A program made the position numbers and the translations under genes. The notes below the pieces were generated by a model. That model saw only the letters and a list, made by a program, of their open reading frames with translations, was not told the origin of the DNA and did no database searches. DNA of 64,000 nucleotides from IMG/VR virus record IMGVR_UViG_3300032271_000682, positions 25,796-89,795 of that record. One strand, written 5' to 3'. The stretch comes from a virus. Below, one piece after another: positions 1 through 64,000 of the stretch; positions within the stretch are counted from its first letter, which is position 1; each line of letters opens with the position of its first letter.

Positions 1-875
1 AATGTCGTATGTGCAACCCATGGAATTCTAGTCAGATCGTTAAAGAACACGTTGAACTAGCAGAGAAAAATCCTGAGTATAATGAAGTATGGCGCAAAAC
101 ATTTGGTAAATTTCCTATCACAGTAATGGATGATCAACAATGGTTTGATCATGACATCTTGTGGGATCAAGTTATTTCCTTAATCCCTACCTTAAAAAAA
201 GTCTACATGACCGGCGGTGAACCTACACTTATCAAAAACAACATCAAGTTTATGCAACGTTGCATTGACGCTGGTCGTACAGATATTGTATTGTTCTTTA
301 ATACCAACTGCACAAACATAAACAAAAAGTTTTTAGAATTGATCTCACAATTCAAACAAGTAAACATAAATGCGAGTATGGATGGTATTGGTGTTGTCAA
401 TGAATATATACGTGCGCCGAGTGATTGGAAATTAATCAGTGAGAATATTGAGAAGCTAGCTCAAATGCCCAATATCAATCTGGGAGTTACTCCCACAATT
501 CAAGTGTACAATGTATTCGACATTGTGAATATGTTAAACTGGGTAGATGAACTGAATATTCGTCACGGTAAACAAATCTTTATCGACTTCTTGGTCAATC
601 ATCACCCACATCATCTTGCTGTGCGAATACTAGATGATGAGATGCGAGGAGCTGCATTGGATATGATATCGGGCTATATGGCAGTGACAAAGATCCAGCC
701 TTCAACACAAACATTTAACTCGCTTAAAGGCATCATTGGTTTACTACAGCAGCCGCGAGTTGATGACTGGGAAGAACAATTACATCGATTTAAAGTCTAC
801 ACCAATGCATTGGATGTAGAACGTGGGCAATCTATTACTAATATTGATCAACGACTGGCGGTCTTATGTCACTAA
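1..875 (+). CDS. Radical SAM protein (5' truncated by window edge)
   Basis: The reading frame is open from the first bases, and the visible start reads C-R-M-C-N-P. This is the tail of a CxxxCxxC iron-sulfur motif, so the true start lies outside the window. A GGEPT motif near residue 70 of the visible part (SAM binding) and the following TIM-barrel-like sequence support a radical SAM enzyme of the kind common in large phages. The stop overlaps the start of the next radical SAM gene by 10 bp, which indicates one operon. The substrate cannot be read from sequence. Confidence 0.85.
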   Translation, partial: CRMCNPWNSSQIVKEHVELAEKNPEYNEVWRKTFGKFPITVMDDQQWFDHDILWDQVISLIPTLKKVYMTGGEPTLIKNNIKFMQRCIDAGRTDIVLFFNTNCTNINKKFLELISQFKQVNINASMDGIGVVNEYIRAPSDWKLISENIEKLAQMPNINLGVTPTIQVYNVFDIVNMLNWVDELNIRHGKQIFIDFLVNHHPHHLAVRILDDEMRGAALDMISGYMAVTKIQPSTQTFNSLKGIIGLLQQPRVDDWEEQLHRFKVYTNALDVERGQSITNIDQRLAVLCH

Positions 876-2131
876 ACTCAAAGAAAAACTTCTGTATTCA
901 ACCGTGGATACACTTGGCTAGTTACAATGATGGAAGTGTACCGCTATGTTGCATTGCTGAACCTGAGTATGATCTAAATCTGAACAGACAAACCCCAGTT
1001 CAAATATGGAACAGCTCACAGTTTAAAGCTGCAAGACTACAGATTATGAAGGGCGAACGACTATCACAGTGTTCAAGTTGCTGGAAAGAAGAAGATAGCG
1101 GAATAAGAAGCCACAGACAAATTGAAAACTTTATGTGGGAAAAAAAGTTTGGTCTAGAACATCTAGAAGAACTAGTCAATAAGACACACGAAGATGGAAC
1201 AGTTGATCACAAACCTATGACTCTTGATCTACGTTTGTCTAATCTATGTAATCTACAATGTGTGATGTGTCGTCCGCGTGATAGTAGCAAATGGCTAGCA
1301 GATAGCAAAAAGTTAAGTGAAAGTTTAGTTAGTGTGCATGCCAAGAATGACTGGCAACACAAAGCTAACAGTATCTCTAATACAGATATGTTTGACTGGT
1401 TTGAACGTCTAGAAACACAAGAAGCTCTAGAAGAATTCTTAGGCGATATCAGACACATTATTTTTGGTGGTGGTGAGCCACTGCTTATCAAAGAGCACGA
1501 CAGATTTATCAGAAGATTGGTAGAATCAGGAAACTCTAGACGCATATCATTACGTTATCACACTAACGGAACTCAATTGAATGAAGAGATTATTGAATTA
1601 TGGAGTCATTTTGAGCAAGTAGAATTGATGATCAGTCTAGATGATTGGGGACAGCGTAATGAGTATGTCAGATACCCTGCCAAGTGGGCAACAATTAAAA
1701 AGAATCTAGACAGATTGGATACAACTCCTGACAACATTGTTGTCAATATGTTAGCCAGTATACATGCTATGAATATATATAATTTACCTGAGTTTGCAAT
1801 GCTGATGATACACAGTGAATGGAAAAAGATTTGTGTTCGTAACGACAAGATGTTCAATGTGGGTACTGTTCACTGGCCACGATACATGAGTACTAAAGTA
1901 TTACCACAAGATGTTAAGAATACAATCTTAAATTACTGGAATTTATTCACGGAATTAAATAAGCATCAGTACTGGGTGAATCGTGTAAAGCCTCAATTGG
2001 ATTTTATGATGAGCGGTGATGAGTCTAGATTGTATACTGATCTACTAGACTATATTGAAAAGCTAGACGCAATTAGACCTATTAAATTTACTGATGTATA
2101 CAGTGACTACTACAAAATATTAACAGAGTAA
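866..2131 (+). CDS. Radical SAM protein with N-terminal twitch/SPASM-like cysteine region
   Basis: This is a 421-residue protein. The N-terminus has the pattern FCIQPW...DG...CC and then CSSCW, which resembles a twitch/SPASM auxiliary iron-sulfur segment placed before the core. The core motif CNLQCVMC (CxxxCxxC) is near residue 127, and GGGEPL follows about 70 residues later. It is translationally coupled to the upstream radical SAM gene. Members of this group often modify peptides, but that function here is inference. The substrate is unknown. Confidence 0.88.
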   Translation: MSLNSKKNFCIQPWIHLASYNDGSVPLCCIAEPEYDLNLNRQTPVQIWNSSQFKAARLQIMKGERLSQCSSCWKEEDSGIRSHRQIENFMWEKKFGLEHLEELVNKTHEDGTVDHKPMTLDLRLSNLCNLQCVMCRPRDSSKWLADSKKLSESLVSVHAKNDWQHKANSISNTDMFDWFERLETQEALEEFLGDIRHIIFGGGEPLLIKEHDRFIRRLVESGNSRRISLRYHTNGTQLNEEIIELWSHFEQVELMISLDDWGQRNEYVRYPAKWATIKKNLDRLDTTPDNIVVNMLASIHAMNIYNLPEFAMLMIHSEWKKICVRNDKMFNVGTVHWPRYMSTKVLPQDVKNTILNYWNLFTELNKHQYWVNRVKPQLDFMMSGDESRLYTDLLDYIEKLDAIRPIKFTDVYSDYYKILTE

Positions 2132-2134
2132 TCT

Positions 2135-3079
2135 ATGACAACTTTACAACTACATTTTTTAGACAATTTAGACAAAAAGCACATTATAAATTTTTTTATC
2201 TATAATAGTAATCTGGCCAAACGCTGGATTGAGCTTACAAAAAAGAATCAAGCTATACCAGAAAAGAGTATTTCTGCTAAGTTTTCAAATGTAAGCCCAA
2301 CTCAAATAGCTAGTGTTAGAAAAAGATTGATTGACTGTATTACTCGAATAAATGAAGTGTACGATGAGCAACTTCCTCTTTATTCGGACGTTGAAACTCT
2401 ACGTACTTCGGAGTTGAACTATCTACATGAACAATTTGAACTTTATGGTGACAGATATGAAAAACTCATGGCAGAAAAAACATACTGGACTCAAGAACTT
2501 CACGAGAATTTCTTACAACTAAATGAATTGATTCATCTACACGAAGATGTTAATCTCAGCGCATCACAGAAATTTCCATCAATGTCGTTACTATATGATT
2601 ATTATCTACAGGGATTACATGAGCCTATACTAGAGTCAGATAAAATATGGTTAAGCAATCAATTTGATTGGGGTCAAGTATATCTAGGATACAACACATT
2701 AGGCAAAGATTGGATGAAAGTCATGGCAGATAACGACTTAGCAGTAATTGAGCGTGAACAAGTTCGACCACAACGACGATTTGCAGCAGAGACCTGGATC
2801 AACTTTGGTCCATATAGTGGAGACTATGCTCTGACTATATTTGAACGTTGGTTAAATGATCTTCCAGAGAGTATACGAAGCAAAGTTCCTGTTGATAATT
2901 TAAATACTATGACTCTTGGAAGATTCAAAATAGGACAAGTTATCATTGATGATTACTTTTTAAAATATAATTCAGACCGCGCTCAGTGGAAAATTTTCAA
3001 CAGTCAAGCTAAACTAGACTGGAACATTAATGTGTTTAGTACTTTTGTAAAATTAATAGATGTAAGATTTTATGACTAA
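2135..3079 (+). CDS. Hypothetical protein in radical SAM operon
   Basis: This is a 314-residue protein I do not recognise. The N-terminal half is helical and charged. The C-terminal half contains the aromatic stretch WINFGPYSGDYALTIFERW. It starts 3 bp after the previous stop and overlaps the next radical SAM start by 8 bp, so it is co-translated with that pathway. It could be a substrate or partner protein of the radical SAM enzymes; there is no direct evidence for either. Confidence 0.75.
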   Translation: MTTLQLHFLDNLDKKHIINFFIYNSNLAKRWIELTKKNQAIPEKSISAKFSNVSPTQIASVRKRLIDCITRINEVYDEQLPLYSDVETLRTSELNYLHEQFELYGDRYEKLMAEKTYWTQELHENFLQLNELIHLHEDVNLSASQKFPSMSLLYDYYLQGLHEPILESDKIWLSNQFDWGQVYLGYNTLGKDWMKVMADNDLAVIEREQVRPQRRFAAETWINFGPYSGDYALTIFERWLNDLPESIRSKVPVDNLNTMTLGRFKIGQVIIDDYFLKYNSDRAQWKIFNSQAKLDWNINVFSTFVKLIDVRFYD

Positions 3080-4160
3080 GCAAATAATTAGCATCAAACG
3101 AAAATCTAATGTATGTCAACTAACATGGATACTAAACAACATCTGTACTAATCATTGCGATTATTGTCCTCCTACTCTACACAGCGGAACAAATCATCAT
3201 TATGATTGGGTTATAGCCAAAAATTTTGTAGATCGCTTGATGAATAGATACTCTCAAATACATTGCACGATTAGTGGAGGAGAACCTACTTTATCTCCTC
3301 ATTTTCCGGAATTAGTAAAGATGTTTCATGATCGTGGACATACCGTGGGTATTACCTCTAATGGTGCTCGTACAGTTAGATACTGGGAAGAAGTAGCACC
3401 ACTTTTGTCCTACATCTGTTTTTCATATCACCCTAGTTTTCACGATAAAGAATTTTTAGACAAAGCAATAGCTGCCGCCAAACATACACAAGTAACTGTA
3501 CGAGTTATGATGGACAGTCGTCACTGGGCTCGCTCAGTTGAAATGTTCAATGAATGCTATAATAATCCTGTCTTGTGTGTAGAGGCTGTTAAAATATTGG
3601 CAGAAACATCGATGCGTAGTGGAGTTGGAGAAGACTACAGTACTGAGCAACTTGAATGGATATCTAGTCAACGATTGAAATTTTCAACGTTGCGTCAGTA
3701 TAAAGATAATCCAAACTGGAAACAAGCTGAGATTGACGCAGTGGGTTATTATGATGATGGCTCAGTCGATTCTAGTATAGACACTAATTACTTAGTGTCT
3801 ACTGGTCAAACTGATTTTCGTGGATGGGCATGCAACATAGGATTAGAAAGTTTATTTGTACACTGGGATGGATTTGTAAAGAAGGGTAATTGTATGCAGG
3901 GCGGTAACTTATTTCATCTTAATGATCATGAACAACATGAATTACCATCTACTGGAGAAATTTGTTTACAGAATCTATGTAGTTGTGGAACGGATGTACT
4001 AATCACCAAAGCGGCAATGTTAGATAAAGAACATCCATATATTGTACAAAATCAGTATGTCAGACCAGTACTCAACAATGAACAATACAAGCAAATGTTC
4101 TACGATAAAAATGAAAAAGTGATAGGAGCAAAAGTAATTAGGATAGTGAAAGATGAATGA
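3072..4160 (+). CDS. Radical SAM protein with C-terminal SPASM-like cysteines
   Basis: The protein has 362 residues. The CxxxCxxC motif CTNHCDYC lies near residue 26, and SGGEPTLSP follows around residue 66. The C-terminal third has spaced cysteines (CNIG, NCMQ, CLQNLCSCG) that could ligate auxiliary iron-sulfur clusters as in SPASM enzymes. It overlaps both neighbours by 8 bp within the same plus-strand operon. It differs clearly from the two twitch-type proteins upstream, so the cluster encodes at least two kinds of radical SAM enzyme. Confidence 0.9.
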   Translation: MTKQIISIKRKSNVCQLTWILNNICTNHCDYCPPTLHSGTNHHYDWVIAKNFVDRLMNRYSQIHCTISGGEPTLSPHFPELVKMFHDRGHTVGITSNGARTVRYWEEVAPLLSYICFSYHPSFHDKEFLDKAIAAAKHTQVTVRVMMDSRHWARSVEMFNECYNNPVLCVEAVKILAETSMRSGVGEDYSTEQLEWISSQRLKFSTLRQYKDNPNWKQAEIDAVGYYDDGSVDSSIDTNYLVSTGQTDFRGWACNIGLESLFVHWDGFVKKGNCMQGGNLFHLNDHEQHELPSTGEICLQNLCSCGTDVLITKAAMLDKEHPYIVQNQYVRPVLNNEQYKQMFYDKNEKVIGAKVIRIVKDE

Positions 4161-4830
4161 AGCACTATTAGAATTTATAAGAGTAAACACAAAAAATCAA
4201 TGGCACCCAATAATTTTACCACAAGATTTATGGAAGAGTAACTGGCCATGGGCTCCTATAATACCAAATGAGTCTATTACATCAGTGATATTAGAAGAAC
4301 TAGCAGCAGTTGATCATCTATTTGTAGATCATCGTGCTAACGACAAGATCAATAGTTATGGTCACGAAGGTTGGGCCGCGCTTACACTACATGGAATTAA
4401 TTACGATAAGACAGAGAACTATGATCGGTATGGATTTAAGACCGAGCAAGAGGCAGATTATCACTGGACTTCTGTGTGTGATCAATTATCTGATACTGTA
4501 GAGTTAATAAAACGTTTGCCATTCACTAATTGGGGGCGTGTGCGTATTATGAGACTAGCACCTAATGGTTACATTATGCCACATACAGACGGCACAGGAA
4601 GGATATTTGGACCATGTAACTTTGCTCTGACTAACCCAGAGGGATGTGAGTTTGTATTTGAAGATCACGGTCGAGTACCATTTGAACAGGGTCGTGGGTT
4701 TATGCTTGACTTAGGAATTAAACATGCTGTATACAACAATTCAGATGAATACAGATATCATGTTATAATACATGGCAAACCATATTCAGACATAAATTCC
4801 ATAGTAAAACAATCAATTGAAAAATTATGA
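4153..4830 (+). CDS. Aspartyl/asparaginyl beta-hydroxylase-like 2OG-Fe(II) dioxygenase
   Basis: This 225-residue protein has a double-stranded beta-helix signature. HTDG near residue 139 supplies the His and acidic iron ligands, and the second His comes from the HAVYNN...YHVIIHG segment near residues 196-210. The family hydroxylates Asp/Asn side chains using 2-oxoglutarate and oxygen. It overlaps the radical SAM gene upstream by 8 bp and the next gene by 4 bp, so it may modify the same substrate. The substrate is unknown. Confidence 0.8.
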   Translation: MNEALLEFIRVNTKNQWHPIILPQDLWKSNWPWAPIIPNESITSVILEELAAVDHLFVDHRANDKINSYGHEGWAALTLHGINYDKTENYDRYGFKTEQEADYHWTSVCDQLSDTVELIKRLPFTNWGRVRIMRLAPNGYIMPHTDGTGRIFGPCNFALTNPEGCEFVFEDHGRVPFEQGRGFMLDLGIKHAVYNNSDEYRYHVIIHGKPYSDINSIVKQSIEKL

Positions 4831-6224
4831 ACATTATAGACAAACGATTTAGCAATCAGATAAAACTGGCAATTTGTATTTTCCCCAGTGATATACTCAA
4901 GAACGAAATTCTTGCCGAGAAAATGACAGAGTATACTCGCTTCTACGCACTACGTTTCAATCAAATATTAGAGACTGATAGTACGCTGGACGTACATTAT
5001 GCTTCAACAATTGAAGCTGCACTAGAACAATACAGTGACAAGTACGATCATCTGCTATTAATGGCGGCCGGTGTTCGTATATTCAAAATGGACATTTTAT
5101 TTGATATTGAGCAAATGATACTAGATAATCCAAACTACTTCTGTGCAGCACATATATTAGACTGGAAAGAACGTTGGTTTGAGTTACATCATCAGTTTGT
5201 ATTAGTAAACACTCAGCAGTGGAAGAAATGTGGTCGTCCTGAGTACGGAGGATGGACTGAAGCTATAGAAGAATTACCTGTGATAGAACGTAGTGTAGAA
5301 AACTTTCATGATGACTACACACCGTTATGGATTAAATTCACCGGTGAGTATTCACAACAACGTCATCAAGTACAGGGTTGGAATTTTATTAATGTAGCAG
5401 CAAGACATGACATGGAAATCTTAAATTGGCCACAGCACATTAGACTTAAGCGTACATACTATTATCCAGAGAGTCAAAGCGATGATTTCTTAAATAGTTT
5501 AAATACTTTAGATGTCACAAAAATTACAAACCCTAATCAACAAAGACTGATAGAGTCATGTAATGCCGTCAGACATCAAATTTGGGTAATCAATAGTGAA
5601 CATATGAGATTCATTGATACAGAAGAAACTTACGATACGGTAGTAACAACCGCCAGTGGTTTTAAGTTTCTAGACGCTTATCATAGTAATTTATTGTTTT
5701 GTGGAGTATGCCGACACTGTGATGAATCAAGCAAGTTGATTATTTATGATTTTAACCCACTTAGCATTGCTTGGGTAAAATATCTACACAGTAGTGATAA
5801 TGAAAATATTGCTGAGTTAGTTGAGACGTTTGAACATCGTCAGCACTTTAAGATATTAGGTGATGATGTGTTTAGTTCAACCGGCTCTTATACTAAATCA
5901 TTCAGTGATGGGTTAGAGATTACCAAAGAATATTTTGGAGGACACAGTAACTTTATAGCACTACTGCGACAATTCAGACAGTCACGAGTAGAATTTATAT
6001 TGAGTGATCTTTATAACGCTTCTCAAGAATTAATTGTTCATTTCAGAGGTAAAACACTGTTCAATATATCAAACATATTCTGTACTGATGTGGGCAATGC
6101 CTATTATGGAATGAGAGAGACAAAGCTAAGATATCGACGATTACTAGACAGTATTAGCGTTGACTGTACTATTGTTGGGCATGATGCTGACTGTGAACAA
6201 ATTAGTTTAAGAATTAATAACTAA
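4827..6224 (+). CDS. Glycosyltransferase-like phage protein of unknown specificity
   Basis: This is a 465-residue protein. The N-terminal half reads like the glycosyltransferase-related proteins found in large myoviruses (LLLMAAGVRIFK region, WNFINVAARHD near residue 190). The C-terminal half contains LIIYDFNPLSIAW, similar to a small Rossmann or methyltransferase-like segment. No clear DxD motif is visible. It ends the plus-strand operon that starts with the radical SAM genes and converges on a minus-strand gene. The functional call is tentative. Confidence 0.55.
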   Translation: MNIIDKRFSNQIKLAICIFPSDILKNEILAEKMTEYTRFYALRFNQILETDSTLDVHYASTIEAALEQYSDKYDHLLLMAAGVRIFKMDILFDIEQMILDNPNYFCAAHILDWKERWFELHHQFVLVNTQQWKKCGRPEYGGWTEAIEELPVIERSVENFHDDYTPLWIKFTGEYSQQRHQVQGWNFINVAARHDMEILNWPQHIRLKRTYYYPESQSDDFLNSLNTLDVTKITNPNQQRLIESCNAVRHQIWVINSEHMRFIDTEETYDTVVTTASGFKFLDAYHSNLLFCGVCRHCDESSKLIIYDFNPLSIAWVKYLHSSDNENIAELVETFEHRQHFKILGDDVFSSTGSYTKSFSDGLEITKEYFGGHSNFIALLRQFRQSRVEFILSDLYNASQELIVHFRGKTLFNISNIFCTDVGNAYYGMRETKLRYRRLLDSISVDCTIVGHDADCEQISLRINN

Positions 6225-6875
6225 TTATTTTCGCCAGATGCTCATGTAACGTGTGTATTCTTTTGTGTGCAAATGCCCACTAAAGAGTGCATCACGTACA
6301 TAATTAGCATCCATAAATTCATTTAGATTATTATTACAGCGAATATGTTCGGGACAACTGAAATAATTATTGCTTTGAGCTACTATCAAACTACCAGTAG
6401 CAATTCTGTCATACCACTCAGTATATGCTTCTTGAGTAAGATGTTCACATACAGTATTAATAACCACATCACTTGTAATACCCCAGTCATAGTCGTAGCG
6501 AGTCATGTCAGCAGTTACGGCTTTAAAGCGCCATCCATCCATTTCATAGGGTTTATTAATCGTATCAGCTATCTCTTCACATAGTGGATCCATATCAATG
6601 CTACGAATCTTTTTAACTGGTATTTTGCTATTGAATAACATTGATGATAACACTCCAGTCCACCCACCGAAGATATAAACGTTGCTTGAATGCTCTACAT
6701 AGTATGATAAACAATGAATTAACCATCCTTTGCTTAATAGTTGTCCTGAATAAAATGATTCAAGAGCACGAGTTCGTCGTTCTTCTGATAAATTTCTAAT
6801 GGAATTAAACCACGCTGCTATATCTTCTAGATTAATTGATAAATTATTAGTAAATGTTTTCATATCGGTTTTCAT
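6225..6875 (-). CDS. Class I SAM-dependent methyltransferase-like protein
   Basis: The reading frame opens at 6917, but the starts at 6875 (MKTDMKTF) or 6863 (MKTFTN) avoid running under the divergent late promoter, so 6875 is chosen. The chain is about 216 residues. Residues around VYIFGGWTGVLSS form a glycine-containing motif I, and IRSIDMDP follows as the acidic motif II of a Rossmann methyltransferase. DVVINTVCEHL resembles motif IV. Neither start has a strong ribosome binding site. The substrate is unknown. Confidence 0.7.
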   Translation of the reverse strand: MKTDMKTFTNNLSINLEDIAAWFNSIRNLSEERRTRALESFYSGQLLSKGWLIHCLSYYVEHSSNVYIFGGWTGVLSSMLFNSKIPVKKIRSIDMDPLCEEIADTINKPYEMDGWRFKAVTADMTRYDYDWGITSDVVINTVCEHLTQEAYTEWYDRIATGSLIVAQSNNYFSCPEHIRCNNNLNEFMDANYVRDALFSGHLHTKEYTRYMSIWRK

Positions 6876-6882
6876 ATAAATA
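6875..6882 (+). promoter_or_regulatory. Putative T4-like late promoter
   Basis: TATAAATA lies 33 bp before the start of the Trp-rich repeat protein. The match is to the T4 late consensus; transcription is inferred. Confidence 0.6.
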
Positions 6883-6915
6883 TTTAGTGTTCTAGATATA
6901 GTATTAAATATTATC

Positions 6916-9900
6916 ATGATGATAGATAGAACAGAACAAAATCGTAGAAAGCAATTAAATGAAAGTGGTCATTGGGAAATTCCTGATAATTTAGATACTA
7001 GTAATTTTGATTTTAATTGGCGTCCACATGACAATGAAAGACCATATATACATCAATTCGGAACACAATGGCAACGAACTGGTGGACCAAGATATATAGT
7101 TTCTGAACACGAGGGAATCAAATATCAATCTGTTCAACATGCAATTAGACTTTCAGATACTAGCAACTTTAAAAAATTAATTGAAGAAGAAATTGAATTT
7201 GATTATAGTTGGCACCCAGACGATACAGAACCATCGCTAATATATATATTTGGTAATAAATGGAACGATCCAGCTACAGAACCAACTATTGAATATAGAT
7301 CAGAAAGTGCTACTGACTTAAAATACATGTCTGAGCCAATCGCCACAGTTTTTTCTAATTTACATAATTGGAAAATTTTAATCAAGGGTGCAACAATAGA
7401 CCAAAGCTGGAGACCTAACCCATTTGATCCTCCCTATATATATGTATTCGGTAATCAATGGAACGATCCAGCTACAGAACCAACTATTGAATATAGAGTA
7501 ACTGAGTTAGCAGTTGATAGAAAGTATATGAATAATATGATAGCTATTGTTCCGTCAACAACTGAAAATTGGCATATACTTATTGATGGAGCAACAATAG
7601 ACCAAAGCTGGAGACCTAACCCATTTGATCCTCCCTATATCTATGTATGGGGTAATCAATGGAACGATCCAGCTACAGAACCGACAATTGAATATAGAGT
7701 TTCGGGAGCCGTTGATAGAAAGTATATGAATAATATGATAGCTATTGTTCCGTCAACAACTGAAAATTGGACAGTGTTCGTAGAAGATGATTACAAAACT
7801 TTTGATTTTAGTTGGAGACCTAATCCGCACGCACCCTCTCAAATTTATCAATGGGAAAATAATGGTCCAATGTATACAATGAAAGATGCAGTTCATGTAT
7901 CATTGATGACTAGATCAGATATAAATCAAAGTAATGTGTCTAGATATAAAATAGAAACTACACTAGAACATCTGATTGAACAGCATCCAACTGAAGTATT
8001 CTGGGCACTAAACTCGGAACTGAATTACGATCAGTTTGATTTTAATTGGAGACCAACAGAAGAAAATTTTAGACATATTAATGTATTTGGAAATGCATTG
8101 AGCAAAGATGTAACTACATATTATGTAAATGGCCCAGCTTTTATTAAAGGATTCAGAGAATATAATTATATCGACAATCATCAAATTGAAATCACTACTG
8201 ATATTGATATGTTTTATATTATTAAAGGATCATCTATAGATCAATACGAAGAATTAAAACTACAGTTTCCTAAGTTACAAAAAACAAGATACTTAAACAG
8301 TTGGGTTGATACCATTAATCGTTGTGTTAAAAAAGCTACTACTAAGTTGATTTGGATACTTAGTAGTGAGGTTGATTATACTGACTTTAAGTTTGATTTT
8401 TATCCTACTACGTGGCAACGTAATATGATTCATGTATTTGGAACTCAATGGTCACACTGGGGTAATACCTATATGATTAACACTGAGACTTTTGAAGAAG
8501 ATACCAAATATGTTAAGATCATTGAACATTTAACAAATATTAATTTTGTAAGAAAACGTATAGCAAAGATTACTCAATGTCTTTATGACATTGTGTATAT
8601 AGATCATGGCAATGCTAGTATCTCACTAGATCAGCTCAAACAAAAATGTCCAAACAGTACAGTTACTATTTTAAAATATAACGATAGTTATCTTAAAACG
8701 TTAAGCAATTGGACATCAACGCTTAATGTATTTGAAATCAAGCAAGAGCATTATCTATGGGTATGTAGTAGCTTATGTGACTATAGTGAATTTGATTTTA
8801 CATGGGCTAGTGATCCATTTAAACAAGAACAATTACATGTGTTTTCTAGTAAGCTTGGAACTGACAGACAAAAATTTGGTGATACTTTTCTATTGAATTT
8901 AAATACATTCAAGAAAGAAGCAGAGTTTCTATCTAAGCTTGAAGATTATAGTTGTTCAATAGATTATATTGGACATATTTCTGCTCGTCGATTACCACAT
9001 CCAGTTATAGAACATGATCATGATAGTCAAGTTATTGCTATTAAAGAAATTAAAAACAGAACTTGGCCCTATTATGAATTAATTAATCGTGATAGCAAAC
9101 CAGTTAAAAATCAATTCATAGTGCCTAATATGTGGAATGTTCATGAAAGACAAGTACTAGTATCTAGTACTGGTGCAAGTAGAATTGTTGTTCCAGAAGT
9201 CGCTATAGATTATATTCACAGCGAAGTATATGATTATCATAATATTCAAGAAATGGATCAAGTTGATCAGTCTAAGCCATTGGATATAATATTTTTTAGT
9301 AATAATGAGCCAGCAGCAGAAGAGAATTTTATACATTTGTCTAATTTAGTAAAGAGTAAAAAACTATCAAACAAACTACACTGGGTCAAAAATGTTAGTG
9401 GCAGAGTAGCAAGCCAACACGCAGCTGCTAATACAAGTGAGACCAGTTGGTATTTCTTAGTCAATGGTAAACTTCGTATAAATGAAAAGTTTGACTTTAA
9501 TTGGCAACCAGATAGATTACAAAGAGCAAAGCATTACATATTCTCTGCTACTAATCCAGTCAATGGATTAGAATACGGTCATCAAGCAATAGTAGCCAAT
9601 AATCGAACATTGACATTGAATACTATTGTACAGGGATTAGATTTTACACTTGACAGTCCACACGAGGTTGTAGAGATGAATTGTGGAGTAGCAAGATTTA
9701 ATACTGACCCATGGACTACGTGGCGTACTGCGTTTCGAGAAGTAATCAAATTAAGTTGTAATACAGATGAAGCATCAGTCGAACGCTTACGTGCTTGGGT
9801 AAACATAGGCAATGGAGCGAACGGTGAATGGTCTATTAAAGGTGCACAAGACGCAGTATCATACTATGATAAAGTCAATGGCAATTTAACTGAACTTATG

Positions 9901-9954
9901 AAGAGTTATGACTGGCAATGGTTAGAAAAATTATATAAAAAACGTTATTGTTGA
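6916..9954 (+). CDS. Large Trp-rich repeat protein (nine W-P/FG units)
   Basis: This 1012-residue protein is built from about nine diverged units, each with FDFxWRP followed by PxxIYVFGNQW-like residues. They lie near residues 31, 95, 161, 227, 296, 375, 493, 627 and 862. Two neighbouring units (about 7390-7560 and 7591-7760) are almost identical in DNA, which indicates a recent tandem duplication. It sits behind a late-type promoter next to the radical SAM/hydroxylase operon. I recognise no enzymatic motif. It may be a virion protein or a substrate of the neighbouring modifying enzymes; both are inference. Confidence 0.8.
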   Translation: MMIDRTEQNRRKQLNESGHWEIPDNLDTSNFDFNWRPHDNERPYIHQFGTQWQRTGGPRYIVSEHEGIKYQSVQHAIRLSDTSNFKKLIEEEIEFDYSWHPDDTEPSLIYIFGNKWNDPATEPTIEYRSESATDLKYMSEPIATVFSNLHNWKILIKGATIDQSWRPNPFDPPYIYVFGNQWNDPATEPTIEYRVTELAVDRKYMNNMIAIVPSTTENWHILIDGATIDQSWRPNPFDPPYIYVWGNQWNDPATEPTIEYRVSGAVDRKYMNNMIAIVPSTTENWTVFVEDDYKTFDFSWRPNPHAPSQIYQWENNGPMYTMKDAVHVSLMTRSDINQSNVSRYKIETTLEHLIEQHPTEVFWALNSELNYDQFDFNWRPTEENFRHINVFGNALSKDVTTYYVNGPAFIKGFREYNYIDNHQIEITTDIDMFYIIKGSSIDQYEELKLQFPKLQKTRYLNSWVDTINRCVKKATTKLIWILSSEVDYTDFKFDFYPTTWQRNMIHVFGTQWSHWGNTYMINTETFEEDTKYVKIIEHLTNINFVRKRIAKITQCLYDIVYIDHGNASISLDQLKQKCPNSTVTILKYNDSYLKTLSNWTSTLNVFEIKQEHYLWVCSSLCDYSEFDFTWASDPFKQEQLHVFSSKLGTDRQKFGDTFLLNLNTFKKEAEFLSKLEDYSCSIDYIGHISARRLPHPVIEHDHDSQVIAIKEIKNRTWPYYELINRDSKPVKNQFIVPNMWNVHERQVLVSSTGASRIVVPEVAIDYIHSEVYDYHNIQEMDQVDQSKPLDIIFFSNNEPAAEENFIHLSNLVKSKKLSNKLHWVKNVSGRVASQHAAANTSETSWYFLVNGKLRINEKFDFNWQPDRLQRAKHYIFSATNPVNGLEYGHQAIVANNRTLTLNTIVQGLDFTLDSPHEVVEMNCGVARFNTDPWTTWRTAFREVIKLSCNTDEASVERLRAWVNIGNGANGEWSIKGAQDAVSYYDKVNGNLTELMKSYDWQWLEKLYKKRYC
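7390..7770 (+). repeat. Recent tandem duplication of about 200 bp inside the repeat protein gene
   Basis: Positions 7390-7560 and 7591-7760 are nearly identical, with an offset of 201 then 198 bp caused by a single 3-bp difference. The last 60 bases of each copy, starting at 7513 and 7711, match exactly. The frame is kept. Confidence 0.9.
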
Positions 9955-9956
9955 TT

Positions 9957-10625
9957 TTATGCTGATCTCAACAGCGCGGAATCTATAAAAACTGGATCAG
10001 TTATTACTAATGTACCATCTGATCTAGCCATTACATTGGCAGCATGAAGATCGGGTTCAAAGTCTCCAGAGTTAATCAATGTTTTTGCTATGTCTAATGC
10101 GTCGATCCATTGAGGATGAGTTGATCCCCAATTTATATAAAAACTACTATCTTTATATTTTGGACTATTAGTCATATCGCTTGGCATGCCACTATTTCTT
10201 AGTACACTATTTGACCATTTAATTATTCTTATATCATCATCGTTAGTAACTGGAGTAAGCTTTTCCATTCTAATAGCTGATACTTCAGGAGTAACAGAAA
10301 CTATTCGTTTACTAATAAATTTGGGCATGTGAACGTTATTTGTGTGTTTACGTGCGGTTGATATCCAAGCAGTATAGGCAGTATCGGTTGAGATAAACAC
10401 TTTAAGAACATAAGATAATTTTGAATGACTCCATACTGTCCCAAAACCGCCTGAGCCCAATGGGTGAAATCCATTCTTTAGTAGTACGTCATGCCATTCA
10501 ACTCCCATAGGATAGGGACTATCACTATTTCTGATTCTTTTAGGAACAGGCAAATCTTTAATTTGACTTTTAATGCCAATTAATTCTGTCAATGTATCTT
10601 CTAGTATGATTTCTGTTATTTTCAT
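9957..10625 (-). CDS. Kinase-fold protein with capsid-targeting-like N-terminus
   Basis: The protein has 222 residues. The N-terminus MKITEIILED matches the pattern of T4 capsid-targeting signals, with an I-x-E cleavage-like site. The body carries a glycine-rich loop GSGGFGTVW near residue 57, a following VLKVF with the candidate ATP-binding Lys, and a catalytic-loop-like DLHAANV followed by ITDPV near the C-terminus. These resemble protein-kinase or aminoglycoside-kinase-type folds. Its start overlaps the upstream stop by 1 bp (TAATG) in a three-gene minus-strand operon. The target is unknown. Confidence 0.75.
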   Translation of the reverse strand: MKITEIILEDTLTELIGIKSQIKDLPVPKRIRNSDSPYPMGVEWHDVLLKNGFHPLGSGGFGTVWSHSKLSYVLKVFISTDTAYTAWISTARKHTNNVHMPKFISKRIVSVTPEVSAIRMEKLTPVTNDDDIRIIKWSNSVLRNSGMPSDMTNSPKYKDSSFYINWGSTHPQWIDALDIAKTLINSGDFEPDLHAANVMARSDGTLVITDPVFIDSALLRSA

Positions 10626-10948
10626 TATGAAAAATATGATCCACTTAACTGTTTATCTTGTTCTATTTTTTGTGCTATTGCCAATTTAACTTCTTCACAG
10701 GGATTGATTTTACAATATTTCATAAATTCCAAAGTTTTTTCAGGAGATTCAAATGAATCAATTGCGCCACCCCATGTGCCCCACGTTCCTGGTTGTTCTA
10801 CTTTTCGTGATCGATGAGCGATACACAATCGTTCGGTGTCAAGTGCTAAGAAAATACATCCAGCGCCTTGTCTGCCCCAAAATCCAGTCTGCTTTAATGC
10901 ATCTCGATGCTCGGAGTCGTTTTCAATGAGGAATTCGTATGATTTCAT
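10625..10948 (-). CDS. Nudix-like protein, apparently degenerate, with capsid-targeting-like N-terminus
   Basis: This 107-residue protein begins MKSYEFLIEN, close to the T4 internal-protein signal. GTWGTWGGAIDSFESP is typical of the segment leading into a Nudix box. The expected REUxEExGU helix is replaced by ...LEFMKYCKINPCEEVKLA, so catalytic glutamates are out of register. The usual domain is about 130-150 residues, so this one looks shortened or diverged. It sits between two kinase-like paralogues in one operon. Confidence 0.65.
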   Translation of the reverse strand: MKSYEFLIENDSEHRDALKQTGFWGRQGAGCIFLALDTERLCIAHRSRKVEQPGTWGTWGGAIDSFESPEKTLEFMKYCKINPCEEVKLAIAQKIEQDKQLSGSYFS

Positions 10949-10953
10949 AATTA

Positions 10954-11643
10954 TTAATCTCTATTCATAAGAGCATCAGTGTCATACACGGGGTCGGTCA
11001 TTACCAAAGTATTACCACGTAACATAAAATTTCCAGTATGTATGTCAAATTTAAATTTAGAGTTATAACTAAATTCTTTTAAAATTTGAATCGCATCCAT
11101 CAATTGTGGATAGGCATTACAGTATTTATTAAACAGATCAATTTCTTCTTTCGACATTCTTCTAGTTTCATTGTGTAACGTTAGTTTAATGAAATATATA
11201 ATATCATTCATTAATTGACCTCTCGTTGGGGCTAATTTTTCCATTCTAATTGCTGATACTTCTGGCGTAATTGGAAATGCTTTCGTACTAATAAATTTGG
11301 GAAAATGTGGATTATTTTTATTTTGAATGCACACGTTAACCCATCCAAGGTATGCTACGTCTGTAGTTCTAAACACTTTTAATACATATTGCAACTTTGG
11401 ATGTTCCCATACTGTTCCGAATGATCCAGAACCCATTGCAGTGAATCCATTATTTGTCATGACATCATGCCATTCTAATCCCAATGGTCGAGTATCAGCC
11501 GCACCTTGATCTTCATCTGGTTTAGGATATTTGAATCCAGGTTTAGGCAAATCTTTGATTTTATTTTTAATACCAACTAGTTCTGTCAATTTTTCTTCAT
11601 CGATTGAGCTATTGGTTTCGGGTAAAAATTCATGTGATTTCAT
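10954..11643 (-). CDS. Kinase-fold protein with capsid-targeting-like N-terminus (paralogue)
   Basis: The start at 11643 (MKSHEFLPE) is chosen because a late promoter box lies immediately upstream and the residues match the family N-terminus; the frame itself is open further to 11673. The 229-residue chain has GSGSFGTVW, VLKVF, EVSAIRMEKL and FDIHTGNF followed by MTDPV. It is clearly homologous to the protein at 9957-10625 across its length. It heads the minus-strand operon of three targeted proteins. Confidence 0.78.
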   Translation of the reverse strand: MKSHEFLPETNSSIDEEKLTELVGIKNKIKDLPKPGFKYPKPDEDQGAADTRPLGLEWHDVMTNNGFTAMGSGSFGTVWEHPKLQYVLKVFRTTDVAYLGWVNVCIQNKNNPHFPKFISTKAFPITPEVSAIRMEKLAPTRGQLMNDIIYFIKLTLHNETRRMSKEEIDLFNKYCNAYPQLMDAIQILKEFSYNSKFKFDIHTGNFMLRGNTLVMTDPVYDTDALMNRD

Positions 11644-11649
11644 TGTATA

Positions 11650-11659
11650 GTATTTATCC
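11650..11659 (-). promoter_or_regulatory. Putative late promoter for kinase-like operon
   Basis: GGATAAATAC on the minus strand ends 6 bases before the ATG at 11643, so the predicted transcript would have almost no leader. Confidence 0.6.
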
Positions 11660-11666
11660 AAAGTAG

Positions 11667-11695
11667 TTGACATATGATATTCATTACAGTATACT
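11667..11695 (+). promoter_or_regulatory. Sigma-70-type promoter
   Basis: TTGACA, 17-bp spacer, TATACT. The predicted start of transcription falls at about 11702, on or next to the ATG of the following gene. Confidence 0.75.
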
Positions 11696-11701
11696 TATAA
11701 A

Positions 11702-11887
11702 ATGAGCACAGAAAATTTATTTGATTTTACAAACGTACCTCAGTCTAAAAAACGAAAAGAGGTCATCGACGATGTTCGTAACATATTGATTGTGGAATTC
11801 TTGGGAGACAAATCCGGAGAATTACAAGCTAAAAAACTATTTGAAGAACTAGTAGGTCGTGGTTTAAAAGTGAAGATAATGTCATGA
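11702..11887 (+). CDS. Small hypothetical protein
   Basis: This is a 61-residue charged protein (MSTENLFDF...). The start lies only 6 bp after the -10 box of a strong promoter, so its mRNA may be leaderless. Its stop overlaps the ATPase/acetyltransferase start by 4 bp (ATGA), which suggests co-expression. I see no domain match. Confidence 0.65.
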   Translation: MSTENLFDFTNVPQSKKRKEVIDDVRNILIVEFLGDKSGELQAKKLFEELVGRGLKVKIMS

Positions 11888-12996
11888 GAACATATGAATT
11901 AACATTAAAATGTGATGCGCCAACTGACTTCTATTGTGTCAAAGCAGCCAACTCGGTTGACTTAGATATTGATAAGAAATTAACACATAATATTAAGATT
12001 AGAGCTGATCTTGACACTCGGTACAATGTTGGTCTTATCATTGGAGCAAGTGGATCAGGTAAGACTACTCTTGCTAAACATATTTGGGGAAACAATTGCT
12101 TTGATACACTACTAAAACCAGATACAGCTCCTATTTCACAATTCGATGAATCATATAGCTATGATGAACGAGTGGCATTCTTAAGCGGAGTTGGTTTAGC
12201 ATCACCCACTTGTTGGATTGCTCCATCTAAAACATTAAGTAACGGTCAACAAGCAAGAGCAGAAGCAGCATTACAAATGGCTAGATTAGACGGTAAGTTT
12301 ACAGTCATTGATGAATTTACTAGTGTAGTAGATAGAACTGTAGCCAAAGCAATGGCACACGCGGTACAAAAACATGCACGAAAAACAGGCAAGACTATAG
12401 CACTGCTCAGTTGTCACTATGATGTATTAGAATGGTTGAACCCAGATTGGGTCATCGATTGTAATACTCAAGAGTACACTGACCGGAGGTCACTTTGTCG
12501 AGGGTTTACCAGAACCGAAGAGCTTGTTTTTGGGATTAGACAACTTACTGACAACAAAAGTTGGAAAGTCTTTAGCAAGTATCACTATCTAAGCGATACT
12601 CTACCACCAGGAAAAAACTATAGTTTTGGATTGTTTAGTGGAGATAATCAGATTGGATTCTGTGCCTTTTCAAATTATGTAATGTGGAAACAAGAACATA
12701 AAGATAAAGGCATTCCAATGGTGTTACATGCTAATCGAATTGTAATTCATCCTGATTATTGTGGGTTCGGTTTGGGTGGCAAGTTTACTGATATATGTGC
12801 TGATCACTTACAAAATGAAATGGGCTTTGATGTTCAGATCAAATTGAGCAGTGCTAGTATGGCTATTTCGCTTAAACGAAATCCACGTTGGGAACTAAGA
12901 GAAGTTAAACGAAACATTCATAATATCTGGAGCAATCACGAGAATCGTAAGGGTAGAATGGATGTAAAAACGTGGTCGTTTAATTTTCTTGGCTAA
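11884..12996 (+). CDS. ABC-type ATPase fused to GNAT-like acetyltransferase domain
   Basis: The protein has 370 residues. The first 200 or so contain a Walker A motif (GASGSGKTT, near residue 57), an ABC signature-like LSNGQQAR near residue 120 and a Walker B FTVIDEF near residue 139, with no membrane segments. The C-terminal part (GLFSGDNQIGFCAF...RIVIHPDYCGFGLGGKF) follows the GNAT pattern, including an acetyl-CoA loop-like GFGLGG. It is a soluble fusion, not a transporter. Its substrate is unknown. Confidence 0.78.
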   Translation: MRTYELTLKCDAPTDFYCVKAANSVDLDIDKKLTHNIKIRADLDTRYNVGLIIGASGSGKTTLAKHIWGNNCFDTLLKPDTAPISQFDESYSYDERVAFLSGVGLASPTCWIAPSKTLSNGQQARAEAALQMARLDGKFTVIDEFTSVVDRTVAKAMAHAVQKHARKTGKTIALLSCHYDVLEWLNPDWVIDCNTQEYTDRRSLCRGFTRTEELVFGIRQLTDNKSWKVFSKYHYLSDTLPPGKNYSFGLFSGDNQIGFCAFSNYVMWKQEHKDKGIPMVLHANRIVIHPDYCGFGLGGKFTDICADHLQNEMGFDVQIKLSSASMAISLKRNPRWELREVKRNIHNIWSNHENRKGRMDVKTWSFNFLG

Positions 12997-13007
12997 TCCA
13001 AATTTTA

Positions 13008-13036
13008 TTGACAATAACGATAAATACGTGTATACT
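13008..13036 (+). promoter_or_regulatory. Sigma-70-type promoter of the tmRNA gene with embedded late box
   Basis: TTGACA, 17-bp spacer, TATACT. A GATAAATAC late-type box (13019-13027) lies inside the spacer, so transcription in both early and late phases is possible. Confidence 0.8.
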
Positions 13037-13042
13037 ATGTTT

Positions 13043-13132
13043 TTAAAGAATTGTTGTAAACCCTGAGTAATCAGGACAGAAGTAAAGAGAAAAGTGTCCA
13101 AGACGAGGGTTCGATTCCCTCCAGCTTCACCA
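13043..13132 (+). ncRNA. ssrA: Acceptor (3') piece of a circularly permuted tmRNA
   Basis: This segment holds the tRNA-like 3' end that belongs with the 5' piece at 13274. The T arm is GAGGG (13105-13109), loop TTCGATT, CCCTC (13117-13121), followed by the acceptor strand CAGCTTC (13122-13128), an A discriminator and encoded CCA (13130-13132). CAGCTTC pairs with GGGGCTG at 13274-13280 over 7 bp with two G-U pairs, one of them at position 3 as expected for alanine charging. GTGTCCA (13094-13100) can pair with TGGACA in the other piece. A CCTGA/TCAGG hairpin lies at 13062-13075. The exact 5' end is estimated. Confidence 0.88.
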
Positions 13133-13144
13133 TAAAGGGATTAC

Positions 13145-13333
13145 ATGAATTACATTGACAATACAATAGTGCTTGAAAACGGCAGAACAGTACATTATAC
13201 AAAAGATGTATCTAAAATGTCGCTTAAAGAAGCTAATAAAATGTTAGTCACTATTAGAAAGTCTCTTTATGATGGGGCTGACCAGGTTTCGATTGGGCAA
13301 AGAGTAACGGAATGGACAACTCGACACAGATAG
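13145..13333 (+). CDS. Possible small ORF in the tmRNA intervening segment
   Basis: This 62-codon frame starts 12 bp after the CCA end, preceded by an AGGGAT ribosome-site-like sequence. It runs through the spacer between the two tmRNA pieces and about 60 bp into the 5' piece. The first 43 codons read like a real protein (NGRTVHY, MSLKEANKMLVTIRKS). The last 19 come from tmRNA sequence. It may be a gene remnant trapped in the spacer, or a genuine overlapping gene. It would be cut by tmRNA processing. Confidence 0.35.
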   Translation: MNYIDNTIVLENGRTVHYTKDVSKMSLKEANKMLVTIRKSLYDGADQVSIGQRVTEWTTRHR

Positions 13334-13430
13334 TCGTAAAAAGTAAACAACCAATAAATGCTAACGATGAAAATTGGGCATTAGCCGCTTGAAAAAGTTG
13401 CTTAGGGTAGGAAATACCTCGTAACAGAAA
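13274..13430 (+). ncRNA. ssrA: Coding (5') piece of the permuted tmRNA, with tag ANDENWALAA
   Basis: The piece begins GGGGCTGACCAGG and then TTTCGA, the classic tmRNA 5' end with its D-like loop. The tag frame is GCT at 13360 to TGA at 13390-13392 and encodes ANDENWALAA, one change (Y to W) from the E. coli tag. The order 3' piece, spacer, 5' piece is the circular permutation that yields a mature two-piece tmRNA. TGGACA (13313-13318) is complementary to TGTCCA in the acceptor piece. The 3' boundary is estimated, just before the terminator. Confidence 0.9.
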
Positions 13431-13435
13431 ATACC

Positions 13436-13464
13436 AATAGGGACTTTCGAGTCCCTATTTTTTT
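13436..13464 (+). terminator. Intrinsic terminator after tmRNA
   Basis: A 10-bp perfect stem (13436-13445 with 13450-13459) closes a TTCG tetraloop and runs into a T tract ending at 13464. Confidence 0.92.
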
Positions 13465-13467
13465 GAC

Positions 13468-13476
13468 GATAAATAC
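13468..13476 (+). promoter_or_regulatory. Putative late promoter
   Basis: GATAAATAC lies 21 bases before the ATG at 13498 and directly after the tmRNA terminator. Confidence 0.55.
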
Positions 13477-13497
13477 AGTATATGTTAGAGTATCACA

Positions 13498-13752
13498 ATG
13501 AAAATAGATAATAGCTCAGATTGGCAATTGGTAGACTTAGAGCTTAGCCGTCAAATTAGATCGTTAAACTTTAATTCTGATCTAAATAAAATGAAACGTA
13601 ATTTAGAAAAAATGGTTACAGAATTGAACAAGTCTGAAGTTGAGGCTCGTAGAGTCAAAACTAATAAATATATTCGTCCTAAGATAGACGAGATAAATAT
13701 AGCAATAGATCAATTGGAAAAATTGATCATTGTACTTATATTACGACAATAA
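13498..13752 (+). CDS. Hypothetical helical protein
   Basis: This 84-residue, mostly charged helical protein is likely a coiled coil (LNKMKRNLEKMVTELNK). It lies alone behind a late-type box and the tmRNA terminator. I do not recognise it. Confidence 0.65.
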   Translation: MKIDNSSDWQLVDLELSRQIRSLNFNSDLNKMKRNLEKMVTELNKSEVEARRVKTNKYIRPKIDEINIAIDQLEKLIIVLILRQ

Positions 13753-13764
13753 TGGAGAAATAAA

Positions 13765-13914
13765 ATGAATACCTATTGGGCACATGTAAAAACCGGAACT
13801 GGTGGTTTTATCAAAGTAACAGTGCAGGCAGACAATGCTTATATTGCTGGTGAAATTCTTAAGAATACATATGGGGCAAATCTGATGACCTCAGCGGCTC
13901 TAGTAACAAGATAA
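13765..13914 (+). CDS. Small hypothetical protein
   Basis: This 49-residue ORF (MNTYWAHVKTGTGG...ALVTR) has a GGAG ribosome site 6-9 bases upstream. It starts 12 bp after the previous stop. A short hairpin follows (13915 onward), so it appears to end a transcription unit. No family is recognised. Confidence 0.65.
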   Translation: MNTYWAHVKTGTGGFIKVTVQADNAYIAGEILKNTYGANLMTSAALVTR

Positions 13915-13935
13915 GTGTTGTAAAAATACAACATA
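13915..13935 (+). terminator. Short GTTGT/ACAAC hairpin between units
   Basis: TGTTGT and ACAACA flank a short A-rich loop directly after a stop codon and before the next promoter. The same element recurs near 14203, 39185 and 53184. The stem is short, so terminator function is uncertain. Confidence 0.4.
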
Positions 13936-13940
13936 ATATA

Positions 13941-13969
13941 TTGACATTAAACCCATTATAGCTTATAAT
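13941..13969 (+). promoter_or_regulatory. Sigma-70-type promoter
   Basis: TTGACA, 17-bp spacer, TATAAT; drives the gene at 14000. Confidence 0.85.
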
Positions 13970-13999
13970 GGCTTTACAGTAACAGAAACGGAGTAAAAA

Positions 14000-14203
14000 A
14001 TGTCAGATAATAAAATTGATCGTACCGAGTACGATATGTTGTTTCCATCCGCTCAAGAATTCAAAACTTGGGTCGAAAATCAAGAGCTTATGGATGTTCG
14101 TGCCGAACTCAAGCGCCGCTTAACTGCTGCCATAGCTGAATCTAGTGAATCTCGTAAATATCCTAAAGAAGACTTTAGCCCATTCAACACGATTAATAGC
14201 TAA
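14000..14203 (+). CDS. Small acidic hypothetical protein
   Basis: This 67-residue protein has a good GGAG ribosome site and its own consensus promoter. It is probably an early host-takeover gene, judged only from its size and promoter. It has no recognisable domain. A GTTGTG/CAACAC hairpin with a T-rich tail follows the stop. Confidence 0.75.
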   Translation: MSDNKIDRTEYDMLFPSAQEFKTWVENQELMDVRAELKRRLTAAIAESSESRKYPKEDFSPFNTINS

Positions 14204-14205
14204 TG

Positions 14206-14228
14206 TTGTGTAAAAACAACACTTTTTA
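14206..14228 (+). terminator. Hairpin with T tract
   Basis: GTTGTG and CAACAC flank a short A-rich loop and are followed by TTTTT, immediately before the next TTGACA box. Confidence 0.55.
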
Positions 14229-14257
14229 TTGACAATAAATCCATATTTCTGTATAAT
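14229..14257 (+). promoter_or_regulatory. Consensus sigma-70-type promoter (recurrent cassette)
   Basis: TTGACA, 17-bp spacer, TATAAT, followed by a conserved leader ending in AGAGAAAAGG. Nearly the same cassette occurs at 14447 and 39210. Confidence 0.88.
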
Positions 14258-14288
14258 ATACACATACACTAGAGAAAAGGAAGTAAAA

Positions 14289-14441
14289 ATGTTCAAGCTA
14301 ATTTATGTCGATACTAAAGCTGATTTCACCAAAAAAGGTGAAGTTCTCACGTTCCCCACTCAACGAGATGCGGAATTTTACGTTCATTTTTATCATATGA
14401 ATCATTCAAACTATAACGTACAAGTTGCGTCTGTCAAATAG
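14289..14441 (+). CDS. Small hypothetical protein
   Basis: The 50-residue frame starts at MFKLIYV. This start is chosen because the AAGGAAG ribosome site and promoter lie directly upstream; the frame also extends upstream through the promoter, which is unlikely to be translated. The likely fold is a small alpha/beta domain. The family is not recognised. Confidence 0.75.
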   Translation: MFKLIYVDTKADFTKKGEVLTFPTQRDAEFYVHFYHMNHSNYNVQVASVK

Positions 14442-14446
14442 TTTGC

Positions 14447-14475
14447 TTGACAATAAATCCATTTTCCTGTAAAAT
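14447..14475 (+). promoter_or_regulatory. Sigma-70-type promoter (recurrent cassette)
   Basis: TTGACA, 17-bp spacer, TAAAAT; leader closely similar to that at 14229. Confidence 0.82.
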
Positions 14476-14507
14476 ACACACATACACTCAAAAACAAGGA
14501 ATTAAAC

Positions 14508-14735
14508 ATGAATCAAAAAGTCGCTCAAGAACTTTCCGCTCAGTTTCAGATCAAAATGACTGACGCTGCCGATGTTCAGTATCATGCCGGTCTTGCTAAA
14601 CGTCGTCTAGAGACTGCCTTAGAAAATGCTCGTTTAGCATGGGAATCAATCATCGATGACGAGCGGGCATTACGCGCTCTTTACGTAGGTCGTCTTGAGG
14701 GCTGGAAGGGAAAATCTTGGTATACTGGCGTTTAA
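14508..14735 (+). CDS. Small hypothetical protein
   Basis: This 75-residue protein is helical and rich in Ala, Arg and Glu (RRLETALENARLAWESI). It has an AAGGAA ribosome site and its own promoter. It heads a string of small genes running to 15774. Function is unknown. Confidence 0.75.
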   Translation: MNQKVAQELSAQFQIKMTDAADVQYHAGLAKRRLETALENARLAWESIIDDERALRALYVGRLEGWKGKSWYTGV

Positions 14736-14776
14736 GCGGTATTCAATAAACACACACTCACATAAAGGAATTAAAC

Positions 14777-15043
14777 ATGAAAGCAAAAATCACTCTTTTG
14801 TATTACACGGATCCTGGTCATGGCTGGCTTCGCGTGCCGCTTAAAACTCTCACTAAACTGGGCATCGCCGATAAAATCACTTCATTTTCTTATAAACGAA
14901 CTGAGTACGCTTATCTTGAAGAAGATCAAGATATGACAACTTTTCTTCTGGCAATGAACGAAAAGGGCGTTGAAGTTGCTCGTAAAAATCGCAATACTAA
15001 TCGCGAATCTCGTATTCGTAAGTATGAGTCATACACAGTTTAA
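14777..15043 (+). CDS. Small conserved-type phage protein
   Basis: This 88-residue protein contains DPGHGWLRVP, and its aromatic Y-rich middle is of the kind seen in many phage small proteins of unknown function. It has an AAAGGAA ribosome site and sits in the small-gene run driven from 14447. Confidence 0.75.
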   Translation: MKAKITLLYYTDPGHGWLRVPLKTLTKLGIADKITSFSYKRTEYAYLEEDQDMTTFLLAMNEKGVEVARKNRNTNRESRIRKYESYTV

Positions 15044-15068
15044 TCTGTCACAATCAAAGGATTTCACA

Positions 15069-15287
15069 ATGAATGCAGTCTATTTGCTAATGATGCGTTA
15101 TACTCTTGACGGCGAAACGGCACTTGATGATGTTGATATTGATCAAGTGGGTAACATGGTCATTGGCGTATATCTTTCTCAAGAAAACGCAGTTGCCGAA
15201 ATGGAAAAAACTAAAAAAGAATCTCAGTATCAGGATGACGTAGAATACTACGTTGACTATAAACAAATTCGTGATTCAGTCGTTTAA
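15069..15287 (+). CDS. Small acidic hypothetical protein
   Basis: The start at 15069 (MNAVYLLMM) follows a clear AAAGGA site; an in-frame upstream start at 14970 would overlap the previous gene and is rejected. The 72-residue product is acidic and has a YxDDVEYYVDY tail. Function is unknown. Confidence 0.7.
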   Translation: MNAVYLLMMRYTLDGETALDDVDIDQVGNMVIGVYLSQENAVAEMEKTKKESQYQDDVEYYVDYKQIRDSVV

Positions 15288-15299
15288 TCGGGAAATTAA

Positions 15300-15506
15300 A
15301 TGTTCGAGACAATTTTAGGTAGCATGATTTACATTTTAGCGTTTGCGATTGGCTGGATGGGCGGTGTTAGATCGTTTGATAACGGTTGGATTGGCATTGC
15401 TATAGTAGCTGGGGGTATTGCGCTTACTGTAATTAGTATCAAATCAATGTTCAAATCAATGTTAACCGATATGGAAGAAAAAAGGAAAGTAAAACAAAAT
15501 GATTGA
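15300..15506 (+). CDS. Small membrane protein, two transmembrane segments
   Basis: This 68-residue protein has hydrophobic segments at about residues 5-22 and 30-48 and a charged C-terminal tail (EEKRKVKQND). It probably acts in the inner membrane. It is too generic to call a holin. Confidence 0.7.
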   Translation: MFETILGSMIYILAFAIGWMGGVRSFDNGWIGIAIVAGGIALTVISIKSMFKSMLTDMEEKRKVKQND

Positions 15507-15603
15507 CATTATACGCTCTACATCTCACGCTTTCAGTTGGCTCAGCACCAAACAAGTGTGTCAACGCTGGTCGGCATACTACTCAGCAATTAACTGGAGT
15601 TAA
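15499..15603 (+). CDS. Very small hypothetical ORF
   Basis: This 34-residue frame (MIDIIRSTSHAF...) overlaps the preceding stop by 8 bp and ends 3 bp before the next ATG. A GGAAAG ribosome site lies upstream. It may be real by position only. Confidence 0.4.
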   Translation: MIDIIRSTSHAFSWLSTKQVCQRWSAYYSAINWS

Positions 15604-15606
15604 AGA

Positions 15607-15774
15607 ATGAGTTTCATGAGAGAAGCGGTTCGAGAATGGACTTGGAATGTCGGGCAAGATCGATCAGATCAACAGTGGATTCTTTCTGCCTATGACACAT
15701 GGGAACGTAATCCGCATTATCACGGACTCGATCAAGGTCATCCGGAAGATGACTATTATGAAGATGAAGAGTAA
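15607..15774 (+). CDS. Small acidic hypothetical protein
   Basis: This 55-residue protein is rich in Trp and ends in an acidic tail (EDDYYEDEE). The ribosome site is weak (GGAGTTAAAGA). It is the last gene before the next promoter. Function is unknown. Confidence 0.6.
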   Translation: MSFMREAVREWTWNVGQDRSDQQWILSAYDTWERNPHYHGLDQGHPEDDYYEDEE

Positions 15775-15791
15775 TTCGGTCAATGTAATCA

Positions 15792-15820
15792 TTGACAATA
15801 AATCGCTTTCGTAATATAAT
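15792..15820 (+). promoter_or_regulatory. Sigma-70-type promoter
   Basis: TTGACA, 17-bp spacer, TATAAT; drives the ATPase/VWA pair. Confidence 0.85.
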
Positions 15821-15848
15821 TACTACTTACTTACTTCAAGGAAATTAC

Positions 15849-16949
15849 ATGGCACAGTCATCAACTGACAGTTATTCAGTCAATGCCGTTTTGGCACAAA
15901 AAGCAATTCTAGGATGTTTCGAGGCGGATTTATCTGCATTTATTTGGGGACCCCCAGGAATTGGTAAATCAGAATTAGTTGCCAAAATCGCTGAAGAAGG
16001 CGGTGGGCATATCATCGATATGCGTATGGCTCAAATGGAACCCACTGATTTACGTGGCATTCCATTCTTCAATCAAATTACTAAAAAAATGGATTGGGCT
16101 GACCCATCTGAATTGCCAAGCGAAGAACTTGCCAGCAAATATCCATTCGTCATCTTATTCTTAGATGAAATGAATAGTGCCCCTAGTACCGTTCAGGGCG
16201 CCGCATATCAATTGATCTTAAATGGTCGAATTGGTACATATGTAAAACCAAAAAATGTAAGAATTGTAGCCGCCGGTAATCGAGATAGTGATCGTGGTGT
16301 TACTTATCGTATGCCAATGCCATTGGCTAATCGATTTATTCATATTGAAATGAAACCAGATTTTGCTTCTTGGCAAGAATGGGCAATGATGAACGATGTT
16401 CATCAGGACGTAGTGTCATACTTGTCATATGCAAAACAACATATGTATGATTTTGATGCTAAATCTAGCAGCAAAGCATTTGCCACTCCTCGCTCATGGG
16501 GTTTTGTTAGTAAGTTTCTGTATACATGTACTGACCCAGAAACTTTATACACATTAGTTGCTGGTTCTGTAGGCGAGGGATTAGCTACATCTTTGATGGC
16601 TCATCGTAAAATTGCTTCTAAACTTCCAAATGCCGCTGATATTTTATCGGGTAAAGTAACAACATTGGAAACTAAAGAAATTTCAGCTCAATATTCATTG
16701 ACAGTTTCTTTATGTTACGAAATGAAAGATATTACTGATAACAAACGAGCTACTCGTGATGAATTCAATAAAATCTTTGATAACTTTCTTGGTTATATGT
16801 TAGCTAATTTTGAACCAGATTTGATTATTCTTGGTGGAAGAACTGCTCTCAAGACATATAAATTAGACTTTGATGTTACTAAACTTACTAATTTTGAAAC
16901 TTTTCATAAAAAATACGGACGACACATTCTTTCGGCTGTAAAAAAGTAA
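15849..16949 (+). CDS. MoxR-type AAA+ ATPase
   Basis: The start at 15849 (MAQSSTDSYS) is chosen because an AAGGAA site and promoter lie upstream. The 366-residue protein has Walker A GPPGIGKS (near residue 36), Walker B VILFLDE (near 103), and the sensor-1-like AAGNRDSD near 142. The order matches MoxR/ATPase_5-type chaperones that work with VWA-domain partners. The adjacent gene 21 bp downstream encodes such a partner. The pair is likely a remodelling complex of unknown target. Confidence 0.85.
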   Translation: MAQSSTDSYSVNAVLAQKAILGCFEADLSAFIWGPPGIGKSELVAKIAEEGGGHIIDMRMAQMEPTDLRGIPFFNQITKKMDWADPSELPSEELASKYPFVILFLDEMNSAPSTVQGAAYQLILNGRIGTYVKPKNVRIVAAGNRDSDRGVTYRMPMPLANRFIHIEMKPDFASWQEWAMMNDVHQDVVSYLSYAKQHMYDFDAKSSSKAFATPRSWGFVSKFLYTCTDPETLYTLVAGSVGEGLATSLMAHRKIASKLPNAADILSGKVTTLETKEISAQYSLTVSLCYEMKDITDNKRATRDEFNKIFDNFLGYMLANFEPDLIILGGRTALKTYKLDFDVTKLTNFETFHKKYGRHILSAVKK

Positions 16950-16970
16950 TCAATCATTTACGGAGAAATA

Positions 16971-18221
16971 ATGAGTAATATTCACGCCAATAGTACACAT
17001 AAAAAAAAGAATGACAAATTTTCTAATTTAATCGGCAAAACTGATTTAAAAATTGACGAAAAAGCTCGTGATATGTTACTCATGGCACGAGTGAGTTTGT
17101 TAATCAATCATCCATTTTTTGGAAACTTAGCCACTCGTCTTAGAATGGTTAATGCTGATGAATGGTGTAGCACTGCTGCTACTGATGGTCGATTCTTTTA
17201 TTACAATAGTCGATTCATTACAATGTTGCGTGAAAAAGAAGTTGAATTTCTTTTTGGACACGAAGTGTTGCACGTAGTCTACGATCACATTGGTCGTACT
17301 GAACATCGTGATCATGAATTGTTTAATATTGCTAATGATTATGTGGTTAATGCTGATTTACGGCGACACAAAATCGGAGAATTCATTACATCAGTTCCTT
17401 GTTTGTATGAAGTAAAATACGATGGAAAGGCTAGCGAATGGGTCTACGATGATCTACTGAAAAATGCTCAACACATTGACATTAATTCTCTTATCGAACA
17501 AATGATTGATCAACATCTTGAAGGTGAAGATGATGACTCAGAAGAGGGAAAGGGTCCAGCCAAAATGACACAGGCTGAACGAGATGAATTACGTCAAGAA
17601 ATTAAACAAAGCATTATCAGCGCAGCACAATATGCATCAGCGGGTGAATTGCCTAAGGGGGTAGCTCGTTTATTAAATCAGTTTACTAATCCAACAATGC
17701 CATGGCAAGAATTGATTCAGACCAACTTGACTTCTTCCATTAAAAATGATTATTCTTTTTCTAGACCTAATCGTCGCGGCTGGCATCTAGATGCTGTTTT
17801 GCCAAGTATGACTCCGGGAGAAGAAATAGATGTATGTATCGCTCTTGATATGTCTGGTAGTATTTCTACTAAAGTTGGAAATCAATTTATCAGCGAAGTC
17901 GCTGGAATGATGGATATGTTTGCTGGCTATAAGATTCATATTTTTTGTTTCGACACAAATGTATATGCTGAGGCTGATTTTGATAGTCAGAATTTGGAAA
18001 CTATCGATGAGTATAAACCAAAGGGTGGCGGCGGTACTGACTTTACTGCGATCTTTAATCATCTTAAAAATCGTGGAGAACCAGTAAATCGTTTAATCGT
18101 ATTTACTGATGGTCTGCCTTTTGGAAGTTGGGGAACAGAAGATTTCTGTGATACAACTTGGATCATTCATGGAAGTAAAGATATTATTCCTCCATGGGGA
18201 ACCTACGCTTATTTTGATTAA
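16971..18221 (+). CDS. VWA-like protein with N-terminal metallopeptidase-type domain (DUF2201-like)
   Basis: This 416-residue protein has an N-terminal HExxH motif (GHEVLHVVYDH, near residue 91) typical of the putative metallopeptidase domain found before VWA_2-like domains. A central acidic stretch (EGEDDDSEEGK) follows. The C-terminal VWA-like domain has a MIDAS-type DMSGSIS near residue 293 and a later GGGGTD. It pairs with the upstream MoxR-type ATPase, an architecture shared with other MoxR/VWA systems. Function in the phage is unknown. Confidence 0.83.
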   Translation: MSNIHANSTHKKKNDKFSNLIGKTDLKIDEKARDMLLMARVSLLINHPFFGNLATRLRMVNADEWCSTAATDGRFFYYNSRFITMLREKEVEFLFGHEVLHVVYDHIGRTEHRDHELFNIANDYVVNADLRRHKIGEFITSVPCLYEVKYDGKASEWVYDDLLKNAQHIDINSLIEQMIDQHLEGEDDDSEEGKGPAKMTQAERDELRQEIKQSIISAAQYASAGELPKGVARLLNQFTNPTMPWQELIQTNLTSSIKNDYSFSRPNRRGWHLDAVLPSMTPGEEIDVCIALDMSGSISTKVGNQFISEVAGMMDMFAGYKIHIFCFDTNVYAEADFDSQNLETIDEYKPKGGGGTDFTAIFNHLKNRGEPVNRLIVFTDGLPFGSWGTEDFCDTTWIIHGSKDIIPPWGTYAYFD

Positions 18222-18246
18222 AAATATTTTACTCTCTTAAATTAGT

Positions 18247-18254
18247 CATAAATA
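18247..18254 (+). promoter_or_regulatory. Putative late promoter
   Basis: CATAAATA lies 36 bases before the ATG at 18291; the match is one base from the usual late box. Confidence 0.4.
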
Positions 18255-18290
18255 TTTTAAGATATTTCTAACTAATTCAAGGAGAGTAAT

Positions 18291-19058
18291 ATGGCAAAAT
18301 TTATCAAGCACGTAGGTAAGATCGGTGATAGAAAAGTAGCAGTTGTATTCAGAGAAATTCCAAATGAGGAATGGATGTGTCTGGTAGTTTATACTGAAAC
18401 ATTAAATCAAAACATTCATGATCCTCTTATTACATGTATTGAGAGTGAGCCAGCTCAACGAATGGATAACTTGGCAGATGCGTTGAACAAAAATTATACT
18501 CGTGATGGTAAAATTTTGTTACAGGTTTTGCATGCCGAGGGTATGATGAAGAAAGTTCAAACAAGTCAAGTATTAATGACTCCAGCTCCAAATCAAGCAA
18601 TTAGATTAAGTGAACTCAACAGCATCATGAATGAAATGAGCAAGGGCGAAGATGCGGTCAAACGTTTGGCTGAGTTAGATGCTAGTCGTGGTCTTCAAGA
18701 TCCAAAAGATATTGCTCGTCGTATGCGTGAGAATCAAGAGCGTGAAGTAGCATCAAGAGACAATCGTAGTATTCCATCTACTAACGATGTAATTGGCGAC
18801 AGTGATTTAGCTCGTCAGCGTTTACAACAAGCTGAAAAAATGGCAGCAGAAGCTCGTGGATTATTAGCTGAAAGTGAAAGACTAACTCAAGAAGCCTATG
18901 GAATGGATAGTAGTTTGAATCCAGTTAAAGACAAAGTCAAAAAGACAGTAGATAAAACTACTAAGAAAGCGGCAGAGCCATTATCAGTATCGCAGATTTT
19001 GGCAGAACAAGCTCCTAGAAAAGCTGGTCGTCCTCGTAAGGCAACCGTAACAGGATAA
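18291..19058 (+). CDS. Hypothetical phage protein with coiled coil
   Basis: This 255-residue protein has an N-terminal alpha/beta domain (first 90 residues) and then a long charged helical region (LARQRLQQAEKMAAEAR). Its Lys/Pro-rich tail ends RKAGRPRKATV, an AT-hook-like segment that could bind DNA. It has a strong AAGGAGAG ribosome site. The gene is co-directional with the next small gene, 4 bp away. Confidence 0.7.
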   Translation: MAKFIKHVGKIGDRKVAVVFREIPNEEWMCLVVYTETLNQNIHDPLITCIESEPAQRMDNLADALNKNYTRDGKILLQVLHAEGMMKKVQTSQVLMTPAPNQAIRLSELNSIMNEMSKGEDAVKRLAELDASRGLQDPKDIARRMRENQEREVASRDNRSIPSTNDVIGDSDLARQRLQQAEKMAAEARGLLAESERLTQEAYGMDSSLNPVKDKVKKTVDKTTKKAAEPLSVSQILAEQAPRKAGRPRKATVTG

Positions 19059-19062
19059 TACA

Positions 19063-19362
19063 ATGTCTCCAGAAGTTTTCGCAAAGTGGGAACATATAAT
19101 TGACGGAGTAGAAAAGACTAAAATACCCATCAAATTCGTCGAGAAACTCATTCTTAAGCTAGATGGTCGCAAACAAAAAACAATTAATATTAAAAAATTG
19201 TTTAGTCAGGGTCTTGAAGCTGAAGAAATTGAAATGGCAGTTGTTCGTAAATTAGACGAATATGATGAAGAAATGGTTGGTATTGAGTTTGTTCTAGATT
19301 ATCAGGGAATTGCCGACACTGTACAGCCAGAAATTGATGATCTCTTAAAATCGGTCAAATAG
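19063..19362 (+). CDS. Hypothetical protein
   Basis: This 99-residue helical, charged protein is linked to the upstream gene. It ends just before the ThyX promoter. No family is recognised, although similar small acidic proteins occur in T4-like phages. Confidence 0.7.
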   Translation: MSPEVFAKWEHIIDGVEKTKIPIKFVEKLILKLDGRKQKTINIKKLFSQGLEAEEIEMAVVRKLDEYDEEMVGIEFVLDYQGIADTVQPEIDDLLKSVK

Positions 19363-19365
19363 AAT

Positions 19366-19394
19366 TTGACAAGACATTGTAATAATGTCATAAT
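19366..19394 (+). promoter_or_regulatory. Sigma-70-type promoter of thyX
   Basis: TTGACA, 17-bp spacer, CATAAT. Confidence 0.7.
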
Positions 19395-19414
19395 ATCGTT
19401 TTAGAGAATATTCA

Positions 19415-20089
19415 ATGAAAGTTAAATTAATTAGTTATTCGCAACCAAGTCAAGAAGTCTTAGAAGAAGGTTTAAAAGACGCTCAAGACTTGGTTGCTTT
19501 TTGTGCGCGAGTGTCAAATCCAAGTAATCAAATGAACACTGAGACTAGTGAAAAGTTGATTAAATATCTGATCAAACATAAGCACTGGTCTCCAATGGAA
19601 ATGGTGTCTGTATGTTTAGAAATAGAAACTACTAGAGATATCGGACGTCAATTACTTCGTCATAGATCATTTTCGTTTCAAGAATTCTCACAACGATATG
19701 CTGATCCAACAAAGGACTTGAGCTTTGTCGTTCGCGAAGCTAGACTTCAAGATACAAAAAATCGTCAAAACAGTGTTGCTCTAGATATGACTAATGATGA
19801 TCAACGTCGCATTGCCTATCAATGGGAACAAGGTCAGCTAAATCTAACAAAACAAGCACAAGAATTATATACTTGGGCAATCTCAAAAGGTATTGCCAAA
19901 GAACAAGCACGTGCAGTGTTACCTGAGGGACTGACGATGAGTAGATTGTATGTTAATGGACCACTACGTAGCTGGATTCATTATATTGAAGTTCGCGCTG
20001 ATGAAAGTACTCAACTTGAGCATCGCGAGATTGCAATTGAATGTGCTAGAGTAATTGCCAAAGTATTTCCATTAATATCGGATTTATAA
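19415..20089 (+). CDS. thyX: Flavin-dependent thymidylate synthase ThyX
   Basis: This 224-residue protein makes dTMP from dUMP with FAD and methylene-tetrahydrofolate. The ThyX signature RHRxxSxxExSxRY is present as RHRSFSFQEFSQRY near residue 80, and the later ARAVLPEGLTMSRLYVNGPLRSWIHY matches the conserved substrate-binding end of the family. Length is normal. It supplies dTTP along with the dCMP deaminase at 58896. Its stop overlaps the next start by 1 bp. Confidence 0.95.
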   Translation: MKVKLISYSQPSQEVLEEGLKDAQDLVAFCARVSNPSNQMNTETSEKLIKYLIKHKHWSPMEMVSVCLEIETTRDIGRQLLRHRSFSFQEFSQRYADPTKDLSFVVREARLQDTKNRQNSVALDMTNDDQRRIAYQWEQGQLNLTKQAQELYTWAISKGIAKEQARAVLPEGLTMSRLYVNGPLRSWIHYIEVRADESTQLEHREIAIECARVIAKVFPLISDL

Positions 20090-20412
20090 TGGCATTTATG
20101 GCACCCAGTCAGGAAGAGCGGCGTAAGCCTCCGTCGTTTAGGCGAGTCGGTGATCTAGTAGTTGAAGAGTCTGACATGCTAGTTTATGAATTTGTAATAG
20201 ATAATATAACAGAATCAAATCCAACGGCAGCTGCCTATTGGCAATTAGAAGATTGGCTAAAGACAGATTCTGGGCAATGGATACTTGAACATTCGGTAGA
20301 CGAGCCGTATATATTGTGGTACGAAAATGCCATATACGGTGGGTATACATATCGTATAATGGTCAGACTACGCAAACAAGATCAAACTTATTTCGCATTG
20401 AAATATAAATGA
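20089..20412 (+). CDS. LRW-family small protein
   Basis: This 107-residue protein ends YFALKYK and shares with the next gene the layout W-x-L-E-x-W, WILEHSV and a hydrophobic C-terminal strand. It belongs to a phage-specific family with C-termini of the type FALRW, also seen at 34175, 51694-53168 and 59386. Function is unknown. Confidence 0.75.
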   Translation: MAFMAPSQEERRKPPSFRRVGDLVVEESDMLVYEFVIDNITESNPTAAAYWQLEDWLKTDSGQWILEHSVDEPYILWYENAIYGGYTYRIMVRLRKQDQTYFALKYK

Positions 20413-20433
20413 AAACTATTAATCGGATTTATA

Positions 20434-20769
20434 ATGTCAACTAGTGTGGATAATGATTATACTTATACAGACTGTGGTTATCCAATTGAATACAAAATAG
20501 TCGAAGATAAAGTAAAGAAAATTATACCAGTACTGGTATATAAATTTGAGTATGACGCGTACGGTGGTGTACATGGAGCCAATCCATTATGGACTTCACA
20601 ATTTCAACATTGGAGACTTGGAGAAGAATCAACATGGCTCATGGAACATAGAGTTGGAGATATTAAATTATTCAAATACGTGAATCCTGATACATACTCA
20701 GATATGATGGGAGTCGTAGTTAAATTGTACGAAGAACACGCAGTGTATCATGCACTGAAATGGAGATAA
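20434..20769 (+). CDS. LRW-family small protein
   Basis: This 111-residue protein is homologous to its upstream neighbour: HWRLGEESTWLMEHRVGD aligns with the WLMEH-like segment there, and it ends YHALKWR. It precedes the epimerase gene by 1 bp. Function is unknown. Confidence 0.75.
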   Translation: MSTSVDNDYTYTDCGYPIEYKIVEDKVKKIIPVLVYKFEYDAYGGVHGANPLWTSQFQHWRLGEESTWLMEHRVGDIKLFKYVNPDTYSDMMGVVVKLYEEHAVYHALKWR

Positions 20770-20770
20770 A

Positions 20771-21751
20771 ATGAGAGTATTAGTAACCGGTGGATGTGGA
20801 TTAATTGGTCATAATGTCGTTCAACGACTAGAAGAACAGGGTCATGATGTTAGAATCATCGACAATCAAACTGACTATGGTATTATTCCAGAAGATGAAC
20901 TTAAATATGTCATGACTGAGCGTATTAAAAAGATCAGTCATAAAACTCAAATTCATAAGATTGATATTGAAAGTAAATTTACTGGAAATGTATTTGAGAT
21001 GTTTCTTCCTGAAATTGTAATTCATCTTGCATCTTTCCCTAGACAAAAAGTAGTCAATGCAAACCCACGACGTGGTGCTCAAGTAATGTGCGAAGGGTTG
21101 ATCAATTTGCTAGAATTATCGGCAAAATTCAAAGTGTCAAAATTTGTATATATCAGCAGCAGCATGGTATACGGAGACTTTGAAGACGATGTTCGTGAAG
21201 ATGCTATTTGTACTCCACAAGGACAGTACGGAATTATGAAATTAGCAGGTGAGATGTTAGTTCGTGATTATAGTCGTAAACATGAATCGCTTACTCATAC
21301 GATACTCAGACCCAGTGCTGTATATGGAGAACTAGATATCGAAGACAGAGTTATCAGTAAGTTTATTCTAACTGCTATGAGAAACAATACTATTATGGTT
21401 CATGGTGCTAATACTACGTTGGATTTTACCTATGTAGATGACGCAGCAGATGGTATCGTATCAGCAACGTTTAGTGAAGTAACTAAAAACAAAACTTATA
21501 ACATTACAAAAAGTCATGGTGTCAAACTAGTAGATGCAGCAAAAATGACAATCGATATGGTAACAACTGGTAAGATATATGTTGGACCAAGAGACTTAGA
21601 TTTCCCAGTTCGTGGATCACTTAACGTAGATGAGGCTCGTCAAGATTTTGGATTTAATCCAAAAATTGGAGTACAAGAAGGTTTCCATCGATACTATGAA
21701 TGGCTTAGAAATAGTCCATTCTGGCAAAAAAAGATCAAATTTTCTAAATAA
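20771..21751 (+). CDS. NAD-dependent epimerase/dehydratase (SDR superfamily)
   Basis: The 326-residue protein has the N-terminal NAD-binding motif TGGCGLIG and the extended-SDR catalytic YxxxK as YGIMK near residue 155, preceded by SSSMVYG. PSAVYGELD and the DFTYVDDAADG segment match sugar-nucleotide epimerases. It probably acts on a nucleotide sugar for host or phage surface glycans. The exact substrate is not readable. It converges on the minus-strand nuclease. Confidence 0.9.
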   Translation: MRVLVTGGCGLIGHNVVQRLEEQGHDVRIIDNQTDYGIIPEDELKYVMTERIKKISHKTQIHKIDIESKFTGNVFEMFLPEIVIHLASFPRQKVVNANPRRGAQVMCEGLINLLELSAKFKVSKFVYISSSMVYGDFEDDVREDAICTPQGQYGIMKLAGEMLVRDYSRKHESLTHTILRPSAVYGELDIEDRVISKFILTAMRNNTIMVHGANTTLDFTYVDDAADGIVSATFSEVTKNKTYNITKSHGVKLVDAAKMTIDMVTTGKIYVGPRDLDFPVRGSLNVDEARQDFGFNPKIGVQEGFHRYYEWLRNSPFWQKKIKFSK

Positions 21752-21755
21752 TAGA

Positions 21756-22472
21756 TTATTGACCTAGCCCAAATTTCATACCAGTTGCTTGCTCAATAAC
21801 GGACATTGGAACTTGATATTTAGGTAAATCTTGTACCGGAAGAGTAGCATTTGGCATTAAGTACGCTTGTACTTTTTGACTATGCTTCTCTATAATTATT
21901 TTGTATAGTCTAGTTGGAATTCCTAATCCATTACCGACTATTTGATGACCTTGATCAAAAATCCCTCCGGAAATGACGTAAAAGTCTGTTCCATTTGTCA
22001 TCGCCCACTGACGCTCAAATGTTTCTAATTGTTTCCATATTCCTCTGTTATTATTTGCTACTTGAGGAACCATATTGCTTAAATTAAAACTCTCACTCAT
22101 TATTTGATCATTCTGAGTATTGTTTCCAGCTGGCGACATATGACCACGATCATGAGTTTTCCCCACAATAGCATAATCAGATAGACTAGCAGAACATTGC
22201 GGCGTAACCATTGCATCTGGATGAAAGTTATCTCTGCGTTTGGCTGGCCCACTAATTTCTGCTATTGTTAAATGTTCAAATACGGCGATTGGCGCTTTGA
22301 CATCACAACGATGAATCACCGCATAATTCATATGACAAATTTCTTGATCACCTTGATGAATTTGATACTGTGGTGTTCCGTTGACCGTGAATTGAGGGCA
22401 CTGATTGTCAATTGTGCCAGCTAACGATGACATTGACCATAGCAATATTATTAGAGAGACAATGTGTTTCAT
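21756..22472 (-). CDS. Secreted DNA/RNA non-specific endonuclease (NucA/NucB-type)
   Basis: The start at 22472 is chosen because an AAAGGATAATC ribosome site precedes it and the first 19 residues (MKHIVSLIILLWSMSSLAG) form a signal peptide. The 238-residue product carries the family signature DRGHMSPAGN near residue 105, with catalytic His, and a downstream NMVPQVANNNRGIWKQLE Asn/Glu region. It likely degrades nucleic acid in the periplasm or outside the cell. A late-type box lies upstream on the minus strand. Confidence 0.92.
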   Translation of the reverse strand: MKHIVSLIILLWSMSSLAGTIDNQCPQFTVNGTPQYQIHQGDQEICHMNYAVIHRCDVKAPIAVFEHLTIAEISGPAKRRDNFHPDAMVTPQCSASLSDYAIVGKTHDRGHMSPAGNNTQNDQIMSESFNLSNMVPQVANNNRGIWKQLETFERQWAMTNGTDFYVISGGIFDQGHQIVGNGLGIPTRLYKIIIEKHSQKVQAYLMPNATLPVQDLPKYQVPMSVIEQATGMKFGLGQ

Positions 22473-22491
22473 GATTATCCTTTGTATATTG

Positions 22492-22499
22492 TATTTATA
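22492..22499 (-). promoter_or_regulatory. Putative late promoter for the nuclease
   Basis: TATAAATA on the minus strand, 19 bases before the ATG at 22472; it is back to back with the plus-strand box at 22507. Confidence 0.6.
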
Positions 22500-22506
22500 T
22501 ACAAAC

Positions 22507-22515
22507 GATAAATAC
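22507..22515 (+). promoter_or_regulatory. Putative late promoter for the metalloprotease-like gene
   Basis: GATAAATAC, 6 bases before the ATG at 22522; a near-leaderless transcript is predicted. Confidence 0.6.
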
Positions 22516-22521
22516 TTAACT

Positions 22522-22911
22522 ATGAGACTATTTGAATTCGATGAATCATCCACTAAAATACCCAAACTCAATGAGTTTGTAAAATGGGTGTGTAAGAAAA
22601 TAGGCGCAAAAGATTGCCCAACTGTAAAGTATGGCACTAGTTTAGATAAAGTAAAACAACTTAGAACTTTTGGTAGCACAACTAGTAACGGTGATATATG
22701 GGTTCACATTGAAAATAGAAACTTAGCTGACATTATGAGAACACTGTGTCATGAGATTATACATTTTAAGCAATTTGGAGCAGGCACTGCCAGCGATGAT
22801 ATGGATGATAAACAACGCCAGCACATAGAAGATGAAGCCAATGCTTATGCCGGTCGATTAATGAGAGACTACGGCAAAATTCACAAAGACATATACGAAA
22901 ATATCAATTAA
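22522..22911 (+). CDS. HExxH zinc metallopeptidase-like protein
   Basis: The start MRLFEFDES follows the late box closely; longer upstream frames would run through divergent promoters. The 129-residue protein has CHEIIHFKQ (HExxH) near residue 75, and DEANAYAGRLM further on may supply the third zinc ligand (E-A-x-A-Y pattern). The N-terminus weakly resembles the capsid-targeting pattern. It could be a small peptidase packaged in or acting on the virion; this is inference. Confidence 0.72.
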   Translation: MRLFEFDESSTKIPKLNEFVKWVCKKIGAKDCPTVKYGTSLDKVKQLRTFGSTTSNGDIWVHIENRNLADIMRTLCHEIIHFKQFGAGTASDDMDDKQRQHIEDEANAYAGRLMRDYGKIHKDIYENIN

Positions 22912-22917
22912 GTATCC

Positions 22918-22937
22918 TAATCTATTTAAATAGATTA
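22918..22937 (+). terminator. 20-bp palindrome, possible terminator or regulatory site
   Basis: A perfect inverted repeat (TAATCTATTT and complement) lies between the metalloprotease stop and the next late box. There is no T tract, so the role is uncertain. Confidence 0.35.
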
Positions 22938-22938
22938 A

Positions 22939-22947
22939 GATAAATAC
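22939..22947 (+). promoter_or_regulatory. Putative late promoter for internal-protein operon
   Basis: GATAAATAC, 23 bases before the ATG at 22971, heading four linked genes through 28183. Confidence 0.65.
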
Positions 22948-22970
22948 TCTATTGATTAGGATGTATAAAC

Positions 22971-25900
22971 ATGTCAGACATTAAAAAATTTATGGATATC
23001 ATGATGGAAACTACCGCTGGAGCAACCTCTAGTGGTTCAGTCGCTGAAGTATCTCAGCCAATGATGTCTACTCAACGAAGAGTAAATCCTAGTATCTATA
23101 CTAATCAAGCTTCAAAATCTGATGATCATTGTCCTGAGTGTAAATGTAATCCATGTGAATGTCATGAAGCAAGCAGAAAAGCTCCAACAGCACCAAAAGC
23201 AAAAGAATTTGGTTTATGGCAAAATAGCGTATTAGCTGGAAAAGCACAAAAAGATAAAAAAACTAAAAAAGAAACCAATGAATCAGTTAAAATTTTAAAA
23301 ACTACTAAAACTCCTACTGGTAAGCAAGTACAAGGAAATTACGGTCTAGATTATCAGCCGGAAGAAAAACTAGATATGTACGGGCACTCAATGAGAGGAA
23401 GTCCAAAGTTACATTCTCCTAGAATCCCTGACAATAAATATCCTGGACAAGGACCTGGACGCCCTGAAAATATTAGCTCAACTGATGCATTTGACGTTTT
23501 AAAAAAAGATCCATTTGGTCGTGACAGCAATATGACAGAAGATGATCTAGAAGAAGATTGGGAAGACATTAAGAATGCTGGTAAAAAAACAATTGGGGCT
23601 GGAGCAATAGGGTTAGCAGCATTAGGCGGAGGCGGAACGCAAGCACAAACCGTTCCTGCTAATACAGGTACAAACGTAGCTCAAACACAGTCGGTTTCAT
23701 CTAATGCAGCAATAGTAAAAAGTTTGGTGAATCCCGAGGCACGACAAAGATTCTTAAAACAACACTCGGATACTACGGCTCAATTAAAAGATCCAAAATA
23801 TGATCATAATCCAGATGCTTTAGCACAACATGCAACTTATCCTAAAGAACAACATAGTCAATATATACAAAATGTCAAGAATGTGGCAGAATTTCAAAAT
23901 CCCTATCAGATTATTCGCACTGCGTTAAACATGGCAGGATTAACTCCACAGGAAGTTTTACAAAATCTACCTAAAGGATACAAACTTCCATCAACAGAGC
24001 CTAAATCTGAGCCAGTGCGAATTCCAGGTGATCCAGGATACAAAGCACCGGTAAACGAATTTAAAAAATCTTCAAGAAATATTAATGAACTTGAATATGG
24101 TCAAGGTCAGCGCCAACTAAGATTAGCAGAAGTAGATGATAAAAGTGAACTAGATAGCTCTGGTATTCAAAGAATTATCAAAAAAATGGCGGCTAAACAT
24201 CAAGACGAAAAATGGACTAAAGAGCAGTTAGCTGCATTAGGTAAAAAATTAGCAGCGGCTGGTCGTAGAGAAGAAGAACGTAAGAATAAAAAGGGCGTTA
24301 AAGAAACAGCAAACAAACCTAAATCTCCAAATCGTAATGATCCATGGGAACAAGGTTGGTCTGCTGCTCATCGACTTCAAAGCAACTATGAGTGTCCATA
24401 TAAAAAAGGTACCGCTGAGTACGAGCGTTGGATGAATGGTTACGAAGAAGGCAGCTCACAACGTGGACATTATGATGAAAGTGTGAAGGAAGGCTCTGAT
24501 CAACAGTTAACGATTCAACAGTTAGCTACTATCAGTGACGAAGCATTAGACAATGCTTATCACTATGGTCGTAGCACACCGGGAAATACATTTGGTTGGC
24601 AGGCAAATTTAAAATCTGCTGCTTATGCTAAACAAATGATTGATAAGGGTATCACTGATATTGAAGCAATTAGTGACGCTATTCATAAAGGATGGAATGT
24701 TACTGCTAAAGCATTTGTACAAAATCCTGATAAATTTGACGACACAAAAAAATTAAAAGCAGCTGGCAAACTAGAAGCAAAACTTCAACAACGAGAAAAA
24801 TTGATGAACATTGGTTATAGTCAATTACCAGACGAAGAACAAGAAAAAGATCGTGTAGTTGCTAGAGCGTTATTACAAGCCATTACAGGTCAACAAGATA
24901 TGTCTGAAGCAGTAGAAGATCATACTAAAATCAAAGTTGATAGAATATCATCTAAATATCCAGGAACAAATATTTTAACTGGGAGTTCGTCCGTTCGTGT
25001 TGGAAGAAAGGGAAAATCTTCAATTGGAACATTTCCAACTTTTGAAATAGATGGACACAGATATATAACTCTTGCTGACGGAAATAAAATAGAAAGAGCG
25101 TTGAGACAAGATGTAGCGGAAGACCTAGAAGAAAGCAAACGCACAATGAGTCGTGCTGCTAAGGGTAATGAAAAGTATGGTAAAGATGGAATGCAGGCAT
25201 TAGCCAAAGCAGGTCGTGAAGGTAAAGATTTAGATAAAATCAGAGCCAAGTATAACAAATATGACGAAGACATTGAAGAAGGTTGGAGTCAAAAATACAA
25301 AAATTCAATCAACTGCTCACATCCTAAAGGATTTTCACAAAAAGCACATTGTGCAGGAAAAAAGAAACACAACGAATCAATAGAAATGGAAATGACTTGT
25401 GAAGATTGTGGTATGTGTAAAACACACGGAGATCATAATCACAACGCTCTTGATGAAGCCTGTTGGAAAGGTTATCACAAAGAAGGTATGAAAACTATGT
25501 TTGGAAAAGAATACCCTAACTGTAAAAAAAATAAAAATGAGAGTCTAGAAACTTATATTCGTAAAGGTGAGTGTCCTGGGTGTGGAGGATCAATGATTGC
25601 TGAAGGGCAATTAAACGAAAAACAAGATGCGTGTTATCACAAAGTAAAATCAAGATACAAAGTGTGGCCTAGTGCTTATGCGTCAGGAGCATTGGTTCAA
25701 TGTAGAAAAAAAGGTGCTGCCAATTGGGGTAACAGTACAAAAAAAGAATCCATTGATCTAGATGAAAATCTACATGACTGGTTCGGAAAAGAAAAATGGG
25801 TGCGTATGGATACGAAGGGCAACATAAAAGGCCCTTGCGCTAGAGGTTCAAAAAGTGAAGGTAAGCCCAAGTGCTTACCACAAAGCAAAGCACACAGTAT

Positions 25901-26336
25901 AGGTAAAAAAGGACGAGCCAGTGCCGCCACGAAAAAACGCAGAGAAGATCCAAATCCAGAACGCAGTGGAAAGGCTATCAATGTTAAGACTTCTACTAAA
26001 TCAACAGCTAAGACTGAAGGAATGTCGGCAAAAATCAAACCTATTCAAGAATTATCTTCTGCTATATTAGATAGATACAAAGAGAAGGCTAAGAAATCTT
26101 CGGATGAATTAATCAGACAGGGTAAATATCGTAAGGCTAATGACAGAACCATGAATGTTATGAAGGCAACAGGTAAACAAATTGATAATACTGTATCAAG
26201 TATTAGAAAATCTTTGAGAAATGACAAAAGCGTAGCAGAAGGATCAAATACAAAAGTTACAAAAACATCTTCTGATATTCGTGCAATAAATAAAGCTGCT
26301 ATGAAAGAAATATCATCACTGAAAAAGAATAAATAA
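22971..26336 (+). CDS. Large modular (poly)protein, probable internal head protein
   Basis: This 1121-residue protein is lysine-rich and low in hydrophobic core, and it is assembled from modules separated by IxE/LxE-like sites. Visible modules are a Cys cluster (CPECKCNPCECHE) near residue 50, a glycine/alanine hydrophobic segment near 200, a GWSQKYKNSINCSHPKGFSQKAHC-type segment (NSINCSHPKGFSQ) near 780, a DACYHKVKSRYKVW segment near 885, and a KWVRMDTKGNIKGPC segment resembling DUF5872 near 945. These modules recur in T4-like marine and freshwater phages. The N-terminus (DIKKFMDIMME) resembles a capsid-targeting signal. Packaging and cleavage by a prohead protease are inference. Confidence 0.7.
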   Translation: MSDIKKFMDIMMETTAGATSSGSVAEVSQPMMSTQRRVNPSIYTNQASKSDDHCPECKCNPCECHEASRKAPTAPKAKEFGLWQNSVLAGKAQKDKKTKKETNESVKILKTTKTPTGKQVQGNYGLDYQPEEKLDMYGHSMRGSPKLHSPRIPDNKYPGQGPGRPENISSTDAFDVLKKDPFGRDSNMTEDDLEEDWEDIKNAGKKTIGAGAIGLAALGGGGTQAQTVPANTGTNVAQTQSVSSNAAIVKSLVNPEARQRFLKQHSDTTAQLKDPKYDHNPDALAQHATYPKEQHSQYIQNVKNVAEFQNPYQIIRTALNMAGLTPQEVLQNLPKGYKLPSTEPKSEPVRIPGDPGYKAPVNEFKKSSRNINELEYGQGQRQLRLAEVDDKSELDSSGIQRIIKKMAAKHQDEKWTKEQLAALGKKLAAAGRREEERKNKKGVKETANKPKSPNRNDPWEQGWSAAHRLQSNYECPYKKGTAEYERWMNGYEEGSSQRGHYDESVKEGSDQQLTIQQLATISDEALDNAYHYGRSTPGNTFGWQANLKSAAYAKQMIDKGITDIEAISDAIHKGWNVTAKAFVQNPDKFDDTKKLKAAGKLEAKLQQREKLMNIGYSQLPDEEQEKDRVVARALLQAITGQQDMSEAVEDHTKIKVDRISSKYPGTNILTGSSSVRVGRKGKSSIGTFPTFEIDGHRYITLADGNKIERALRQDVAEDLEESKRTMSRAAKGNEKYGKDGMQALAKAGREGKDLDKIRAKYNKYDEDIEEGWSQKYKNSINCSHPKGFSQKAHCAGKKKHNESIEMEMTCEDCGMCKTHGDHNHNALDEACWKGYHKEGMKTMFGKEYPNCKKNKNESLETYIRKGECPGCGGSMIAEGQLNEKQDACYHKVKSRYKVWPSAYASGALVQCRKKGAANWGNSTKKESIDLDENLHDWFGKEKWVRMDTKGNIKGPCARGSKSEGKPKCLPQSKAHSIGKKGRASAATKKRREDPNPERSGKAINVKTSTKSTAKTEGMSAKIKPIQELSSAILDRYKEKAKKSSDELIRQGKYRKANDRTMNVMKATGKQIDNTVSSIRKSLRNDKSVAEGSNTKVTKTSSDIRAINKAAMKEISSLKKNK

Positions 26337-26340
26337 TAAT

Positions 26341-27489
26341 ATGAAAATGTCTGAAATCATCAATGATGATATTATTTCAAAAGAAAAACGAAAATCAAGT
26401 GAGTTGGTAAAATCACGAACTACTCCTATAGCAAGAGATTATTTCGGAAATAAATCTACACAACAAAAACCAATTGATCGTGAAGTTCAAAAGAAATCCA
26501 AACAAAAAGAATGGTTTGAAGAGAGTAATCAAATTACAGATGAAGAGTCATTAGACAATACACTTAACATGACTGCATTTGAAGATACAGTATCATTAGA
26601 TAGTAAGTATACAGTTTGTGCTAAGGGCAGTAATCAGCCTACACTATTATATCATACTAAGCACGAAGCAGAAGAAGCATCAAAAAAAGTTCCTGGTTCT
26701 ACAGTTAGACTAGTAGTACCAAAACAAAAAACTGGACAAATGGGCGAGAGTAGTATGAAAGCTGCTACTCGTAAACCAGAAGGATCAAAATTTGGTGGCT
26801 ACTATAAGGGAACTCAAAAAGGTGCTCCAAAACCAAATCAAAGTTTTGGAAGCACTGATGAAAGCATAGAGTTAGATGAGTTCGCTCCAAGCAAAGGTTA
26901 TCCGGGTTATGTTAACTCATCTGATACTGACGACAGCCCTCCTACAGCACCACCCGCACCACCCACTACCTCTTCAAGACGAGGGCGTGACGATGACGAT
27001 GATGGTGAATTTTTTCTAGACTTAGACAGTGTCGGAGGAGTAGGCGGGCGCGACAAAAACGGTAAACACAAAGTCTATACTAAGTATCAGTTTAGTATCT
27101 ATCAACAAGCAACTCCAGTTGGCAAGCATCACAATGATGATTTAATTCCAGTTGGTGATTATCCTTCTGGTGACTATTTTTTTGTAAAAGAAGTGGGCCA
27201 TTGTGAATTGGATGAATCTAAAGGAAATAGTCTGAAAGGTTATGTATTTGTTCAAGGTCAAGGTAGAAAGTTTTTTAATTATGACATGAGCGACAATTCT
27301 AACCCAATGGTTAGACAAGCACAAGACAAAATTGAAGATAGTCAAAAAGACTTAAAGGAAGTTGCTCCTCCAGGAAAAGAAAAATTGGTTAGAAAACTGA
27401 AAAAAGAATATCCAGGACATCCAGAAAAAGCATTTGCAACTGCGTGGGCAATAAAAAATAAAACAGTAAATAACAAAGGTAAAAAATAA
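26341..27489 (+). CDS. Modular protein, probable internal head protein
   Basis: The 382-residue protein starts MKMSEIINDD, matching the capsid-targeting pattern. It shares linker style with the upstream polyprotein (ESIELDEFAPSKGYPGY). A Pro/Gly/Asp-rich low-complexity stretch lies near residues 205-235. The C-terminus contains LVRKLKKEYPGHPEKAF and ATAWAIKNK, a segment common in T4-like phage head-associated modules. It starts 4 bp after the polyprotein and overlaps the Dps gene by 1 bp. Confidence 0.68.
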   Translation: MKMSEIINDDIISKEKRKSSELVKSRTTPIARDYFGNKSTQQKPIDREVQKKSKQKEWFEESNQITDEESLDNTLNMTAFEDTVSLDSKYTVCAKGSNQPTLLYHTKHEAEEASKKVPGSTVRLVVPKQKTGQMGESSMKAATRKPEGSKFGGYYKGTQKGAPKPNQSFGSTDESIELDEFAPSKGYPGYVNSSDTDDSPPTAPPAPPTTSSRRGRDDDDDGEFFLDLDSVGGVGGRDKNGKHKVYTKYQFSIYQQATPVGKHHNDDLIPVGDYPSGDYFFVKEVGHCELDESKGNSLKGYVFVQGQGRKFFNYDMSDNSNPMVRQAQDKIEDSQKDLKEVAPPGKEKLVRKLKKEYPGHPEKAFATAWAIKNKTVNNKGKK

Positions 27490-27929
27490 TGTTAGCAGAT
27501 AATTTAAAAATACTATTAGGTAGCACATATGGTCTTTATTTTAAGACTCACGGTTTTCACTGGAACGTAGAAGGAAGTGATTTCCCACAATATCACAAAT
27601 TTCTAAACAAATATTATGATGAAATTTATGGTTCTGCTGATACAATAGCTGAGTACATTCGTAGTCTTGGAGCGTTTGCGCCAGGAAGCATGACACGAAT
27701 GATGGAGTTGAATGTCGTTCAAGATCAACTAAAGATTCCACGAGCAGAACTTATGTTTGCTGAGTTACTTCAAGATACAGAAAAAATGATTGAAATGGTT
27801 AAAGACATATTCGACGAAGCAACCGAAAATAGAGAACAGGGAATTGCTAACTTTATGGCCGATTTGCAAGATTTGTACAGTAAAAGACGTTGGATGATAG
27901 CAGCTATTCTAAAAAAGGAACGTGAGTGA
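27489..27929 (+). CDS. dps: Dps/ferritin-like protein
   Basis: The 146-residue protein has the Dps ferroxidase signature HWNVEG (near residue 24), followed by the spaced His, Asp and Glu of YHKFLNKYYDEIYGSADTIAE. Length is typical. Dps proteins oxidise and store iron and may bind DNA, protecting it from peroxide. It sits inside an operon of probable internal head proteins and overlaps both neighbours. This suggests a role in the late phase or inside the capsid (inference). Confidence 0.88.
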   Translation: MLADNLKILLGSTYGLYFKTHGFHWNVEGSDFPQYHKFLNKYYDEIYGSADTIAEYIRSLGAFAPGSMTRMMELNVVQDQLKIPRAELMFAELLQDTEKMIEMVKDIFDEATENREQGIANFMADLQDLYSKRRWMIAAILKKERE

Positions 27930-28183
27930 AGATCAGTGATTTACTAAGTGAGAATATGGATCATAGTAAAGATGATCAAGCTGTTCCACAATTAAAAGCT
28001 GCATTATTAGCTCAGAAGAAAAAGATCCAATCTGTTAAAGACGATAAAAATGAAGTGTATGACATCATTGATGGCATGATGACTAGCATTTCCAAAGCTC
28101 ATAGTATTAGTGGTCAAAAACTTCATGATATGTGGACCAAAAAGTACAAAGAGATTCCTGATACTTGGATCATGAATCAGTAA
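27926..28183 (+). CDS. Small protein with capsid-targeting-like N-terminus
   Basis: Translation starts at a GTG (27926) inside a GTGA overlap with the dps stop, behind an AAAAAAGGAA site. The 85-residue product begins MKISDLLSEN and has an acidic middle and C-terminal YKEIPDTWIMNQ. It is the last gene of the late operon from 22939. Confidence 0.7.
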   Translation: MKISDLLSENMDHSKDDQAVPQLKAALLAQKKKIQSVKDDKNEVYDIIDGMMTSISKAHSISGQKLHDMWTKKYKEIPDTWIMNQ

Positions 28184-28198
28184 TATTACCGAAATACA

Positions 28199-28226
28199 TT
28201 GACATTTAGCACAACTCCTGTATAAT
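28199..28226 (+). promoter_or_regulatory. Sigma-70-type promoter of replication genes
   Basis: TTGACA, 16-bp spacer, TATAAT; precedes 28252 and the DNA polymerase. Confidence 0.8.
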
Positions 28227-28251
28227 AAGTACTATCTCAAAAGGAGTAACA

Positions 28252-28530
28252 ATGTCAGACACACAAGATCATGATCAAACGATGTTTACGAGTGATCAAA
28301 AATTAAAACTAAATCAACTAATCAACGAGGGCATGCAAGTCATGAACGAAGTTGAAACACTCAATAGTGGTTTATCGGATACCATTAAGGCAATGGCAGA
28401 AGAAATGAATATCAAAGCCACTGTTCTTAAAAAAGCAATTAAGGTTGCTCATAAAATGGAATTTGGCCAAACTCAACGCGATCACGAATTGCTAGAAAAC
28501 ATTCTTACTACAGTAGGAAAAACTCTTTAA
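28252..28530 (+). CDS. Small helical protein, possibly DsbA-like (double-strand DNA binding)
   Basis: This 92-residue all-helical protein resembles, in size and layout, the T4 DsbA-type transcription-associated DNA binding proteins (IKAMAEEMNIKATVLKKAIKVAHK, then a short helix). It has a strong AAGGAG site and overlaps the DNA polymerase start by 1 bp. The DsbA assignment is tentative. Confidence 0.55.
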   Translation: MSDTQDHDQTMFTSDQKLKLNQLINEGMQVMNEVETLNSGLSDTIKAMAEEMNIKATVLKKAIKVAHKMEFGQTQRDHELLENILTTVGKTL

Positions 28531-31253
28531 TGAGTTATGTTGATTGTCTGCATGATCGTGATAAAGACGTTATTCACGTTGTAGAACGAGTTGACGGTAA
28601 ACGTATTTACAAAGAGTATCCAACAAACTACGTATTGTATTACGAAGATTCAAAAGGAAAATATCGTTCTGTATACGAAGATTCTCTAAGCAAATTTTCT
28701 TGTAGAAAGCGAACTGAGTTTCAAAAAGAACTTAGAATGCATTCTGGAAAGAAAATATTTGAAAGCGATATTAATCCAGTTTTTCGTATGCTATCAGATA
28801 ATTATCTTGGAAAAGAAAGTCCTAAGCTTCATACATGCTTTTTTGACATTGAAACTGACTTTGATCCACAAAAAGGTTTTGCGCCAACTACTGATCCATT
28901 TAATCCAGTTACCGCTATATCGCTATATCTAGATTGGGCTGATCAATTAGTTACTCTTTGTATTCCTCCTAGACATATGGATCCAGAAACTGTAACAGAG
29001 ATATCCAACTCATTTGAAAACACATTTGTTTTTAAAAATGAAACTGATATGTTCAATATGTTTTTTGAGTTGATTGAAGATGCAGACGTACTAACTGGTT
29101 GGAACTCAGCAGGCTATGATATTCCGTATATGGTTAATAGAGTAACTAGAGTAATGTCTAAAGATGATACTCGCAGATTCTGTTTATGGAATCAATTGCC
29201 AAAACCTAGAACCTATATCATGTTCGATCAAGAACAAGAAACGTATGATCTAAGCGGCAGAATTCATATGGACTATCTAGAACTGTATAAGAAATATAAC
29301 TATGAATCACGACACAGTTATAAGTTAGATAGTATTGGAGAAATGGAAGTTGGAGAAAACAAAACTCAATACGAAGGATCTCTTGATCAATTATACAATA
29401 AAGATTGGCGTAAGTTTTTAGAATACAATCGTCAAGATACTATGTTATTGTTCAAGATTCATGACAAATTAGAGTTTTTATATCTAGCTAACGATATTGC
29501 TCATCAAAACGGAGTATTGTTACCAACTGCCATGGGCAGTGTGGCTATGATTGATCAATCAATTATCAATAAAGCTCACGCTCGTGGTTTTATAGTTCCA
29601 TCAAAAACGAGACAAATACAAAATGACGACGACGATGACGAAAAAGCAGCAGGTGCCTACGTTGCTGTGCCTAAGAAAGGAATCCATGAATCTATCGGGG
29701 CAGTCGACCTTAAATCACTTTACCCGTCAAACATCCGTGCTCTTAACATGGCGCCAGAAACCATCATCGGTCAAATTAGACCGCACATGACCGATAAGTA
29801 CATTTCTGATCGTATGGCAGATTCTATATCAGCCAAAGGAAAGAAAATCAAAGGTATGAAGTTTGCAGAAGCATGGGACGGATTATTTGGTACACTTGAA
29901 TATACTGCAGTAATGAATCAAGAGCGTGGCACTATGCTAACTGTTGATTGGGAACGTGGTGATTCTGAAGAGGCCAGCGCAGCAGAAATTTGGAAAATGA
30001 TATTTGATTCAAATCAACCATGGATGCTATCAGCTAATGGTACTATCTTTACTTATGAAAAAGAGGGTATTATTCCTGGTCTGTTAACTGAATGGTTCAA
30101 TGAACGTATTGAAATACAAAAACAAATGAACTTGGCAACCACTGTCGAAGAGCGTGAGTTTCTTGATAAACGTCAGTTAGTTAGAAAGATTTTACTAAAC
30201 TCTGCATATGGTGCATTACTGAATGAACATAGTAGATTCTATGACATCAGATTGGGTCAAAGTACTACACTGGGCGGTCGTTGTATTGTTAAGCATATGA
30301 GTGCTTTCTTAAACGAAGCAATCACTGGAGTATACGATCATAATGGTGAAGCTATCATTTATGGTGACACTGACTCTTGTTATTTTTCTGCTTGGCCAAT
30401 TTTGTCTAAAGATCCAGAAATGAAAGAACGTTGGAATAAAGACATGGCAATTGAAGTGTATAATGGTCTTAGTGAACAGGTCAATGCATCATTTCCTCAG
30501 TTTATGGAATCATCATTTCATGTGCCTCGTAAAAATGGTAAGATTATTGAGTGTAGCAGAGAACTAGTTGCTGATCGTGGCATCTTTATGACCAAGAAAC
30601 GTTACGCTGTGAATATCTACGACAAAGAAGGCAAACGTCTTGATGTTAATGGTAAGCGTGGTAAGATTAAAGCCATGGGTCTTGATTTGAAACGAGCAGA
30701 TACACCTAAGTATGTTCAGCAATTCTTGTCTAAGATTCTTGATTTTGTACTAGAAGGAACCAATCGTGATGTTATCATTAAAGAGATTAGAGAGTTTAAA
30801 CATCTGTTATCTAAAAATGATCCATGGACTAAAGGTAGACCAATGGGCGTCAAGAAAATAACTCACTACGCTGAATTACTAAAAAGAGAAGCACAATCTA
30901 CCACTAGAAGAATGACTAAGAAAGTAAGCCCACCCGGTCACGTTAATGCTTCTATCAATTGGAATTTCTTACGTGATATGAATGGAGACAAATATTCACA
31001 AAAAATTGTGGATGGAATGAAGATTGTAGTTTGTCAACTTAAAGATAATCCACTTCAGATGACTTCAGTTGCTTATCCAGTAGATCAGCTAAGATTGCCA
31101 ACTTGGTTTAAAGATTTGCCATTTGATGAAGAGGCAATGATGCAGTCTTTGGTTAACGATAAGATTGAGAATTTGATTGGAGTTCTTAACTGGGACGTAG
31201 AAGCAGATAGCAATATTAATAGCACATTCTCTTCGCTATTCTCATTCGGTTAA
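28530..31253 (+). CDS. DNA polymerase, family B (gp43-like)
   Basis: This 907-residue replicative polymerase has a proofreading 3'-5' exonuclease. Exo I FDIETD is near residue 105, exo II GWNSAGYDIP near 190, and exo III YNRQDTMLL near 297. Polymerase motif A DLKSLYPS is near 393, motif B KILLNSAYG near 553, and motif C YGDTDS near 611. All catalytic aspartates are present. Length matches T4 gp43. The clamp gene follows 64 bp downstream, the expected partner. Confidence 0.97.
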   Translation: MSYVDCLHDRDKDVIHVVERVDGKRIYKEYPTNYVLYYEDSKGKYRSVYEDSLSKFSCRKRTEFQKELRMHSGKKIFESDINPVFRMLSDNYLGKESPKLHTCFFDIETDFDPQKGFAPTTDPFNPVTAISLYLDWADQLVTLCIPPRHMDPETVTEISNSFENTFVFKNETDMFNMFFELIEDADVLTGWNSAGYDIPYMVNRVTRVMSKDDTRRFCLWNQLPKPRTYIMFDQEQETYDLSGRIHMDYLELYKKYNYESRHSYKLDSIGEMEVGENKTQYEGSLDQLYNKDWRKFLEYNRQDTMLLFKIHDKLEFLYLANDIAHQNGVLLPTAMGSVAMIDQSIINKAHARGFIVPSKTRQIQNDDDDDEKAAGAYVAVPKKGIHESIGAVDLKSLYPSNIRALNMAPETIIGQIRPHMTDKYISDRMADSISAKGKKIKGMKFAEAWDGLFGTLEYTAVMNQERGTMLTVDWERGDSEEASAAEIWKMIFDSNQPWMLSANGTIFTYEKEGIIPGLLTEWFNERIEIQKQMNLATTVEEREFLDKRQLVRKILLNSAYGALLNEHSRFYDIRLGQSTTLGGRCIVKHMSAFLNEAITGVYDHNGEAIIYGDTDSCYFSAWPILSKDPEMKERWNKDMAIEVYNGLSEQVNASFPQFMESSFHVPRKNGKIIECSRELVADRGIFMTKKRYAVNIYDKEGKRLDVNGKRGKIKAMGLDLKRADTPKYVQQFLSKILDFVLEGTNRDVIIKEIREFKHLLSKNDPWTKGRPMGVKKITHYAELLKREAQSTTRRMTKKVSPPGHVNASINWNFLRDMNGDKYSQKIVDGMKIVVCQLKDNPLQMTSVAYPVDQLRLPTWFKDLPFDEEAMMQSLVNDKIENLIGVLNWDVEADSNINSTFSSLFSFG

Positions 31254-31267
31254 TGTGTCCAATAGTA

Positions 31268-31296
31268 TTGACTTAACTCAATCATTATAGTATTAT
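31268..31296 (+). promoter_or_regulatory. Sigma-70-type promoter of the clamp gene
   Basis: TTGACT, 17-bp spacer, TATTAT. Confidence 0.65.
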
Positions 31297-31316
31297 AACT
31301 TATATAAAGGAAAAAC

Positions 31317-32048
31317 ATGAAAGATAATTTAAATGACATGATTAGTCATACTTCTCAATTGGGATTTATTGATCTAATCAAAGTCGTTGGAACTGATAAA
31401 CAAACTGTAATTGCAGCTTTGGCAGAAGATAGATCAGTGATTGTAAGTGGAAAATTTAAAGTTCCAATGTTAGAATTCGTTGGCACATTTGGAATGCCAA
31501 ATTTGGCTAAACTTAAAACCATTCTTGGTTTTGATGAGTATGATGAGAACGCAACTCTTACTATGATTAGTGATAATCTAGAATATCCAGATGCTCCAAC
31601 TGCTATTCACTTTGAAACTCAGAGTGGAGACTTTGTAAACGATTATAGATTAATGATGCAATCTATCATTGAAACTAAATTGCCAGATGTTAAGTTTGCT
31701 GGCGCAACTTGGAATATTAATTTTGAACCTAAAATTGCCAATATTCAAAGATTACAAAAGCAATCTGGTGCTAATAGTGAATCAACTACATTCGTTACAA
31801 AAATGGATGGAACTAATCTCAAGATTTACTTTGGTGACGTTAGCAGTCATAGTGCTAACTTTGTATTTGAGAGTGATGTAGTTGGAACATTATCTAGATC
31901 ATGGGCATGGCCTACAAAACAGTTTATCAGTGTTATGCAATGTGTTGGAGATAAAAAGATTTATATCTCTGATCAGGGCGCAATGAAAATCACTGTTGAT
32001 AGTGGCATTGCTGATTATGAATATTTATTTCCAGCACAACAACCTTAA
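31317..32048 (+). CDS. Sliding clamp (gp45-like)
   Basis: This 243-residue, beta-rich protein is next to the DNA polymerase. The length (T4 gp45 has 228 residues), the two-domain pattern and the C-terminal region fit a T4-type clamp. Identity to gp45 is low, so the call rests mainly on gene order and overall pattern. It would tether the polymerase and, in T4-like phages, also activate late transcription, which matters because late boxes are frequent here. Confidence 0.8.
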   Translation: MKDNLNDMISHTSQLGFIDLIKVVGTDKQTVIAALAEDRSVIVSGKFKVPMLEFVGTFGMPNLAKLKTILGFDEYDENATLTMISDNLEYPDAPTAIHFETQSGDFVNDYRLMMQSIIETKLPDVKFAGATWNINFEPKIANIQRLQKQSGANSESTTFVTKMDGTNLKIYFGDVSSHSANFVFESDVVGTLSRSWAWPTKQFISVMQCVGDKKIYISDQGAMKITVDSGIADYEYLFPAQQP

Positions 32049-32050
32049 GT

Positions 32051-32431
32051 ATGATTAATAATTATCTGACCACTAGTGGTAACGGAATCGTTATTATGGG
32101 CGCAGATCAGCAGTCAATGCCACACATTAACGAATCTATAACTCCGTATCCAGATGGCACTGGTAGATTATGCTACAACGGAGATATTAAATATGTTAAT
32201 GGATCACATCATATTTTCAGAAATGGAGTATGGCAGCATCTACCATATACTTCACTAAGTATAGGATTGACTACTGAATTTGAAAATGCCATACGTTGGG
32301 CTGAAAAGAAAATGAAACAAGAAGATAGACTTTTGCAAATGGCAAAAGAATATCCAGTGGTTTTGACTGCTCTTGATAATTTGAAAACAGCACAAGAACA
32401 AGTAGATATAATTGCGGCATTGGTGAAATAA
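32051..32431 (+). CDS. Hypothetical protein
   Basis: This 126-residue protein follows the clamp by 2 bp. The N-terminal part has beta-like segments with GDIKYVNGSHHIFRNGVWQ. The C-terminal part is helical (LDNLKTAQEQVDIIAALVK). The family is unknown; close coupling suggests expression with replication genes. Confidence 0.7.
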   Translation: MINNYLTTSGNGIVIMGADQQSMPHINESITPYPDGTGRLCYNGDIKYVNGSHHIFRNGVWQHLPYTSLSIGLTTEFENAIRWAEKKMKQEDRLLQMAKEYPVVLTALDNLKTAQEQVDIIAALVK

Positions 32432-32432
32432 C

Positions 32433-32783
32433 ATGTCAGATCAACGAGAAATAGCACTAGCTGAAAATAGACGTAGAATTATTTTTGGAGCAAATAGAAT
32501 GTACTGGCTAACATCGTTGATTTGGCATGATTATACATTTAATTTTGCCGTTCAGATTAAGTACAATCATATATTAAAAAATACTGACGAGTTAGAGTTG
32601 TCCACATTACTTGACGATATATCAATTACTGTGTTACAATATGACTTGTCTACACTAATAATGATCAGTGATACTCTTTATGATAAGATCGCTGAATATT
32701 ATACCACTCACGATATTCAAATTGATATTGTGAATTTAAATCAACCGGTACTTAGTACCACTTATACTAGCAAACCGCTATAG
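32433..32783 (+). CDS. Hypothetical protein
   Basis: This 116-residue, aromatic-rich protein (ANRMYWLTSLIWHDYTFNF) starts 1 bp after the previous stop. No motif is recognised, and no transmembrane segment is convincing. Confidence 0.65.
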   Translation: MSDQREIALAENRRRIIFGANRMYWLTSLIWHDYTFNFAVQIKYNHILKNTDELELSTLLDDISITVLQYDLSTLIMISDTLYDKIAEYYTTHDIQIDIVNLNQPVLSTTYTSKPL

Positions 32784-32795
32784 TAGGAAATTATC

Positions 32796-33032
32796 ATGGC
32801 AAAAGTACAAATTCAATCCAATCCTCGTGTTAAACAAATCTTTGATGATTTGAATAAGTTCAAGGACTTCTGTGTAGAGTATGGATATAAATTTGATGAA
32901 TCATGCTTATACAATATGCGTAATTATGCATATCAACAGTATAGCAAATTCATCGCTCAGAAAAACTTTAAAAATCAATGGGCAGAAGACGGCAAACGTT
33001 TTGCTCAAATTGCTGAACGATATCAGTCATGA
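32796..33032 (+). CDS. Small basic hypothetical protein
   Basis: This 78-residue helical, basic protein (VKQIFDDLNKFKDFCVEYGYKFDE) has an AGGAAA ribosome site. It overlaps the next small membrane ORF by 4 bp. Similar small proteins occur in the replication region of T4-like phages. Function is unknown. Confidence 0.7.
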   Translation: MAKVQIQSNPRVKQIFDDLNKFKDFCVEYGYKFDESCLYNMRNYAYQQYSKFIAQKNFKNQWAEDGKRFAQIAERYQS

Positions 33033-33181
33033 AATCATTAGTCTATTTTATGTTTATCATTCTTTGGCTTTGCGGTATCGTTATTGCCAAAGGTTTCTGG
33101 TCAACGTTCTTCGCGTTAGTGTTTCCATTCTGGGGATATTATCTTGTCGCTGAACAACTGGTACACAAATACTTATTATGA
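33029..33181 (+). CDS. Small membrane protein
   Basis: This 50-residue ORF is coupled at both ends by ATGA overlaps (with 32796-33032 and with the UV endonuclease). Two hydrophobic stretches (about residues 4-20 and 25-40) predict a small inner-membrane protein. Confidence 0.6.
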   Translation: MKSLVYFMFIILWLCGIVIAKGFWSTFFALVFPFWGYYLVAEQLVHKYLL

Positions 33182-34197
33182 ACAAACGAATCGGGTTTGC
33201 ATGTAAATGGATTGATACTCCAGATCAAACTGACGGTATCAAACCAAAAGACAATGCTCGTCAATACACGACAGGTACTACAACAGTAGCTTGGCTTTCA
33301 CGTCAAACTCGTGACGTTGCTGAACAACGTCTGTGGGACTTAATGGTAGGTAACATCGAGGCAACACGCAAACTAGTAGAAAAGGTAGGAACACTAAATG
33401 AACGATTACGTATGGTACGTCTTAGTAGCGATATCTTGCCCGTTTATACTCATTGCGATTGGAGTTATTTCTGGGCTAGGAGTGACGTTATTACGTACTG
33501 CGAAAAGCACTTTAGATCGATTGGAGATAGTGCTATCGCTCGTGGGGTTAGGCTTAGTTTTCATCCAGGTCAGTTTACTGTTCTGGCTAGTGCTAACGAC
33601 AACATTGTAGAAAACTCAATAAAGGAATTTGAATATCATGCAGACATGGCTAGATGGATGGGCTACGGAAAAAGTTTTCAAGACTTCAAAATCAACGTTC
33701 ACATTTCCGGCAAACGCGGCCCGCAAGGTATCCGTGAAGTATTGGGCAGATTGTCATCAGAAGCTCGTAACTGTATCACGTTAGAGAATGAGGAGTGCGC
33801 TTGGGGTTTAGATGATTGTCTCAGTCTTAGCGATGTTGTCCCCACTGTATTAGATATACATCACAACTGGATAAAAACAGGTGAATACATTGATACAAAT
33901 AGTGACAGTGTTAAACGAGTTATAGATAGCTGGAGGGGCATACGTCCTACTATGCACTACTCAGTCAGCCGCGAAGATGTTCTAGCGGATCATTGTAAAA
34001 AAACATTGCCTGATCGTGATCTCTTAATCAAGAATGGTAGCAACAAGCAGAAATTACGTGCTCATTCGGACTTCTATTGGAATACCGCGGTAAGTGATTG
34101 GGCGTTATCGTTCAATGACAACTTTGATATCATGTGTGAATCAAAAGGAAAAAATCTTGCCTCATTTGAATTATATGAACGAACTAAAAACGTCTGA
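33178..34197 (+). CDS. UV damage endonuclease (UvdE/UvsE family)
   Basis: This 339-residue protein cuts 5' to UV photoproducts, starting an alternative excision repair. The start MNKRIGFACKW is typical, and LSFHPGQFTVL, NVHISGKRG, LENEE and LDIHHNW give the metal-binding His, Glu and Asp residues of the TIM-barrel fold. Length is normal. It is coupled by ATGA overlap to the preceding small membrane ORF. Confidence 0.93.
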   Translation: MNKRIGFACKWIDTPDQTDGIKPKDNARQYTTGTTTVAWLSRQTRDVAEQRLWDLMVGNIEATRKLVEKVGTLNERLRMVRLSSDILPVYTHCDWSYFWARSDVITYCEKHFRSIGDSAIARGVRLSFHPGQFTVLASANDNIVENSIKEFEYHADMARWMGYGKSFQDFKINVHISGKRGPQGIREVLGRLSSEARNCITLENEECAWGLDDCLSLSDVVPTVLDIHHNWIKTGEYIDTNSDSVKRVIDSWRGIRPTMHYSVSREDVLADHCKKTLPDRDLLIKNGSNKQKLRAHSDFYWNTAVSDWALSFNDNFDIMCESKGKNLASFELYERTKNV

Positions 34198-34429
34198 TTT
34201 TAATTTACCTATTAGTCCATTCTTAGATAATGCTACTAATTGGTATCTTAGTAGTCATACTAATTGTTATGATGATCATGACTTTCTTTATTCTAAGTAT
34301 AAAGATTGGATGAGTGAACAAGGAGTTGTCATTAAAAATCGTGATCTGAGAAATAAAGATAATTATCCTTTTTTAGATTTCGTAGACGAGCAATCAATGA
34401 TTATCTTTATTCTACGATGGGGAAATTAA
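34175..34429 (+). CDS. LRW-family small protein
   Basis: The start at 34175 (MNELKTSDFN) overlaps the UV endonuclease by 23 bp; earlier in-frame starts lie deep within that gene. The 84-residue product ends IFILRWGN and resembles the family at 51694-53168. Function is unknown. Confidence 0.65.
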   Translation: MNELKTSDFNLPISPFLDNATNWYLSSHTNCYDDHDFLYSKYKDWMSEQGVVIKNRDLRNKDNYPFLDFVDEQSMIIFILRWGN

Positions 34430-34447
34430 GCAAACACAATGTTAATC

Positions 34448-34455
34448 TATAAATA
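34448..34455 (+). promoter_or_regulatory. Putative T4-like late promoter
   Basis: A perfect TATAAATA lies 5 bases before the ATG at 34461, so the expected transcription start coincides with the start codon. Confidence 0.65.
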
Positions 34456-34460
34456 TAACT

Positions 34461-34934
34461 ATGTTAAATAAACTTAAAAGTCTCTTTCAAAAATCAGTTT
34501 CTATTCCAGAAATAGTCCCAGATGTAGTAGTAGAATCTCCAAAGGAAAAGAAACCTAGAAAACCCAGAAAACCTAAAGAAATTACTGTTCCAGTAAAAAC
34601 AGAAAAAGAATTAGCAACTGAAATGGGCGAACCATATATATCTATTTTAAAAATAGATATAGACCCAAATAATATCAATGCCGGATCATTTGAGTTAGAT
34701 TGGAATTCTAAGTTTGCAGCCAATTTGGCTCGTGCTGGATATCAAATGAAACCGGGTGAATCCGAGGATGTTATAGTCGATAGATGGTTTAAAGAAATTT
34801 GCCGTAATATCGTATTGGAAATGTACGAACAAGATCAGGCGGATCCAGAAAATAGAGAAGTGGATATGCTCAAAGAAGAACTTCGTCATATTCGTTCTAA
34901 AGATATTGGAAATGGCCGAACTGAAATAAGCTAA
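34461..34934 (+). CDS. Hypothetical late protein with basic linker
   Basis: The 157-residue protein has an amphipathic N-terminus (MLNKLKSLFQK), a Lys/Pro-rich linker (KEKKPRKPRKPKE) near residue 30 and a folded acidic C-terminal domain ending in a helix (DMLKEELRHIRS). A similar N-terminus and basic linker occur in the protein at 47131-47478. It looks like a T4-like phage late protein of unknown function. Confidence 0.7.
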   Translation: MLNKLKSLFQKSVSIPEIVPDVVVESPKEKKPRKPRKPKEITVPVKTEKELATEMGEPYISILKIDIDPNNINAGSFELDWNSKFAANLARAGYQMKPGESEDVIVDRWFKEICRNIVLEMYEQDQADPENREVDMLKEELRHIRSKDIGNGRTEIS

Positions 34935-34948
34935 TCTATCCAAATTCA

Positions 34949-34977
34949 TTGACAATAATGCTTTTTTATTCTATAAT
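34949..34977 (+). promoter_or_regulatory. Sigma-70-type promoter of the exonuclease gene
   Basis: TTGACA, 17-bp spacer, TATAAT. A GATAAATA late-type box follows at 34992-34999. Confidence 0.85.
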
Positions 34978-35008
34978 ATACATATATTATAGATAAATAA
35001 GAGCCACA

Positions 35009-36031
35009 ATGAAATATATTTTGATCGATACTGCTAATTTGTTCTTTAAATCACGTCACTTTGCTAGTCGTGGCAGCGATGATTGGGAAAAGATCGGCAT
35101 GGCTTTACATCTTACACTTTCTGGTGTTCAAAGTATAGTCAGACGTTTTGTAGGAACTGAACCATGTCACGTTATCTTTGCACTAGAGGGTCGTTCATGG
35201 CGTAAAGACTTTTATACTCCGTACAAAGCAAATCGTGCCGTTAAGCGTGCAGCTCTGACTGAAAAAGAAGTTGAGCAAGATCAAATGTTCTGGGATACTT
35301 ATGACACATTTACCAAATTTCTTGACGAAAAAACAAATGTATCAGTATTACGATGCCCTACTGCCGAGGCAGATGACATTATTGCACGCTTTGTTCAAAC
35401 TCATCCAGATGATGAGCATTTCATTATTAGCAGTGATGGTGACTTTGCTCAACTGATTGCATCTAATGTTAAACAATATAATTCAATGGCTGGTCATTTG
35501 ATCACGCTTGAAGGATTCTATGATGACAAGGGTAAAGAAGTTAAAGATAAGAAAACCAAAGAGCATAAGAAACTAGAAGAACCACAGTATTTACTTTTTG
35601 AAAAGTGTATGCGTGGTGATACTAGTGACAATGTATTTTCTGCTTATCCGGGTGTTAGAACTAAGGGTACAAAGAAGTCAATTGGTCTAATCGATGCCTA
35701 TGCTGATCGTGAACGTAAAGGATTCAACTGGAATAACATGATGCTACAGCGTTGGGTTGATCATAATGGCGTTGAGCATCGTGTAACAGATGACTATCAA
35801 CGTAACGTCACATTATGTGATCTTACTGCTCAACCACAAGAAATTAAAGATGCGGTCGATCAATGTATTCAGGATCAAATCAGAGTAGTTCCTAAGACTG
35901 GAGTTGGAATGAATTTGATGAAATTCGTAGCAAAATACGAACTGACTAAAATCAGTGAACAGGTCGAACAGTATGCTCGGTGGATGAATGCCACTTATGA
36001 TGGCCCACTTAAGGAAAAAACGAATGAGTGA
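35009..36031 (+). CDS. RNase H / 5'-3' exonuclease (T4 Rnh-like, FEN family)
   Basis: This 340-residue protein removes RNA primers and flaps during lagging-strand synthesis. The FEN/PIN metal-site residues are visible: ILIDTANLFF at the N-terminus, EADDIIARF near residue 126, and SSDGDFAQL near 148. The helical clamp region (Y-x-P-YKANR) and RGDTSDNV near 210 match the family. Length is close to T4 Rnh (305 residues) with short insertions. Confidence 0.9.
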   Translation: MKYILIDTANLFFKSRHFASRGSDDWEKIGMALHLTLSGVQSIVRRFVGTEPCHVIFALEGRSWRKDFYTPYKANRAVKRAALTEKEVEQDQMFWDTYDTFTKFLDEKTNVSVLRCPTAEADDIIARFVQTHPDDEHFIISSDGDFAQLIASNVKQYNSMAGHLITLEGFYDDKGKEVKDKKTKEHKKLEEPQYLLFEKCMRGDTSDNVFSAYPGVRTKGTKKSIGLIDAYADRERKGFNWNNMMLQRWVDHNGVEHRVTDDYQRNVTLCDLTAQPQEIKDAVDQCIQDQIRVVPKTGVGMNLMKFVAKYELTKISEQVEQYARWMNATYDGPLKEKTNE

Positions 36032-36179
36032 CAAAGAAGAAATTGAATTAGAATTCACAGATGAAGAGCTATTAACATACATGAAAATGGCTCATAAATT
36101 GGATATTACATTCAACGAACTTATTGAACGAGCAATAAAATCAATGATTGAAAATTATAAACCAGAGGACAAATCATGA
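36024..36179 (+). CDS. Small ribbon-helix-helix-like protein
   Basis: The start at 36024 overlaps the exonuclease stop by 8 bp and is preceded by an AAGGAAAA site. The 51-residue product has an acidic strand and two helices (MAHKLDITFNELIERAIKSMIE) that resemble small RHH-type DNA-binding proteins of phages. The target is unknown. Confidence 0.65.
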   Translation: MSDKEEIELEFTDEELLTYMKMAHKLDITFNELIERAIKSMIENYKPEDKS

Positions 36180-36622
36180 ATCTAATAGCAAAAACAATTG
36201 TAAAGAATCAGCTTTGGGTTATCACAGACGGTAATCGTAAAATTGGTAACGTTGAGGCAGATCAAACTGGATATTGTGTCAAAATCGGTGGTGACACTAG
36301 ACACTATGCTGACACAAAATCAATTGAGCAGATTTTTAAAGTTGAATTTGATATTCCTAAAAAAATAGCAAAAACAGAAGAACTTCCATATGCTCGTTGG
36401 CCAACTGAGGGTAAAACCTATAACAATTTCTATGATATAAAACGTAAATTACACGTTTATACAAAAACTCCAAAAAGTCTTTGCTATCACTGTGCTGGAT
36501 ATTTTCGTATCAATATGAATGGAACATGGGAAACTATTTTTTGTCCTAAGTATATTTTCGTTCAACGATATGAAAATAGTGGGCCATTTAATTCTGAGAT
36601 AGAAGCTTCGCTAACTAAATAG
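36176..36622 (+). CDS. Hypothetical protein
   Basis: This 148-residue protein is coupled by ATGA to the RHH-like gene. It has a beta-rich N-terminus and a middle CYHCAGYF CxxC motif. It resembles uncharacterised T4-like phage proteins. No function is assigned. Confidence 0.7.
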   Translation: MNLIAKTIVKNQLWVITDGNRKIGNVEADQTGYCVKIGGDTRHYADTKSIEQIFKVEFDIPKKIAKTEELPYARWPTEGKTYNNFYDIKRKLHVYTKTPKSLCYHCAGYFRINMNGTWETIFCPKYIFVQRYENSGPFNSEIEASLTK

Positions 36623-36626
36623 TAAT

Positions 36627-36821
36627 ATGGTAAACATTAAACGTTTTATAGATCGTGTAAGTAGTATGGATCAAAGTCCAGGTAAAAATCTTGTCTTGCC
36701 GGCACAAGAGGCTAGACAATTACGTGATGAAATTGTCAAATTATTGGCTGATAAATTAGAAGCATATCAAACTGCTCCACAAGAGACAATTCAAATTGAA
36801 CTTGGTGGCGGTAAGTTTTAA
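36627..36821 (+). CDS. Small conserved-type phage protein
   Basis: This 64-residue, mainly helical protein (FIDRVSSMDQSPGKNLVLPAQ then LRDEIVKLLADKLEA) is of a type seen in T4-like cyanophages. It overlaps the next start by 1 bp. Function is unknown. Confidence 0.72.
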   Translation: MVNIKRFIDRVSSMDQSPGKNLVLPAQEARQLRDEIVKLLADKLEAYQTAPQETIQIELGGGKF

Positions 36822-37111
36822 TGTCTAGAACACAACCAAAAATACTATTAGAAATAGTAGACAAACAAACTTACAAGATTGATCAAGTGGTCGAGGCTAA
36901 TGGTATCTGGGCTGTATTTTATTTAGATCAACCAATCAATCTTAAGAATCAACACTACTTGGATAGTAATTCGGTTCCTAAATACAAAAAGACTAGTTTT
37001 TCAAATCCAGGACATGCCAGAAATCTATGTCGTAAATTGAATAGTCAATTTAAAACTGATAAGTTTAGTGTAGTATTCTTGAATCAGGGTCAAAAAGTTT
37101 ATCCAGATTAA
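36821..37111 (+). CDS. Hypothetical protein
   Basis: This 96-residue protein has a beta-type N-terminal half and a helix that reads HARNLCRKLNSQF. It is tightly coupled upstream. No family is recognised. Confidence 0.7.
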   Translation: MSRTQPKILLEIVDKQTYKIDQVVEANGIWAVFYLDQPINLKNQHYLDSNSVPKYKKTSFSNPGHARNLCRKLNSQFKTDKFSVVFLNQGQKVYPD

Positions 37112-37120
37112 TGAGATATC

Positions 37121-37555
37121 ATGATAACGTTCGTCACTGATAAAAAAACAATAATTAACGCAGTATTATTGTTATTACCTACAGATGAAATAGAAATGTT
37201 AGATAGTGCTATGAAAACATGGTGGACTAATATTAGACGAACAGAAGGATTGGGATTGACTGGTGGACTAGGGCTAACTGAGCATGGCGATAAGATGTTT
37301 CAGCTTGCCAGGTTAGAAAGTTACGATTTTGAAATTATCCCTGACCCTAAGATTGGTCTTTTATTCATGACTATAATGATAAATCGAGAACTTACTTGTC
37401 CTCATTTCATGTATTATGAAAACAAAAAAAGATATATTCGAATTTATGATAGTAGAATAGCAATGATAATAGCATTAGAGGGTAGCGTAAATGATTACTT
37501 ATCAAAGTTAGTAAGTAGAAAAAAGGAGATCAATAATGACCGAACCAAAGCGTAA
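37121..37555 (+). CDS. Hypothetical protein
   Basis: This 144-residue protein has an N-terminal TDKKTIINAVLLLLPTDE helix and a glycine-rich turn (GLGLTGGLGLTEHG). It overlaps the next start by 20 bp. Function is unknown. Confidence 0.65.
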   Translation: MITFVTDKKTIINAVLLLLPTDEIEMLDSAMKTWWTNIRRTEGLGLTGGLGLTEHGDKMFQLARLESYDFEIIPDPKIGLLFMTIMINRELTCPHFMYYENKKRYIRIYDSRIAMIIALEGSVNDYLSKLVSRKKEINNDRTKA

Positions 37556-37721
37556 TCCAAATCCATTTATTAGAGCAGCAATGGAAGCAAAGAATATCAG
37601 AGAACAAAAGTTTAATATTTCTGGAGTTCAAGACAAAGCAGAACAAGTTGGCAAAGTAGTAAAAATGTCTTCAGTTCCAAAAGCAGCAAAAGTAATGCGT
37701 AAAGCAGGGCGTGGTAGATAA
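37536..37721 (+). CDS. Small basic protein
   Basis: This 61-residue protein is strongly basic (ends AKVMRKAGRGR), as expected for a nucleic-acid-binding or scaffold-like peptide. It has a strong AAAGGAG ribosome site inside the preceding gene. Confidence 0.65.
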   Translation: MTEPKRNPNPFIRAAMEAKNIREQKFNISGVQDKAEQVGKVVKMSSVPKAAKVMRKAGRGR

Positions 37722-37828
37722 TATATATTTATATTATGTTGCTATACAGCATAAGTAAGATTGAAGAACACAATTTTTCAATCATAATTTAAGAATTACA
37801 ATTTCTTAAACACACACAGGAGAAAATT

Positions 37829-37993
37829 ATGAAAATGTACACGATGTTACAAAGACTTGCGGAAATGTTTCCAAAGCAAGATTATCACACTAGACTAGAA
37901 AGATATCTAGAATCAAAAAATGTTAAATCTATATCAGATATAGAGCATTGGGCAAAACAATTTGAACAAAATTCTGATAGAGGATTAGCATAA
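37829..37993 (+). CDS. DUF3563-like small protein
   Basis: The 54-residue ORF reads LQRLAEMFPKQDYHTRLERYL then DIEHWAKQFE, which matches the layout of DUF3563 proteins common in betaproteobacteria. A GGAG site lies upstream. The stop overlaps the next ATG by 1 bp. Function is unknown, but it hints at host class. Confidence 0.6.
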   Translation: MKMYTMLQRLAEMFPKQDYHTRLERYLESKNVKSISDIEHWAKQFEQNSDRGLA

Positions 37994-38139
37994 TGAAATC
38001 ATTAATTAAAAAAATAGCAGTATCTATCTACTCATTTTTTGAGCATATCGGACAAGCTAGAGCGGCAGGAATACTTGCTAGATCAGGTAACTTCGAAGCA
38101 GCTAAAGCAGTAATGATGTCAGACAAGAAACCAGCTTAA
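37993..38139 (+). CDS. Small helical protein
   Basis: This 48-residue ORF is coupled to the previous gene by TAATG. It has basic and amphipathic helices and a RAAGILARSGNFEAAK segment like bacterial small proteins paired with DUF3563 genes. Function is unknown. Confidence 0.6.
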   Translation: MKSLIKKIAVSIYSFFEHIGQARAAGILARSGNFEAAKAVMMSDKKPA

Positions 38140-38148
38140 CCAAATTAC

Positions 38149-38177
38149 TTGTAATCTAATAAATTATAAAGTATAAT
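38149..38177 (+). promoter_or_regulatory. Sigma-70-type promoter
   Basis: TTGTAA, 17-bp spacer, TATAAT; drives the gene at 38223. Confidence 0.65.
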
Positions 38178-38222
38178 AGTACTACAGTAGAGATACTGTT
38201 TTGACACACACAGGAGATTATT

Positions 38223-38489
38223 ATGTCATTTGAAACACCAAAACTACCAGAAGTTAAGTTCAACAAGAACGGCTATGAGATTCGTACAGAAATCTTAGAT
38301 ATGGCTAAGAGTATGCTTAGTGAAGAATTTCACGCTAAGTTTCTAGGATGGGAAATGTCTACTGCCAAAGATGAAAAAACCGGCAAATTGGTTACTACTG
38401 TTGGTATGCCAGAATTTCCAGGACTTGACAAAGTTCTTGAAACAGCAGAAAAAATGTATGCTTTTGTAAACGCAACAGTCAAGAAGTAA
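38223..38489 (+). CDS. Conserved-type T4-like phage protein
   Basis: This 88-residue protein has FNKNGYEIRTEILDMAK near the N-terminus, a segment shared by small proteins of T4-like marine phages. It has a GGAG site. No biochemical function is known to me. Confidence 0.75.
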   Translation: MSFETPKLPEVKFNKNGYEIRTEILDMAKSMLSEEFHAKFLGWEMSTAKDEKTGKLVTTVGMPEFPGLDKVLETAEKMYAFVNATVKK

Positions 38490-38492
38490 TAC

Positions 38493-38783
38493 ATGAAAGA
38501 AATTCTATTCAATATTATTGAATGGATTAGCCAAGATTTTAAAAGCAACAAAGTTCGTTGTATTTTAGAAATCTTGGCTTGGTTTTTGAGTGTCACATGT
38601 TCAGTCATTATGATGATCACTGTACCTACACCTCCATTTCTTATATTATATCCAATGTTCATAGCTCAGTGTATGATATTTACATGGGCATCTTATACTA
38701 GGCGATCATTTGGAATGTTAGCCAACTATATGTTATTGAGTACCATCGATCTAGTCGCTCTTACTAGATTAGTCATGATGTAA
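38493..38783 (+). CDS. Membrane protein with about three transmembrane segments
   Basis: This 96-residue protein has hydrophobic segments near residues 24-44, 48-68 and 78-94, separated by short charged loops. It follows the previous gene by 3 bp. Similar membrane proteins occur in T4-like phages. Function is unknown. Confidence 0.72.
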   Translation: MKEILFNIIEWISQDFKSNKVRCILEILAWFLSVTCSVIMMITVPTPPFLILYPMFIAQCMIFTWASYTRRSFGMLANYMLLSTIDLVALTRLVMM

Positions 38784-38851
38784 TATATTTGCACTAAATA
38801 TGTCATATGATTGTAACAATCATATTATACGAACTGAAAAACGGACAAACT

Positions 38852-39010
38852 ATGAGCAAAATTCGTTGTGTGCAGTGTCAGATCAATTTTAAGAATTACT
38901 TTACATTTTCTCAACACGATTGTGTCGTAAAAGAAGAAGAAATGTCATCAAAAGAGTTGTTGTACCGTTACAACACTTTAAAAATACTCATTGACTACAA
39001 GTCCAACTAG
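38852..39010 (+). CDS. Small zinc-ribbon-like protein
   Basis: The 52-residue frame starts MSKIRCVQCQ and has CxxC followed by HxC (SQHDC) 13 residues later, a possible single zinc site. The start at 38852 is preferred over an upstream frame extension at 38807. Its 3' end overlaps the next promoter. Confidence 0.55.
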   Translation: MSKIRCVQCQINFKNYFTFSQHDCVVKEEEMSSKELLYRYNTLKILIDYKSN

Positions 39011-39019
39011 TGATATAAT
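38991..39019 (+). promoter_or_regulatory. Sigma-70-type promoter
   Basis: TTGACT, 17-bp spacer, TATAAT; it overlaps the end of the preceding ORF. The leader contains a duplicated ACTAGAGAAA. Confidence 0.8.
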
Positions 39020-39059
39020 TACACATACACTAGAGAAACACTAGAGAAAAGGACAGAAA

Positions 39060-39191
39060 ATGCTTGCTATTGATACTCGGTCTAATCGTGTGGTTCGTGT
39101 AATTGGTCGTACTATTTTGAAGGATTTCTTAGTACGTTTGCCGTCTGGAACACAAGATTCTGTGCCTATTGCTTACATTAAACTGTTGTAA
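39060..39191 (+). CDS. Small hypothetical protein
   Basis: This 43-residue ORF has its own consensus promoter and an AAAAGGA site. The product is basic and beta-like (NRVVRVIGRTILKDFLV). The GTTGT/ACAAC hairpin follows. No family is recognised. Confidence 0.6.
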   Translation: MLAIDTRSNRVVRVIGRTILKDFLVRLPSGTQDSVPIAYIKLL

Positions 39192-39205
39192 AAATACAAC
39201 ACTGT
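39185..39205 (+). terminator. Short GTTGT/ACAAC hairpin
   Basis: TGTTGT...ACAACA hairpin overlaps the stop codon, followed by a T-rich stretch before the next TTGACA; same element as at 13915 and 53184. Confidence 0.45.
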
Positions 39206-39209
39206 TATT

Positions 39210-39238
39210 TTGACAATAAATCCATTTTACTGTACAAT
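39210..39238 (+). promoter_or_regulatory. Sigma-70-type promoter (recurrent cassette)
   Basis: TTGACA, 17-bp spacer, TACAAT; near copy of the cassettes at 14229 and 14447. Confidence 0.82.
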
Positions 39239-39270
39239 GTACACTTACACTAGAGAAAAAGGAACAGTAC

Positions 39271-39477
39271 ATGACTAAAGCACGCAAGCCCACTCATATC
39301 AAAGCGTTGAACGTAGAACTCATGGAACTCTTTCGTCAACACAAAGTAGGGTTGATCACTGACATTGAGTTTCTTCAATACTGTCAAGAGATTCAAGACT
39401 CTTACGCTAAGTTAGACATGACTGGGCTGTACGATGGCAATGGTATTCGCTTCACTAGCAACCCTTTTGTTAAGTAA
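39271..39477 (+). CDS. Small hypothetical protein
   Basis: This 68-residue protein (MTKARKPTHIKALNVELMELF) has its own promoter and heads a run of five coupled small genes to 40325. Function is unknown. Confidence 0.72.
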   Translation: MTKARKPTHIKALNVELMELFRQHKVGLITDIEFLQYCQEIQDSYAKLDMTGLYDGNGIRFTSNPFVK

Positions 39478-39487
39478 GGAGTAGTTA

Positions 39488-39757
39488 ATGACTACAGCAA
39501 CCTATCAAGCTCTGACTGAGCAAGAGAAACGTGAAGTTAGTATGTTCGGCATCACTGAGCAGGGCATGCGTCAAGCAGTCGAGTCTAGCTCTTCTTTTCG
39601 TTATGGCGAATTCGCTATGATCGCTGCCAGTATGATGAGCGATGCTCAAGAAATGATGGCTTACGAACAGCCAGACTTCAACACGATTGAAGATCAGCGT
39701 CAATTGCTGAATCGTGCCAAGTGGGTATTGTTTGAATATGTCTTAAATAAGGATTAA
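39488..39757 (+). CDS. Hypothetical protein
   Basis: This 89-residue, mainly helical acidic protein has an AAGGAG site. It is separated by 1 bp from the next gene. No motif is recognised. Confidence 0.72.
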   Translation: MTTATYQALTEQEKREVSMFGITEQGMRQAVESSSSFRYGEFAMIAASMMSDAQEMMAYEQPDFNTIEDQRQLLNRAKWVLFEYVLNKD

Positions 39758-39758
39758 A

Positions 39759-39950
39759 ATGTTTGATCGTGAAAAAGCAATTAGCGTATTAGTTGAATTA
39801 TTGGTAGAAGATTTCAATCAAGGCGTATTGTGTTTAGACAATATACTTATTGACGGTTATCGCGGAATTGACGATCTTTCTGATGAGGAACTAATGGTAG
39901 AATTAGAAGATCGTGACGTTTCTTATTTACTCGGAGACAATGATGAATAA
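39759..39950 (+). CDS. Small acidic protein
   Basis: This 63-residue, highly acidic protein (LSDEELMVELEDRDVSYLLGDNDE) could be a DNA mimic or simply an early acidic peptide; nothing distinguishes these. Confidence 0.68.
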   Translation: MFDREKAISVLVELLVEDFNQGVLCLDNILIDGYRGIDDLSDEELMVELEDRDVSYLLGDNDE

Positions 39951-40107
39951 GCGTATTGTACTTACAATAGTGGTTGAAATCGACAAAGATGCTGATATCA
40001 GTGACTTTATTCAAGAATTAGACTATAATATTACTCATCCGACCATTGTCGTTACCGACATGGAACTTATTGATGTCTCGGAAACCTACAGCGGAGATTT
40101 AAAATGA
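39943..40107 (+). CDS. Small acidic protein
   Basis: The start at 39943 (MNKRIVLTIVVEI) is placed 6 bases after a GGAG site and overlaps the previous stop by 8 bp. The 54-residue alpha/beta product is acidic. Function is unknown. Confidence 0.62.
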   Translation: MNKRIVLTIVVEIDKDADISDFIQELDYNITHPTIVVTDMELIDVSETYSGDLK

Positions 40108-40325
40108 ATTGGAATTTAGAAGGCATGAAAGTTGAAGGCGTTTATATGGGCGAATTCCCAGTTACTGGGAAAGTCGATTACAGTCGTGTAACATACGGCG
40201 GCGAAGTCACTCACGGAGTTGTACTGGATACGCCAATTATGGTTTATGGCGCATTGCGTGAGCGAGTCAGTCTTGAACACAAATACATTGATCGCGTATT
40301 CGATGATAATCAAGAGTTTGCTTAA
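40104..40325 (+). CDS. Small beta-rich protein
   Basis: This 73-residue protein is coupled by ATGA. Its pattern is a small beta barrel (VEGVYMGEFPVTGKVDYSRVTYGGEVTHGVVLD). Function is unknown. Confidence 0.68.
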   Translation: MNWNLEGMKVEGVYMGEFPVTGKVDYSRVTYGGEVTHGVVLDTPIMVYGALRERVSLEHKYIDRVFDDNQEFA

Positions 40326-40514
40326 ATGGGCAAAGTCAAAGCATGGTATATGGAATTAATCGAACAAAATCCAGAATGGGGTTTTGATCCGCCAGATTAT
40401 GAAATGGTTATTATGGACAATTTAGAATCTCGTCGACCACTTACAGTGGAAGAAATTAATCTTATTGCCGTAGAAGCATCAAAAATGGATAAGTCCAGTT
40501 CAAAAAACTCTTGA
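40326..40514 (+). CDS. Small hypothetical protein
   Basis: This 62-residue acidic protein starts directly after the preceding stop. It has a WYMELIEQNPEWGFDPPDYE segment. It is the last gene before a new promoter. Confidence 0.65.
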   Translation: MGKVKAWYMELIEQNPEWGFDPPDYEMVIMDNLESRRPLTVEEINLIAVEASKMDKSSSKNS

Positions 40515-40539
40515 CTTTAAATCCATTATTAAGTATACT
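40511..40539 (+). promoter_or_regulatory. Sigma-70-type promoter
   Basis: TTGACT, 17-bp spacer, TATACT; it overlaps the end of the preceding gene and drives 40631. Confidence 0.78.
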
Positions 40540-40555
40540 ATAATTTCAATGAAAC

Positions 40556-40606
40556 ATTGTGAGTATCATCTGGGTTCACAATTGTTTCTTATATATTCTC
40601 CAGATG
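40556..40606 (+). promoter_or_regulatory. Leader with two interleaved stems
   Basis: ATTGTGA (40556-40562) can pair with TCACAAT (40576-40582), while CATCTGG (40567-40573) can pair with CCAGATG (40600-40606). The two stems interleave, so they form either a pseudoknot or alternative structures ahead of the gene at 40631. Regulation is inference. Confidence 0.4.
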
Positions 40607-40630
40607 TTTTAATCTTTAAGGAAATACAAA

Positions 40631-41077
40631 ATGGCTAAGCGTGATACTCTTTGGACTTGTGTCGGAATCACTAAACACGTTGGATCTAATAACTTAGAAG
40701 TTGTTAAGGTTCGATGTGGTGTGGATCTCACTCGTCGCATTAAATCGTCACAGTCAAAGTCTTATGTCAAAAGCAAGGGCGAGAAATTGACCGAAGTTCG
40801 TACGGACTTTATCAATCTTCCTACTCCAATGTTGCGACTAGAGGCACTTCAGTTTGCATTGGCAGCACCTGAGTTTCAATCGTCTGAAGATCAAGCATTG
40901 ATTCAAGAACAAATTGATACTCGTACTCCCAAGGAACCTCGTGTCTCAAAAGTAAAGAAAGAAAAAGTGGTTAAATCGACAAAAACTAAAAAAGTCGAAT
41001 TGTCACTGGATTCTATCAAGACTCGTAGTAAACGAAAAGCATCAGTAGAAGATGTTTTGAACGCTGTCACTGAATAA
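40631..41077 (+). CDS. Hypothetical protein with basic tail
   Basis: The 148-residue protein has a folded N-terminal half (WTCVGITKHVGSNNLEVVKV) and a long Lys-rich region (KVKKEKVVKSTKTKK) before a short acidic C-terminus. It has an AAGGAA site and a structured leader, and is followed by a strong terminator, so it is monocistronic. Confidence 0.72.
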   Translation: MAKRDTLWTCVGITKHVGSNNLEVVKVRCGVDLTRRIKSSQSKSYVKSKGEKLTEVRTDFINLPTPMLRLEALQFALAAPEFQSSEDQALIQEQIDTRTPKEPRVSKVKKEKVVKSTKTKKVELSLDSIKTRSKRKASVEDVLNAVTE

Positions 41078-41092
41078 GTGATAGTTACAGAG

Positions 41093-41128
41093 TCGATGAC
41101 TAGAATCTCACTAGTCATCGATTTTGTT
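41093..41128 (+). terminator. Intrinsic terminator
   Basis: An 11-bp perfect stem (41093-41103 with 41111-41121) closes a 7-base loop, followed by TTTTGTTT. Confidence 0.88.
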
Positions 41129-41157
41129 TATATTGGTTACAAAAAGATAAGTAATAG

Positions 41158-42378
41158 ATGACTCAAATATTACACTGCTCATTCTGCACTAAACACAAAA
41201 ATGCCGTTAAAAAATTAATTGTAGGCGAAAGTTCGGCAATCTGTGACGGTTGTATAACATATTGTACCGAATTGCTCATCACTGATGACGAAATCGATAA
41301 AATTTCTGAATCATCACATTCATCATTATATCCAGATGATATTAAACGATTCTTGGATGAGTACATAGTCGGACAAGATCACGCAAAGAAAATCATAAGT
41401 GTCGCCGTTTCTAATCATTACAAAAGAATCAATAATAAAAGCGACACCATAATACAAAAAAGCAACGTACTAATAGTTGGCCCAACTGGGTCTGGAAAAA
41501 CTCTGCTTGCTAAAACTGTAGCAAAATATCTAGACGTACCATTTGTAATCGCAGATGCCACCTCATTAACTGAGGCTGGATACGTTGGCGATGATGTCGA
41601 ATCAATGATCGGTAGACTAGTAGCAGCGGCTGGAGGCGACATTGAAAGAGCGCAACGAGGCATCGTATTCATTGATGAAATTGATAAAATTTCTAGAAAA
41701 TCAGAGGGCGCATCTATCACTCGTGATGTAAGCGGTGAAGGCGTTCAACAAGCTCTACTTAAATTAGTAGAAGGAACTGTTTGTAGAATTCCACAACGTG
41801 GCAGAAGAAAAAATCCTAGCCAAGAAATGCTAGAAGTAGATACTACTAACATTCTCTTTATTTCTGGCGGAGCTTTTGTTGGTCTTAAAGATATAGTTGC
41901 TAATCGTATTGATGGTAACAGTATTGGTTTTTCTGCCAATCTTTCAGATAAATCTCAAGATCAAAATTACTTAGAAAAACTAATGCCAGATGATCTGACT
42001 AAATTCGGAATGATACCAGAATTTACTGGTCGCTTTCCTAGTCTAGTCAGCATTACTGAACTTAATAAAGAACAACTAATTAGTATTCTTACTAGCGTAA
42101 AAAATAATTACATTCAACAGTATGTATATCTTCTTGGACTAGATAATATAGAATTGACTTTTGGTTCAGACGCAATAGATCAGATAGCAGAAAATTGTTT
42201 GAAATTAAAGACAGGCGCTCGTGGATTACATAGTGAGATTGAACGAGTATTACTACCACATATGTACGATGCTCAAAGTTACCAAAAGAACAATATAACT
42301 AAGATAAATATCACTAGAGAATTAGTTGACAAACCAAGAATATTAACAGAGGATGTAAATGAAGGTAATAAATCATAA
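41158..42378 (+). CDS. clpX: ClpX ATPase, unfoldase subunit of ClpXP
   Basis: The 406-residue protein unfolds tagged proteins and feeds them to ClpP. The N-terminal zinc domain has two CxxC pairs (CSFC near residue 6, CDGC near 31). Walker A GPTGSGKT is near residue 108, pore loop GYVGDD near 142, Walker B VFIDEID near 172, an RKH-like loop GRRKNP near 219, and IGF at the ClpP-docking position (NSIGFSAN) near 259. Everything needed for ClpP-coupled work is present. E. coli ClpX has 424 residues. The bS21 gene overlaps its end. Confidence 0.96.
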
Positions 42379-42565
42379 AGATAATTTTGAGCAAACGCTT
42401 AGAAAGTTTAAAAATAAAGTAGCTGATAGTGGATTACTAGAAGAAATACGCGCTCGTCAAACTTACGAAAAACCAACTACTACTAGAAAAGTAAAAGCAG
42501 CGAAAGCAAAGAGTCGTTGGAAGAAATACTTGCGTAGTCAAGAATTGCCTAAAAAATTGTATTGA
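42359..42565 (+). CDS. rpsU: Ribosomal protein bS21
   Basis: This 68-residue protein matches bS21 along its length: [22 protein letters not shown], then the signature YEKPTTTRK, a basic middle and the terminal LPKKLY. In bacteria bS21 sits at the mRNA exit/anti-Shine-Dalgarno region of the 30S subunit. Phage copies are known and could replace the host protein on ribosomes. The start overlaps clpX by 20 bp, behind an AGGATG site. Confidence 0.93.
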
Positions 42566-42585
42566 ACATATTTCAGGAAAATAGA

Positions 42586-43014
42586 ATGAATGATACTAAT
42601 GAATTTCGTAATTTAATCGATATTGTGGAATCAATTGATTCACGACCACAATATCGGGTTGGTCTTTGTGATGCTTTTGCAATAGCATTGCATCAATTAA
42701 CTAAACTACCACTTGGTGCATGGGTAGGAGAGTACTACGATGATTTTACAGAAGAAACTGAGTTAGAATACGCACACTTATGCGTAGTAGTTTCGTTTGA
42801 AAATAAAACGTGGATTGATGTGGATGGATTGCATAATGAATTACCTAAAAATATTCATTTCGACAATCAGATTGAAAGTATAAAACTCATTGCAGTGACG
42901 GAAAACGACGCAAGAGAAATATTTACCGTCGAAGATTTAGATGATGATATCGAAACAGCCAAAGATTTTATTCGATCAGATATGCTAATGAGACAAGTTA
43001 TCAATCAGTTATGA
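42586..43014 (+). CDS. Papain/transglutaminase-like fold protein
   Basis: The start at 42586 (MNDTNEF) is chosen for its AGGAAAA site; a TTG at 42562 in frame is less likely. In the 142-residue protein, GLCDAFAIALHQL, YAHLCVVVSF and IDVDGLHN give an ordered Cys, His and Asp, as in papain-like enzymes. Its function could be a peptidase or amidase. It is coupled by ATGA to the next hydrolase. Confidence 0.62.
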   Translation: MNDTNEFRNLIDIVESIDSRPQYRVGLCDAFAIALHQLTKLPLGAWVGEYYDDFTEETELEYAHLCVVVSFENKTWIDVDGLHNELPKNIHFDNQIESIKLIAVTENDAREIFTVEDLDDDIETAKDFIRSDMLMRQVINQL

Positions 43015-43589
43015 TTCTTGTTTATATACATGGTGCTAATGCCACCGGAAATAGTTTCAATTACATTAGACAGCAGTTAAAGCATGATCACGAGCTAGTA
43101 ATAGAGTATGATAGTAAAGATGGATTTGAACATAATTTAGAGTCAATGAAATCTCAATTGAAAGATCATAAAGATATATTTTTTATATGTCATAGTCTTG
43201 GTGGTATATATGCCGTTCATCTAAGTGACTGGTTTTCTAATAATGTATTAGGTGCTGTGACATTAAGTACGCCGTACAATGGAGCAGAAATAGCAGATTA
43301 TGTCAAACATATGCTGCCATTCAATAAACTATTACGCGATATAGGAACTAATAGTGTCCCTATCAAGACATCTCTGAATATTACAATACAGCATCCATGG
43401 ACAAACATAGTAACTACTCAGGGTGTAAGTCCATGGGTAAATCAACCAAATGACGGAGTGGTTAGTATTAAAAGTATGACATATAGAGATGATATGGATT
43501 TGATTGAGATAAAATCAAATCACTATGAAGTGGTTCTTAGTCCAATTACTATAAATATTATTAAAGATACACTTAAAGAGATAAAATAA
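43011..43589 (+). CDS. Alpha/beta hydrolase, lipase-like
   Basis: This 192-residue protein starts with VYIHGANATG (oxyanion region) and has a nucleophile elbow CHSLGG near residue 60, a candidate acid Asp in QPNDGVVS near residue 147 and a catalytic His in KSNHYEVV near residue 169. It resembles lipase/PGAP1-type esterases. Function in infection is unknown. Confidence 0.82.
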   Translation: MILVYIHGANATGNSFNYIRQQLKHDHELVIEYDSKDGFEHNLESMKSQLKDHKDIFFICHSLGGIYAVHLSDWFSNNVLGAVTLSTPYNGAEIADYVKHMLPFNKLLRDIGTNSVPIKTSLNITIQHPWTNIVTTQGVSPWVNQPNDGVVSIKSMTYRDDMDLIEIKSNHYEVVLSPITINIIKDTLKEIK

Positions 43590-43598
43590 TAACATATC

Positions 43599-43627
43599 TT
43601 GACATTTGATTCAAGTATAAATATAAT
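43599..43627 (+). promoter_or_regulatory. Dual promoter: sigma-70-type and late box
   Basis: TTGACA, 17-bp spacer, TATAAT; a perfect late-type TATAAATA (43616-43623) overlaps the -10 box. Confidence 0.78.
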
Positions 43628-43652
43628 AGTGATACTACAAAGGAGATTTATT

Positions 43653-43769
43653 ATGTTTGAAATATTATTATGGCTTGCAGTAGGAGTATTTGTTGGGTGG
43701 AATTTCCCACAACCAGAATTTGCTAAAAATATTCAATCAAAACTTACTGGACTAATTAAAAGTAAATAG
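43653..43769 (+). CDS. Small single-span membrane protein
   Basis: This 38-residue ORF has an AAAGGAG site, a hydrophobic segment (FEILLWLAVGVFVGW) followed by NFPQPEF and a basic tail. Very similar tiny membrane proteins occur in T4-like cyanophages. Function is unknown. Confidence 0.7.
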   Translation: MFEILLWLAVGVFVGWNFPQPEFAKNIQSKLTGLIKSK

Positions 43770-43782
43770 AAGAGATAAAATA

Positions 43783-44346
43783 ATGGCAACTTGTCTGACA
43801 TGTAATAAAGAGTTTGAAATTCGTCCATGGTTCAAACAGTATTGCTCATCTGATTGTAAGGGTGCTATTAATGCAGGCATGCCGGCTTGGAATAAAGGTC
43901 TGAAAATGACTGATGAACAAAAGTCAAAAATGAATTTAGAAGGATTTAAATTGGGTTGGGGTTGGAATAAGGGTATACCAAATGAAATTGCTAGACAAAG
44001 AATGATCATTAATAACCCAAACAAAGATGGAAAGGTAAATAATTCTAGACCAAAAAAACTGATTGAAGATGAATTCATATTATATAAAAGAGAATGTAAG
44101 AAAGCAACTTATAGATCATGGTATAAAATGAAAAAAGAAGGATTGATTCCAGAAAATACTGGGAAAAGAAAAGATCAATTTCAACTTGATCATATTATCC
44201 CATTCAAACAAGGATTTGATTTGAAAATAGATCCTAGTATTATTGGTGGAATGAAAAACTTAAGATATATTTTAGGTGAAGATAATCGTAAAAAATGGGA
44301 TAGTTATCAGCCCATCAATGTTGTAACTAGTATTATAGGAGATTAA
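43783..44346 (+). CDS. HNH endonuclease (homing-type) with zinc-finger N-terminus
   Basis: The 187-residue protein has a CxxC...CxxxC finger (CLTC, CSSDC) at the N-terminus and a C-terminal HNH motif: LDHIIPF near residue 147, KNLRYILGEDNRKKW near 170. This is a free-standing homing-endonuclease type common in T4-like phages. It lies 1 bp upstream of the disrupted iscU, within the iron-sulfur/deformylase gene group, and may have driven gene-conversion there (inference). Confidence 0.85.
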   Translation: MATCLTCNKEFEIRPWFKQYCSSDCKGAINAGMPAWNKGLKMTDEQKSKMNLEGFKLGWGWNKGIPNEIARQRMIINNPNKDGKVNNSRPKKLIEDEFILYKRECKKATYRSWYKMKKEGLIPENTGKRKDQFQLDHIIPFKQGFDLKIDPSIIGGMKNLRYILGEDNRKKWDSYQPINVVTSIIGD

Positions 44347-44347
44347 A

Positions 44348-44756
44348 ATGGCATATTCGGCTGCTGTACTGGATCATTATGAAAATCCAAGAAATGTAGG
44401 ATCATTTGATAAGGAGGAAATAGCGCAAGTGGGAACCGGCATGGTCGGTGCTCCCGCTTGCGGTTAACGGAGATGTAATGAAGTTACAAATCAAAGTCAT
44501 TGATGGAATTATTACAGATGCTAAGTTTAAAACATACGGGTGCGGTAGTGCCATTGCCAGTTCATCATTAGTCACTGAATGGGTCAAGGGAAAAACTCTT
44601 GATGAAGCAGCGACAATTAAAAACACTCAAATCGCTCAAGAACTCGCTCTTCCGCCGGTCAAGATTCACTGTTCAATACTTGCAGAAGATGCTATTAAAG
44701 CTGCTATAGCAGATTATAGGAAAAAGCATGATGTTATCTCTGAAGTATTGGCCTGA
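44348..44756 (+). pseudogene. iscU: IscU-like iron-sulfur scaffold split by a 7-bp frameshifting insertion
   Basis: The frame from 44348 encodes DHYENPRNVGSF...GAPACG and then stops at 44465-44467. The +1 frame (44448-44756) continues with GDVMKLQIKV to the end. Relative to the family sequence ACGDVMKL, the extra bases are GGTTAAC (44462-44468). All three scaffold cysteines are encoded (GAPACG; YGCGSAIA; IHCSILAED), so a full protein needs a frameshift or correction. It has a good GGAG site. Deformylase and IscA follow. It could be broken, recoded, or an assembly error. Confidence 0.78.
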
Positions 44757-45219
44757 TCCAGTGCTATTAAAGCCATGTGCATTGTGGGACTTTAATAATC
44801 CCCCAGTTCAAACCGATTTTTTAATGGCTGACATGATAGAGACCATGGCTAAAAGTGGCGGCATAGGATTAGCTGCCAATCAAGTTGGGATATCATATCG
44901 TGTTATAACAATGCACATACAGGAAACTGACGAATATATTACAATGTTCAATCCAGAAATTGTATCAATCAGTGAGCATATGTATGTTGCTCGTGAAGGA
45001 TGTTTAAGTTTCCCACGAGTGATGATTGATGTTGAGAGACCAAAAACAGTAGAAGCAACTTGGATGAATAGAAATCAAAAACTTGAAACTAGAACATTCA
45101 GTGATATTGATGCTAAGTGTTTTCTACATGAAATTGATCACTTGAATGGGATTACGTTTAAGGATCATATTAGTCAACTTAAATTTGACAGAGCAGTTAA
45201 ACGGGCAAAGAAAAAATGA
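44728..45219 (+). CDS. def: Peptide deformylase
   Basis: This 163-residue enzyme removes formyl groups from nascent chains. All three motifs are intact: GIGLAANQVG near residue 46, EGCLS near 91 and HEIDHLNG near 133, supplying Cys and two His metal ligands and the catalytic Glu. Length is normal. The start overlaps the iscU end by 29 bp. Deformylases are known in marine T4-like phages. Confidence 0.95.
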   Translation: MMLSLKYWPDPVLLKPCALWDFNNPPVQTDFLMADMIETMAKSGGIGLAANQVGISYRVITMHIQETDEYITMFNPEIVSISEHMYVAREGCLSFPRVMIDVERPKTVEATWMNRNQKLETRTFSDIDAKCFLHEIDHLNGITFKDHISQLKFDRAVKRAKKK

Positions 45220-45542
45220 TTACTATTACTGAAACAGCAGCAAAGAAAATCGTTAGCAATATTGCTAAACGTGGACATGGTCAGGGCATTAAAGTTGGAG
45301 TAAAGACAACTGGGTGTAGTGGGCTTGCGTATGTATTAGAATATCTAGACGAAGCTCCTTGTACTTGGGACTGGATTCAATACGAGCGTGACGATGCACG
45401 AGTTTGGGTCAATCAAAAAGACTTGGTTTACATTGATGGTCTACAAATTGATTATGTGAAAAAAGGATTGAATGAAGGTTTTGATTTCACGAATCCCAAA
45501 GAATCTGCTAGATGTGGATGCGGAGAATCTTTTACAATTTGA
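45216..45542 (+). CDS. iscA: IscA/A-type iron-sulfur carrier
   Basis: The 108-residue protein has the A-type cysteine pattern: Cys in TTGCSGLAYVLEY near residue 31 and C-G-C near the C-terminus (RCGCGESF). It is coupled by ATGA to the deformylase. It would deliver Fe-S clusters, for example to the phage radical SAM enzymes (inference). Confidence 0.92.
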   Translation: MITITETAAKKIVSNIAKRGHGQGIKVGVKTTGCSGLAYVLEYLDEAPCTWDWIQYERDDARVWVNQKDLVYIDGLQIDYVKKGLNEGFDFTNPKESARCGCGESFTI

Positions 45543-45551
45543 GTGATTATG

Positions 45552-45559
45552 TATAAATA
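45552..45559 (+). promoter_or_regulatory. Putative late promoter of hsp20
   Basis: TATAAATA, 59 bases before the hsp20 start; the leader carries short self-complementary pieces (AGATG/CATCT) that were not evaluated. Confidence 0.55.
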
Positions 45560-45618
45560 ATAATGTAAGATGCCGAATGGTCGGGTCTTATAAGTCATCT
45601 GCCTAACAGGAGAAAAAC

Positions 45619-46056
45619 ATGACAAGAACGCTAACTCTCAGAAGTCTGGACATTCCGTCCATTGCCAAATTCGGAATTGGTTTTGAAAATTCATTCGCTG
45701 AATTACTCAGATTATCCGAACAACAATCCAACACAAATTATCCACCGTATAATGTAGTCAGACAAACTGATGATAAGTTTTATATTGAAATTGCCACTGC
45801 TGGATTTACTCAGGGCGAAGTCAAAGTTGAACTTGACAATCAGTTATTGACAATTGTTGGTCAAAAATTGGATAATTCTACGGTAGAATATCTACATCAT
45901 GGTATATCCAATAGAAGTTTTGAAAGAGTTTTCAAATTGGGTGAATATGTAGAAGTAACTGATGCTCAACACAAAGATGGAATTCTTACTATCTATTTGG
46001 AACGACATATTCCGGAAGCAATGAAGCCAAAAACGATTGACATTAAGTATATTTGA
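45619..46056 (+). CDS. Small heat shock protein HSP20 (IbpA-like)
   Basis: The 145-residue alpha-crystallin protein has YNVVRQTDDKFYIEIATAGF at the start of the domain and GILTIYLER at its end, followed by an IPEAMKPKTIDI tail containing the I-x-I-like anchor. It prevents aggregation of unfolded proteins, handing them to DnaK-type systems. It has an AGGAG site, and a late-type promoter upstream. HSP20 genes are common in T4-like phages of aquatic bacteria. Confidence 0.93.
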   Translation: MTRTLTLRSLDIPSIAKFGIGFENSFAELLRLSEQQSNTNYPPYNVVRQTDDKFYIEIATAGFTQGEVKVELDNQLLTIVGQKLDNSTVEYLHHGISNRSFERVFKLGEYVEVTDAQHKDGILTIYLERHIPEAMKPKTIDIKYI

Positions 46057-46065
46057 TAGTATAAT
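46037..46065 (+). promoter_or_regulatory. Sigma-70-type promoter of clpS with overlapping late box
   Basis: TTGACA, 17-bp spacer, TATAAT; an ATAAATAC box follows at 46064-46071. It lies within the end of hsp20. Confidence 0.75.
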
Positions 46066-46075
46066 AAATACTATT

Positions 46076-46098
46076 GTGAGTGGTAATTTGCCACTCAC
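46076..46098 (+). promoter_or_regulatory. 5' leader hairpin of clpS
   Basis: An 8-bp perfect stem GTGAGTGG/CCACTCAC with a 7-base loop would sit close to the 5' end of the clpS transcript, and may stabilise it. Confidence 0.55.
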
Positions 46099-46120
46099 AT
46101 CAACTTCTCAAGGATTCAAT

Positions 46121-46426
46121 ATGAGCAAAACTGAAATTATCACAAAATTAAAACCAAATCTGAATATTTCAGAGCCTTCATTTTATAAAGTATTTTACAT
46201 CAATGATGACGTTACAACAATGGAGTTTGTTGTTGAATCATTGATTCAATATTTTGATCATACTGAAGATAGTGCCCTTAATTTAACTAGTAGCATACAC
46301 GATAGTGGTAGCGCAGTAGTTGCTATATTACCATATGAACTTGCTGAACAGCGTGGTATAGAAGTCACTATTGATGCTCGTAGACAAGGATATCCACTTG
46401 AAGTCAAGATCGAAGCAGAAGGTTAA
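46121..46426 (+). CDS. clpS: ClpS, N-end rule adaptor
   Basis: The start at 46121 (MSKTEII) follows an AAGGA site; upstream frame extension overlaps the promoter. The 101-residue protein aligns with ClpS: YKVFYINDDVTTMEFV has the two Asp and the Met gate of the substrate pocket, and SIHDSG has the conserved His. ClpS delivers N-degron proteins to ClpA in bacteria. No ClpA is visible in this window. Confidence 0.92.
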   Translation: MSKTEIITKLKPNLNISEPSFYKVFYINDDVTTMEFVVESLIQYFDHTEDSALNLTSSIHDSGSAVVAILPYELAEQRGIEVTIDARRQGYPLEVKIEAEG

Positions 46427-47128
46427 TTAGATATCTATCTTTTTAGGAAAGTATAACAGTCCAGATGTAACTGGATTGTTTACATATTGTCTATCGTTTA
46501 GCTTTACATCAACCTTAATGTCATTAGTTCCAAACAACCATTTTGTAATTTTACTATTGTTATCAAATAGCAAACTTAAACTTAAATTAAATTTATGTGG
46601 TAAATCTACATTTGGACTATTGAATCCAAAATATTCACCTGGAATACTATTGGTGATGATAACTACTTTTTTTACTTCGTTCATATTCTGAACTCGTTTG
46701 ATACTCAGACTAAGATATCCCAAATCATCTGCTCTATATTGTTCTAGATAATCTAAATCTTCTATAGAAGTTAGATTTTTTCTATTACCATACCAACCAT
46801 TACAGCCAATGAATGCCACGTTATTTAATATGACTAAATGATTGTGTAAATAAACCACATTATTTAATCTCTGACATATTTCTTTTATCTGATCTACTCT
46901 ATTAGAGTAGTCTTCTAATCGTGAATGTTCTAGACTTCCATCAATGAAAAAAACACCTCGATAGCTATTACTAAGATGTTCTAATGCATTTTCTAAAACT
47001 AATAAATCATCGCTTACATTACCCGCCACAACACAAAATAAACTAGTTGATTTTCCTTCCCAATCAAACATATCAGAATCGGTTAAATTTAAATCACTGA
47101 TTAGATCAACAGAAAAGTCATCATTCAT
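46427..47128 (-). CDS. Degenerate calcineurin-like phosphoesterase (probable pseudoenzyme)
   Basis: The 233-residue protein follows the layout of the intact phosphoesterase at 53890: VDLISDLNL at the place of CSDIHLEF, VVAGNVSDD for LAGDIM, FIDGSLEH for VAGNHE, ILNNVAFIGCNGW for VLDDVTFIGGTLW, ITNSIPGEYF for VGHHQPS, and LFGTNDIK for VGGHTHH. Nearly every metal ligand is replaced, so it should not be catalytic. Its stop sits just after a convergent gene, and the N-terminal gene upstream overlaps little. It may be a structural or regulatory remnant. Confidence 0.62.
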   Translation of the reverse strand: MNDDFSVDLISDLNLTDSDMFDWEGKSTSLFCVVAGNVSDDLLVLENALEHLSNSYRGVFFIDGSLEHSRLEDYSNRVDQIKEICQRLNNVVYLHNHLVILNNVAFIGCNGWYGNRKNLTSIEDLDYLEQYRADDLGYLSLSIKRVQNMNEVKKVVIITNSIPGEYFGFNSPNVDLPHKFNLSLSLLFDNNSKITKWLFGTNDIKVDVKLNDRQYVNNPVTSGLLYFPKKIDI

Positions 47129-47130
47129 AA

Positions 47131-47478
47131 TTACTTTGTAATTTTTGGCTTTGTTCGTGACGAGGCAGATTTGGATGGAGTTTGATCTTTTGGTTCAGAT
47201 GTTGATTTTTGAGCGACAACTGGTTTAGTAGCAACTGCTTTAGTAGCGACTGGTTTTGCTCTAGGTTTTGCTCGTTCTCTTGGTTTATTAGAAACTTTTG
47301 GAGTTGATCCATTTACAACTTTTAGTGTTGGAGCAACATAAGTGGAAGTTGGAACTTCTACTACGGCAACTACTTCTGGTACAGGCTGTGGAGCTTCTAC
47401 TTTATATGGAGCTTCTGCCACAGGTACTGGTGGTTTGCCCAAAAAGAATTTTTTAATTTTTGTAAAAATGGTTAACAT
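47131..47478 (-). CDS. Pro/Ala/Lys-rich hypothetical protein
   Basis: The start at 47478 (MLTIFTKIKKFF) has an AGGAG site; the frame extends 6 codons further. The 115-residue product has an amphipathic basic N-terminus and then a long low-complexity Pro/Ala/Val/Lys tail (KPRERAKPRAKPVATKAVAT). The N-terminus plus basic linker resembles the protein at 34461. It precedes the degenerate phosphoesterase on the same strand. Confidence 0.6.
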   Translation of the reverse strand: MLTIFTKIKKFFLGKPPVPVAEAPYKVEAPQPVPEVVAVVEVPTSTYVAPTLKVVNGSTPKVSNKPRERAKPRAKPVATKAVATKPVVAQKSTSEPKDQTPSKSASSRTKPKITK

Positions 47479-47515
47479 TGTATTTCTCCTATACAAATAT
47501 TTAGTACCAAATACG

Positions 47516-47544
47516 TTGACATAATATTTTTTCTATGATACACT
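47516..47544 (+). promoter_or_regulatory. Sigma-70-type promoter of the divergent clpP
   Basis: TTGACA, 17-bp spacer, TACACT. Confidence 0.65.
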
Positions 47545-47581
47545 TATATTTGAATAAATGATTATAACGCAAGGAACATAT

Positions 47582-48208
47582 ATGATCAAAGATGTTACGG
47601 AAGAATTAGATAAAAGTCCAGGAGATGCTCTTAGATCAAATGGAATGTACGTTTTTATGGACGAAGTAAATTCAGAAACCATAAAGCCAGTAATTGAATG
47701 GATTTTATATGAAAATTATGTTTCCGTTCCGCGTAAAAAAGAATTACTGTTAATGATATGTAGTGAGGGTGGAGACTTATCTGCCGCATTTGCTCTTATT
47801 GATACAATGAAATCCAGTCAAATTCCAATTAAAACGGTAGGTCTTGGATTAATTGCCAGTTGTGGATTATTGATTTTTATTGCCGGAACAAAGGGTCGTC
47901 GTGTACTAACGCCAAATACCAGTATACTGAGTCATCAGTTTTCGGCTGGATCAGAAGGAAAAGCTCATGATTTATTTGCCACAGTCAAAGAGTTTGAACT
48001 CACTCAAGTACGAATGATCAATCATTATAAAGAATGTACTGGACTGTCCGAATCAATGATTAAAGAAAAATTACTACCGGCACAAGATATATGGCTAGAT
48101 GGCGAAGCAGCTCTTGAACTAAACATATGTGATGCCATATCAGAATCAAATTCTAAAAATGAATCGTCAAAAAAATCAAAAAAATCAAAAATCACTCTTC
48201 CAAAATAG
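47582..48208 (+). CDS. Divergent ClpP-family protease
   Basis: The start at 47582 (MIKDVTEE) follows an AAGGAA site. The 208-residue product has the crotonase-like ClpP fold: ICSEGGDLSAAFALIDTM matches the NSPGG region, LIASCGLL holds the nucleophile Ser position, LSHQF the His, and DIWLDGEAALEL the Asp position. A Lys-rich tail (KKSKKSKITLPK) is extra. It differs strongly from the canonical ClpP at 49617 and could form mixed rings with it. Confidence 0.82.
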   Translation: MIKDVTEELDKSPGDALRSNGMYVFMDEVNSETIKPVIEWILYENYVSVPRKKELLLMICSEGGDLSAAFALIDTMKSSQIPIKTVGLGLIASCGLLIFIAGTKGRRVLTPNTSILSHQFSAGSEGKAHDLFATVKEFELTQVRMINHYKECTGLSESMIKEKLLPAQDIWLDGEAALELNICDAISESNSKNESSKKSKKSKITLPK

Positions 48209-48237
48209 TTGACTAATATCTAAATTTATACTATAAT
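48209..48237 (+). promoter_or_regulatory. Sigma-70-type promoter
   Basis: TTGACT, 17-bp spacer, TATAAT; drives the ADP-ribosylglycohydrolase and likely clpP. Confidence 0.8.
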
Positions 48238-48262
48238 AGTAGTATATTATGGAGTATTAAAA

Positions 48263-49180
48263 ATGACAATGTTAGATCGCGCTCAAGGGTGTCTACTCGG
48301 ACTTGCAGTGGGCGATGCAGTTGGTACTACAGTAGAATTCAAAGATCGTGGTACTTTCCCACTCGTGACAGACATGGTAGGTGGTGGGCCTTTTAGTCTT
48401 AAGCCAGGACAATGGACTGATGACACTAGCATGGCTCTGTGTTTGGGTTATAGTTTAGTAGAAAAAGGGTTTGATCCACTTGATCAAATAACTCGCTATG
48501 TTGAATGGTTTGAAGAAGGATATATGAGTTGTACTGGCAGATGCTTTGACATTGGAGCAACAACTAAAGGATCACTTCGTTACTTTCAAAAAGACCCATT
48601 AAAAAATCCAATTGCTGGATCTACTCACTTTATGGATTCAGGTAACGGTGGCATTATGCGTCTTGCTCCGGTGCCAATCATGTATGCTCTGAACATGAAT
48701 AGAGCAATCGAACTAAGTGAAGTACAATCTATGATCACTCATGGTTCAGATGAATGTTTGAAAGCTGCTAGTATGTTTGGAGAAATTCTTGTACGCGCTC
48801 TAAATGACACGAGCAAAGAAGAAATTCTACGACTTGATATGTCTGAGTCAACTAGTGAACTAAAATCATTAGAAAACATTGCTCGTGGTACATATTTTAA
48901 CTCAACAGAAAACGATATACGTGGAAGTGGTTATGTAGTTGAATCATTGGAAGCAGCATTGTGGTGTTTTTATACTACTGAAAATTTCAAAGATTGTATT
49001 CTTAAAGCTGCCAATTTAGGTGATGATGCTGATACTACAGCAGCAATCGCTGGTCAAATAGCAGGAGCTTATTACGGATTAGCTGGTATTCCGGTTGAGT
49101 GGGTGCAACGAGTCGCTTGGAGTGATCGTATCCTAGAACTAGCAGCAGATTTGGTAAACAAACAAGAGGATGTAAAATAA
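48263..49180 (+). CDS. ADP-ribosylglycohydrolase (DraG-type)
   Basis: This 305-residue protein removes ADP-ribose from targets. GLAVGDAVG at the start, WTDDTSM near residue 52, SGNGGIMR near 126, and GDDADTTAA near 253 carry the paired Asp/Thr magnesium ligands of the family. It could reverse ADP-ribosylation by host toxins or by the phage itself. It overlaps the next gene by 1 bp and shares an operon with the canonical clpP. Confidence 0.93.
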   Translation: MTMLDRAQGCLLGLAVGDAVGTTVEFKDRGTFPLVTDMVGGGPFSLKPGQWTDDTSMALCLGYSLVEKGFDPLDQITRYVEWFEEGYMSCTGRCFDIGATTKGSLRYFQKDPLKNPIAGSTHFMDSGNGGIMRLAPVPIMYALNMNRAIELSEVQSMITHGSDECLKAASMFGEILVRALNDTSKEEILRLDMSESTSELKSLENIARGTYFNSTENDIRGSGYVVESLEAALWCFYTTENFKDCILKAANLGDDADTTAAIAGQIAGAYYGLAGIPVEWVQRVAWSDRILELAADLVNKQEDVK

Positions 49181-49620
49181 TGTTCTGGAACAAAAAAATT
49201 ATAGAAGTATTCAAAACTGATACTAGTAAACTTGACGATATTAAGGATCAAATGGACGATATAGATCGTGTATATAACAATCCTGAAAATGCCTACGAGA
49301 GTATGACCATAGAAAGATTTTCACGAGATGCCGAATCATTTCGTATTATGCAATCTTATTACGTCAAGTCTAAAATGTTGGCGCAATTTAAAAAAGACGT
49401 TGGTGAATTACGAGCTGTTGTAGAAGGCAACGGAGAATACTGGGGTACATATCAGCGTAGATACCAAGAATGTCAACTCAGATTGGAAGATGCTCAGTTA
49501 CACTTACGACTAGAAAAAGAAATGTATCTGAAACTGTATGAAAAGAATCGTGAGTTAGAAACCAAATTGTATATGGCAGAACGTGAATTAGAAATTTTAA
49601 AAACGGAGAAAGCAGAATGA
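49180..49620 (+). CDS. Coiled-coil hypothetical protein
   Basis: The 146-residue protein is helical, with a long C-terminal coiled coil ([29 protein letters not shown]). It is coupled to the glycohydrolase (1-bp overlap) and clpP (4-bp overlap). Its position suggests a relation to ClpP work, but nothing proves it. Confidence 0.7.
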
Positions 49621-50207
49621 GTTTAGTCCCAATGGTAGTAGAACAAACATCTCGTGGCGAACGTAGCTATGACATTTATAGTCGTTTGTTACGTGATCGT
49701 ATTATTATGCTACATGACGATGTTAATGAGCAAAGTGCATCTATTATCGTGGCTCAGTTATTGTTCTTGGAGAGTGAAGGAGACAAAGACATTCACTTTT
49801 ATATCAATAGTCCAGGCGGTAGCGTAACTGCTGGTATGAGCATTTATGATACCATGCAGTTTATCAAGTGCGACGTTAGCACAATCGTAATGGGTCAGGC
49901 ATGTAGCATGGGTAGTTTATTGGCTCAAGCTGGTGCAGCAGGCAAGCGATTGATTCTTCCATATGCCAGACATATGATTCATCAACCAAGTGGTGGTGCT
50001 CGTGGTCAAGCTACTGACATGGAAATTCAAGTTAAAGAGATTATTAAAATGAAACGAGAATTAACTCAAATTTACGTTAATCATAACTCAGTTAACAAGA
50101 CCTATGATGAATTATCAAAAGATATGGAACGTGATTTCTTTATGAGTGCTACAGAAGCCGTAGAATATGGTTTAGCAGACAAGATTATCACAAAACGTGG
50201 AGAGTAA
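49617..50207 (+). CDS. clpP: ClpP protease, canonical
   Basis: The 196-residue protein forms the proteolytic barrel partnered by ClpX. The catalytic Ser lies in [11 protein letters not shown] near residue 98, His in [13 protein letters not shown] near 122, and Asp in ERDFFMSA near 171. NSPGGSV and the C-terminal EYGLADKI are typical. Length matches E. coli. Coupled by 4 bp upstream and 1 bp downstream. Confidence 0.96.
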
Positions 50208-50569
50208 TGTTGGTTATTCCAATTGATCATTCAGTACTAAGAAGAAACTTTGAGAAACAATACGAGGCAAGTATGATTCACTCACACAAACGCTATCGCA
50301 GAGTCAAACGTTCTACATATACAGAAGCTCAGAACTGGAACTGTTGCTTAACTGCCACCGAGTATCGACATATTCATGATGATCATATTGAAGATGTCAA
50401 TATGATTGAGATTTGTTTACCATACGATAAACTTCCAGAATTGTTAGAGTCGCAGAGAGATTACTTGGTTGTTAGAGAAAATGAAGAACGTAAGTTGCGT
50501 AAAGAGTGCCCAGCACTGAATACTGCTTGGGAACAATATCAAATCATGCTAGCTTTGGTAAAAAATTAA
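50207..50569 (+). CDS. Hypothetical protein
   Basis: This 120-residue basic protein (SHKRYRRVKRSTYTEAQ) is coupled to clpP by 1 bp. The central CCLTATEYRHIHDDHIED and helical C-terminus match nothing I know. Function is unknown. Confidence 0.68.
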   Translation: MLVIPIDHSVLRRNFEKQYEASMIHSHKRYRRVKRSTYTEAQNWNCCLTATEYRHIHDDHIEDVNMIEICLPYDKLPELLESQRDYLVVRENEERKLRKECPALNTAWEQYQIMLALVKN

Positions 50570-50585
50570 TAAACTAGGAAATAGT

Positions 50586-51326
50586 ATGTCTAATAATTCA
50601 GTAGTAAATGTCACTGTTAGTAATTCTGGTTCAGGATGGACACAAACTAAGGATTGGCCCTTTTTGGTTTCTAAAAATAATTCATTAGAAAAGCGAATAC
50701 GAATTACATATGACTTGTTAGCTGCTAGCGTACATTTATATCGAGTACATGGAAATAATCCAGAAAGATTTAATGGACTAGGACTTGATGAAATCGTACA
50801 GGATATTTCTGATGAAGATTTTAAGTTGGCTGATAACATAGCAGATTATTTTAGTAAAATGATTGTGTTGAGAGAAATGAGAGGAGAGCAGTTGACTGAT
50901 TTTCATCGTGTAGTCGCTGGTTTTCTAACTGACAGATTCATATTTAACTATGAAATAGTCGGTATGATATATCGTTTACCAGAATATTATGATATGGATC
51001 AACGATTCTTAAAAATGACAGACACTTACTTTAATGATCATAAATATGTATCTATATTATCACATAAACAATCTAGAACTTTAAGTCCGATTGATAAGGT
51101 TTATAGAATGACAAAAGGATACAAAGTAGTTCAATATTGGTTCAAGGATAAAGAAACTGGAAACCCAGTGAATATAGATATCGATCATAAAAATAAATTA
51201 TCTCATATATGGGATTATTTCTTTGAAGCTGCTGAAGAACTTGATATTGAGGGTGAATACTATGATTGGACACATCAATTGAAGATATCATGTACTGCTG
51301 TTAAAAATTGGGAATTAAAATTATGA
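50586..51326 (+). CDS. Hypothetical protein
   Basis: This 246-residue, mostly helical protein lies in the small-gene region after clpP. It has aromatic stretches (MIYRLPEYYDMDQRF). Its stop overlaps the next start by 4 bp. No domain is recognised. Confidence 0.68.
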   Translation: MSNNSVVNVTVSNSGSGWTQTKDWPFLVSKNNSLEKRIRITYDLLAASVHLYRVHGNNPERFNGLGLDEIVQDISDEDFKLADNIADYFSKMIVLREMRGEQLTDFHRVVAGFLTDRFIFNYEIVGMIYRLPEYYDMDQRFLKMTDTYFNDHKYVSILSHKQSRTLSPIDKVYRMTKGYKVVQYWFKDKETGNPVNIDIDHKNKLSHIWDYFFEAAEELDIEGEYYDWTHQLKISCTAVKNWELKL

Positions 51327-51697
51327 CATTATTTTATCTATTAATAGCACTTCAACTTAAACATTTTATCGTTGATTTTCCATTACAGACAAAATATCAA
51401 TGGTCGAATAAAGGAACCTATGGTCATTTAGGCGGTGTATTACACGCTGCTCTACATGGTCTGGGAACTTTTACTGTTTTGTTTTTGTTCATTGATGATC
51501 TTACACTGGCTTGGTATATTGCTCTAGCTGATATGTTTATTCATTATCACATTGATTGGGCGAAGATGAATATAAATAAAAGATTGGGTTGGGGTCCAAC
51601 TACACATCCAGAGTTTTGGGTATTGTTAGGTCTAGATCAACTGTTGCATCAGTTAACTTATATAGCAATGATTTTCGCGTTGTATATCTATAAATGA
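51323..51697 (+). CDS. DUF3307-like membrane protein
   Basis: The start at 51323 (MTLFYLL) is fixed by the ATGA overlap. The 124-residue protein has about three transmembrane segments and the pattern LKHFIVDFPLQTKYQW...HLGGVLHAALHGLGT, DMFIHYHIDWAKM, typical of DUF3307-type small membrane proteins with conserved His/Asp. Function is unknown. Confidence 0.78.
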   Translation: MTLFYLLIALQLKHFIVDFPLQTKYQWSNKGTYGHLGGVLHAALHGLGTFTVLFLFIDDLTLAWYIALADMFIHYHIDWAKMNINKRLGWGPTTHPEFWVLLGLDQLLHQLTYIAMIFALYIYK

Positions 51698-51969
51698 AAC
51701 CGATTAAAGAATTTGTTAGTGAATATCTTAACAGTGTGGCTGAGCTTGGTAATTTATACAATCGACCTCATTCTTTGAAAGACTGGAACAAAATCTTAGA
51801 GTCTGGTGACTATATCAGCGTTCAATTTCGAAATACAACCGACGGAACTCGTCAGATAGCACAATGGTGTTGTGAGAAGTTCGGAGCAGAACACTACTAT
51901 TGGACAGGTGGGGTATTTTGGTTTGAAACAAAGGAAGCGGCAGTATTATTTGCACTGAGATGGGTATGA
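51694..51969 (+). CDS. LRW-family small protein, with targeting-like N-terminus
   Basis: This 91-residue protein is the first of five tandem members. It begins MKPIKEFVSE, which resembles the capsid-targeting pattern, then has WCCEKFGAEHYYW and ends LFALRWV. Start and stop codons overlap neighbours (ATGA at 51966). Confidence 0.75.
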   Translation: MKPIKEFVSEYLNSVAELGNLYNRPHSLKDWNKILESGDYISVQFRNTTDGTRQIAQWCCEKFGAEHYYWTGGVFWFETKEAAVLFALRWV

Positions 51970-52238
51970 TGACTGAATACGAATCACAACATAATTACTG
52001 GTTAAGAGATCACGATGTGATTATGGCGGAAATTGAAATGCTTAACAAGACAGACAATACGTGGACTGTTATTCGATTGCTGCAAGGTAAATCGTCATTG
52101 CATTCACGATGGAGTGACTGCGTAAGTTGGTGCTTAGATACTTGGGGTCTCAATGACGAATGGGTATATACAAATCCTGGAGCATTTACTTTTAAGAACG
52201 AAGAAGATGCTGTATTATTCGTATTGAGGTGGGCATAA
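51966..52238 (+). CDS. LRW-family small protein
   Basis: This 90-residue protein begins at the ATGA of the upstream stop (51966; ATG at 51969 is an alternative). WCLDTWGLNDEWVY and LFVLRWA align with the neighbours. Confidence 0.74.
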   Translation: MMTEYESQHNYWLRDHDVIMAEIEMLNKTDNTWTVIRLLQGKSSLHSRWSDCVSWCLDTWGLNDEWVYTNPGAFTFKNEEDAVLFVLRWA

Positions 52239-52717
52239 TGTGTTCAATATTCGATCCACCAAACATTCCTAAGAGCGAGTATTACGATATCATATCATGG
52301 AACAAGCGTGGCGAACGAAAATGGTGGTTAATGGAAAAATTAGGATGGCAGGTAGGCGCTACAAAGGAAGAATACGAAAATAATAATATTTGGTGGATAG
52401 AATCTATAACTGGTGGAGATTGTTCTGATGAAATTGTTTCATTCAAACACGAAGCGGATTATATATCATACAAATACAGATGGGACGCTAATACAACAAG
52501 ACAAGATTGGATTCCAATTACTGTTCATTGGACAAATAGAAAGAATACAATAGTATGTAGCAAAGAAGATTATCTTCATTGTGTTGAATGGTGTCAGGAA
52601 AAATTTGGTCAAAGAATGTTACAGGGAACAGATGGAGTTTGGTATTATGCTGGAAATGGAGAATTTGAATTTATGAATGAACAAGACGCAGTATTATTTG
52701 CACTGAGATGGGCATGA
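52238..52717 (+). CDS. LRW-family protein with two units
   Basis: The 159-residue protein starts at a TAATG overlap (52238). It contains two copies of the family unit, the first ending ISYKYRWD near residue 85 and the second ending LFALRWA at the C-terminus, with WCQEKFG before it. It appears to be an in-frame fusion of two members. Confidence 0.74.
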   Translation: MCSIFDPPNIPKSEYYDIISWNKRGERKWWLMEKLGWQVGATKEEYENNNIWWIESITGGDCSDEIVSFKHEADYISYKYRWDANTTRQDWIPITVHWTNRKNTIVCSKEDYLHCVEWCQEKFGQRMLQGTDGVWYYAGNGEFEFMNEQDAVLFALRWA

Positions 52718-52920
52718 AATTAAATATGAAATTAAATACTAATAGTTCTGGAGTTAAACGAGCCCTACAATGGCTAGAACGAGAGTTGTTTCTTTGTACC
52801 GAAGAAGAACTATATTCTCAGTTTGAAAAACAAATGAATTGTAAATTTTCAGAAGACAAAACGGAAATTATCTTCATCACTGAAAATTTAAAATATTGGT
52901 TTACTACTAGATGGAGGTAG
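52714..52920 (+). CDS. LRW-family small protein
   Basis: This 68-residue protein is coupled by ATGA (52714). It has ALQWLERELFLC and ends YWFTTRWR. Shorter and more diverged than its neighbours. Confidence 0.66.
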   Translation: MKLNMKLNTNSSGVKRALQWLERELFLCTEEELYSQFEKQMNCKFSEDKTEIIFITENLKYWFTTRWR

Positions 52921-53168
52921 AATATGATTTATTTCCATATACAAAGCCATTGTTAAGTAGATTTCCATACTCTATCATAATGACGTATGAAAAGCTTGCA
53001 CATATGCCAGAACTTGAGCCTCAATGTGAATGGCTCAATAAAACACTCAATACACACTGGGGAGAACAATATCTATATCATCGTAGAATTAGTTTTGGTG
53101 TTAAACAAGTAGTATGGTATTTTGTAAAAAAAGAAGATTTAACGCTTTTTGCTCTAAGATGGCTATAA
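52911..53168 (+). CDS. LRW-family small protein
   Basis: This 85-residue frame overlaps its neighbour by 10 bp; a later start at 52980 is possible because the first lacks a ribosome site. It has CEWLNKTLNTHWGEQY and ends LFALRWL. It is the last tandem member before a hairpin and promoter. Confidence 0.7.
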   Translation: MEVEYDLFPYTKPLLSRFPYSIIMTYEKLAHMPELEPQCEWLNKTLNTHWGEQYLYHRRISFGVKQVVWYFVKKEDLTLFALRWL

Positions 53169-53183
53169 ATTAAAGAAATATTT

Positions 53184-53205
53184 AGTGTTGTAAAAATGCA
53201 ACACT
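53184..53205 (+). terminator. Hairpin AGTGTTG/CAACACT
   Basis: A 7-bp stem with an 8-base loop follows the tandem family; the following bases are A-rich then TTTG, so it is a weak terminator at best. Confidence 0.45.
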
Positions 53206-53210
53206 AAAAT

Positions 53211-53239
53211 TTGACATTAAATGGCTTTTTTAGTATAAT
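53211..53239 (+). promoter_or_regulatory. Sigma-70-type promoter
   Basis: TTGACA, 17-bp spacer, TATAAT. A late box GATAAATAC follows at 53254-53262, 4 bases before the ATG. Confidence 0.82.
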
Positions 53240-53253
53240 ATTTATATTGAAAG

Positions 53254-53262
53254 GATAAATAC
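53254..53262 (+). promoter_or_regulatory. Putative late promoter, near-leaderless
   Basis: GATAAATAC lies 4 bases before the ATG at 53267, so its predicted transcript starts at the start codon. The sigma-70 promoter upstream would give a longer leader with an AAAGGA site. Confidence 0.55.
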
Positions 53263-53266
53263 TATT

Positions 53267-53452
53267 ATGAAAATCAACGAAGTCGCTTACAAAAATTCAC
53301 AAGTCCTTTTCGAGGAACTCGACAAAGATAACGATACGGGTATTTCTACTAATGATTTAGTCAAGATCGTAGAAGCTCATAATTCTACAGAATGGACTGA
53401 TATGACTATGGAAGAAATGTACGCTATGGAAGAGCGTCTATTAGCTCAATGA
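53267..53452 (+). CDS. Small acidic protein
   Basis: The 61-residue protein (MKINEVAYKNSQ) has an acidic DKDNDTGIS loop, reminiscent of an EF-hand DxDxDG loop but incomplete. Its N-terminus is only weakly like the capsid-targeting pattern. It is coupled by 4 bp to the next gene. Confidence 0.65.
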   Translation: MKINEVAYKNSQVLFEELDKDNDTGISTNDLVKIVEAHNSTEWTDMTMEEMYAMEERLLAQ

Positions 53453-53883
53453 TTTTAGAACAAAACTATAAGCCGTATAAACCGTCACAGAGTAAATCTA
53501 CTGAGGCTACTGAATATTCGGTAATAAATAGAACTTGTCCTTTATACTGGGAAACATATAATAAATATAAATCTCTTCGTATAGTAGTAGAACGATTAAG
53601 AGAGTTTAGGATGTTTAAATGTGAACATCCGAACGAAGTTTTCGGCAGCAAAGATTATCCAATGAATCGTAGACTTCCATTGGGTGTTGCTGTTCCGGGA
53701 CTTCTTCACGCTGGAATTACCGATAATCTTTCACTTTTCTATACTATTAGCGGCTCAAGCCCTATTATTTTAAAACAATACGGTATATTTTCTCATGACG
53801 AGGCTGGAATCGGGCAACCAGCTAATATGAATCGTCAACACAGTCTTGCTCAAAAATTTTCCAATCAAGTATTCACAGAGTAA
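53449..53883 (+). CDS. Hypothetical protein, C-terminus reminiscent of RelE/YafO-type toxins
   Basis: This 144-residue protein has ITDNLSLFYTISGSSPIIL, then KQYGIFSHDEAGIG and a basic C-terminal RQHSLAQKFSNQ. The beta-strand plus YGIFSHDE pattern recalls RelE-superfamily mRNA-interferase-type proteins, but no antitoxin partner is evident. The call is tentative. Confidence 0.4.
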   Translation: MILEQNYKPYKPSQSKSTEATEYSVINRTCPLYWETYNKYKSLRIVVERLREFRMFKCEHPNEVFGSKDYPMNRRLPLGVAVPGLLHAGITDNLSLFYTISGSSPIILKQYGIFSHDEAGIGQPANMNRQHSLAQKFSNQVFTE

Positions 53884-53889
53884 TAAATT

Positions 53890-54738
53890 ATGAAAGTTGC
53901 ATTATGTTCGGACATTCACTTAGAGTTCGCTGATCTAGATATTAAAAATACAGAAAACGCAGATGTGTTATTGTTGGCTGGCGATATTATGATCGCTAAC
54001 GATATGTACGATTTTCCAGAACACGAAATTAAGCCAGAATGGAATAATATTCTTCCTGATAGATATCATAAAGCTCAATCATTTCGTAGCTTTTTGAAAC
54101 GATGTAGCGATGAATTTTCTCATGTATTATATGTAGCAGGAAATCACGAGTATTATCACGGTAAATGGAATCAAACAATCGACACATTACGAACAGAATG
54201 TGCTAAATTTCCTAACATTCATTTTATGGAAAATGATGTATTTGTTCTTGATGATGTGACGTTTATCGGCGGCACACTATGGACTGATTGTAATAAATCT
54301 GATCCATTGACCATTCGTGTTCTTGCCGATTCTATGAACGATTATCGTTTGATCAGAGTCGAAGATCGTGGTTTCGGGAAATTACGTCCAAGTGATACAG
54401 TTGCGAAGCATCGTAAGATGCTAGAAACTATTAAAGCCACAGTAGATGGGAAATATGATCAAAAATTTGTAGTAGTGGGTCATCATCAACCAAGTAAACT
54501 AAGCGCACATCCACGCTATTTGGATGATCATCATATGGATGGCGGTTATAGCTCTGATTTATCTGAGTTTATGTTGGATCGCCCACAAATCAAATTATGG
54601 GTCGGTGGTCATACACATCATGACTTTGATTACATGATTGGTTCCACACGAGTTGTTTGTAATCCACGTGGATATGTATTTCATGAAAGAGGATCTCAAG
54701 AAGAAGATCCATATTATCCAAAGATCATTGAAGTATAA
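53890..54738 (+). CDS. Calcineurin-like metallophosphoesterase
   Basis: The 282-residue protein has all five metal motifs: CSDIHLEF near residue 6, LAGDIM near 30, AGNHEYYHG near 83, VGHHQPS near 197 and GGHTHHDFDY near 238. The substrate could be a nucleotide or phosphoprotein. A degenerate paralogue lies at 46427. A strong terminator follows. Confidence 0.9.
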   Translation: MKVALCSDIHLEFADLDIKNTENADVLLLAGDIMIANDMYDFPEHEIKPEWNNILPDRYHKAQSFRSFLKRCSDEFSHVLYVAGNHEYYHGKWNQTIDTLRTECAKFPNIHFMENDVFVLDDVTFIGGTLWTDCNKSDPLTIRVLADSMNDYRLIRVEDRGFGKLRPSDTVAKHRKMLETIKATVDGKYDQKFVVVGHHQPSKLSAHPRYLDDHHMDGGYSSDLSEFMLDRPQIKLWVGGHTHHDFDYMIGSTRVVCNPRGYVFHERGSQEEDPYYPKIIEV

Positions 54739-54741
54739 CAA

Positions 54742-54777
54742 AAATGGGCACATTCGTAAGATATGTGCCCATTTTTT
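54742..54777 (+). terminator. Intrinsic terminator
   Basis: A 12-bp stem (54742-54753 with 54763-54774) with a 9-base loop runs into a T tract. Confidence 0.9.
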
Positions 54778-54778
54778 A

Positions 54779-54807
54779 TTGACTATAGTTACTAGTTATG
54801 TTATAAT
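54779..54807 (+). promoter_or_regulatory. Sigma-70-type promoter
   Basis: TTGACT, 17-bp spacer, TATAAT, directly after the terminator. Confidence 0.82.
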
Positions 54808-54858
54808 AGTAACATACTGTAATGTTTCACCTACGGTACTAACTTAAAGGAACTACAA

Positions 54859-55122
54859 ATGCAAGTAACTACTAAACAAGGTCGTTTGACCGAAGCTCTC
54901 TTGAATGGTGATCAACTCACCGCTGCTCAAATCGCTGCTAGATTTGATATCAAGAACCCAACCGCCACTGTTAGCGACATTCGCTTTGCTGGCTATGCTG
55001 TTTATGCTAACACTCGTAAAAACAGCAAAGGTCAATCTGTAACTCGGTATCGTATTGGTACTCCCACTCGTAAAGTAATCTCTGCTGGGTATCGTGCTTT
55101 ATCAATGGGTCTAGTTGACTAA
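54859..55122 (+). CDS. Helix-turn-helix DNA-binding protein
   Basis: This 87-residue protein contains LTAAQIAARFDIKNPTATVSD, a winged-helix-like helix-turn-helix, followed by a beta wing (YAVYANTRKNSKGQSVTRYRI). It has an AAAGGAA site and its own promoter. It may be a phage transcription regulator. Target sites are unknown. Confidence 0.75.
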   Translation: MQVTTKQGRLTEALLNGDQLTAAQIAARFDIKNPTATVSDIRFAGYAVYANTRKNSKGQSVTRYRIGTPTRKVISAGYRALSMGLVD

Positions 55123-55294
55123 TAAATAGTTTGTGTTGAGAATTCTACTCAACATACTATTTGTGTAGAATTTCACTATACAAACATAAGAGAATTTCAC
55201 TCTGAATCGGATGACACACTCAATGTCTTGAATAGTTTAAGCGACACTATAGTCCGTAAGTCGCTTACTGAATAAAAATTAACCACATCTAAAT
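55123..55294 (+). other. Non-coding gap with several hairpins
   Basis: The gap holds TGTTGAG/CTCAACA near 55133-55154 and TAAGCGAC/GTCGCTTA near 55230-55265. No ORF, promoter or T-tract terminator is clear. It may encode a small RNA or be the leader of 55295. Confidence 0.4.
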
Positions 55295-55504
55295 ATGAAA
55301 CTTAAACTTGTTAAATTTAAAGACAATACTTTTGGTATTATGAAAAAAGATACATGGCTTTCTCGCGAAGAATTTTTAGGAGTAGGCAAATATGAATGGT
55401 GGGCAATGCCTTGTATGATACCTAAATATTGTAAATTCAAAACTCAAGAAGAAGCTGAAGCTGCTATGATTTATATGGACATTAGCTATACGGTGATTAA
55501 ATGA
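55295..55504 (+). CDS. Small hypothetical protein
   Basis: This 69-residue protein has an N-terminal beta hairpin (KLKLVKFKDNTFGIMKK) and a helical end (TQEEAEAAMIYM). No strong ribosome site is visible. It overlaps the next start by 4 bp. Confidence 0.65.
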   Translation: MKLKLVKFKDNTFGIMKKDTWLSREEFLGVGKYEWWAMPCMIPKYCKFKTQEEAEAAMIYMDISYTVIK

Positions 55505-55767
55505 ACCAAAGGATTAGAGAACTTGCTATCGAGGCTGGATACACAAAAGATATGGCTGGTATTGGACACTGGGATATGCCAGAGTGTAAAAAGTTCGTCG
55601 AGTTAATTATTGACGAATGTTCACAAGTTTGTTTAGCAAGAGCATCTCAATATCAAGTCAATCATCTTATAACTGATGAAGCGATATTATGTTCAATATG
55701 GATCAAAAAACACTTTGAAATTGAAGGTTCAATTCGACTCAAAGCAGAATTCTGGGACAAAGAATGA
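55501..55767 (+). CDS. Small protein, NxRIRxLA family
   Basis: This 88-residue protein has MNQRIRELAIEAG at the start and FVELIIDECSQVC after it, matching proteins at 56443 and 56837. Family proteins are common in phages; their function is unknown. Coupled by ATGA both sides. Confidence 0.72.
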   Translation: MNQRIRELAIEAGYTKDMAGIGHWDMPECKKFVELIIDECSQVCLARASQYQVNHLITDEAILCSIWIKKHFEIEGSIRLKAEFWDKE

Positions 55768-56033
55768 TTATTAAAGACGCTACTCCTCATCAACAAGTAT
55801 TGGCTGATTTACTAAACAAAAAACTTGACGAATATTATATTGAATATGGGTCAGAACATGTTGCTGATAAAATAAGAGAATTTATTATGACTCATGATGA
55901 GCATACTCAGAAACAAATGAAGGCGGTATCATTAATGACAATTCAACAATTGGCAGATAATATTGGCACTCTTGAAGTTCAGCAAGAAGCACAAGAGAGC
56001 ATAACAAGAATTTTAAAGAAACATTTGCCATGA
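55764..56033 (+). CDS. Hypothetical helical protein
   Basis: This 89-residue, mainly helical protein (HQQVLADLLNKKLDEYYIEYG) is coupled by ATGA to neighbours. No domain is recognised. Confidence 0.68.
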   Translation: MIIKDATPHQQVLADLLNKKLDEYYIEYGSEHVADKIREFIMTHDEHTQKQMKAVSLMTIQQLADNIGTLEVQQEAQESITRILKKHLP

Positions 56034-56119
56034 TAGATTGGAAATTTGAAGGTGAGCAATTAGATGCGACAGTTAGTGCCACCCACACGAGCAGAAGTAG
56101 TGGAGAGTTGTATAAATGA
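56030..56119 (+). CDS. Very small ORF
   Basis: This 29-residue frame starts at the ATGA overlap with 55764-56033 and overlaps 56064-56144 in another frame. Only one of the two may be real. Confidence 0.3.
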   Translation: MIDWKFEGEQLDATVSATHTSRSSGELYK

Positions 56120-56144
56120 AATTAAAAGAACAGTTGGGAGTTAA
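56064..56144 (+). CDS. Very small ORF
   Basis: This 26-residue frame (MRQLVPPTRAEVVESC) has a GGTGAG site upstream and a protein-like sequence. It ends 3 bp before 56148. It overlaps 56030-56119. Confidence 0.35.
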   Translation: MRQLVPPTRAEVVESCINEIKRTVGS

Positions 56145-56147
56145 AAA

Positions 56148-56459
56148 ATGAGTAGTGGACATACATCTAACGATAGAAAATCTATAGGTTTTGATTTAAC
56201 CTCTTCTAGTATGACAGGTTACTTTCTACTGTCTCATCTAGATGGTAATGAATTAAATCCTGATAAAATTTTAATGCAACTGTCCACGAATTCTGTATCC
56301 AGCGGTAATTCGATCAGTTGTAAAAACTCTATTATTATAGATAAAAATCAAACTATAGTACTTTCTCATATGTTTAGACACATGGCTGATTTGATGGACG
56401 AATGGTATGAAAAAAATTCAATTACAATTTCGGAGTTGAAGAATGAACGAACGAATTAG
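56148..56459 (+). CDS. Hypothetical protein
   Basis: This 103-residue protein is Ser/Asn-rich in its middle and ends in a helix (FRHMADLMDEWYEKN). It has a GGGAG site and overlaps the next start by 17 bp. The layout suggests a small beta-rich phage protein. Function is unknown. Confidence 0.65.
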   Translation: MSSGHTSNDRKSIGFDLTSSSMTGYFLLSHLDGNELNPDKILMQLSTNSVSSGNSISCKNSIIIDKNQTIVLSHMFRHMADLMDEWYEKNSITISELKNERTN

Positions 56460-56649
56460 ACAACTTGCTGAACAGGCTGGCTGGGACAGTCATCACTCAA
56501 AATTTGATACTAGGATTGAAAAGTTCGCCGAGTTGATTGTAGAAGAATGCCTTGACATTTTGGAAGATGAAGATAATGGCGAACTTGATACCCGCAGTGT
56601 TCGCATTGCCGCAATAAGGATTAAGAAACTTTTCGGAGTTGAAGAATGA
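56443..56649 (+). CDS. Small protein, NxRIRxLA family
   Basis: This 68-residue protein begins MNERIRQLAEQAGW and has KFAELIVEECLDIL, like 55501 and 56837. Coupled by 4 bp to the next ORF. Confidence 0.72.
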   Translation: MNERIRQLAEQAGWDSHHSKFDTRIEKFAELIVEECLDILEDEDNGELDTRSVRIAAIRIKKLFGVEE

Positions 56650-56819
56650 AAAAAGTATTTTCGCACTCATATGGTGAAGAAGCATATGGTATCGTTTATC
56701 AAAATGAACTTGGGCTATATGAAGTTTATGAAATTCCACAATATGGTGGTGAGGAACAATACTACAAGACCTACAGATCACTTGATGATGCTGTACTAGC
56801 GGCAAAGTCATTTACTTGA
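56646..56819 (+). CDS. Small hypothetical protein
   Basis: This 57-residue ORF is coupled by ATGA. Tyr-rich middle (YEVYEIPQYGGEEQYYKTY) and helical end (SLDDAVLAAKSF). No family recognised. Confidence 0.66.
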   Translation: MKKVFSHSYGEEAYGIVYQNELGLYEVYEIPQYGGEEQYYKTYRSLDDAVLAAKSFT

Positions 56820-56836
56820 CATTTCGGAGTTGAATA

Positions 56837-57181
56837 ATGAACGTAGGTAGATATTTGCGAGGAGATCATCTTCACGTAGGTACATCAAGAATTACTAAAT
56901 CTAAGAAATCAAAAATGAACCATAGAATTGAACAGCTAGCAGCAGAAGCTAAGATTATGACCGAAGAAAGTATTAATATGAAAATTTCATTTAATACTCA
57001 ATTGAAAGCATTTTCTGAAAAGTTCGCTCAATTGATGTTGGAAGAGTGTGCCAGAACAATCAAGCATGAAAGTCTAGTACAATTGGATCCAGAATTTGGT
57101 ATTATCTATTCCCGAGCTATCGTAAACAGATTTGGGTTTACTCTCGATCAACCATTCTTAACAGTAACTCTAAAGGATTAA
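56837..57181 (+). CDS. NxRIRxLA family protein with N-terminal extension
   Basis: This 114-residue protein has a basic N-terminal 30 residues (RYLRGDHLHVG) and then MNHRIEQLAAEAK...FAQLMLEECARTI of the family. An internal start at the family Met is possible, but the 56837 start has a GGAGT site. Confidence 0.68.
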   Translation: MNVGRYLRGDHLHVGTSRITKSKKSKMNHRIEQLAAEAKIMTEESINMKISFNTQLKAFSEKFAQLMLEECARTIKHESLVQLDPEFGIIYSRAIVNRFGFTLDQPFLTVTLKD

Positions 57182-57184
57182 ATT

Positions 57185-57346
57185 ATGTATATAGATTCAC
57201 ATATTATTGCAATAGTATTGACAGCATTAGTAACAGGTGTTATAATGTTTATTGCTGGATACATTCATGGTAGTTATCATGAACGTAAAGACTGGAACAG
57301 CTTGATTAACGAGGGTAAACTTCCACATCCATTTGATCGGAGATAA
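57185..57346 (+). CDS. Small membrane protein
   Basis: This 53-residue ORF has one N-terminal transmembrane segment (IIAIVLTALVTGVIMFIAGY) and a cytoplasmic charged tail. No good ribosome site (AAGGATTAAATT). Function unknown. Confidence 0.65.
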   Translation: MYIDSHIIAIVLTALVTGVIMFIAGYIHGSYHERKDWNSLINEGKLPHPFDRR

Positions 57347-57349
57347 AGA

Positions 57350-57461
57350 ATGAGTGTAAAATATGAGTTGGTTGGTGTTATTGGTGAAGAAAATTACCCA
57401 GTTCTCTCTCTCTTGTAAGATTGTGTTAGCTAGTGGAAAACATTTTGGAACTAAAAATTAA
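57350..57461 (+). pseudogene. Small gene apparently frameshifted at a CT repeat
   Basis: The first frame (MSVKYELVGVIGEENYPV) ends at 57416-57418, but the +1 frame continues CKIVLASGKHFGTKN to 57461. The break sits at a TCTCTCTCTCT run (57403-57413). The second half overlaps the next ATG by 1 bp. A single-base change would restore one ORF. It may be broken or variable. Confidence 0.4.
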
Positions 57462-57760
57462 TGAAAAGATTTACAGCATATAGAAAAAGTATCTCTGAGC
57501 GAGATACACACAATCATTTTCAGAAAAATGAAGATCATGAACCACAGTTTGAGGGTGTAATTTGGACTGATGGTACAGTTACTCTTAGATGGCTAACTAC
57601 TTGTTCATCTCATTCTGTGTGGAGCAATATTGAGGACTGTCTTAATATTCACGGTCATCCAGAGTATGGTACTGAAATTATATGGCACGATGGTGATCCA
57701 CCAGAAGCATGGAACAAACAATTATTAAATGCTTTAAATATTGAGGATAATAAAAAATGA
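57461..57760 (+). CDS. Conserved-type phage protein
   Basis: This 99-residue protein has FEGVIWTDGTVTLRWLT and then SHSVWSNIEDCLNIHGHPEYGT, a pattern of a small protein found in many phages. Function unknown. Confidence 0.78.
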   Translation: MKRFTAYRKSISERDTHNHFQKNEDHEPQFEGVIWTDGTVTLRWLTTCSSHSVWSNIEDCLNIHGHPEYGTEIIWHDGDPPEAWNKQLLNALNIEDNKK

Positions 57761-58023
57761 GTGCATTTTATGGTGGCTTAAACGGTGACGGATTCTTTGG
57801 CGAAGAATATCATGATGATTGGGAGTCAGAAGACTGGAGCAGTGGATATAGCCGAAGACGTTCCAATCAGACATTTTACAATCATAATGAACCAAGATCA
57901 GTTAAGTGTAGAATTTGTGGATTTGAGAATTTAAAGTGGATAGAAACTCCGAGAGGTTGGAGAACAGCATACAGTAGTGGGCTGTTAGCAGGTAAAATAC
58001 ACGCTTGTGGAGGCGGAATATGA
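57757..58023 (+). CDS. Small zinc-ribbon-like protein
   Basis: This 88-residue protein has an aromatic N-terminal half and VKCRICGFENLKW with a later HACGGG, a possible CxxC...H/C zinc site. It is coupled by ATGA upstream and overlaps the MazG-like start. Confidence 0.62.
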   Translation: MSAFYGGLNGDGFFGEEYHDDWESEDWSSGYSRRRSNQTFYNHNEPRSVKCRICGFENLKWIETPRGWRTAYSSGLLAGKIHACGGGI

Positions 58024-58298
58024 ACGAACAAATGAAAGAGGCACTACTTATTCTTCAAGAAGAATGTAGTGAAGTGATTCAAGCTACTAGTAAATGCTTT
58101 AGATTTGGCATTAATGGTATGTATTTACAAGAGTCTAACAGAGATAGACTTGAACAAGAATTGGGTGATGTATTGGCAATGATTGATATTTTAACTAGTC
58201 AGTTTGAAATTTCATCAGATAGACTACTAGAAGCCAAAAAACGTAAATTCAAAAAACTTCAGCAGTGGAGCACACTCGATCTTAAGGATATGGAATAA
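58020..58298 (+). CDS. MazG-like nucleotide pyrophosphohydrolase
   Basis: The start at 58020 (MNEQMKEAL) overlaps the previous stop. The 92-residue helical protein has LQEECSEVIQATSKC near residue 10 and ELGDVLAMIDIL near 48, giving the EExxE and ExxD metal residues of MazG-type enzymes. It likely hydrolyses non-canonical or alarmone nucleotides. Confidence 0.83.
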   Translation: MNEQMKEALLILQEECSEVIQATSKCFRFGINGMYLQESNRDRLEQELGDVLAMIDILTSQFEISSDRLLEAKKRKFKKLQQWSTLDLKDME

Positions 58299-58300
58299 TC

Positions 58301-58615
58301 ATGGAAATTTTATTATTATTATTTATTGTAGTTACAGCATTTGCGGCAGGCTGGTATAGTAATCAACATGTTATGTTAGGTGCACTTACTGAGATGATTC
58401 AAGAAAACATTGTAGTATTGACATATGAGGTAGAATCAGATCAACATTTTCTATATTATAAAGAAGATGGATCATTTGCAGGGCAGGGAAATTCATTAGA
58501 AGAAGTAGCAAGTAACTTTAGTCGTGATAATAAAGGAATGATCGGACGAGTTATTCCTAGTACTGGAGCAGAATTCTTCATTGTTGACGGTATCATTGAG
58601 TCTGGTGTAGAATGA
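58301..58615 (+). CDS. Membrane-anchored hypothetical protein
   Basis: This 104-residue protein has an N-terminal hydrophobic segment (ILLLLFIVVTAFAAGWY) and a soluble alpha/beta remainder. It is coupled by 4 bp to the next gene. Function unknown. Confidence 0.68.
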   Translation: MEILLLLFIVVTAFAAGWYSNQHVMLGALTEMIQENIVVLTYEVESDQHFLYYKEDGSFAGQGNSLEEVASNFSRDNKGMIGRVIPSTGAEFFIVDGIIESGVE

Positions 58616-58899
58616 TGAGCTTAAGCTCAACAATAGGTTCAACTGTACAGTATTTGCCAGCCTATGACATATTTGCAAGCGCAGCCAGTGAAGAAATGAT
58701 TATGAAGTATCACACTATCACACAAAAACAATTTGAAGAATTTCAATATTATTATATATTTGATGTACTGAAAGGGTACAGATACGGCGAGGCATTCTGT
58801 ATAAAATTTAATATTTCTAATGCTAGCCCACTATATTACTTTAGAAGTCAAGAAACTTGTGATCGTTGGATTAGAGACAACTATTTGGTGAAAGAATGA
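58612..58899 (+). CDS. Hypothetical protein
   Basis: The 95-residue frame starts at ATGATG (58612 or 58615) at the preceding stop. Aromatic-rich, with FQYYYIFDVLKGYRYGEAF. Coupled to dCMP deaminase by 4 bp. Function unknown. Confidence 0.66.
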   Translation: MMSLSSTIGSTVQYLPAYDIFASAASEEMIMKYHTITQKQFEEFQYYYIFDVLKGYRYGEAFCIKFNISNASPLYYFRSQETCDRWIRDNYLVKE

Positions 58900-59405
58900 A
58901 AGATAAATTTGTAGATTTGTATATGAAACTGGCTCAAGATGTTAGCCAATTGAGCTACGCACGTAGACTTAAAGTAGGCACTGTTATTGTCAAAGATAAT
59001 GTAGTAACATATGGGTATAATGGTACACCAAGTGGATGGGATAATAACTGTGAGTTTCATGAATATGCGGACAAATATGAAAAATATGATGTTGTTAACT
59101 TTGATTTTCCGTTAAACGACTCTGATCCGTTATCTGATGATGCATATGGTAGAGATACATGGTATCGATTAAAAACAAAACCCGAGGTATTGCATTCAGA
59201 GGAAAACGCTTTAATGAAAATTGCTAAGTCTGCTATCAGCAGCGAGGGAGCAACACTGTTCTGTACACATTCTTCCTGTATTGACTGTGCTAAGATGATT
59301 TATCAAGCTGGAATTTTTACAGTATATTATAGAGATCAATATAAAAGCGACGATGGCATAGAGTTTCTCAAGAAAAGCGGAGTTGATGTTAAACGATACA
59401 AATAG
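58896..59405 (+). CDS. dCMP deaminase (zinc-dependent)
   Basis: The 169-residue protein deaminates dCMP to dUMP for thymidylate synthesis by ThyX. HSEENAL near residue 105 gives the zinc His and catalytic Glu, and CIDCAK near 128 gives the two Cys ligands. The N-terminal RLKVGTVIV and YGYNGTPSGWDNNCE are typical of phage enzymes. An insert before the HxE motif matches T4-like dCMP deaminases. Confidence 0.94.
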   Translation: MKDKFVDLYMKLAQDVSQLSYARRLKVGTVIVKDNVVTYGYNGTPSGWDNNCEFHEYADKYEKYDVVNFDFPLNDSDPLSDDAYGRDTWYRLKTKPEVLHSEENALMKIAKSAISSEGATLFCTHSSCIDCAKMIYQAGIFTVYYRDQYKSDDGIEFLKKSGVDVKRYK

Positions 59406-59607
59406 TGTTTCACTATATATAAATTTTGGCGAATTACAGTCTGTAATTAGTTGGTGCGAACAGAACTGTCAATTTGATTGGAAATTTGATTATGATGGTC
59501 AAACATCAGAAGAACTTTTTCGAATTCCAGATTCATATGGTAGAAGATATATATTCAAATTTGATAATGATAAAGACACAACACTGTTTGTATTAAGATG
59601 GAAATAA
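59386..59607 (+). CDS. LRW-family small protein
   Basis: The start at 59386 follows a GGAG site inside the deaminase gene (20-bp overlap). The 73-residue product has VISWCEQNCQFDW and ends LFVLRWK, matching the tandem family at 51694-53168. Confidence 0.73.
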   Translation: MLNDTNSVSLYINFGELQSVISWCEQNCQFDWKFDYDGQTSEELFRIPDSYGRRYIFKFDNDKDTTLFVLRWK

Positions 59608-59633
59608 AAAAGGGAACTTTAAGTTCCCTTTTT
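59607..59633. terminator. Bidirectional terminator
   Basis: A palindrome of 12 bp stem around a 3-base loop with A and T tracts lies between the convergent genes ending at 59607 and 59643. Confidence 0.9.
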
Positions 59634-59642
59634 CTTGGTCAA

Positions 59643-61520
59643 TTACTTAGTTTCAGTAAATTCCGCATCTACTACTGGATCATCTTTTGAAGCATTTTCT
59701 TTTGCCATCTTTTTTTCCATTAATGGTCCAATTGTGGCGTACAATTCATCTACTGATTTAGTAATTGCTTCTACATCTTCACTTGTAAGTTTAGATTCAA
59801 CTGATTCGATTGCTGTATTAATTGCAGTCTTTTCATCTTCGCTTAATAATTCACCGTGTTCTTTCAGATCACGCTTAAACTCATGAACTGAACTTTCGGC
59901 ACGATTACGAGTTTCGATCAATGTTCTAGTTTGCTTATCGCTTTCAGCATTTTCTTCAGCTTCACGAATCATCTTTTCAATCTCAGCTTCACTTAAACCA
60001 GAATTAGATTTGATAGTAATTTTATTTTCTTTTCCAGTTGCTTTATCTGCCGCTTTGATATGCATAATGCCGTTGGCATCAATATCAAATGAAACTTCAA
60101 TTTGTGGTAAACCACGACGAGCAGGTGCAATACCTTCAAGATTGAATTCACCCAATAATTTGTTATATTGAACTAACTCACGTTCACCTTGAAAAGCTTT
60201 AATAGTGACAGCAGATTGATTATCTTCAGCAGTTGAAAATACTTGACTTGCCTTGGTAGGAATAGTCGTATTCTTCTGAATAAGTTTAGTCATAACTCCG
60301 CCCATAGTTTCAATACCAAGTGATAGTGGTGTTACATCTAGTAGTAACACGTCATTACGATCACCAGCAAGTACAGCACCCTGAACTGCGGCTCCTGCTG
60401 CAACTGCTTCGTCTGGGTTAACATCTTTACGAGGAGTTTTGCCAAATAACTTTTCTACTGCTTCTTGAACTTTGGGCATACGAGTTTGACCGCCGACTAG
60501 AATAACTTCATCTATGTCACTTGCCGACACTTTAGCATCCTTCATGGCAACTTTACATGGCTCAATACTACGAGCGATTAAATCTTCTACCATGCTTTCA
60601 AGTTTAGAACGTGTGATAATAATATTCATATGACGTGGTCCACTAGCATCAGCGGTGATATATGGTAGATTGACTGCAGTTTGTTGAGCAGATGACAATT
60701 CAATCTTAGCTTTTTCTGCTGAATCCTTAAGTCTTTGAAGTGCCAATACATCATTTTTCAAATCAACTCCGCTGTCTTTCTTAAACTCTTCTACTAAGTA
60801 ATCCATGATACGTTGATCGAAGTCTTCCCCGCCCAAGAATGTATCACCATTGGTACTTAATACTTCGATTTGTTTATCGCCTTCGACATTCGCGATTTCA
60901 ATGATTGACACGTCGAATGTACCACCACCCAAATCGTAAACAGCAATTTTCCTATCACTGTTATCAGTTTTGTCAACCCCATACGCAAGAGCAGCAGCAG
61001 TGGGTTCATTAATAATGCGAAGTACTTCCAAGCCTGCGATTTTACCAGCATCTTTAGTTGCTTGTCTTTGACTGTCGTTAAAGTACGCAGGAACTGTGAT
61101 AACTGCTTGAGTAACTTCATGTCCTAAATAATCCTCTGCTGTCTTTTTCATTTTTCTAAGAACTTCAGCACTAATTTGTGGTGGAGCAAGTTCTTTGTCA
61201 TTTACACGAACCCATGCATCACCGTTTTTGGCTTCCATGATAGTAAATGGCATCATGTCGATGTCTTTTTGTACTGCTTGTTCTTTGAATTTACGACCAA
61301 TTAGTCTTTTGGCAGCATAAATTGTATTTTTTGGATTGGTTACTGCTTGACGTTTAGCACTAGCGCCTACTAAAATTTCGTCGTTTGTGTATGCAATGAT
61401 TGATGGTGTTGTACGTGTACCTTCGCTATTTTCTAGAACTTTAGCGACGCCGTTTTCTACGATAGCAACTGCTGAATTTGTGGTACCTAAGTCAATACCT
61501 ATTACTGATGATTTGCTCAT
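59643..61520 (-). CDS. dnaK: DnaK (Hsp70) chaperone
   Basis: The start at 61520 ([12 protein letters not shown]) follows an AAAGGAGATAATC ribosome site; the frame extends 11 codons upstream without support. The 625-residue protein has [33 protein letters not shown] and the C-terminal substrate domain with [14 protein letters not shown], ending in DAEFTETK. It is full length (E. coli has 638). No DnaJ or GrpE is in this window, so the host co-chaperones may be used. Confidence 0.97.
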
Positions 61521-61579
61521 GATTATCTCCTTTAAGTAAGCAAGAATGTACATAGACCTCTATCGAGCATCTACATAAT

Positions 61580-61587
61580 TATTTATC
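61580..61587 (-). promoter_or_regulatory. Putative late promoter of dnaK
   Basis: GATAAATA on the minus strand, 59 bases before the ATG at 61520; divergent from the late box at 61630. Confidence 0.55.
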
Positions 61588-61629
61588 ATTGTTATTAAAT
61601 GTTTTGAATTTATCTTATTAAGACAAAAT

Positions 61630-61638
61630 GATAAATAC
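61630..61638 (+). promoter_or_regulatory. Putative late promoter, near-leaderless
   Basis: GATAAATAC ends 5 bases before the ATG at 61644. Confidence 0.62.
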
Positions 61639-61643
61639 TAATT

Positions 61644-63425
61644 ATGAAGATAACCGACATCATTTCTGAAAGTTCTAATAAAGTCACATGGGAACATTAT
61701 CCATTAGATAAAGATACCATTACTGGTTGGGCGAAACTACCTCGTGGTGCTCCCGGAGGGTTTAAGCCATCTAAATGGCAAGATAGAATCAGATGGGATC
61801 AAAATGATGTACAAGATTGGAAAAAATCATTTCCCAAAGACAAGCCAAAAGAAGTAGACGAGGCAGGAATATATAATCCTAACGGTAAAACATTTAGAGG
61901 GTCTAGTAACCCAATGCCACAGTTTGATCCCAACGATGCAATGATGCAGGGGGATTATGATCAGCTCAATACAGTTACCGCAACTGATCAGGGTGGAATT
62001 GATAAAGTTGAAAATGATATTGATAGAAATCGTCTTAAAGATATTATTCGTTCAGGTATGAAACTTTTAACTTCAGAAGAAAGAGAAGTATTAAATCTTA
62101 GATATTGGCACGATCTTGATCATAATAAAGTTGGTAAAAAAATAGGATTAAATACACAAGCTGTTTGGAAAATAGAAGCTAAAGCACTAAGAAAATTACG
62201 TGATCAGTCTAATGCTCCTGAAATACGTCGATATATGGACCCGACTTTTAAACCTAAGCCGGCACCAATGGCCATCGGCAATGTAGTAAAATCTTTATCA
62301 ACCGCCAATGGACCTAAAGTTGGTTCATACTATGAAATGGGATTTAAAGATGCTATAAATGGCACAAAGTCAATGTCTGCTCATAATGCTATGTCATCTG
62401 ACGAAACGTGGGATCAACGCAGTCAATATGACGCAGGATACGAATCTGGCAAAAGAAAAATAAAAAGCAGCAAAGTCAAAGAATCACTCAGCCCATTTAA
62501 CGATGATCACAGTGAACTAGATCAATATGTCAAAGAAGAATTCAACAAAGAGATAGATGAAGTAAAATTCAATCCTAATCGTCGTGGCTTCTTAAAGAAA
62601 GCTGGAGCTGTTGCTGCTAGTGCTGCTATGCCTAAGGGATTAGCTGGTGCTGCCATGAAAGCTGTTACGCCCTCTGCTAGCAGTATAATATCAGTTCCTT
62701 TTGCTGGATTATCTGCAATAGATTTAGATGATATTATTAATCTTCTTGATAGCGCAGAAGCAAAAAACATGAGACCCGGTTATGATCCATATGATCTAGA
62801 TATTATGAAATCCATAGCCCAAGATGCTGCTCGTGAGAGTTGGGGAAATGCATGGTTTATGAATGGAAATTCTGCTAAATCTTTTATTGATGCAGTTGAG
62901 CTAGGCAGAAAGAATGGTATGTCTGATGTAGATATTATAGATATTCTTAAGTCTACAGCCACTAATCTATATACAGATGAACTGGAGCAACTAAAACCTG
63001 AAGATAAGAGAGAAGTACAATCACGATCATTGAGAAATCCAAACTTACCAAAAAATTCAGAATTAGCTTCCAGTGACGCTGACTTAGAAAAAGTAAGCTC
63101 GGATTGGGCAAAGCACTCATTAAACCCATTAAATAAAACATCAGATACACCTACTAGATTGAGTTCATTGGCTCGTGCTGCTGGAGCACAAATTGGACGT
63201 ACTATGAAGAACGTGGGCAAGGCAACTGCCAATACGATACTAAATCAACCAGATAAAGACATGGGTAAAATTGAACCTACTACTTCACCGATTGCGTTAC
63301 CTGCACCAACTATGAAGCACGGTATGCAAATTCCTAAACAAAAATCAAAAGTATCCGCTCATCAAAAAGATGATGAAGACGATAAAGAACTTGAAAGATT
63401 GAAAGAAATGTTAAGAAGAACATAA
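61644..63425 (+). CDS. Capsid-targeted modular protein with sigma-70 region 4
   Basis: The 593-residue protein begins MKITDIISES, a capsid-targeting-like signal. Residues about 130-195 form a sigma-70 region 4: LTSEEREVLNLRYW, then KVGKKIGLNTQAVWKIEAK and ALRKLRDQS, very like RpoD EAKALRKLR. Further modules follow: MGFKDAINGT...YDAGYESGKR near residue 235-275, a twin-arginine-like RRGFLKKAGA near residue 313 with an Ala-rich hydrophobic run, and a charged C-terminus. Sites such as EVDE and EIDE could be prohead-protease cleavage points (inference). Confidence 0.75.
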   Translation: MKITDIISESSNKVTWEHYPLDKDTITGWAKLPRGAPGGFKPSKWQDRIRWDQNDVQDWKKSFPKDKPKEVDEAGIYNPNGKTFRGSSNPMPQFDPNDAMMQGDYDQLNTVTATDQGGIDKVENDIDRNRLKDIIRSGMKLLTSEEREVLNLRYWHDLDHNKVGKKIGLNTQAVWKIEAKALRKLRDQSNAPEIRRYMDPTFKPKPAPMAIGNVVKSLSTANGPKVGSYYEMGFKDAINGTKSMSAHNAMSSDETWDQRSQYDAGYESGKRKIKSSKVKESLSPFNDDHSELDQYVKEEFNKEIDEVKFNPNRRGFLKKAGAVAASAAMPKGLAGAAMKAVTPSASSIISVPFAGLSAIDLDDIINLLDSAEAKNMRPGYDPYDLDIMKSIAQDAARESWGNAWFMNGNSAKSFIDAVELGRKNGMSDVDIIDILKSTATNLYTDELEQLKPEDKREVQSRSLRNPNLPKNSELASSDADLEKVSSDWAKHSLNPLNKTSDTPTRLSSLARAAGAQIGRTMKNVGKATANTILNQPDKDMGKIEPTTSPIALPAPTMKHGMQIPKQKSKVSAHQKDDEDDKELERLKEMLRRT

Positions 63426-63797
63426 ATGAGAGCTGACGAATTCATAACCGAAGAAAAAAAAGGTAAATTAAGAAAAGGTCATGCTTCTGCAATGCCTGGA
63501 GCCATCAAATTTAGAGACGAGGGCGTCGATAGAATTTATAATTTAAATAGAATTATGATGGCCGCTGCGATGTCGGATGGAAGCAGTACTGCTCCTTTGG
63601 AAATGGATTCTAGTAGTTGGGCAGAAAAATTTAATACGGCGCATCCTTACACTGAATTGGAACATAAAATGATGCAACAAGCATTCGCCACGATTGATTC
63701 TAATCATCATGAAGTCATTAGTGATCACAGAAGCAAAGAAAGAGAAGATACTCATAAAATTAGTCCTCATCTCCCATTTAAAGGTTATCCAAGATGA
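63426..63797 (+). CDS. Capsid-targeting-like hypothetical protein
   Basis: This 123-residue protein begins MRADEFITEE, an excellent match to the T4 internal-protein N-terminus. The rest is charged with a helical centre (IYNLNRIMMAAAMSDG). It follows the sigma-region-4 protein directly and overlaps the next start by 4 bp. Confidence 0.72.
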   Translation: MRADEFITEEKKGKLRKGHASAMPGAIKFRDEGVDRIYNLNRIMMAAAMSDGSSTAPLEMDSSSWAEKFNTAHPYTELEHKMMQQAFATIDSNHHEVISDHRSKEREDTHKISPHLPFKGYPR

Positions 63798-64000
63798 GAG
63801 CTAAAGAATTCATCGTAGAAAATAATTTATTGGGCAGTACTGTTCCAACTAGTGATTCAAAATTATCTGTGTCTAATGCTGATGCATTACCTTCGGTGTA
63901 TTCAATTCCAAAACTTCCAAACAATGACTTCTATAAACAATATAGATTTGGTGTGGCAATAGCAGGCGCTCGTAGTGCAGAACAACGAAGAACAGAACCA
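63794..64000 (+). CDS. Capsid-targeting-like protein (3' truncated by window edge)
   Basis: The visible 69 codons begin MRAKEFIVEN and continue to the window end without a stop. It is the third consecutive gene with this N-terminus. Later residues (FYKQYRFGVAIAGARS) look like a folded module. Confidence 0.68.
   Translation, partial: MRAKEFIVENNLLGSTVPTSDSKLSVSNADALPSVYSIPKLPNNDFYKQYRFGVAIAGARSAEQRRTEP

Follow-up and report, generated by a model that had tools for sequence, protein, structure and literature searches.

We consider it highly probable that a jumbo phage of the T4 superfamily carries a functional two-piece (permuted) tmRNA of the betaproteobacterial type, and that the intervening segment (IVS) between the two pieces also serves to house a small gene of the phage. 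The tmRNA gene lies in a stretch of 64,000 nt (the window) taken from an IMG/VR virus record of 89.8 kb. What carries this reading is the anatomy of the gene, its conservation and covariation in relatives, the coding signature of the relatives' IVS ORFs, and phage genes for ClpX and ClpP.

A permuted tmRNA gene in a T4-type phage

ARAGORN reports a permuted tmRNA as the sole RNA gene of the window (Table 1), and two Rfam covariance models match the same region, i.e., beta_tmRNA (RF01850; 13029-13461, 103.4 bits against a cutoff of 84, E 2.4e-30) and tmRNA_permuted (RF04321; 13074-13392, 94.3 bits, cutoff 47). Given that the piece with the acceptor and T arm is encoded upstream of the piece with the D-loop and tag, that the acceptor stem GGGGCTG/CAGCTTC pairs at 7/7 positions (including G2-U71 and the G3-U70 pair joining both pieces), that both scores exceed the curated cutoffs, and that a resume-codon tag frame ends in hydrophobic-Ala-Ala, we file the gene as a permuted tmRNA. 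The initial annotation had read the locus in the same way, with an acceptor piece ending at 13132 ahead of a 5' piece starting at 13274, a 7-bp acceptor stem with G-U at position 3, the tag ANDENWALAA, a consensus promoter and a TTCG-loop terminator, and all of these hold. It was right on this anatomy but missed the ORF within the spacer, and one helix we set aside: the pairing TGGACA/TGTCCA thought to join the pieces finds no support, as TGTCCAA pairs better with TTGGGCA (P2), and in relatives TGGACA is nearly invariant (65/75) against a changing partner whereas P2 covaries. Including the RNA-borne alanine the tag reads AANDENWALAA, which differs from the E. coli tag by one residue. In the predicted precursor fold (z -4.7) a 12-bp stem formed by the IVS ends stacks on the acceptor stem; the piece boundaries and the processing into two RNAs are predictions from the sequence.

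Table 1 Features of the tmRNA locus and of the Clp genes in the 64,000-nt window
Feature	Position	Strand	Basis
sigma70-type promoter, TTGACA-17 nt-TATACT	13008..13036	+	sequence
Permuted (two-piece) tmRNA gene	13040..13483	+	ARAGORN call
P2 helix, 3'-piece strand TGTCCAA (partner 13293-13299)	13095..13101	+	covariation in relatives
T arm GAGGG-TTCGATT-CCCTC, canonical U55	13105..13121	+	sequence
Acceptor 3' strand CAGCTTC, discriminator A and encoded CCA (ends 13132)	13122..13132	+	sequence
Intervening segment (IVS), 141 nt, excision expected; ends form a 12-bp stem	13133..13273	+	predicted fold
Nested ORF MNYIDNTIVLENG... (62 aa; MNYIDNT...)	13145..13333	+	codons 1-43 in the IVS, then 5' piece
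Acceptor 5' strand GGGGCTG, start of 5' piece	13274..13280	+	sequence; RNase P site 13273/13274 inferred
D-loop segment ACCAGGTTTCGA with G18 G19	13281..13292	+	
P2 helix, 5'-piece strand TTGGGCA	13293..13299	+	covariation
Tag reading frame ANDENWALAA and stop	13360..13392	+	sequence
Intrinsic terminator, TTCG loop	13436..13459	+	sequence
Phage ClpX, 406 aa	41158..42378	+	NF003745, 535 bits, cutoff 359; loops checked
Second ClpP-like protein, 216 aa, triad residues in place	47558..48208	+	PF00574, 99.5 bits; alignment
ClpP (canonical), 196 aa, triad residues in place	49617..50207	+	NF001368, 300 bits, cutoff 249; alignment

The DNA polymerase of the window (28530-31253) matches phrog_262 with 627 bits, i.e., it is T4-type, and the isolates closest to it are the jumbo phages Atu_ph07 and Phosso, in agreement with the initial label of a T4-like phage. 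The beta-type RNA suggests a betaproteobacterial host. An attempt to infer the host from the tag found the pattern ANDENWALAA in none of the GTDB species genomes scanned, a further difference from the betaproteobacterial two-piece tmRNAs.

Conservation and covariation in relatives

A search of viral contigs with the window ORF, which toward its C terminus runs through the 5' piece, yielded 80 loci, and the tmRNA gene recurs in dozens of viral contigs; RF04321 was found in 34/34 viral records tested, 30 of them above the cutoff. Across 24 distinct tRNA-like domains, pairing holds in 96.7% of the cells that make up the acceptor, T and P2 helices, and double changes occur at 13 of the 19 pairs. 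Slid and shuffled controls stay far below this (pairing falls to 37-57% when the partner is slid). P2 alone is paired in 91.7% of cells, with double changes in 6/7 pairs. The G3-U70 pair is kept in every one of 74 unique tRNA-like domains, and nearly all relatives retain a complete tag frame ending in ALAA. The initial annotation had staked its identification on a covariance-model match and on the recurrence of stems and tag in related phages; both are found, and it thus stands by its own test.

Parts of the gene appear mobile. A near neighbour (L002), whose flanking DNA is 96% identical to that of the window, has another acceptor stem, IVS and tag (ANEDSFVAERLAA), and we therefore consider that gene parts are swapped between close phages. 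The tmRNAs of the window (13095-13400) and of L005 (6755-7180) differ almost exclusively in the T arm, the D loop and one small hairpin, where the stems are preserved by compensating changes, i.e., a local rapid change of the elbow. Six loci (L054, L055, L058, L079, L110 and L117) have unusually long predicted tags of 26-31 aa (e.g., ANASKGEVTVSAGKGIRFSARSSVKAETFAV), some of which are missing the LAA end.

Putative protein-coding sequences within the intervening segment

The IVS ORF of the window begins 12 nt past the CCA, behind a Shine-Dalgarno sequence (AAAGGG, 13134-13139) that sits in the 12-bp stem of the predicted precursor, and its stop is a TAG (13331-13333) inside the 5' piece. On its own it gives a shuffle p of 0.03, and the single distinct relative family offers 3 differences in 43 codons, distributed 0/1/2 over codon positions 1/2/3; it is supported as a gene mainly through likeness to the IVS ORFs of relatives.

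These relatives provide a much clearer coding signature. Unique IVSs with a length of 95 nt or more number 24, almost all of them collected by criteria independent of the IVS. In 21 there is an ORF beginning 8-12 nt past the CCA and spanning at least 0.89 of the segment, and many of these ORFs end precisely at a TGA one base before the mature 5' end. A second, pattern-based set (CCA + TAAGGA + ATG) gave 37 complete permuted tmRNAs, in 33 of which the ORF fills the IVS; as the pattern sets the start and not the length, ORF length is an independent result. Stops in this set fall at -1 (12), at -12 or -13 (9), or inside the 5' piece, so that 21/37 ORFs end before the cut. In 13 families with at least two members dN/dS is below 1 in 24/24 computable pairs (0.05-0.90; at most 0.5 in 20), and differences over the three codon positions amount to 160, 120 and 330 across family pairs, pairs sharing members in both counts. 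What marks the phage group is, in short, an ORF that fills the IVS, with a ribosome-binding site and purifying selection.

Unrelated ORFs occupy the spacers of relatives, beginning and ending at fixed places. In one case (L331) the IVS (about 5354-5626) is filled by a complete 82-aa thioredoxin with the WCGPC motif (PF00085, 73.7 bits), within a tmRNA that matches RF04321 and has an A18/G55 elbow (see below). The same ORF (MKISELTSGYLGQ) is found in L118 and L319, whose tmRNAs have different elbows, and thus the IVS acts as an exchangeable slot. Short, ORF-less spacers are common among phage tmRNAs, and no filling ORF was seen in five isolate phages with a permuted tmRNA (IVSs of 57-126 nt). 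None was present either in 13 clean Burkholderiales tmRNA genes with IVSs of 5-42 nt, controls that were defined by RF04321 loci because many bacterial genes are without a full encoded CCA. Credible homologs of IVS ORFs were found neither as stand-alone genes in phage records (two ORFs tried) nor in PHROGs (ten ORFs tried). We regard the nested ORFs as candidates for translated, functional genes.

In the window, RNase P is expected to cut at 13273/13274, precisely at the boundary of codons 43 (GAT) and 44, and the processed IVS would therefore end with a complete codon and lack a stop, as a nonstop message. We limit this hypothesis to the window and to the class of IVS ORFs that read through in frame (7 more).

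A joint switch in the tRNA-like elbow

With positions numbered by analogy with tRNA, the relatives fall into two elbow classes, U55 with G18 (49 unique) and G55 with A18 (24 unique), and no mixed cases occur (Fisher p 8e-20, with no correction for relatedness). The G55 class spans 15 different D-loop and acceptor contexts (carriers are L072, L105, L111, L126, L058, L083, L100, L102, L123, L130, L003 and others), and positions 54 and 58 switch together as well (U,A in 66 vs G,G in 7). The window itself is canonical (U55/G18), and among its close relatives L003 belongs to the G55 class while L005 and L006 have an 8-nt T loop. ARAGORN misses both kinds, and with several such genes overlooked phage tmRNAs are under-counted. 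The variant was not seen in the 13 Burkholderiales tmRNAs. A tRNA review describes the G18-Psi55 contact and calls Psi55 universally conserved (PMC4810234); a word search of this review and of PMC7912444 returned no mention of A18 or G55. The joint 18/55 switch offers a naturally occurring test of which functions depend on the tRNA elbow.

Phage ClpX, ClpP and the search for SmpB

The combination of a tmRNA with ClpX and two ClpP-type genes is present in four long records of the group, those of L002, L003 and L064 besides G000. Of the ClpX features that read the ssrA tag (pore-1 GYVG, pore-2 T/V, RKH loop and IGF loop were checked), the phage protein keeps IGF and has RKN in place of RKH. In E. 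coli ClpX the H230A exchange strongly raises KM and the tag is bound poorly (PMC7652416); by this comparison RKN would count against our preferred explanation. Viral contigs contain many relatives of ClpX (364 matches), and the tmRNA is above cutoff in 5/6 ClpX-bearing records longer than 150 kb, a count that comes without a fair control set and proves no tmRNA-ClpX association, which we set aside.

SmpB was found in none of 34 records searched, that of the window included, while positive controls were detected; the tmRNA would therefore depend on host SmpB, as the phage-encoded SmpB expected of a complete phage trans-translation system was not found. The initial proposal that the virus could tag proteins itself is plausible, provided that SmpB comes from the host.

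Predicted pathway and alternative readings

The pathway that we predict comprises processing, charging, tagging, degradation and translation of the IVS ORF. The strong sigma70-like promoter would give a transcript of about 420 nt, in which one long helix would be formed jointly by acceptor stem and IVS end stem; host RNase P together with 3' processing enzymes would excise the IVS, and the acceptor and P2 helices would keep the two resulting RNAs joined. Host AlaRS would charge the RNA via G3-U70, and with host SmpB stalled ribosomes would be rescued and (A)ANDENWALAA appended, the LAA end being of a kind that ClpXP of host or phage may read. The excised IVS would also provide the place for a small gene of the phage (MNYIDNT... 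in the window), and as the Shine-Dalgarno sequence of that gene itself serves as a strand of the IVS stem, RNA folding would compete with its translation. A broader synthesis is tentative and, taken as a whole, rather doubtful: in uncultured aquatic phages the spacer would be an exchangeable gene slot whose Shine-Dalgarno sequence in the processing stem lets maturation and translation regulate each other, the nested mRNA of the window would be made nonstop by RNase P and cleared by the same tmRNA, and the elbow would change from G18-U55 to A18-G55 as a unit, possibly escaping a host enzyme that reads it.

The alternative that we take most seriously, and still hold for unlikely, is that the tmRNA works while the spacer ORF of the window is open by chance and only the RNA matters. 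A shuffle p of only 0.03, so few differing sites against one relative, a frame that passes the junction without meeting a stop and continues in the 5' piece, and the short ORF-less spacers of many phage tmRNAs would all agree with it; however, start distance, Shine-Dalgarno sequence and stem geometry are like those of the clearly coding IVS ORFs and the thioredoxin, and the three differences lie 0/1/2 over the codon positions. There is a small chance that the window ORF is instead an arfA-like sensor, whose protein builds up only under overload of trans-translation as the cut after codon 43 creates a nonstop mRNA. The cut is in register with the frame and other IVS ORFs read through in that frame, but such register is expected by chance one time in three, and the nonstop form is not general given the stops of relatives before the cut (mostly at -1, -12 and -13).

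Two further readings concern the RNA itself. A tag-less tmRNA-like RNA of phage DS6A is reported, as cited in PMC11915505, to inhibit the endogenous tmRNA in E. coli, and by analogy the RNA described here might chiefly act as a decoy for, or a regulator of, host trans-translation instead of tagging proteins; we find this improbable, as a decoy has no need of the ALAA-ending tag frame that nearly all relatives keep, and ClpXP genes are present in the same phage. The odd T loops of some relatives, missed by ARAGORN, could be taken as signs of a tmRNA captured from a host and decaying, its function lost. This reading is very improbable and already largely refuted by the compensatory changes in every helix, the invariant G3-U70, D-loop changes that always match the odd T loops, intact tags, and the presence of promoter and terminator.

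Relation to known systems

A permuted tmRNA in a phage is in itself a known type, and the novelty implied by the initial annotation is reduced accordingly: the gene is real, but phage-borne two-piece tmRNAs have been published (PMC9004378, PMC7162821). Reported are 53 two-piece tmRNAs among 18,146 phage genomes (PMC9004378), 79 phage tmRNAs of all forms together (PMC11915505), and huge phages with both tmRNA and SmpB (PMC7162821). Within the open-access literature we found no description of a protein gene in a tmRNA IVS, and this is the new feature. For IVSs, PMC11915505 describes a tRNA gene as well as a repetitive element, and for group I introns endonuclease genes; a word search of this paper gave no mention of protein genes in an IVS.

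With the betaproteobacterial two-piece tmRNAs (RF01850, RF04321) the window shares gene order, acceptor and T arm, P2, the resume region and the LAA tag end; it differs in being phage-borne and in its 141-nt IVS with an ORF, against the short ORF-less IVSs of the 13 bacterial genes. The marine methylophage Melnitz (PMC9004378) likewise has a permuted tmRNA in a T4-like myophage with no SmpB reported, although its RNA is of the alphaproteobacterial type with a glutamine riboswitch, whereas that of the window is beta-type with a sigma70-like promoter. As here, tmRNA and clpX/clpP occur in one genome in Sinorhizobium phage AP-J-162 (PMC11242549) and in huge phages (PMC7162821); for AP-J-162 no link between tag and protease was proposed and no nested ORF reported. 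The tmRNA genes with group I introns (PMC11915505) also have a protein gene in a removed segment, i.e., that of a homing endonuclease. In the window and its relatives, by contrast, the removed segment is the permutation spacer, with tRNA-type processing expected in place of self-splicing, and the relatives' IVS ORFs are diverse small phage genes with no endonuclease seen. The stop-less message of E. coli arfA is repressed by trans-translation (PMC10107115) and the same is predicted for the processed IVS of the window; the likeness is an analogy only, in which the missing stop would come from RNase P.

A tmRNA with a protein gene in its excised spacer would couple ribosome rescue and the expression of a phage protein in one transcript, and the IVS ORFs yield a set of uncharacterised phage proteins.

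Other genes in the window

The gene directly upstream of the tmRNA (11884-12996) combines an ABC/P-loop-like part with a weakly Mom- or acetyltransferase-like C-terminal part, and its relatives occur in many phages (phrog_11143). Farther upstream, two adjacent minus-strand ORFs (9957-10625 and 10954-11673) resemble diverged copies of one kinase-like protein (GSGGFGTVW...VLKVF). The two clpP-type genes flank an ADP-ribosylglycohydrolase gene (48263-49180; PF03747, 259 bits). The window also encodes a UvdE-type UV endonuclease (33178-34197), a peptide deformylase (44728-45219) and, on the minus strand, a full-length DnaK (59643-61553, 970 bits).
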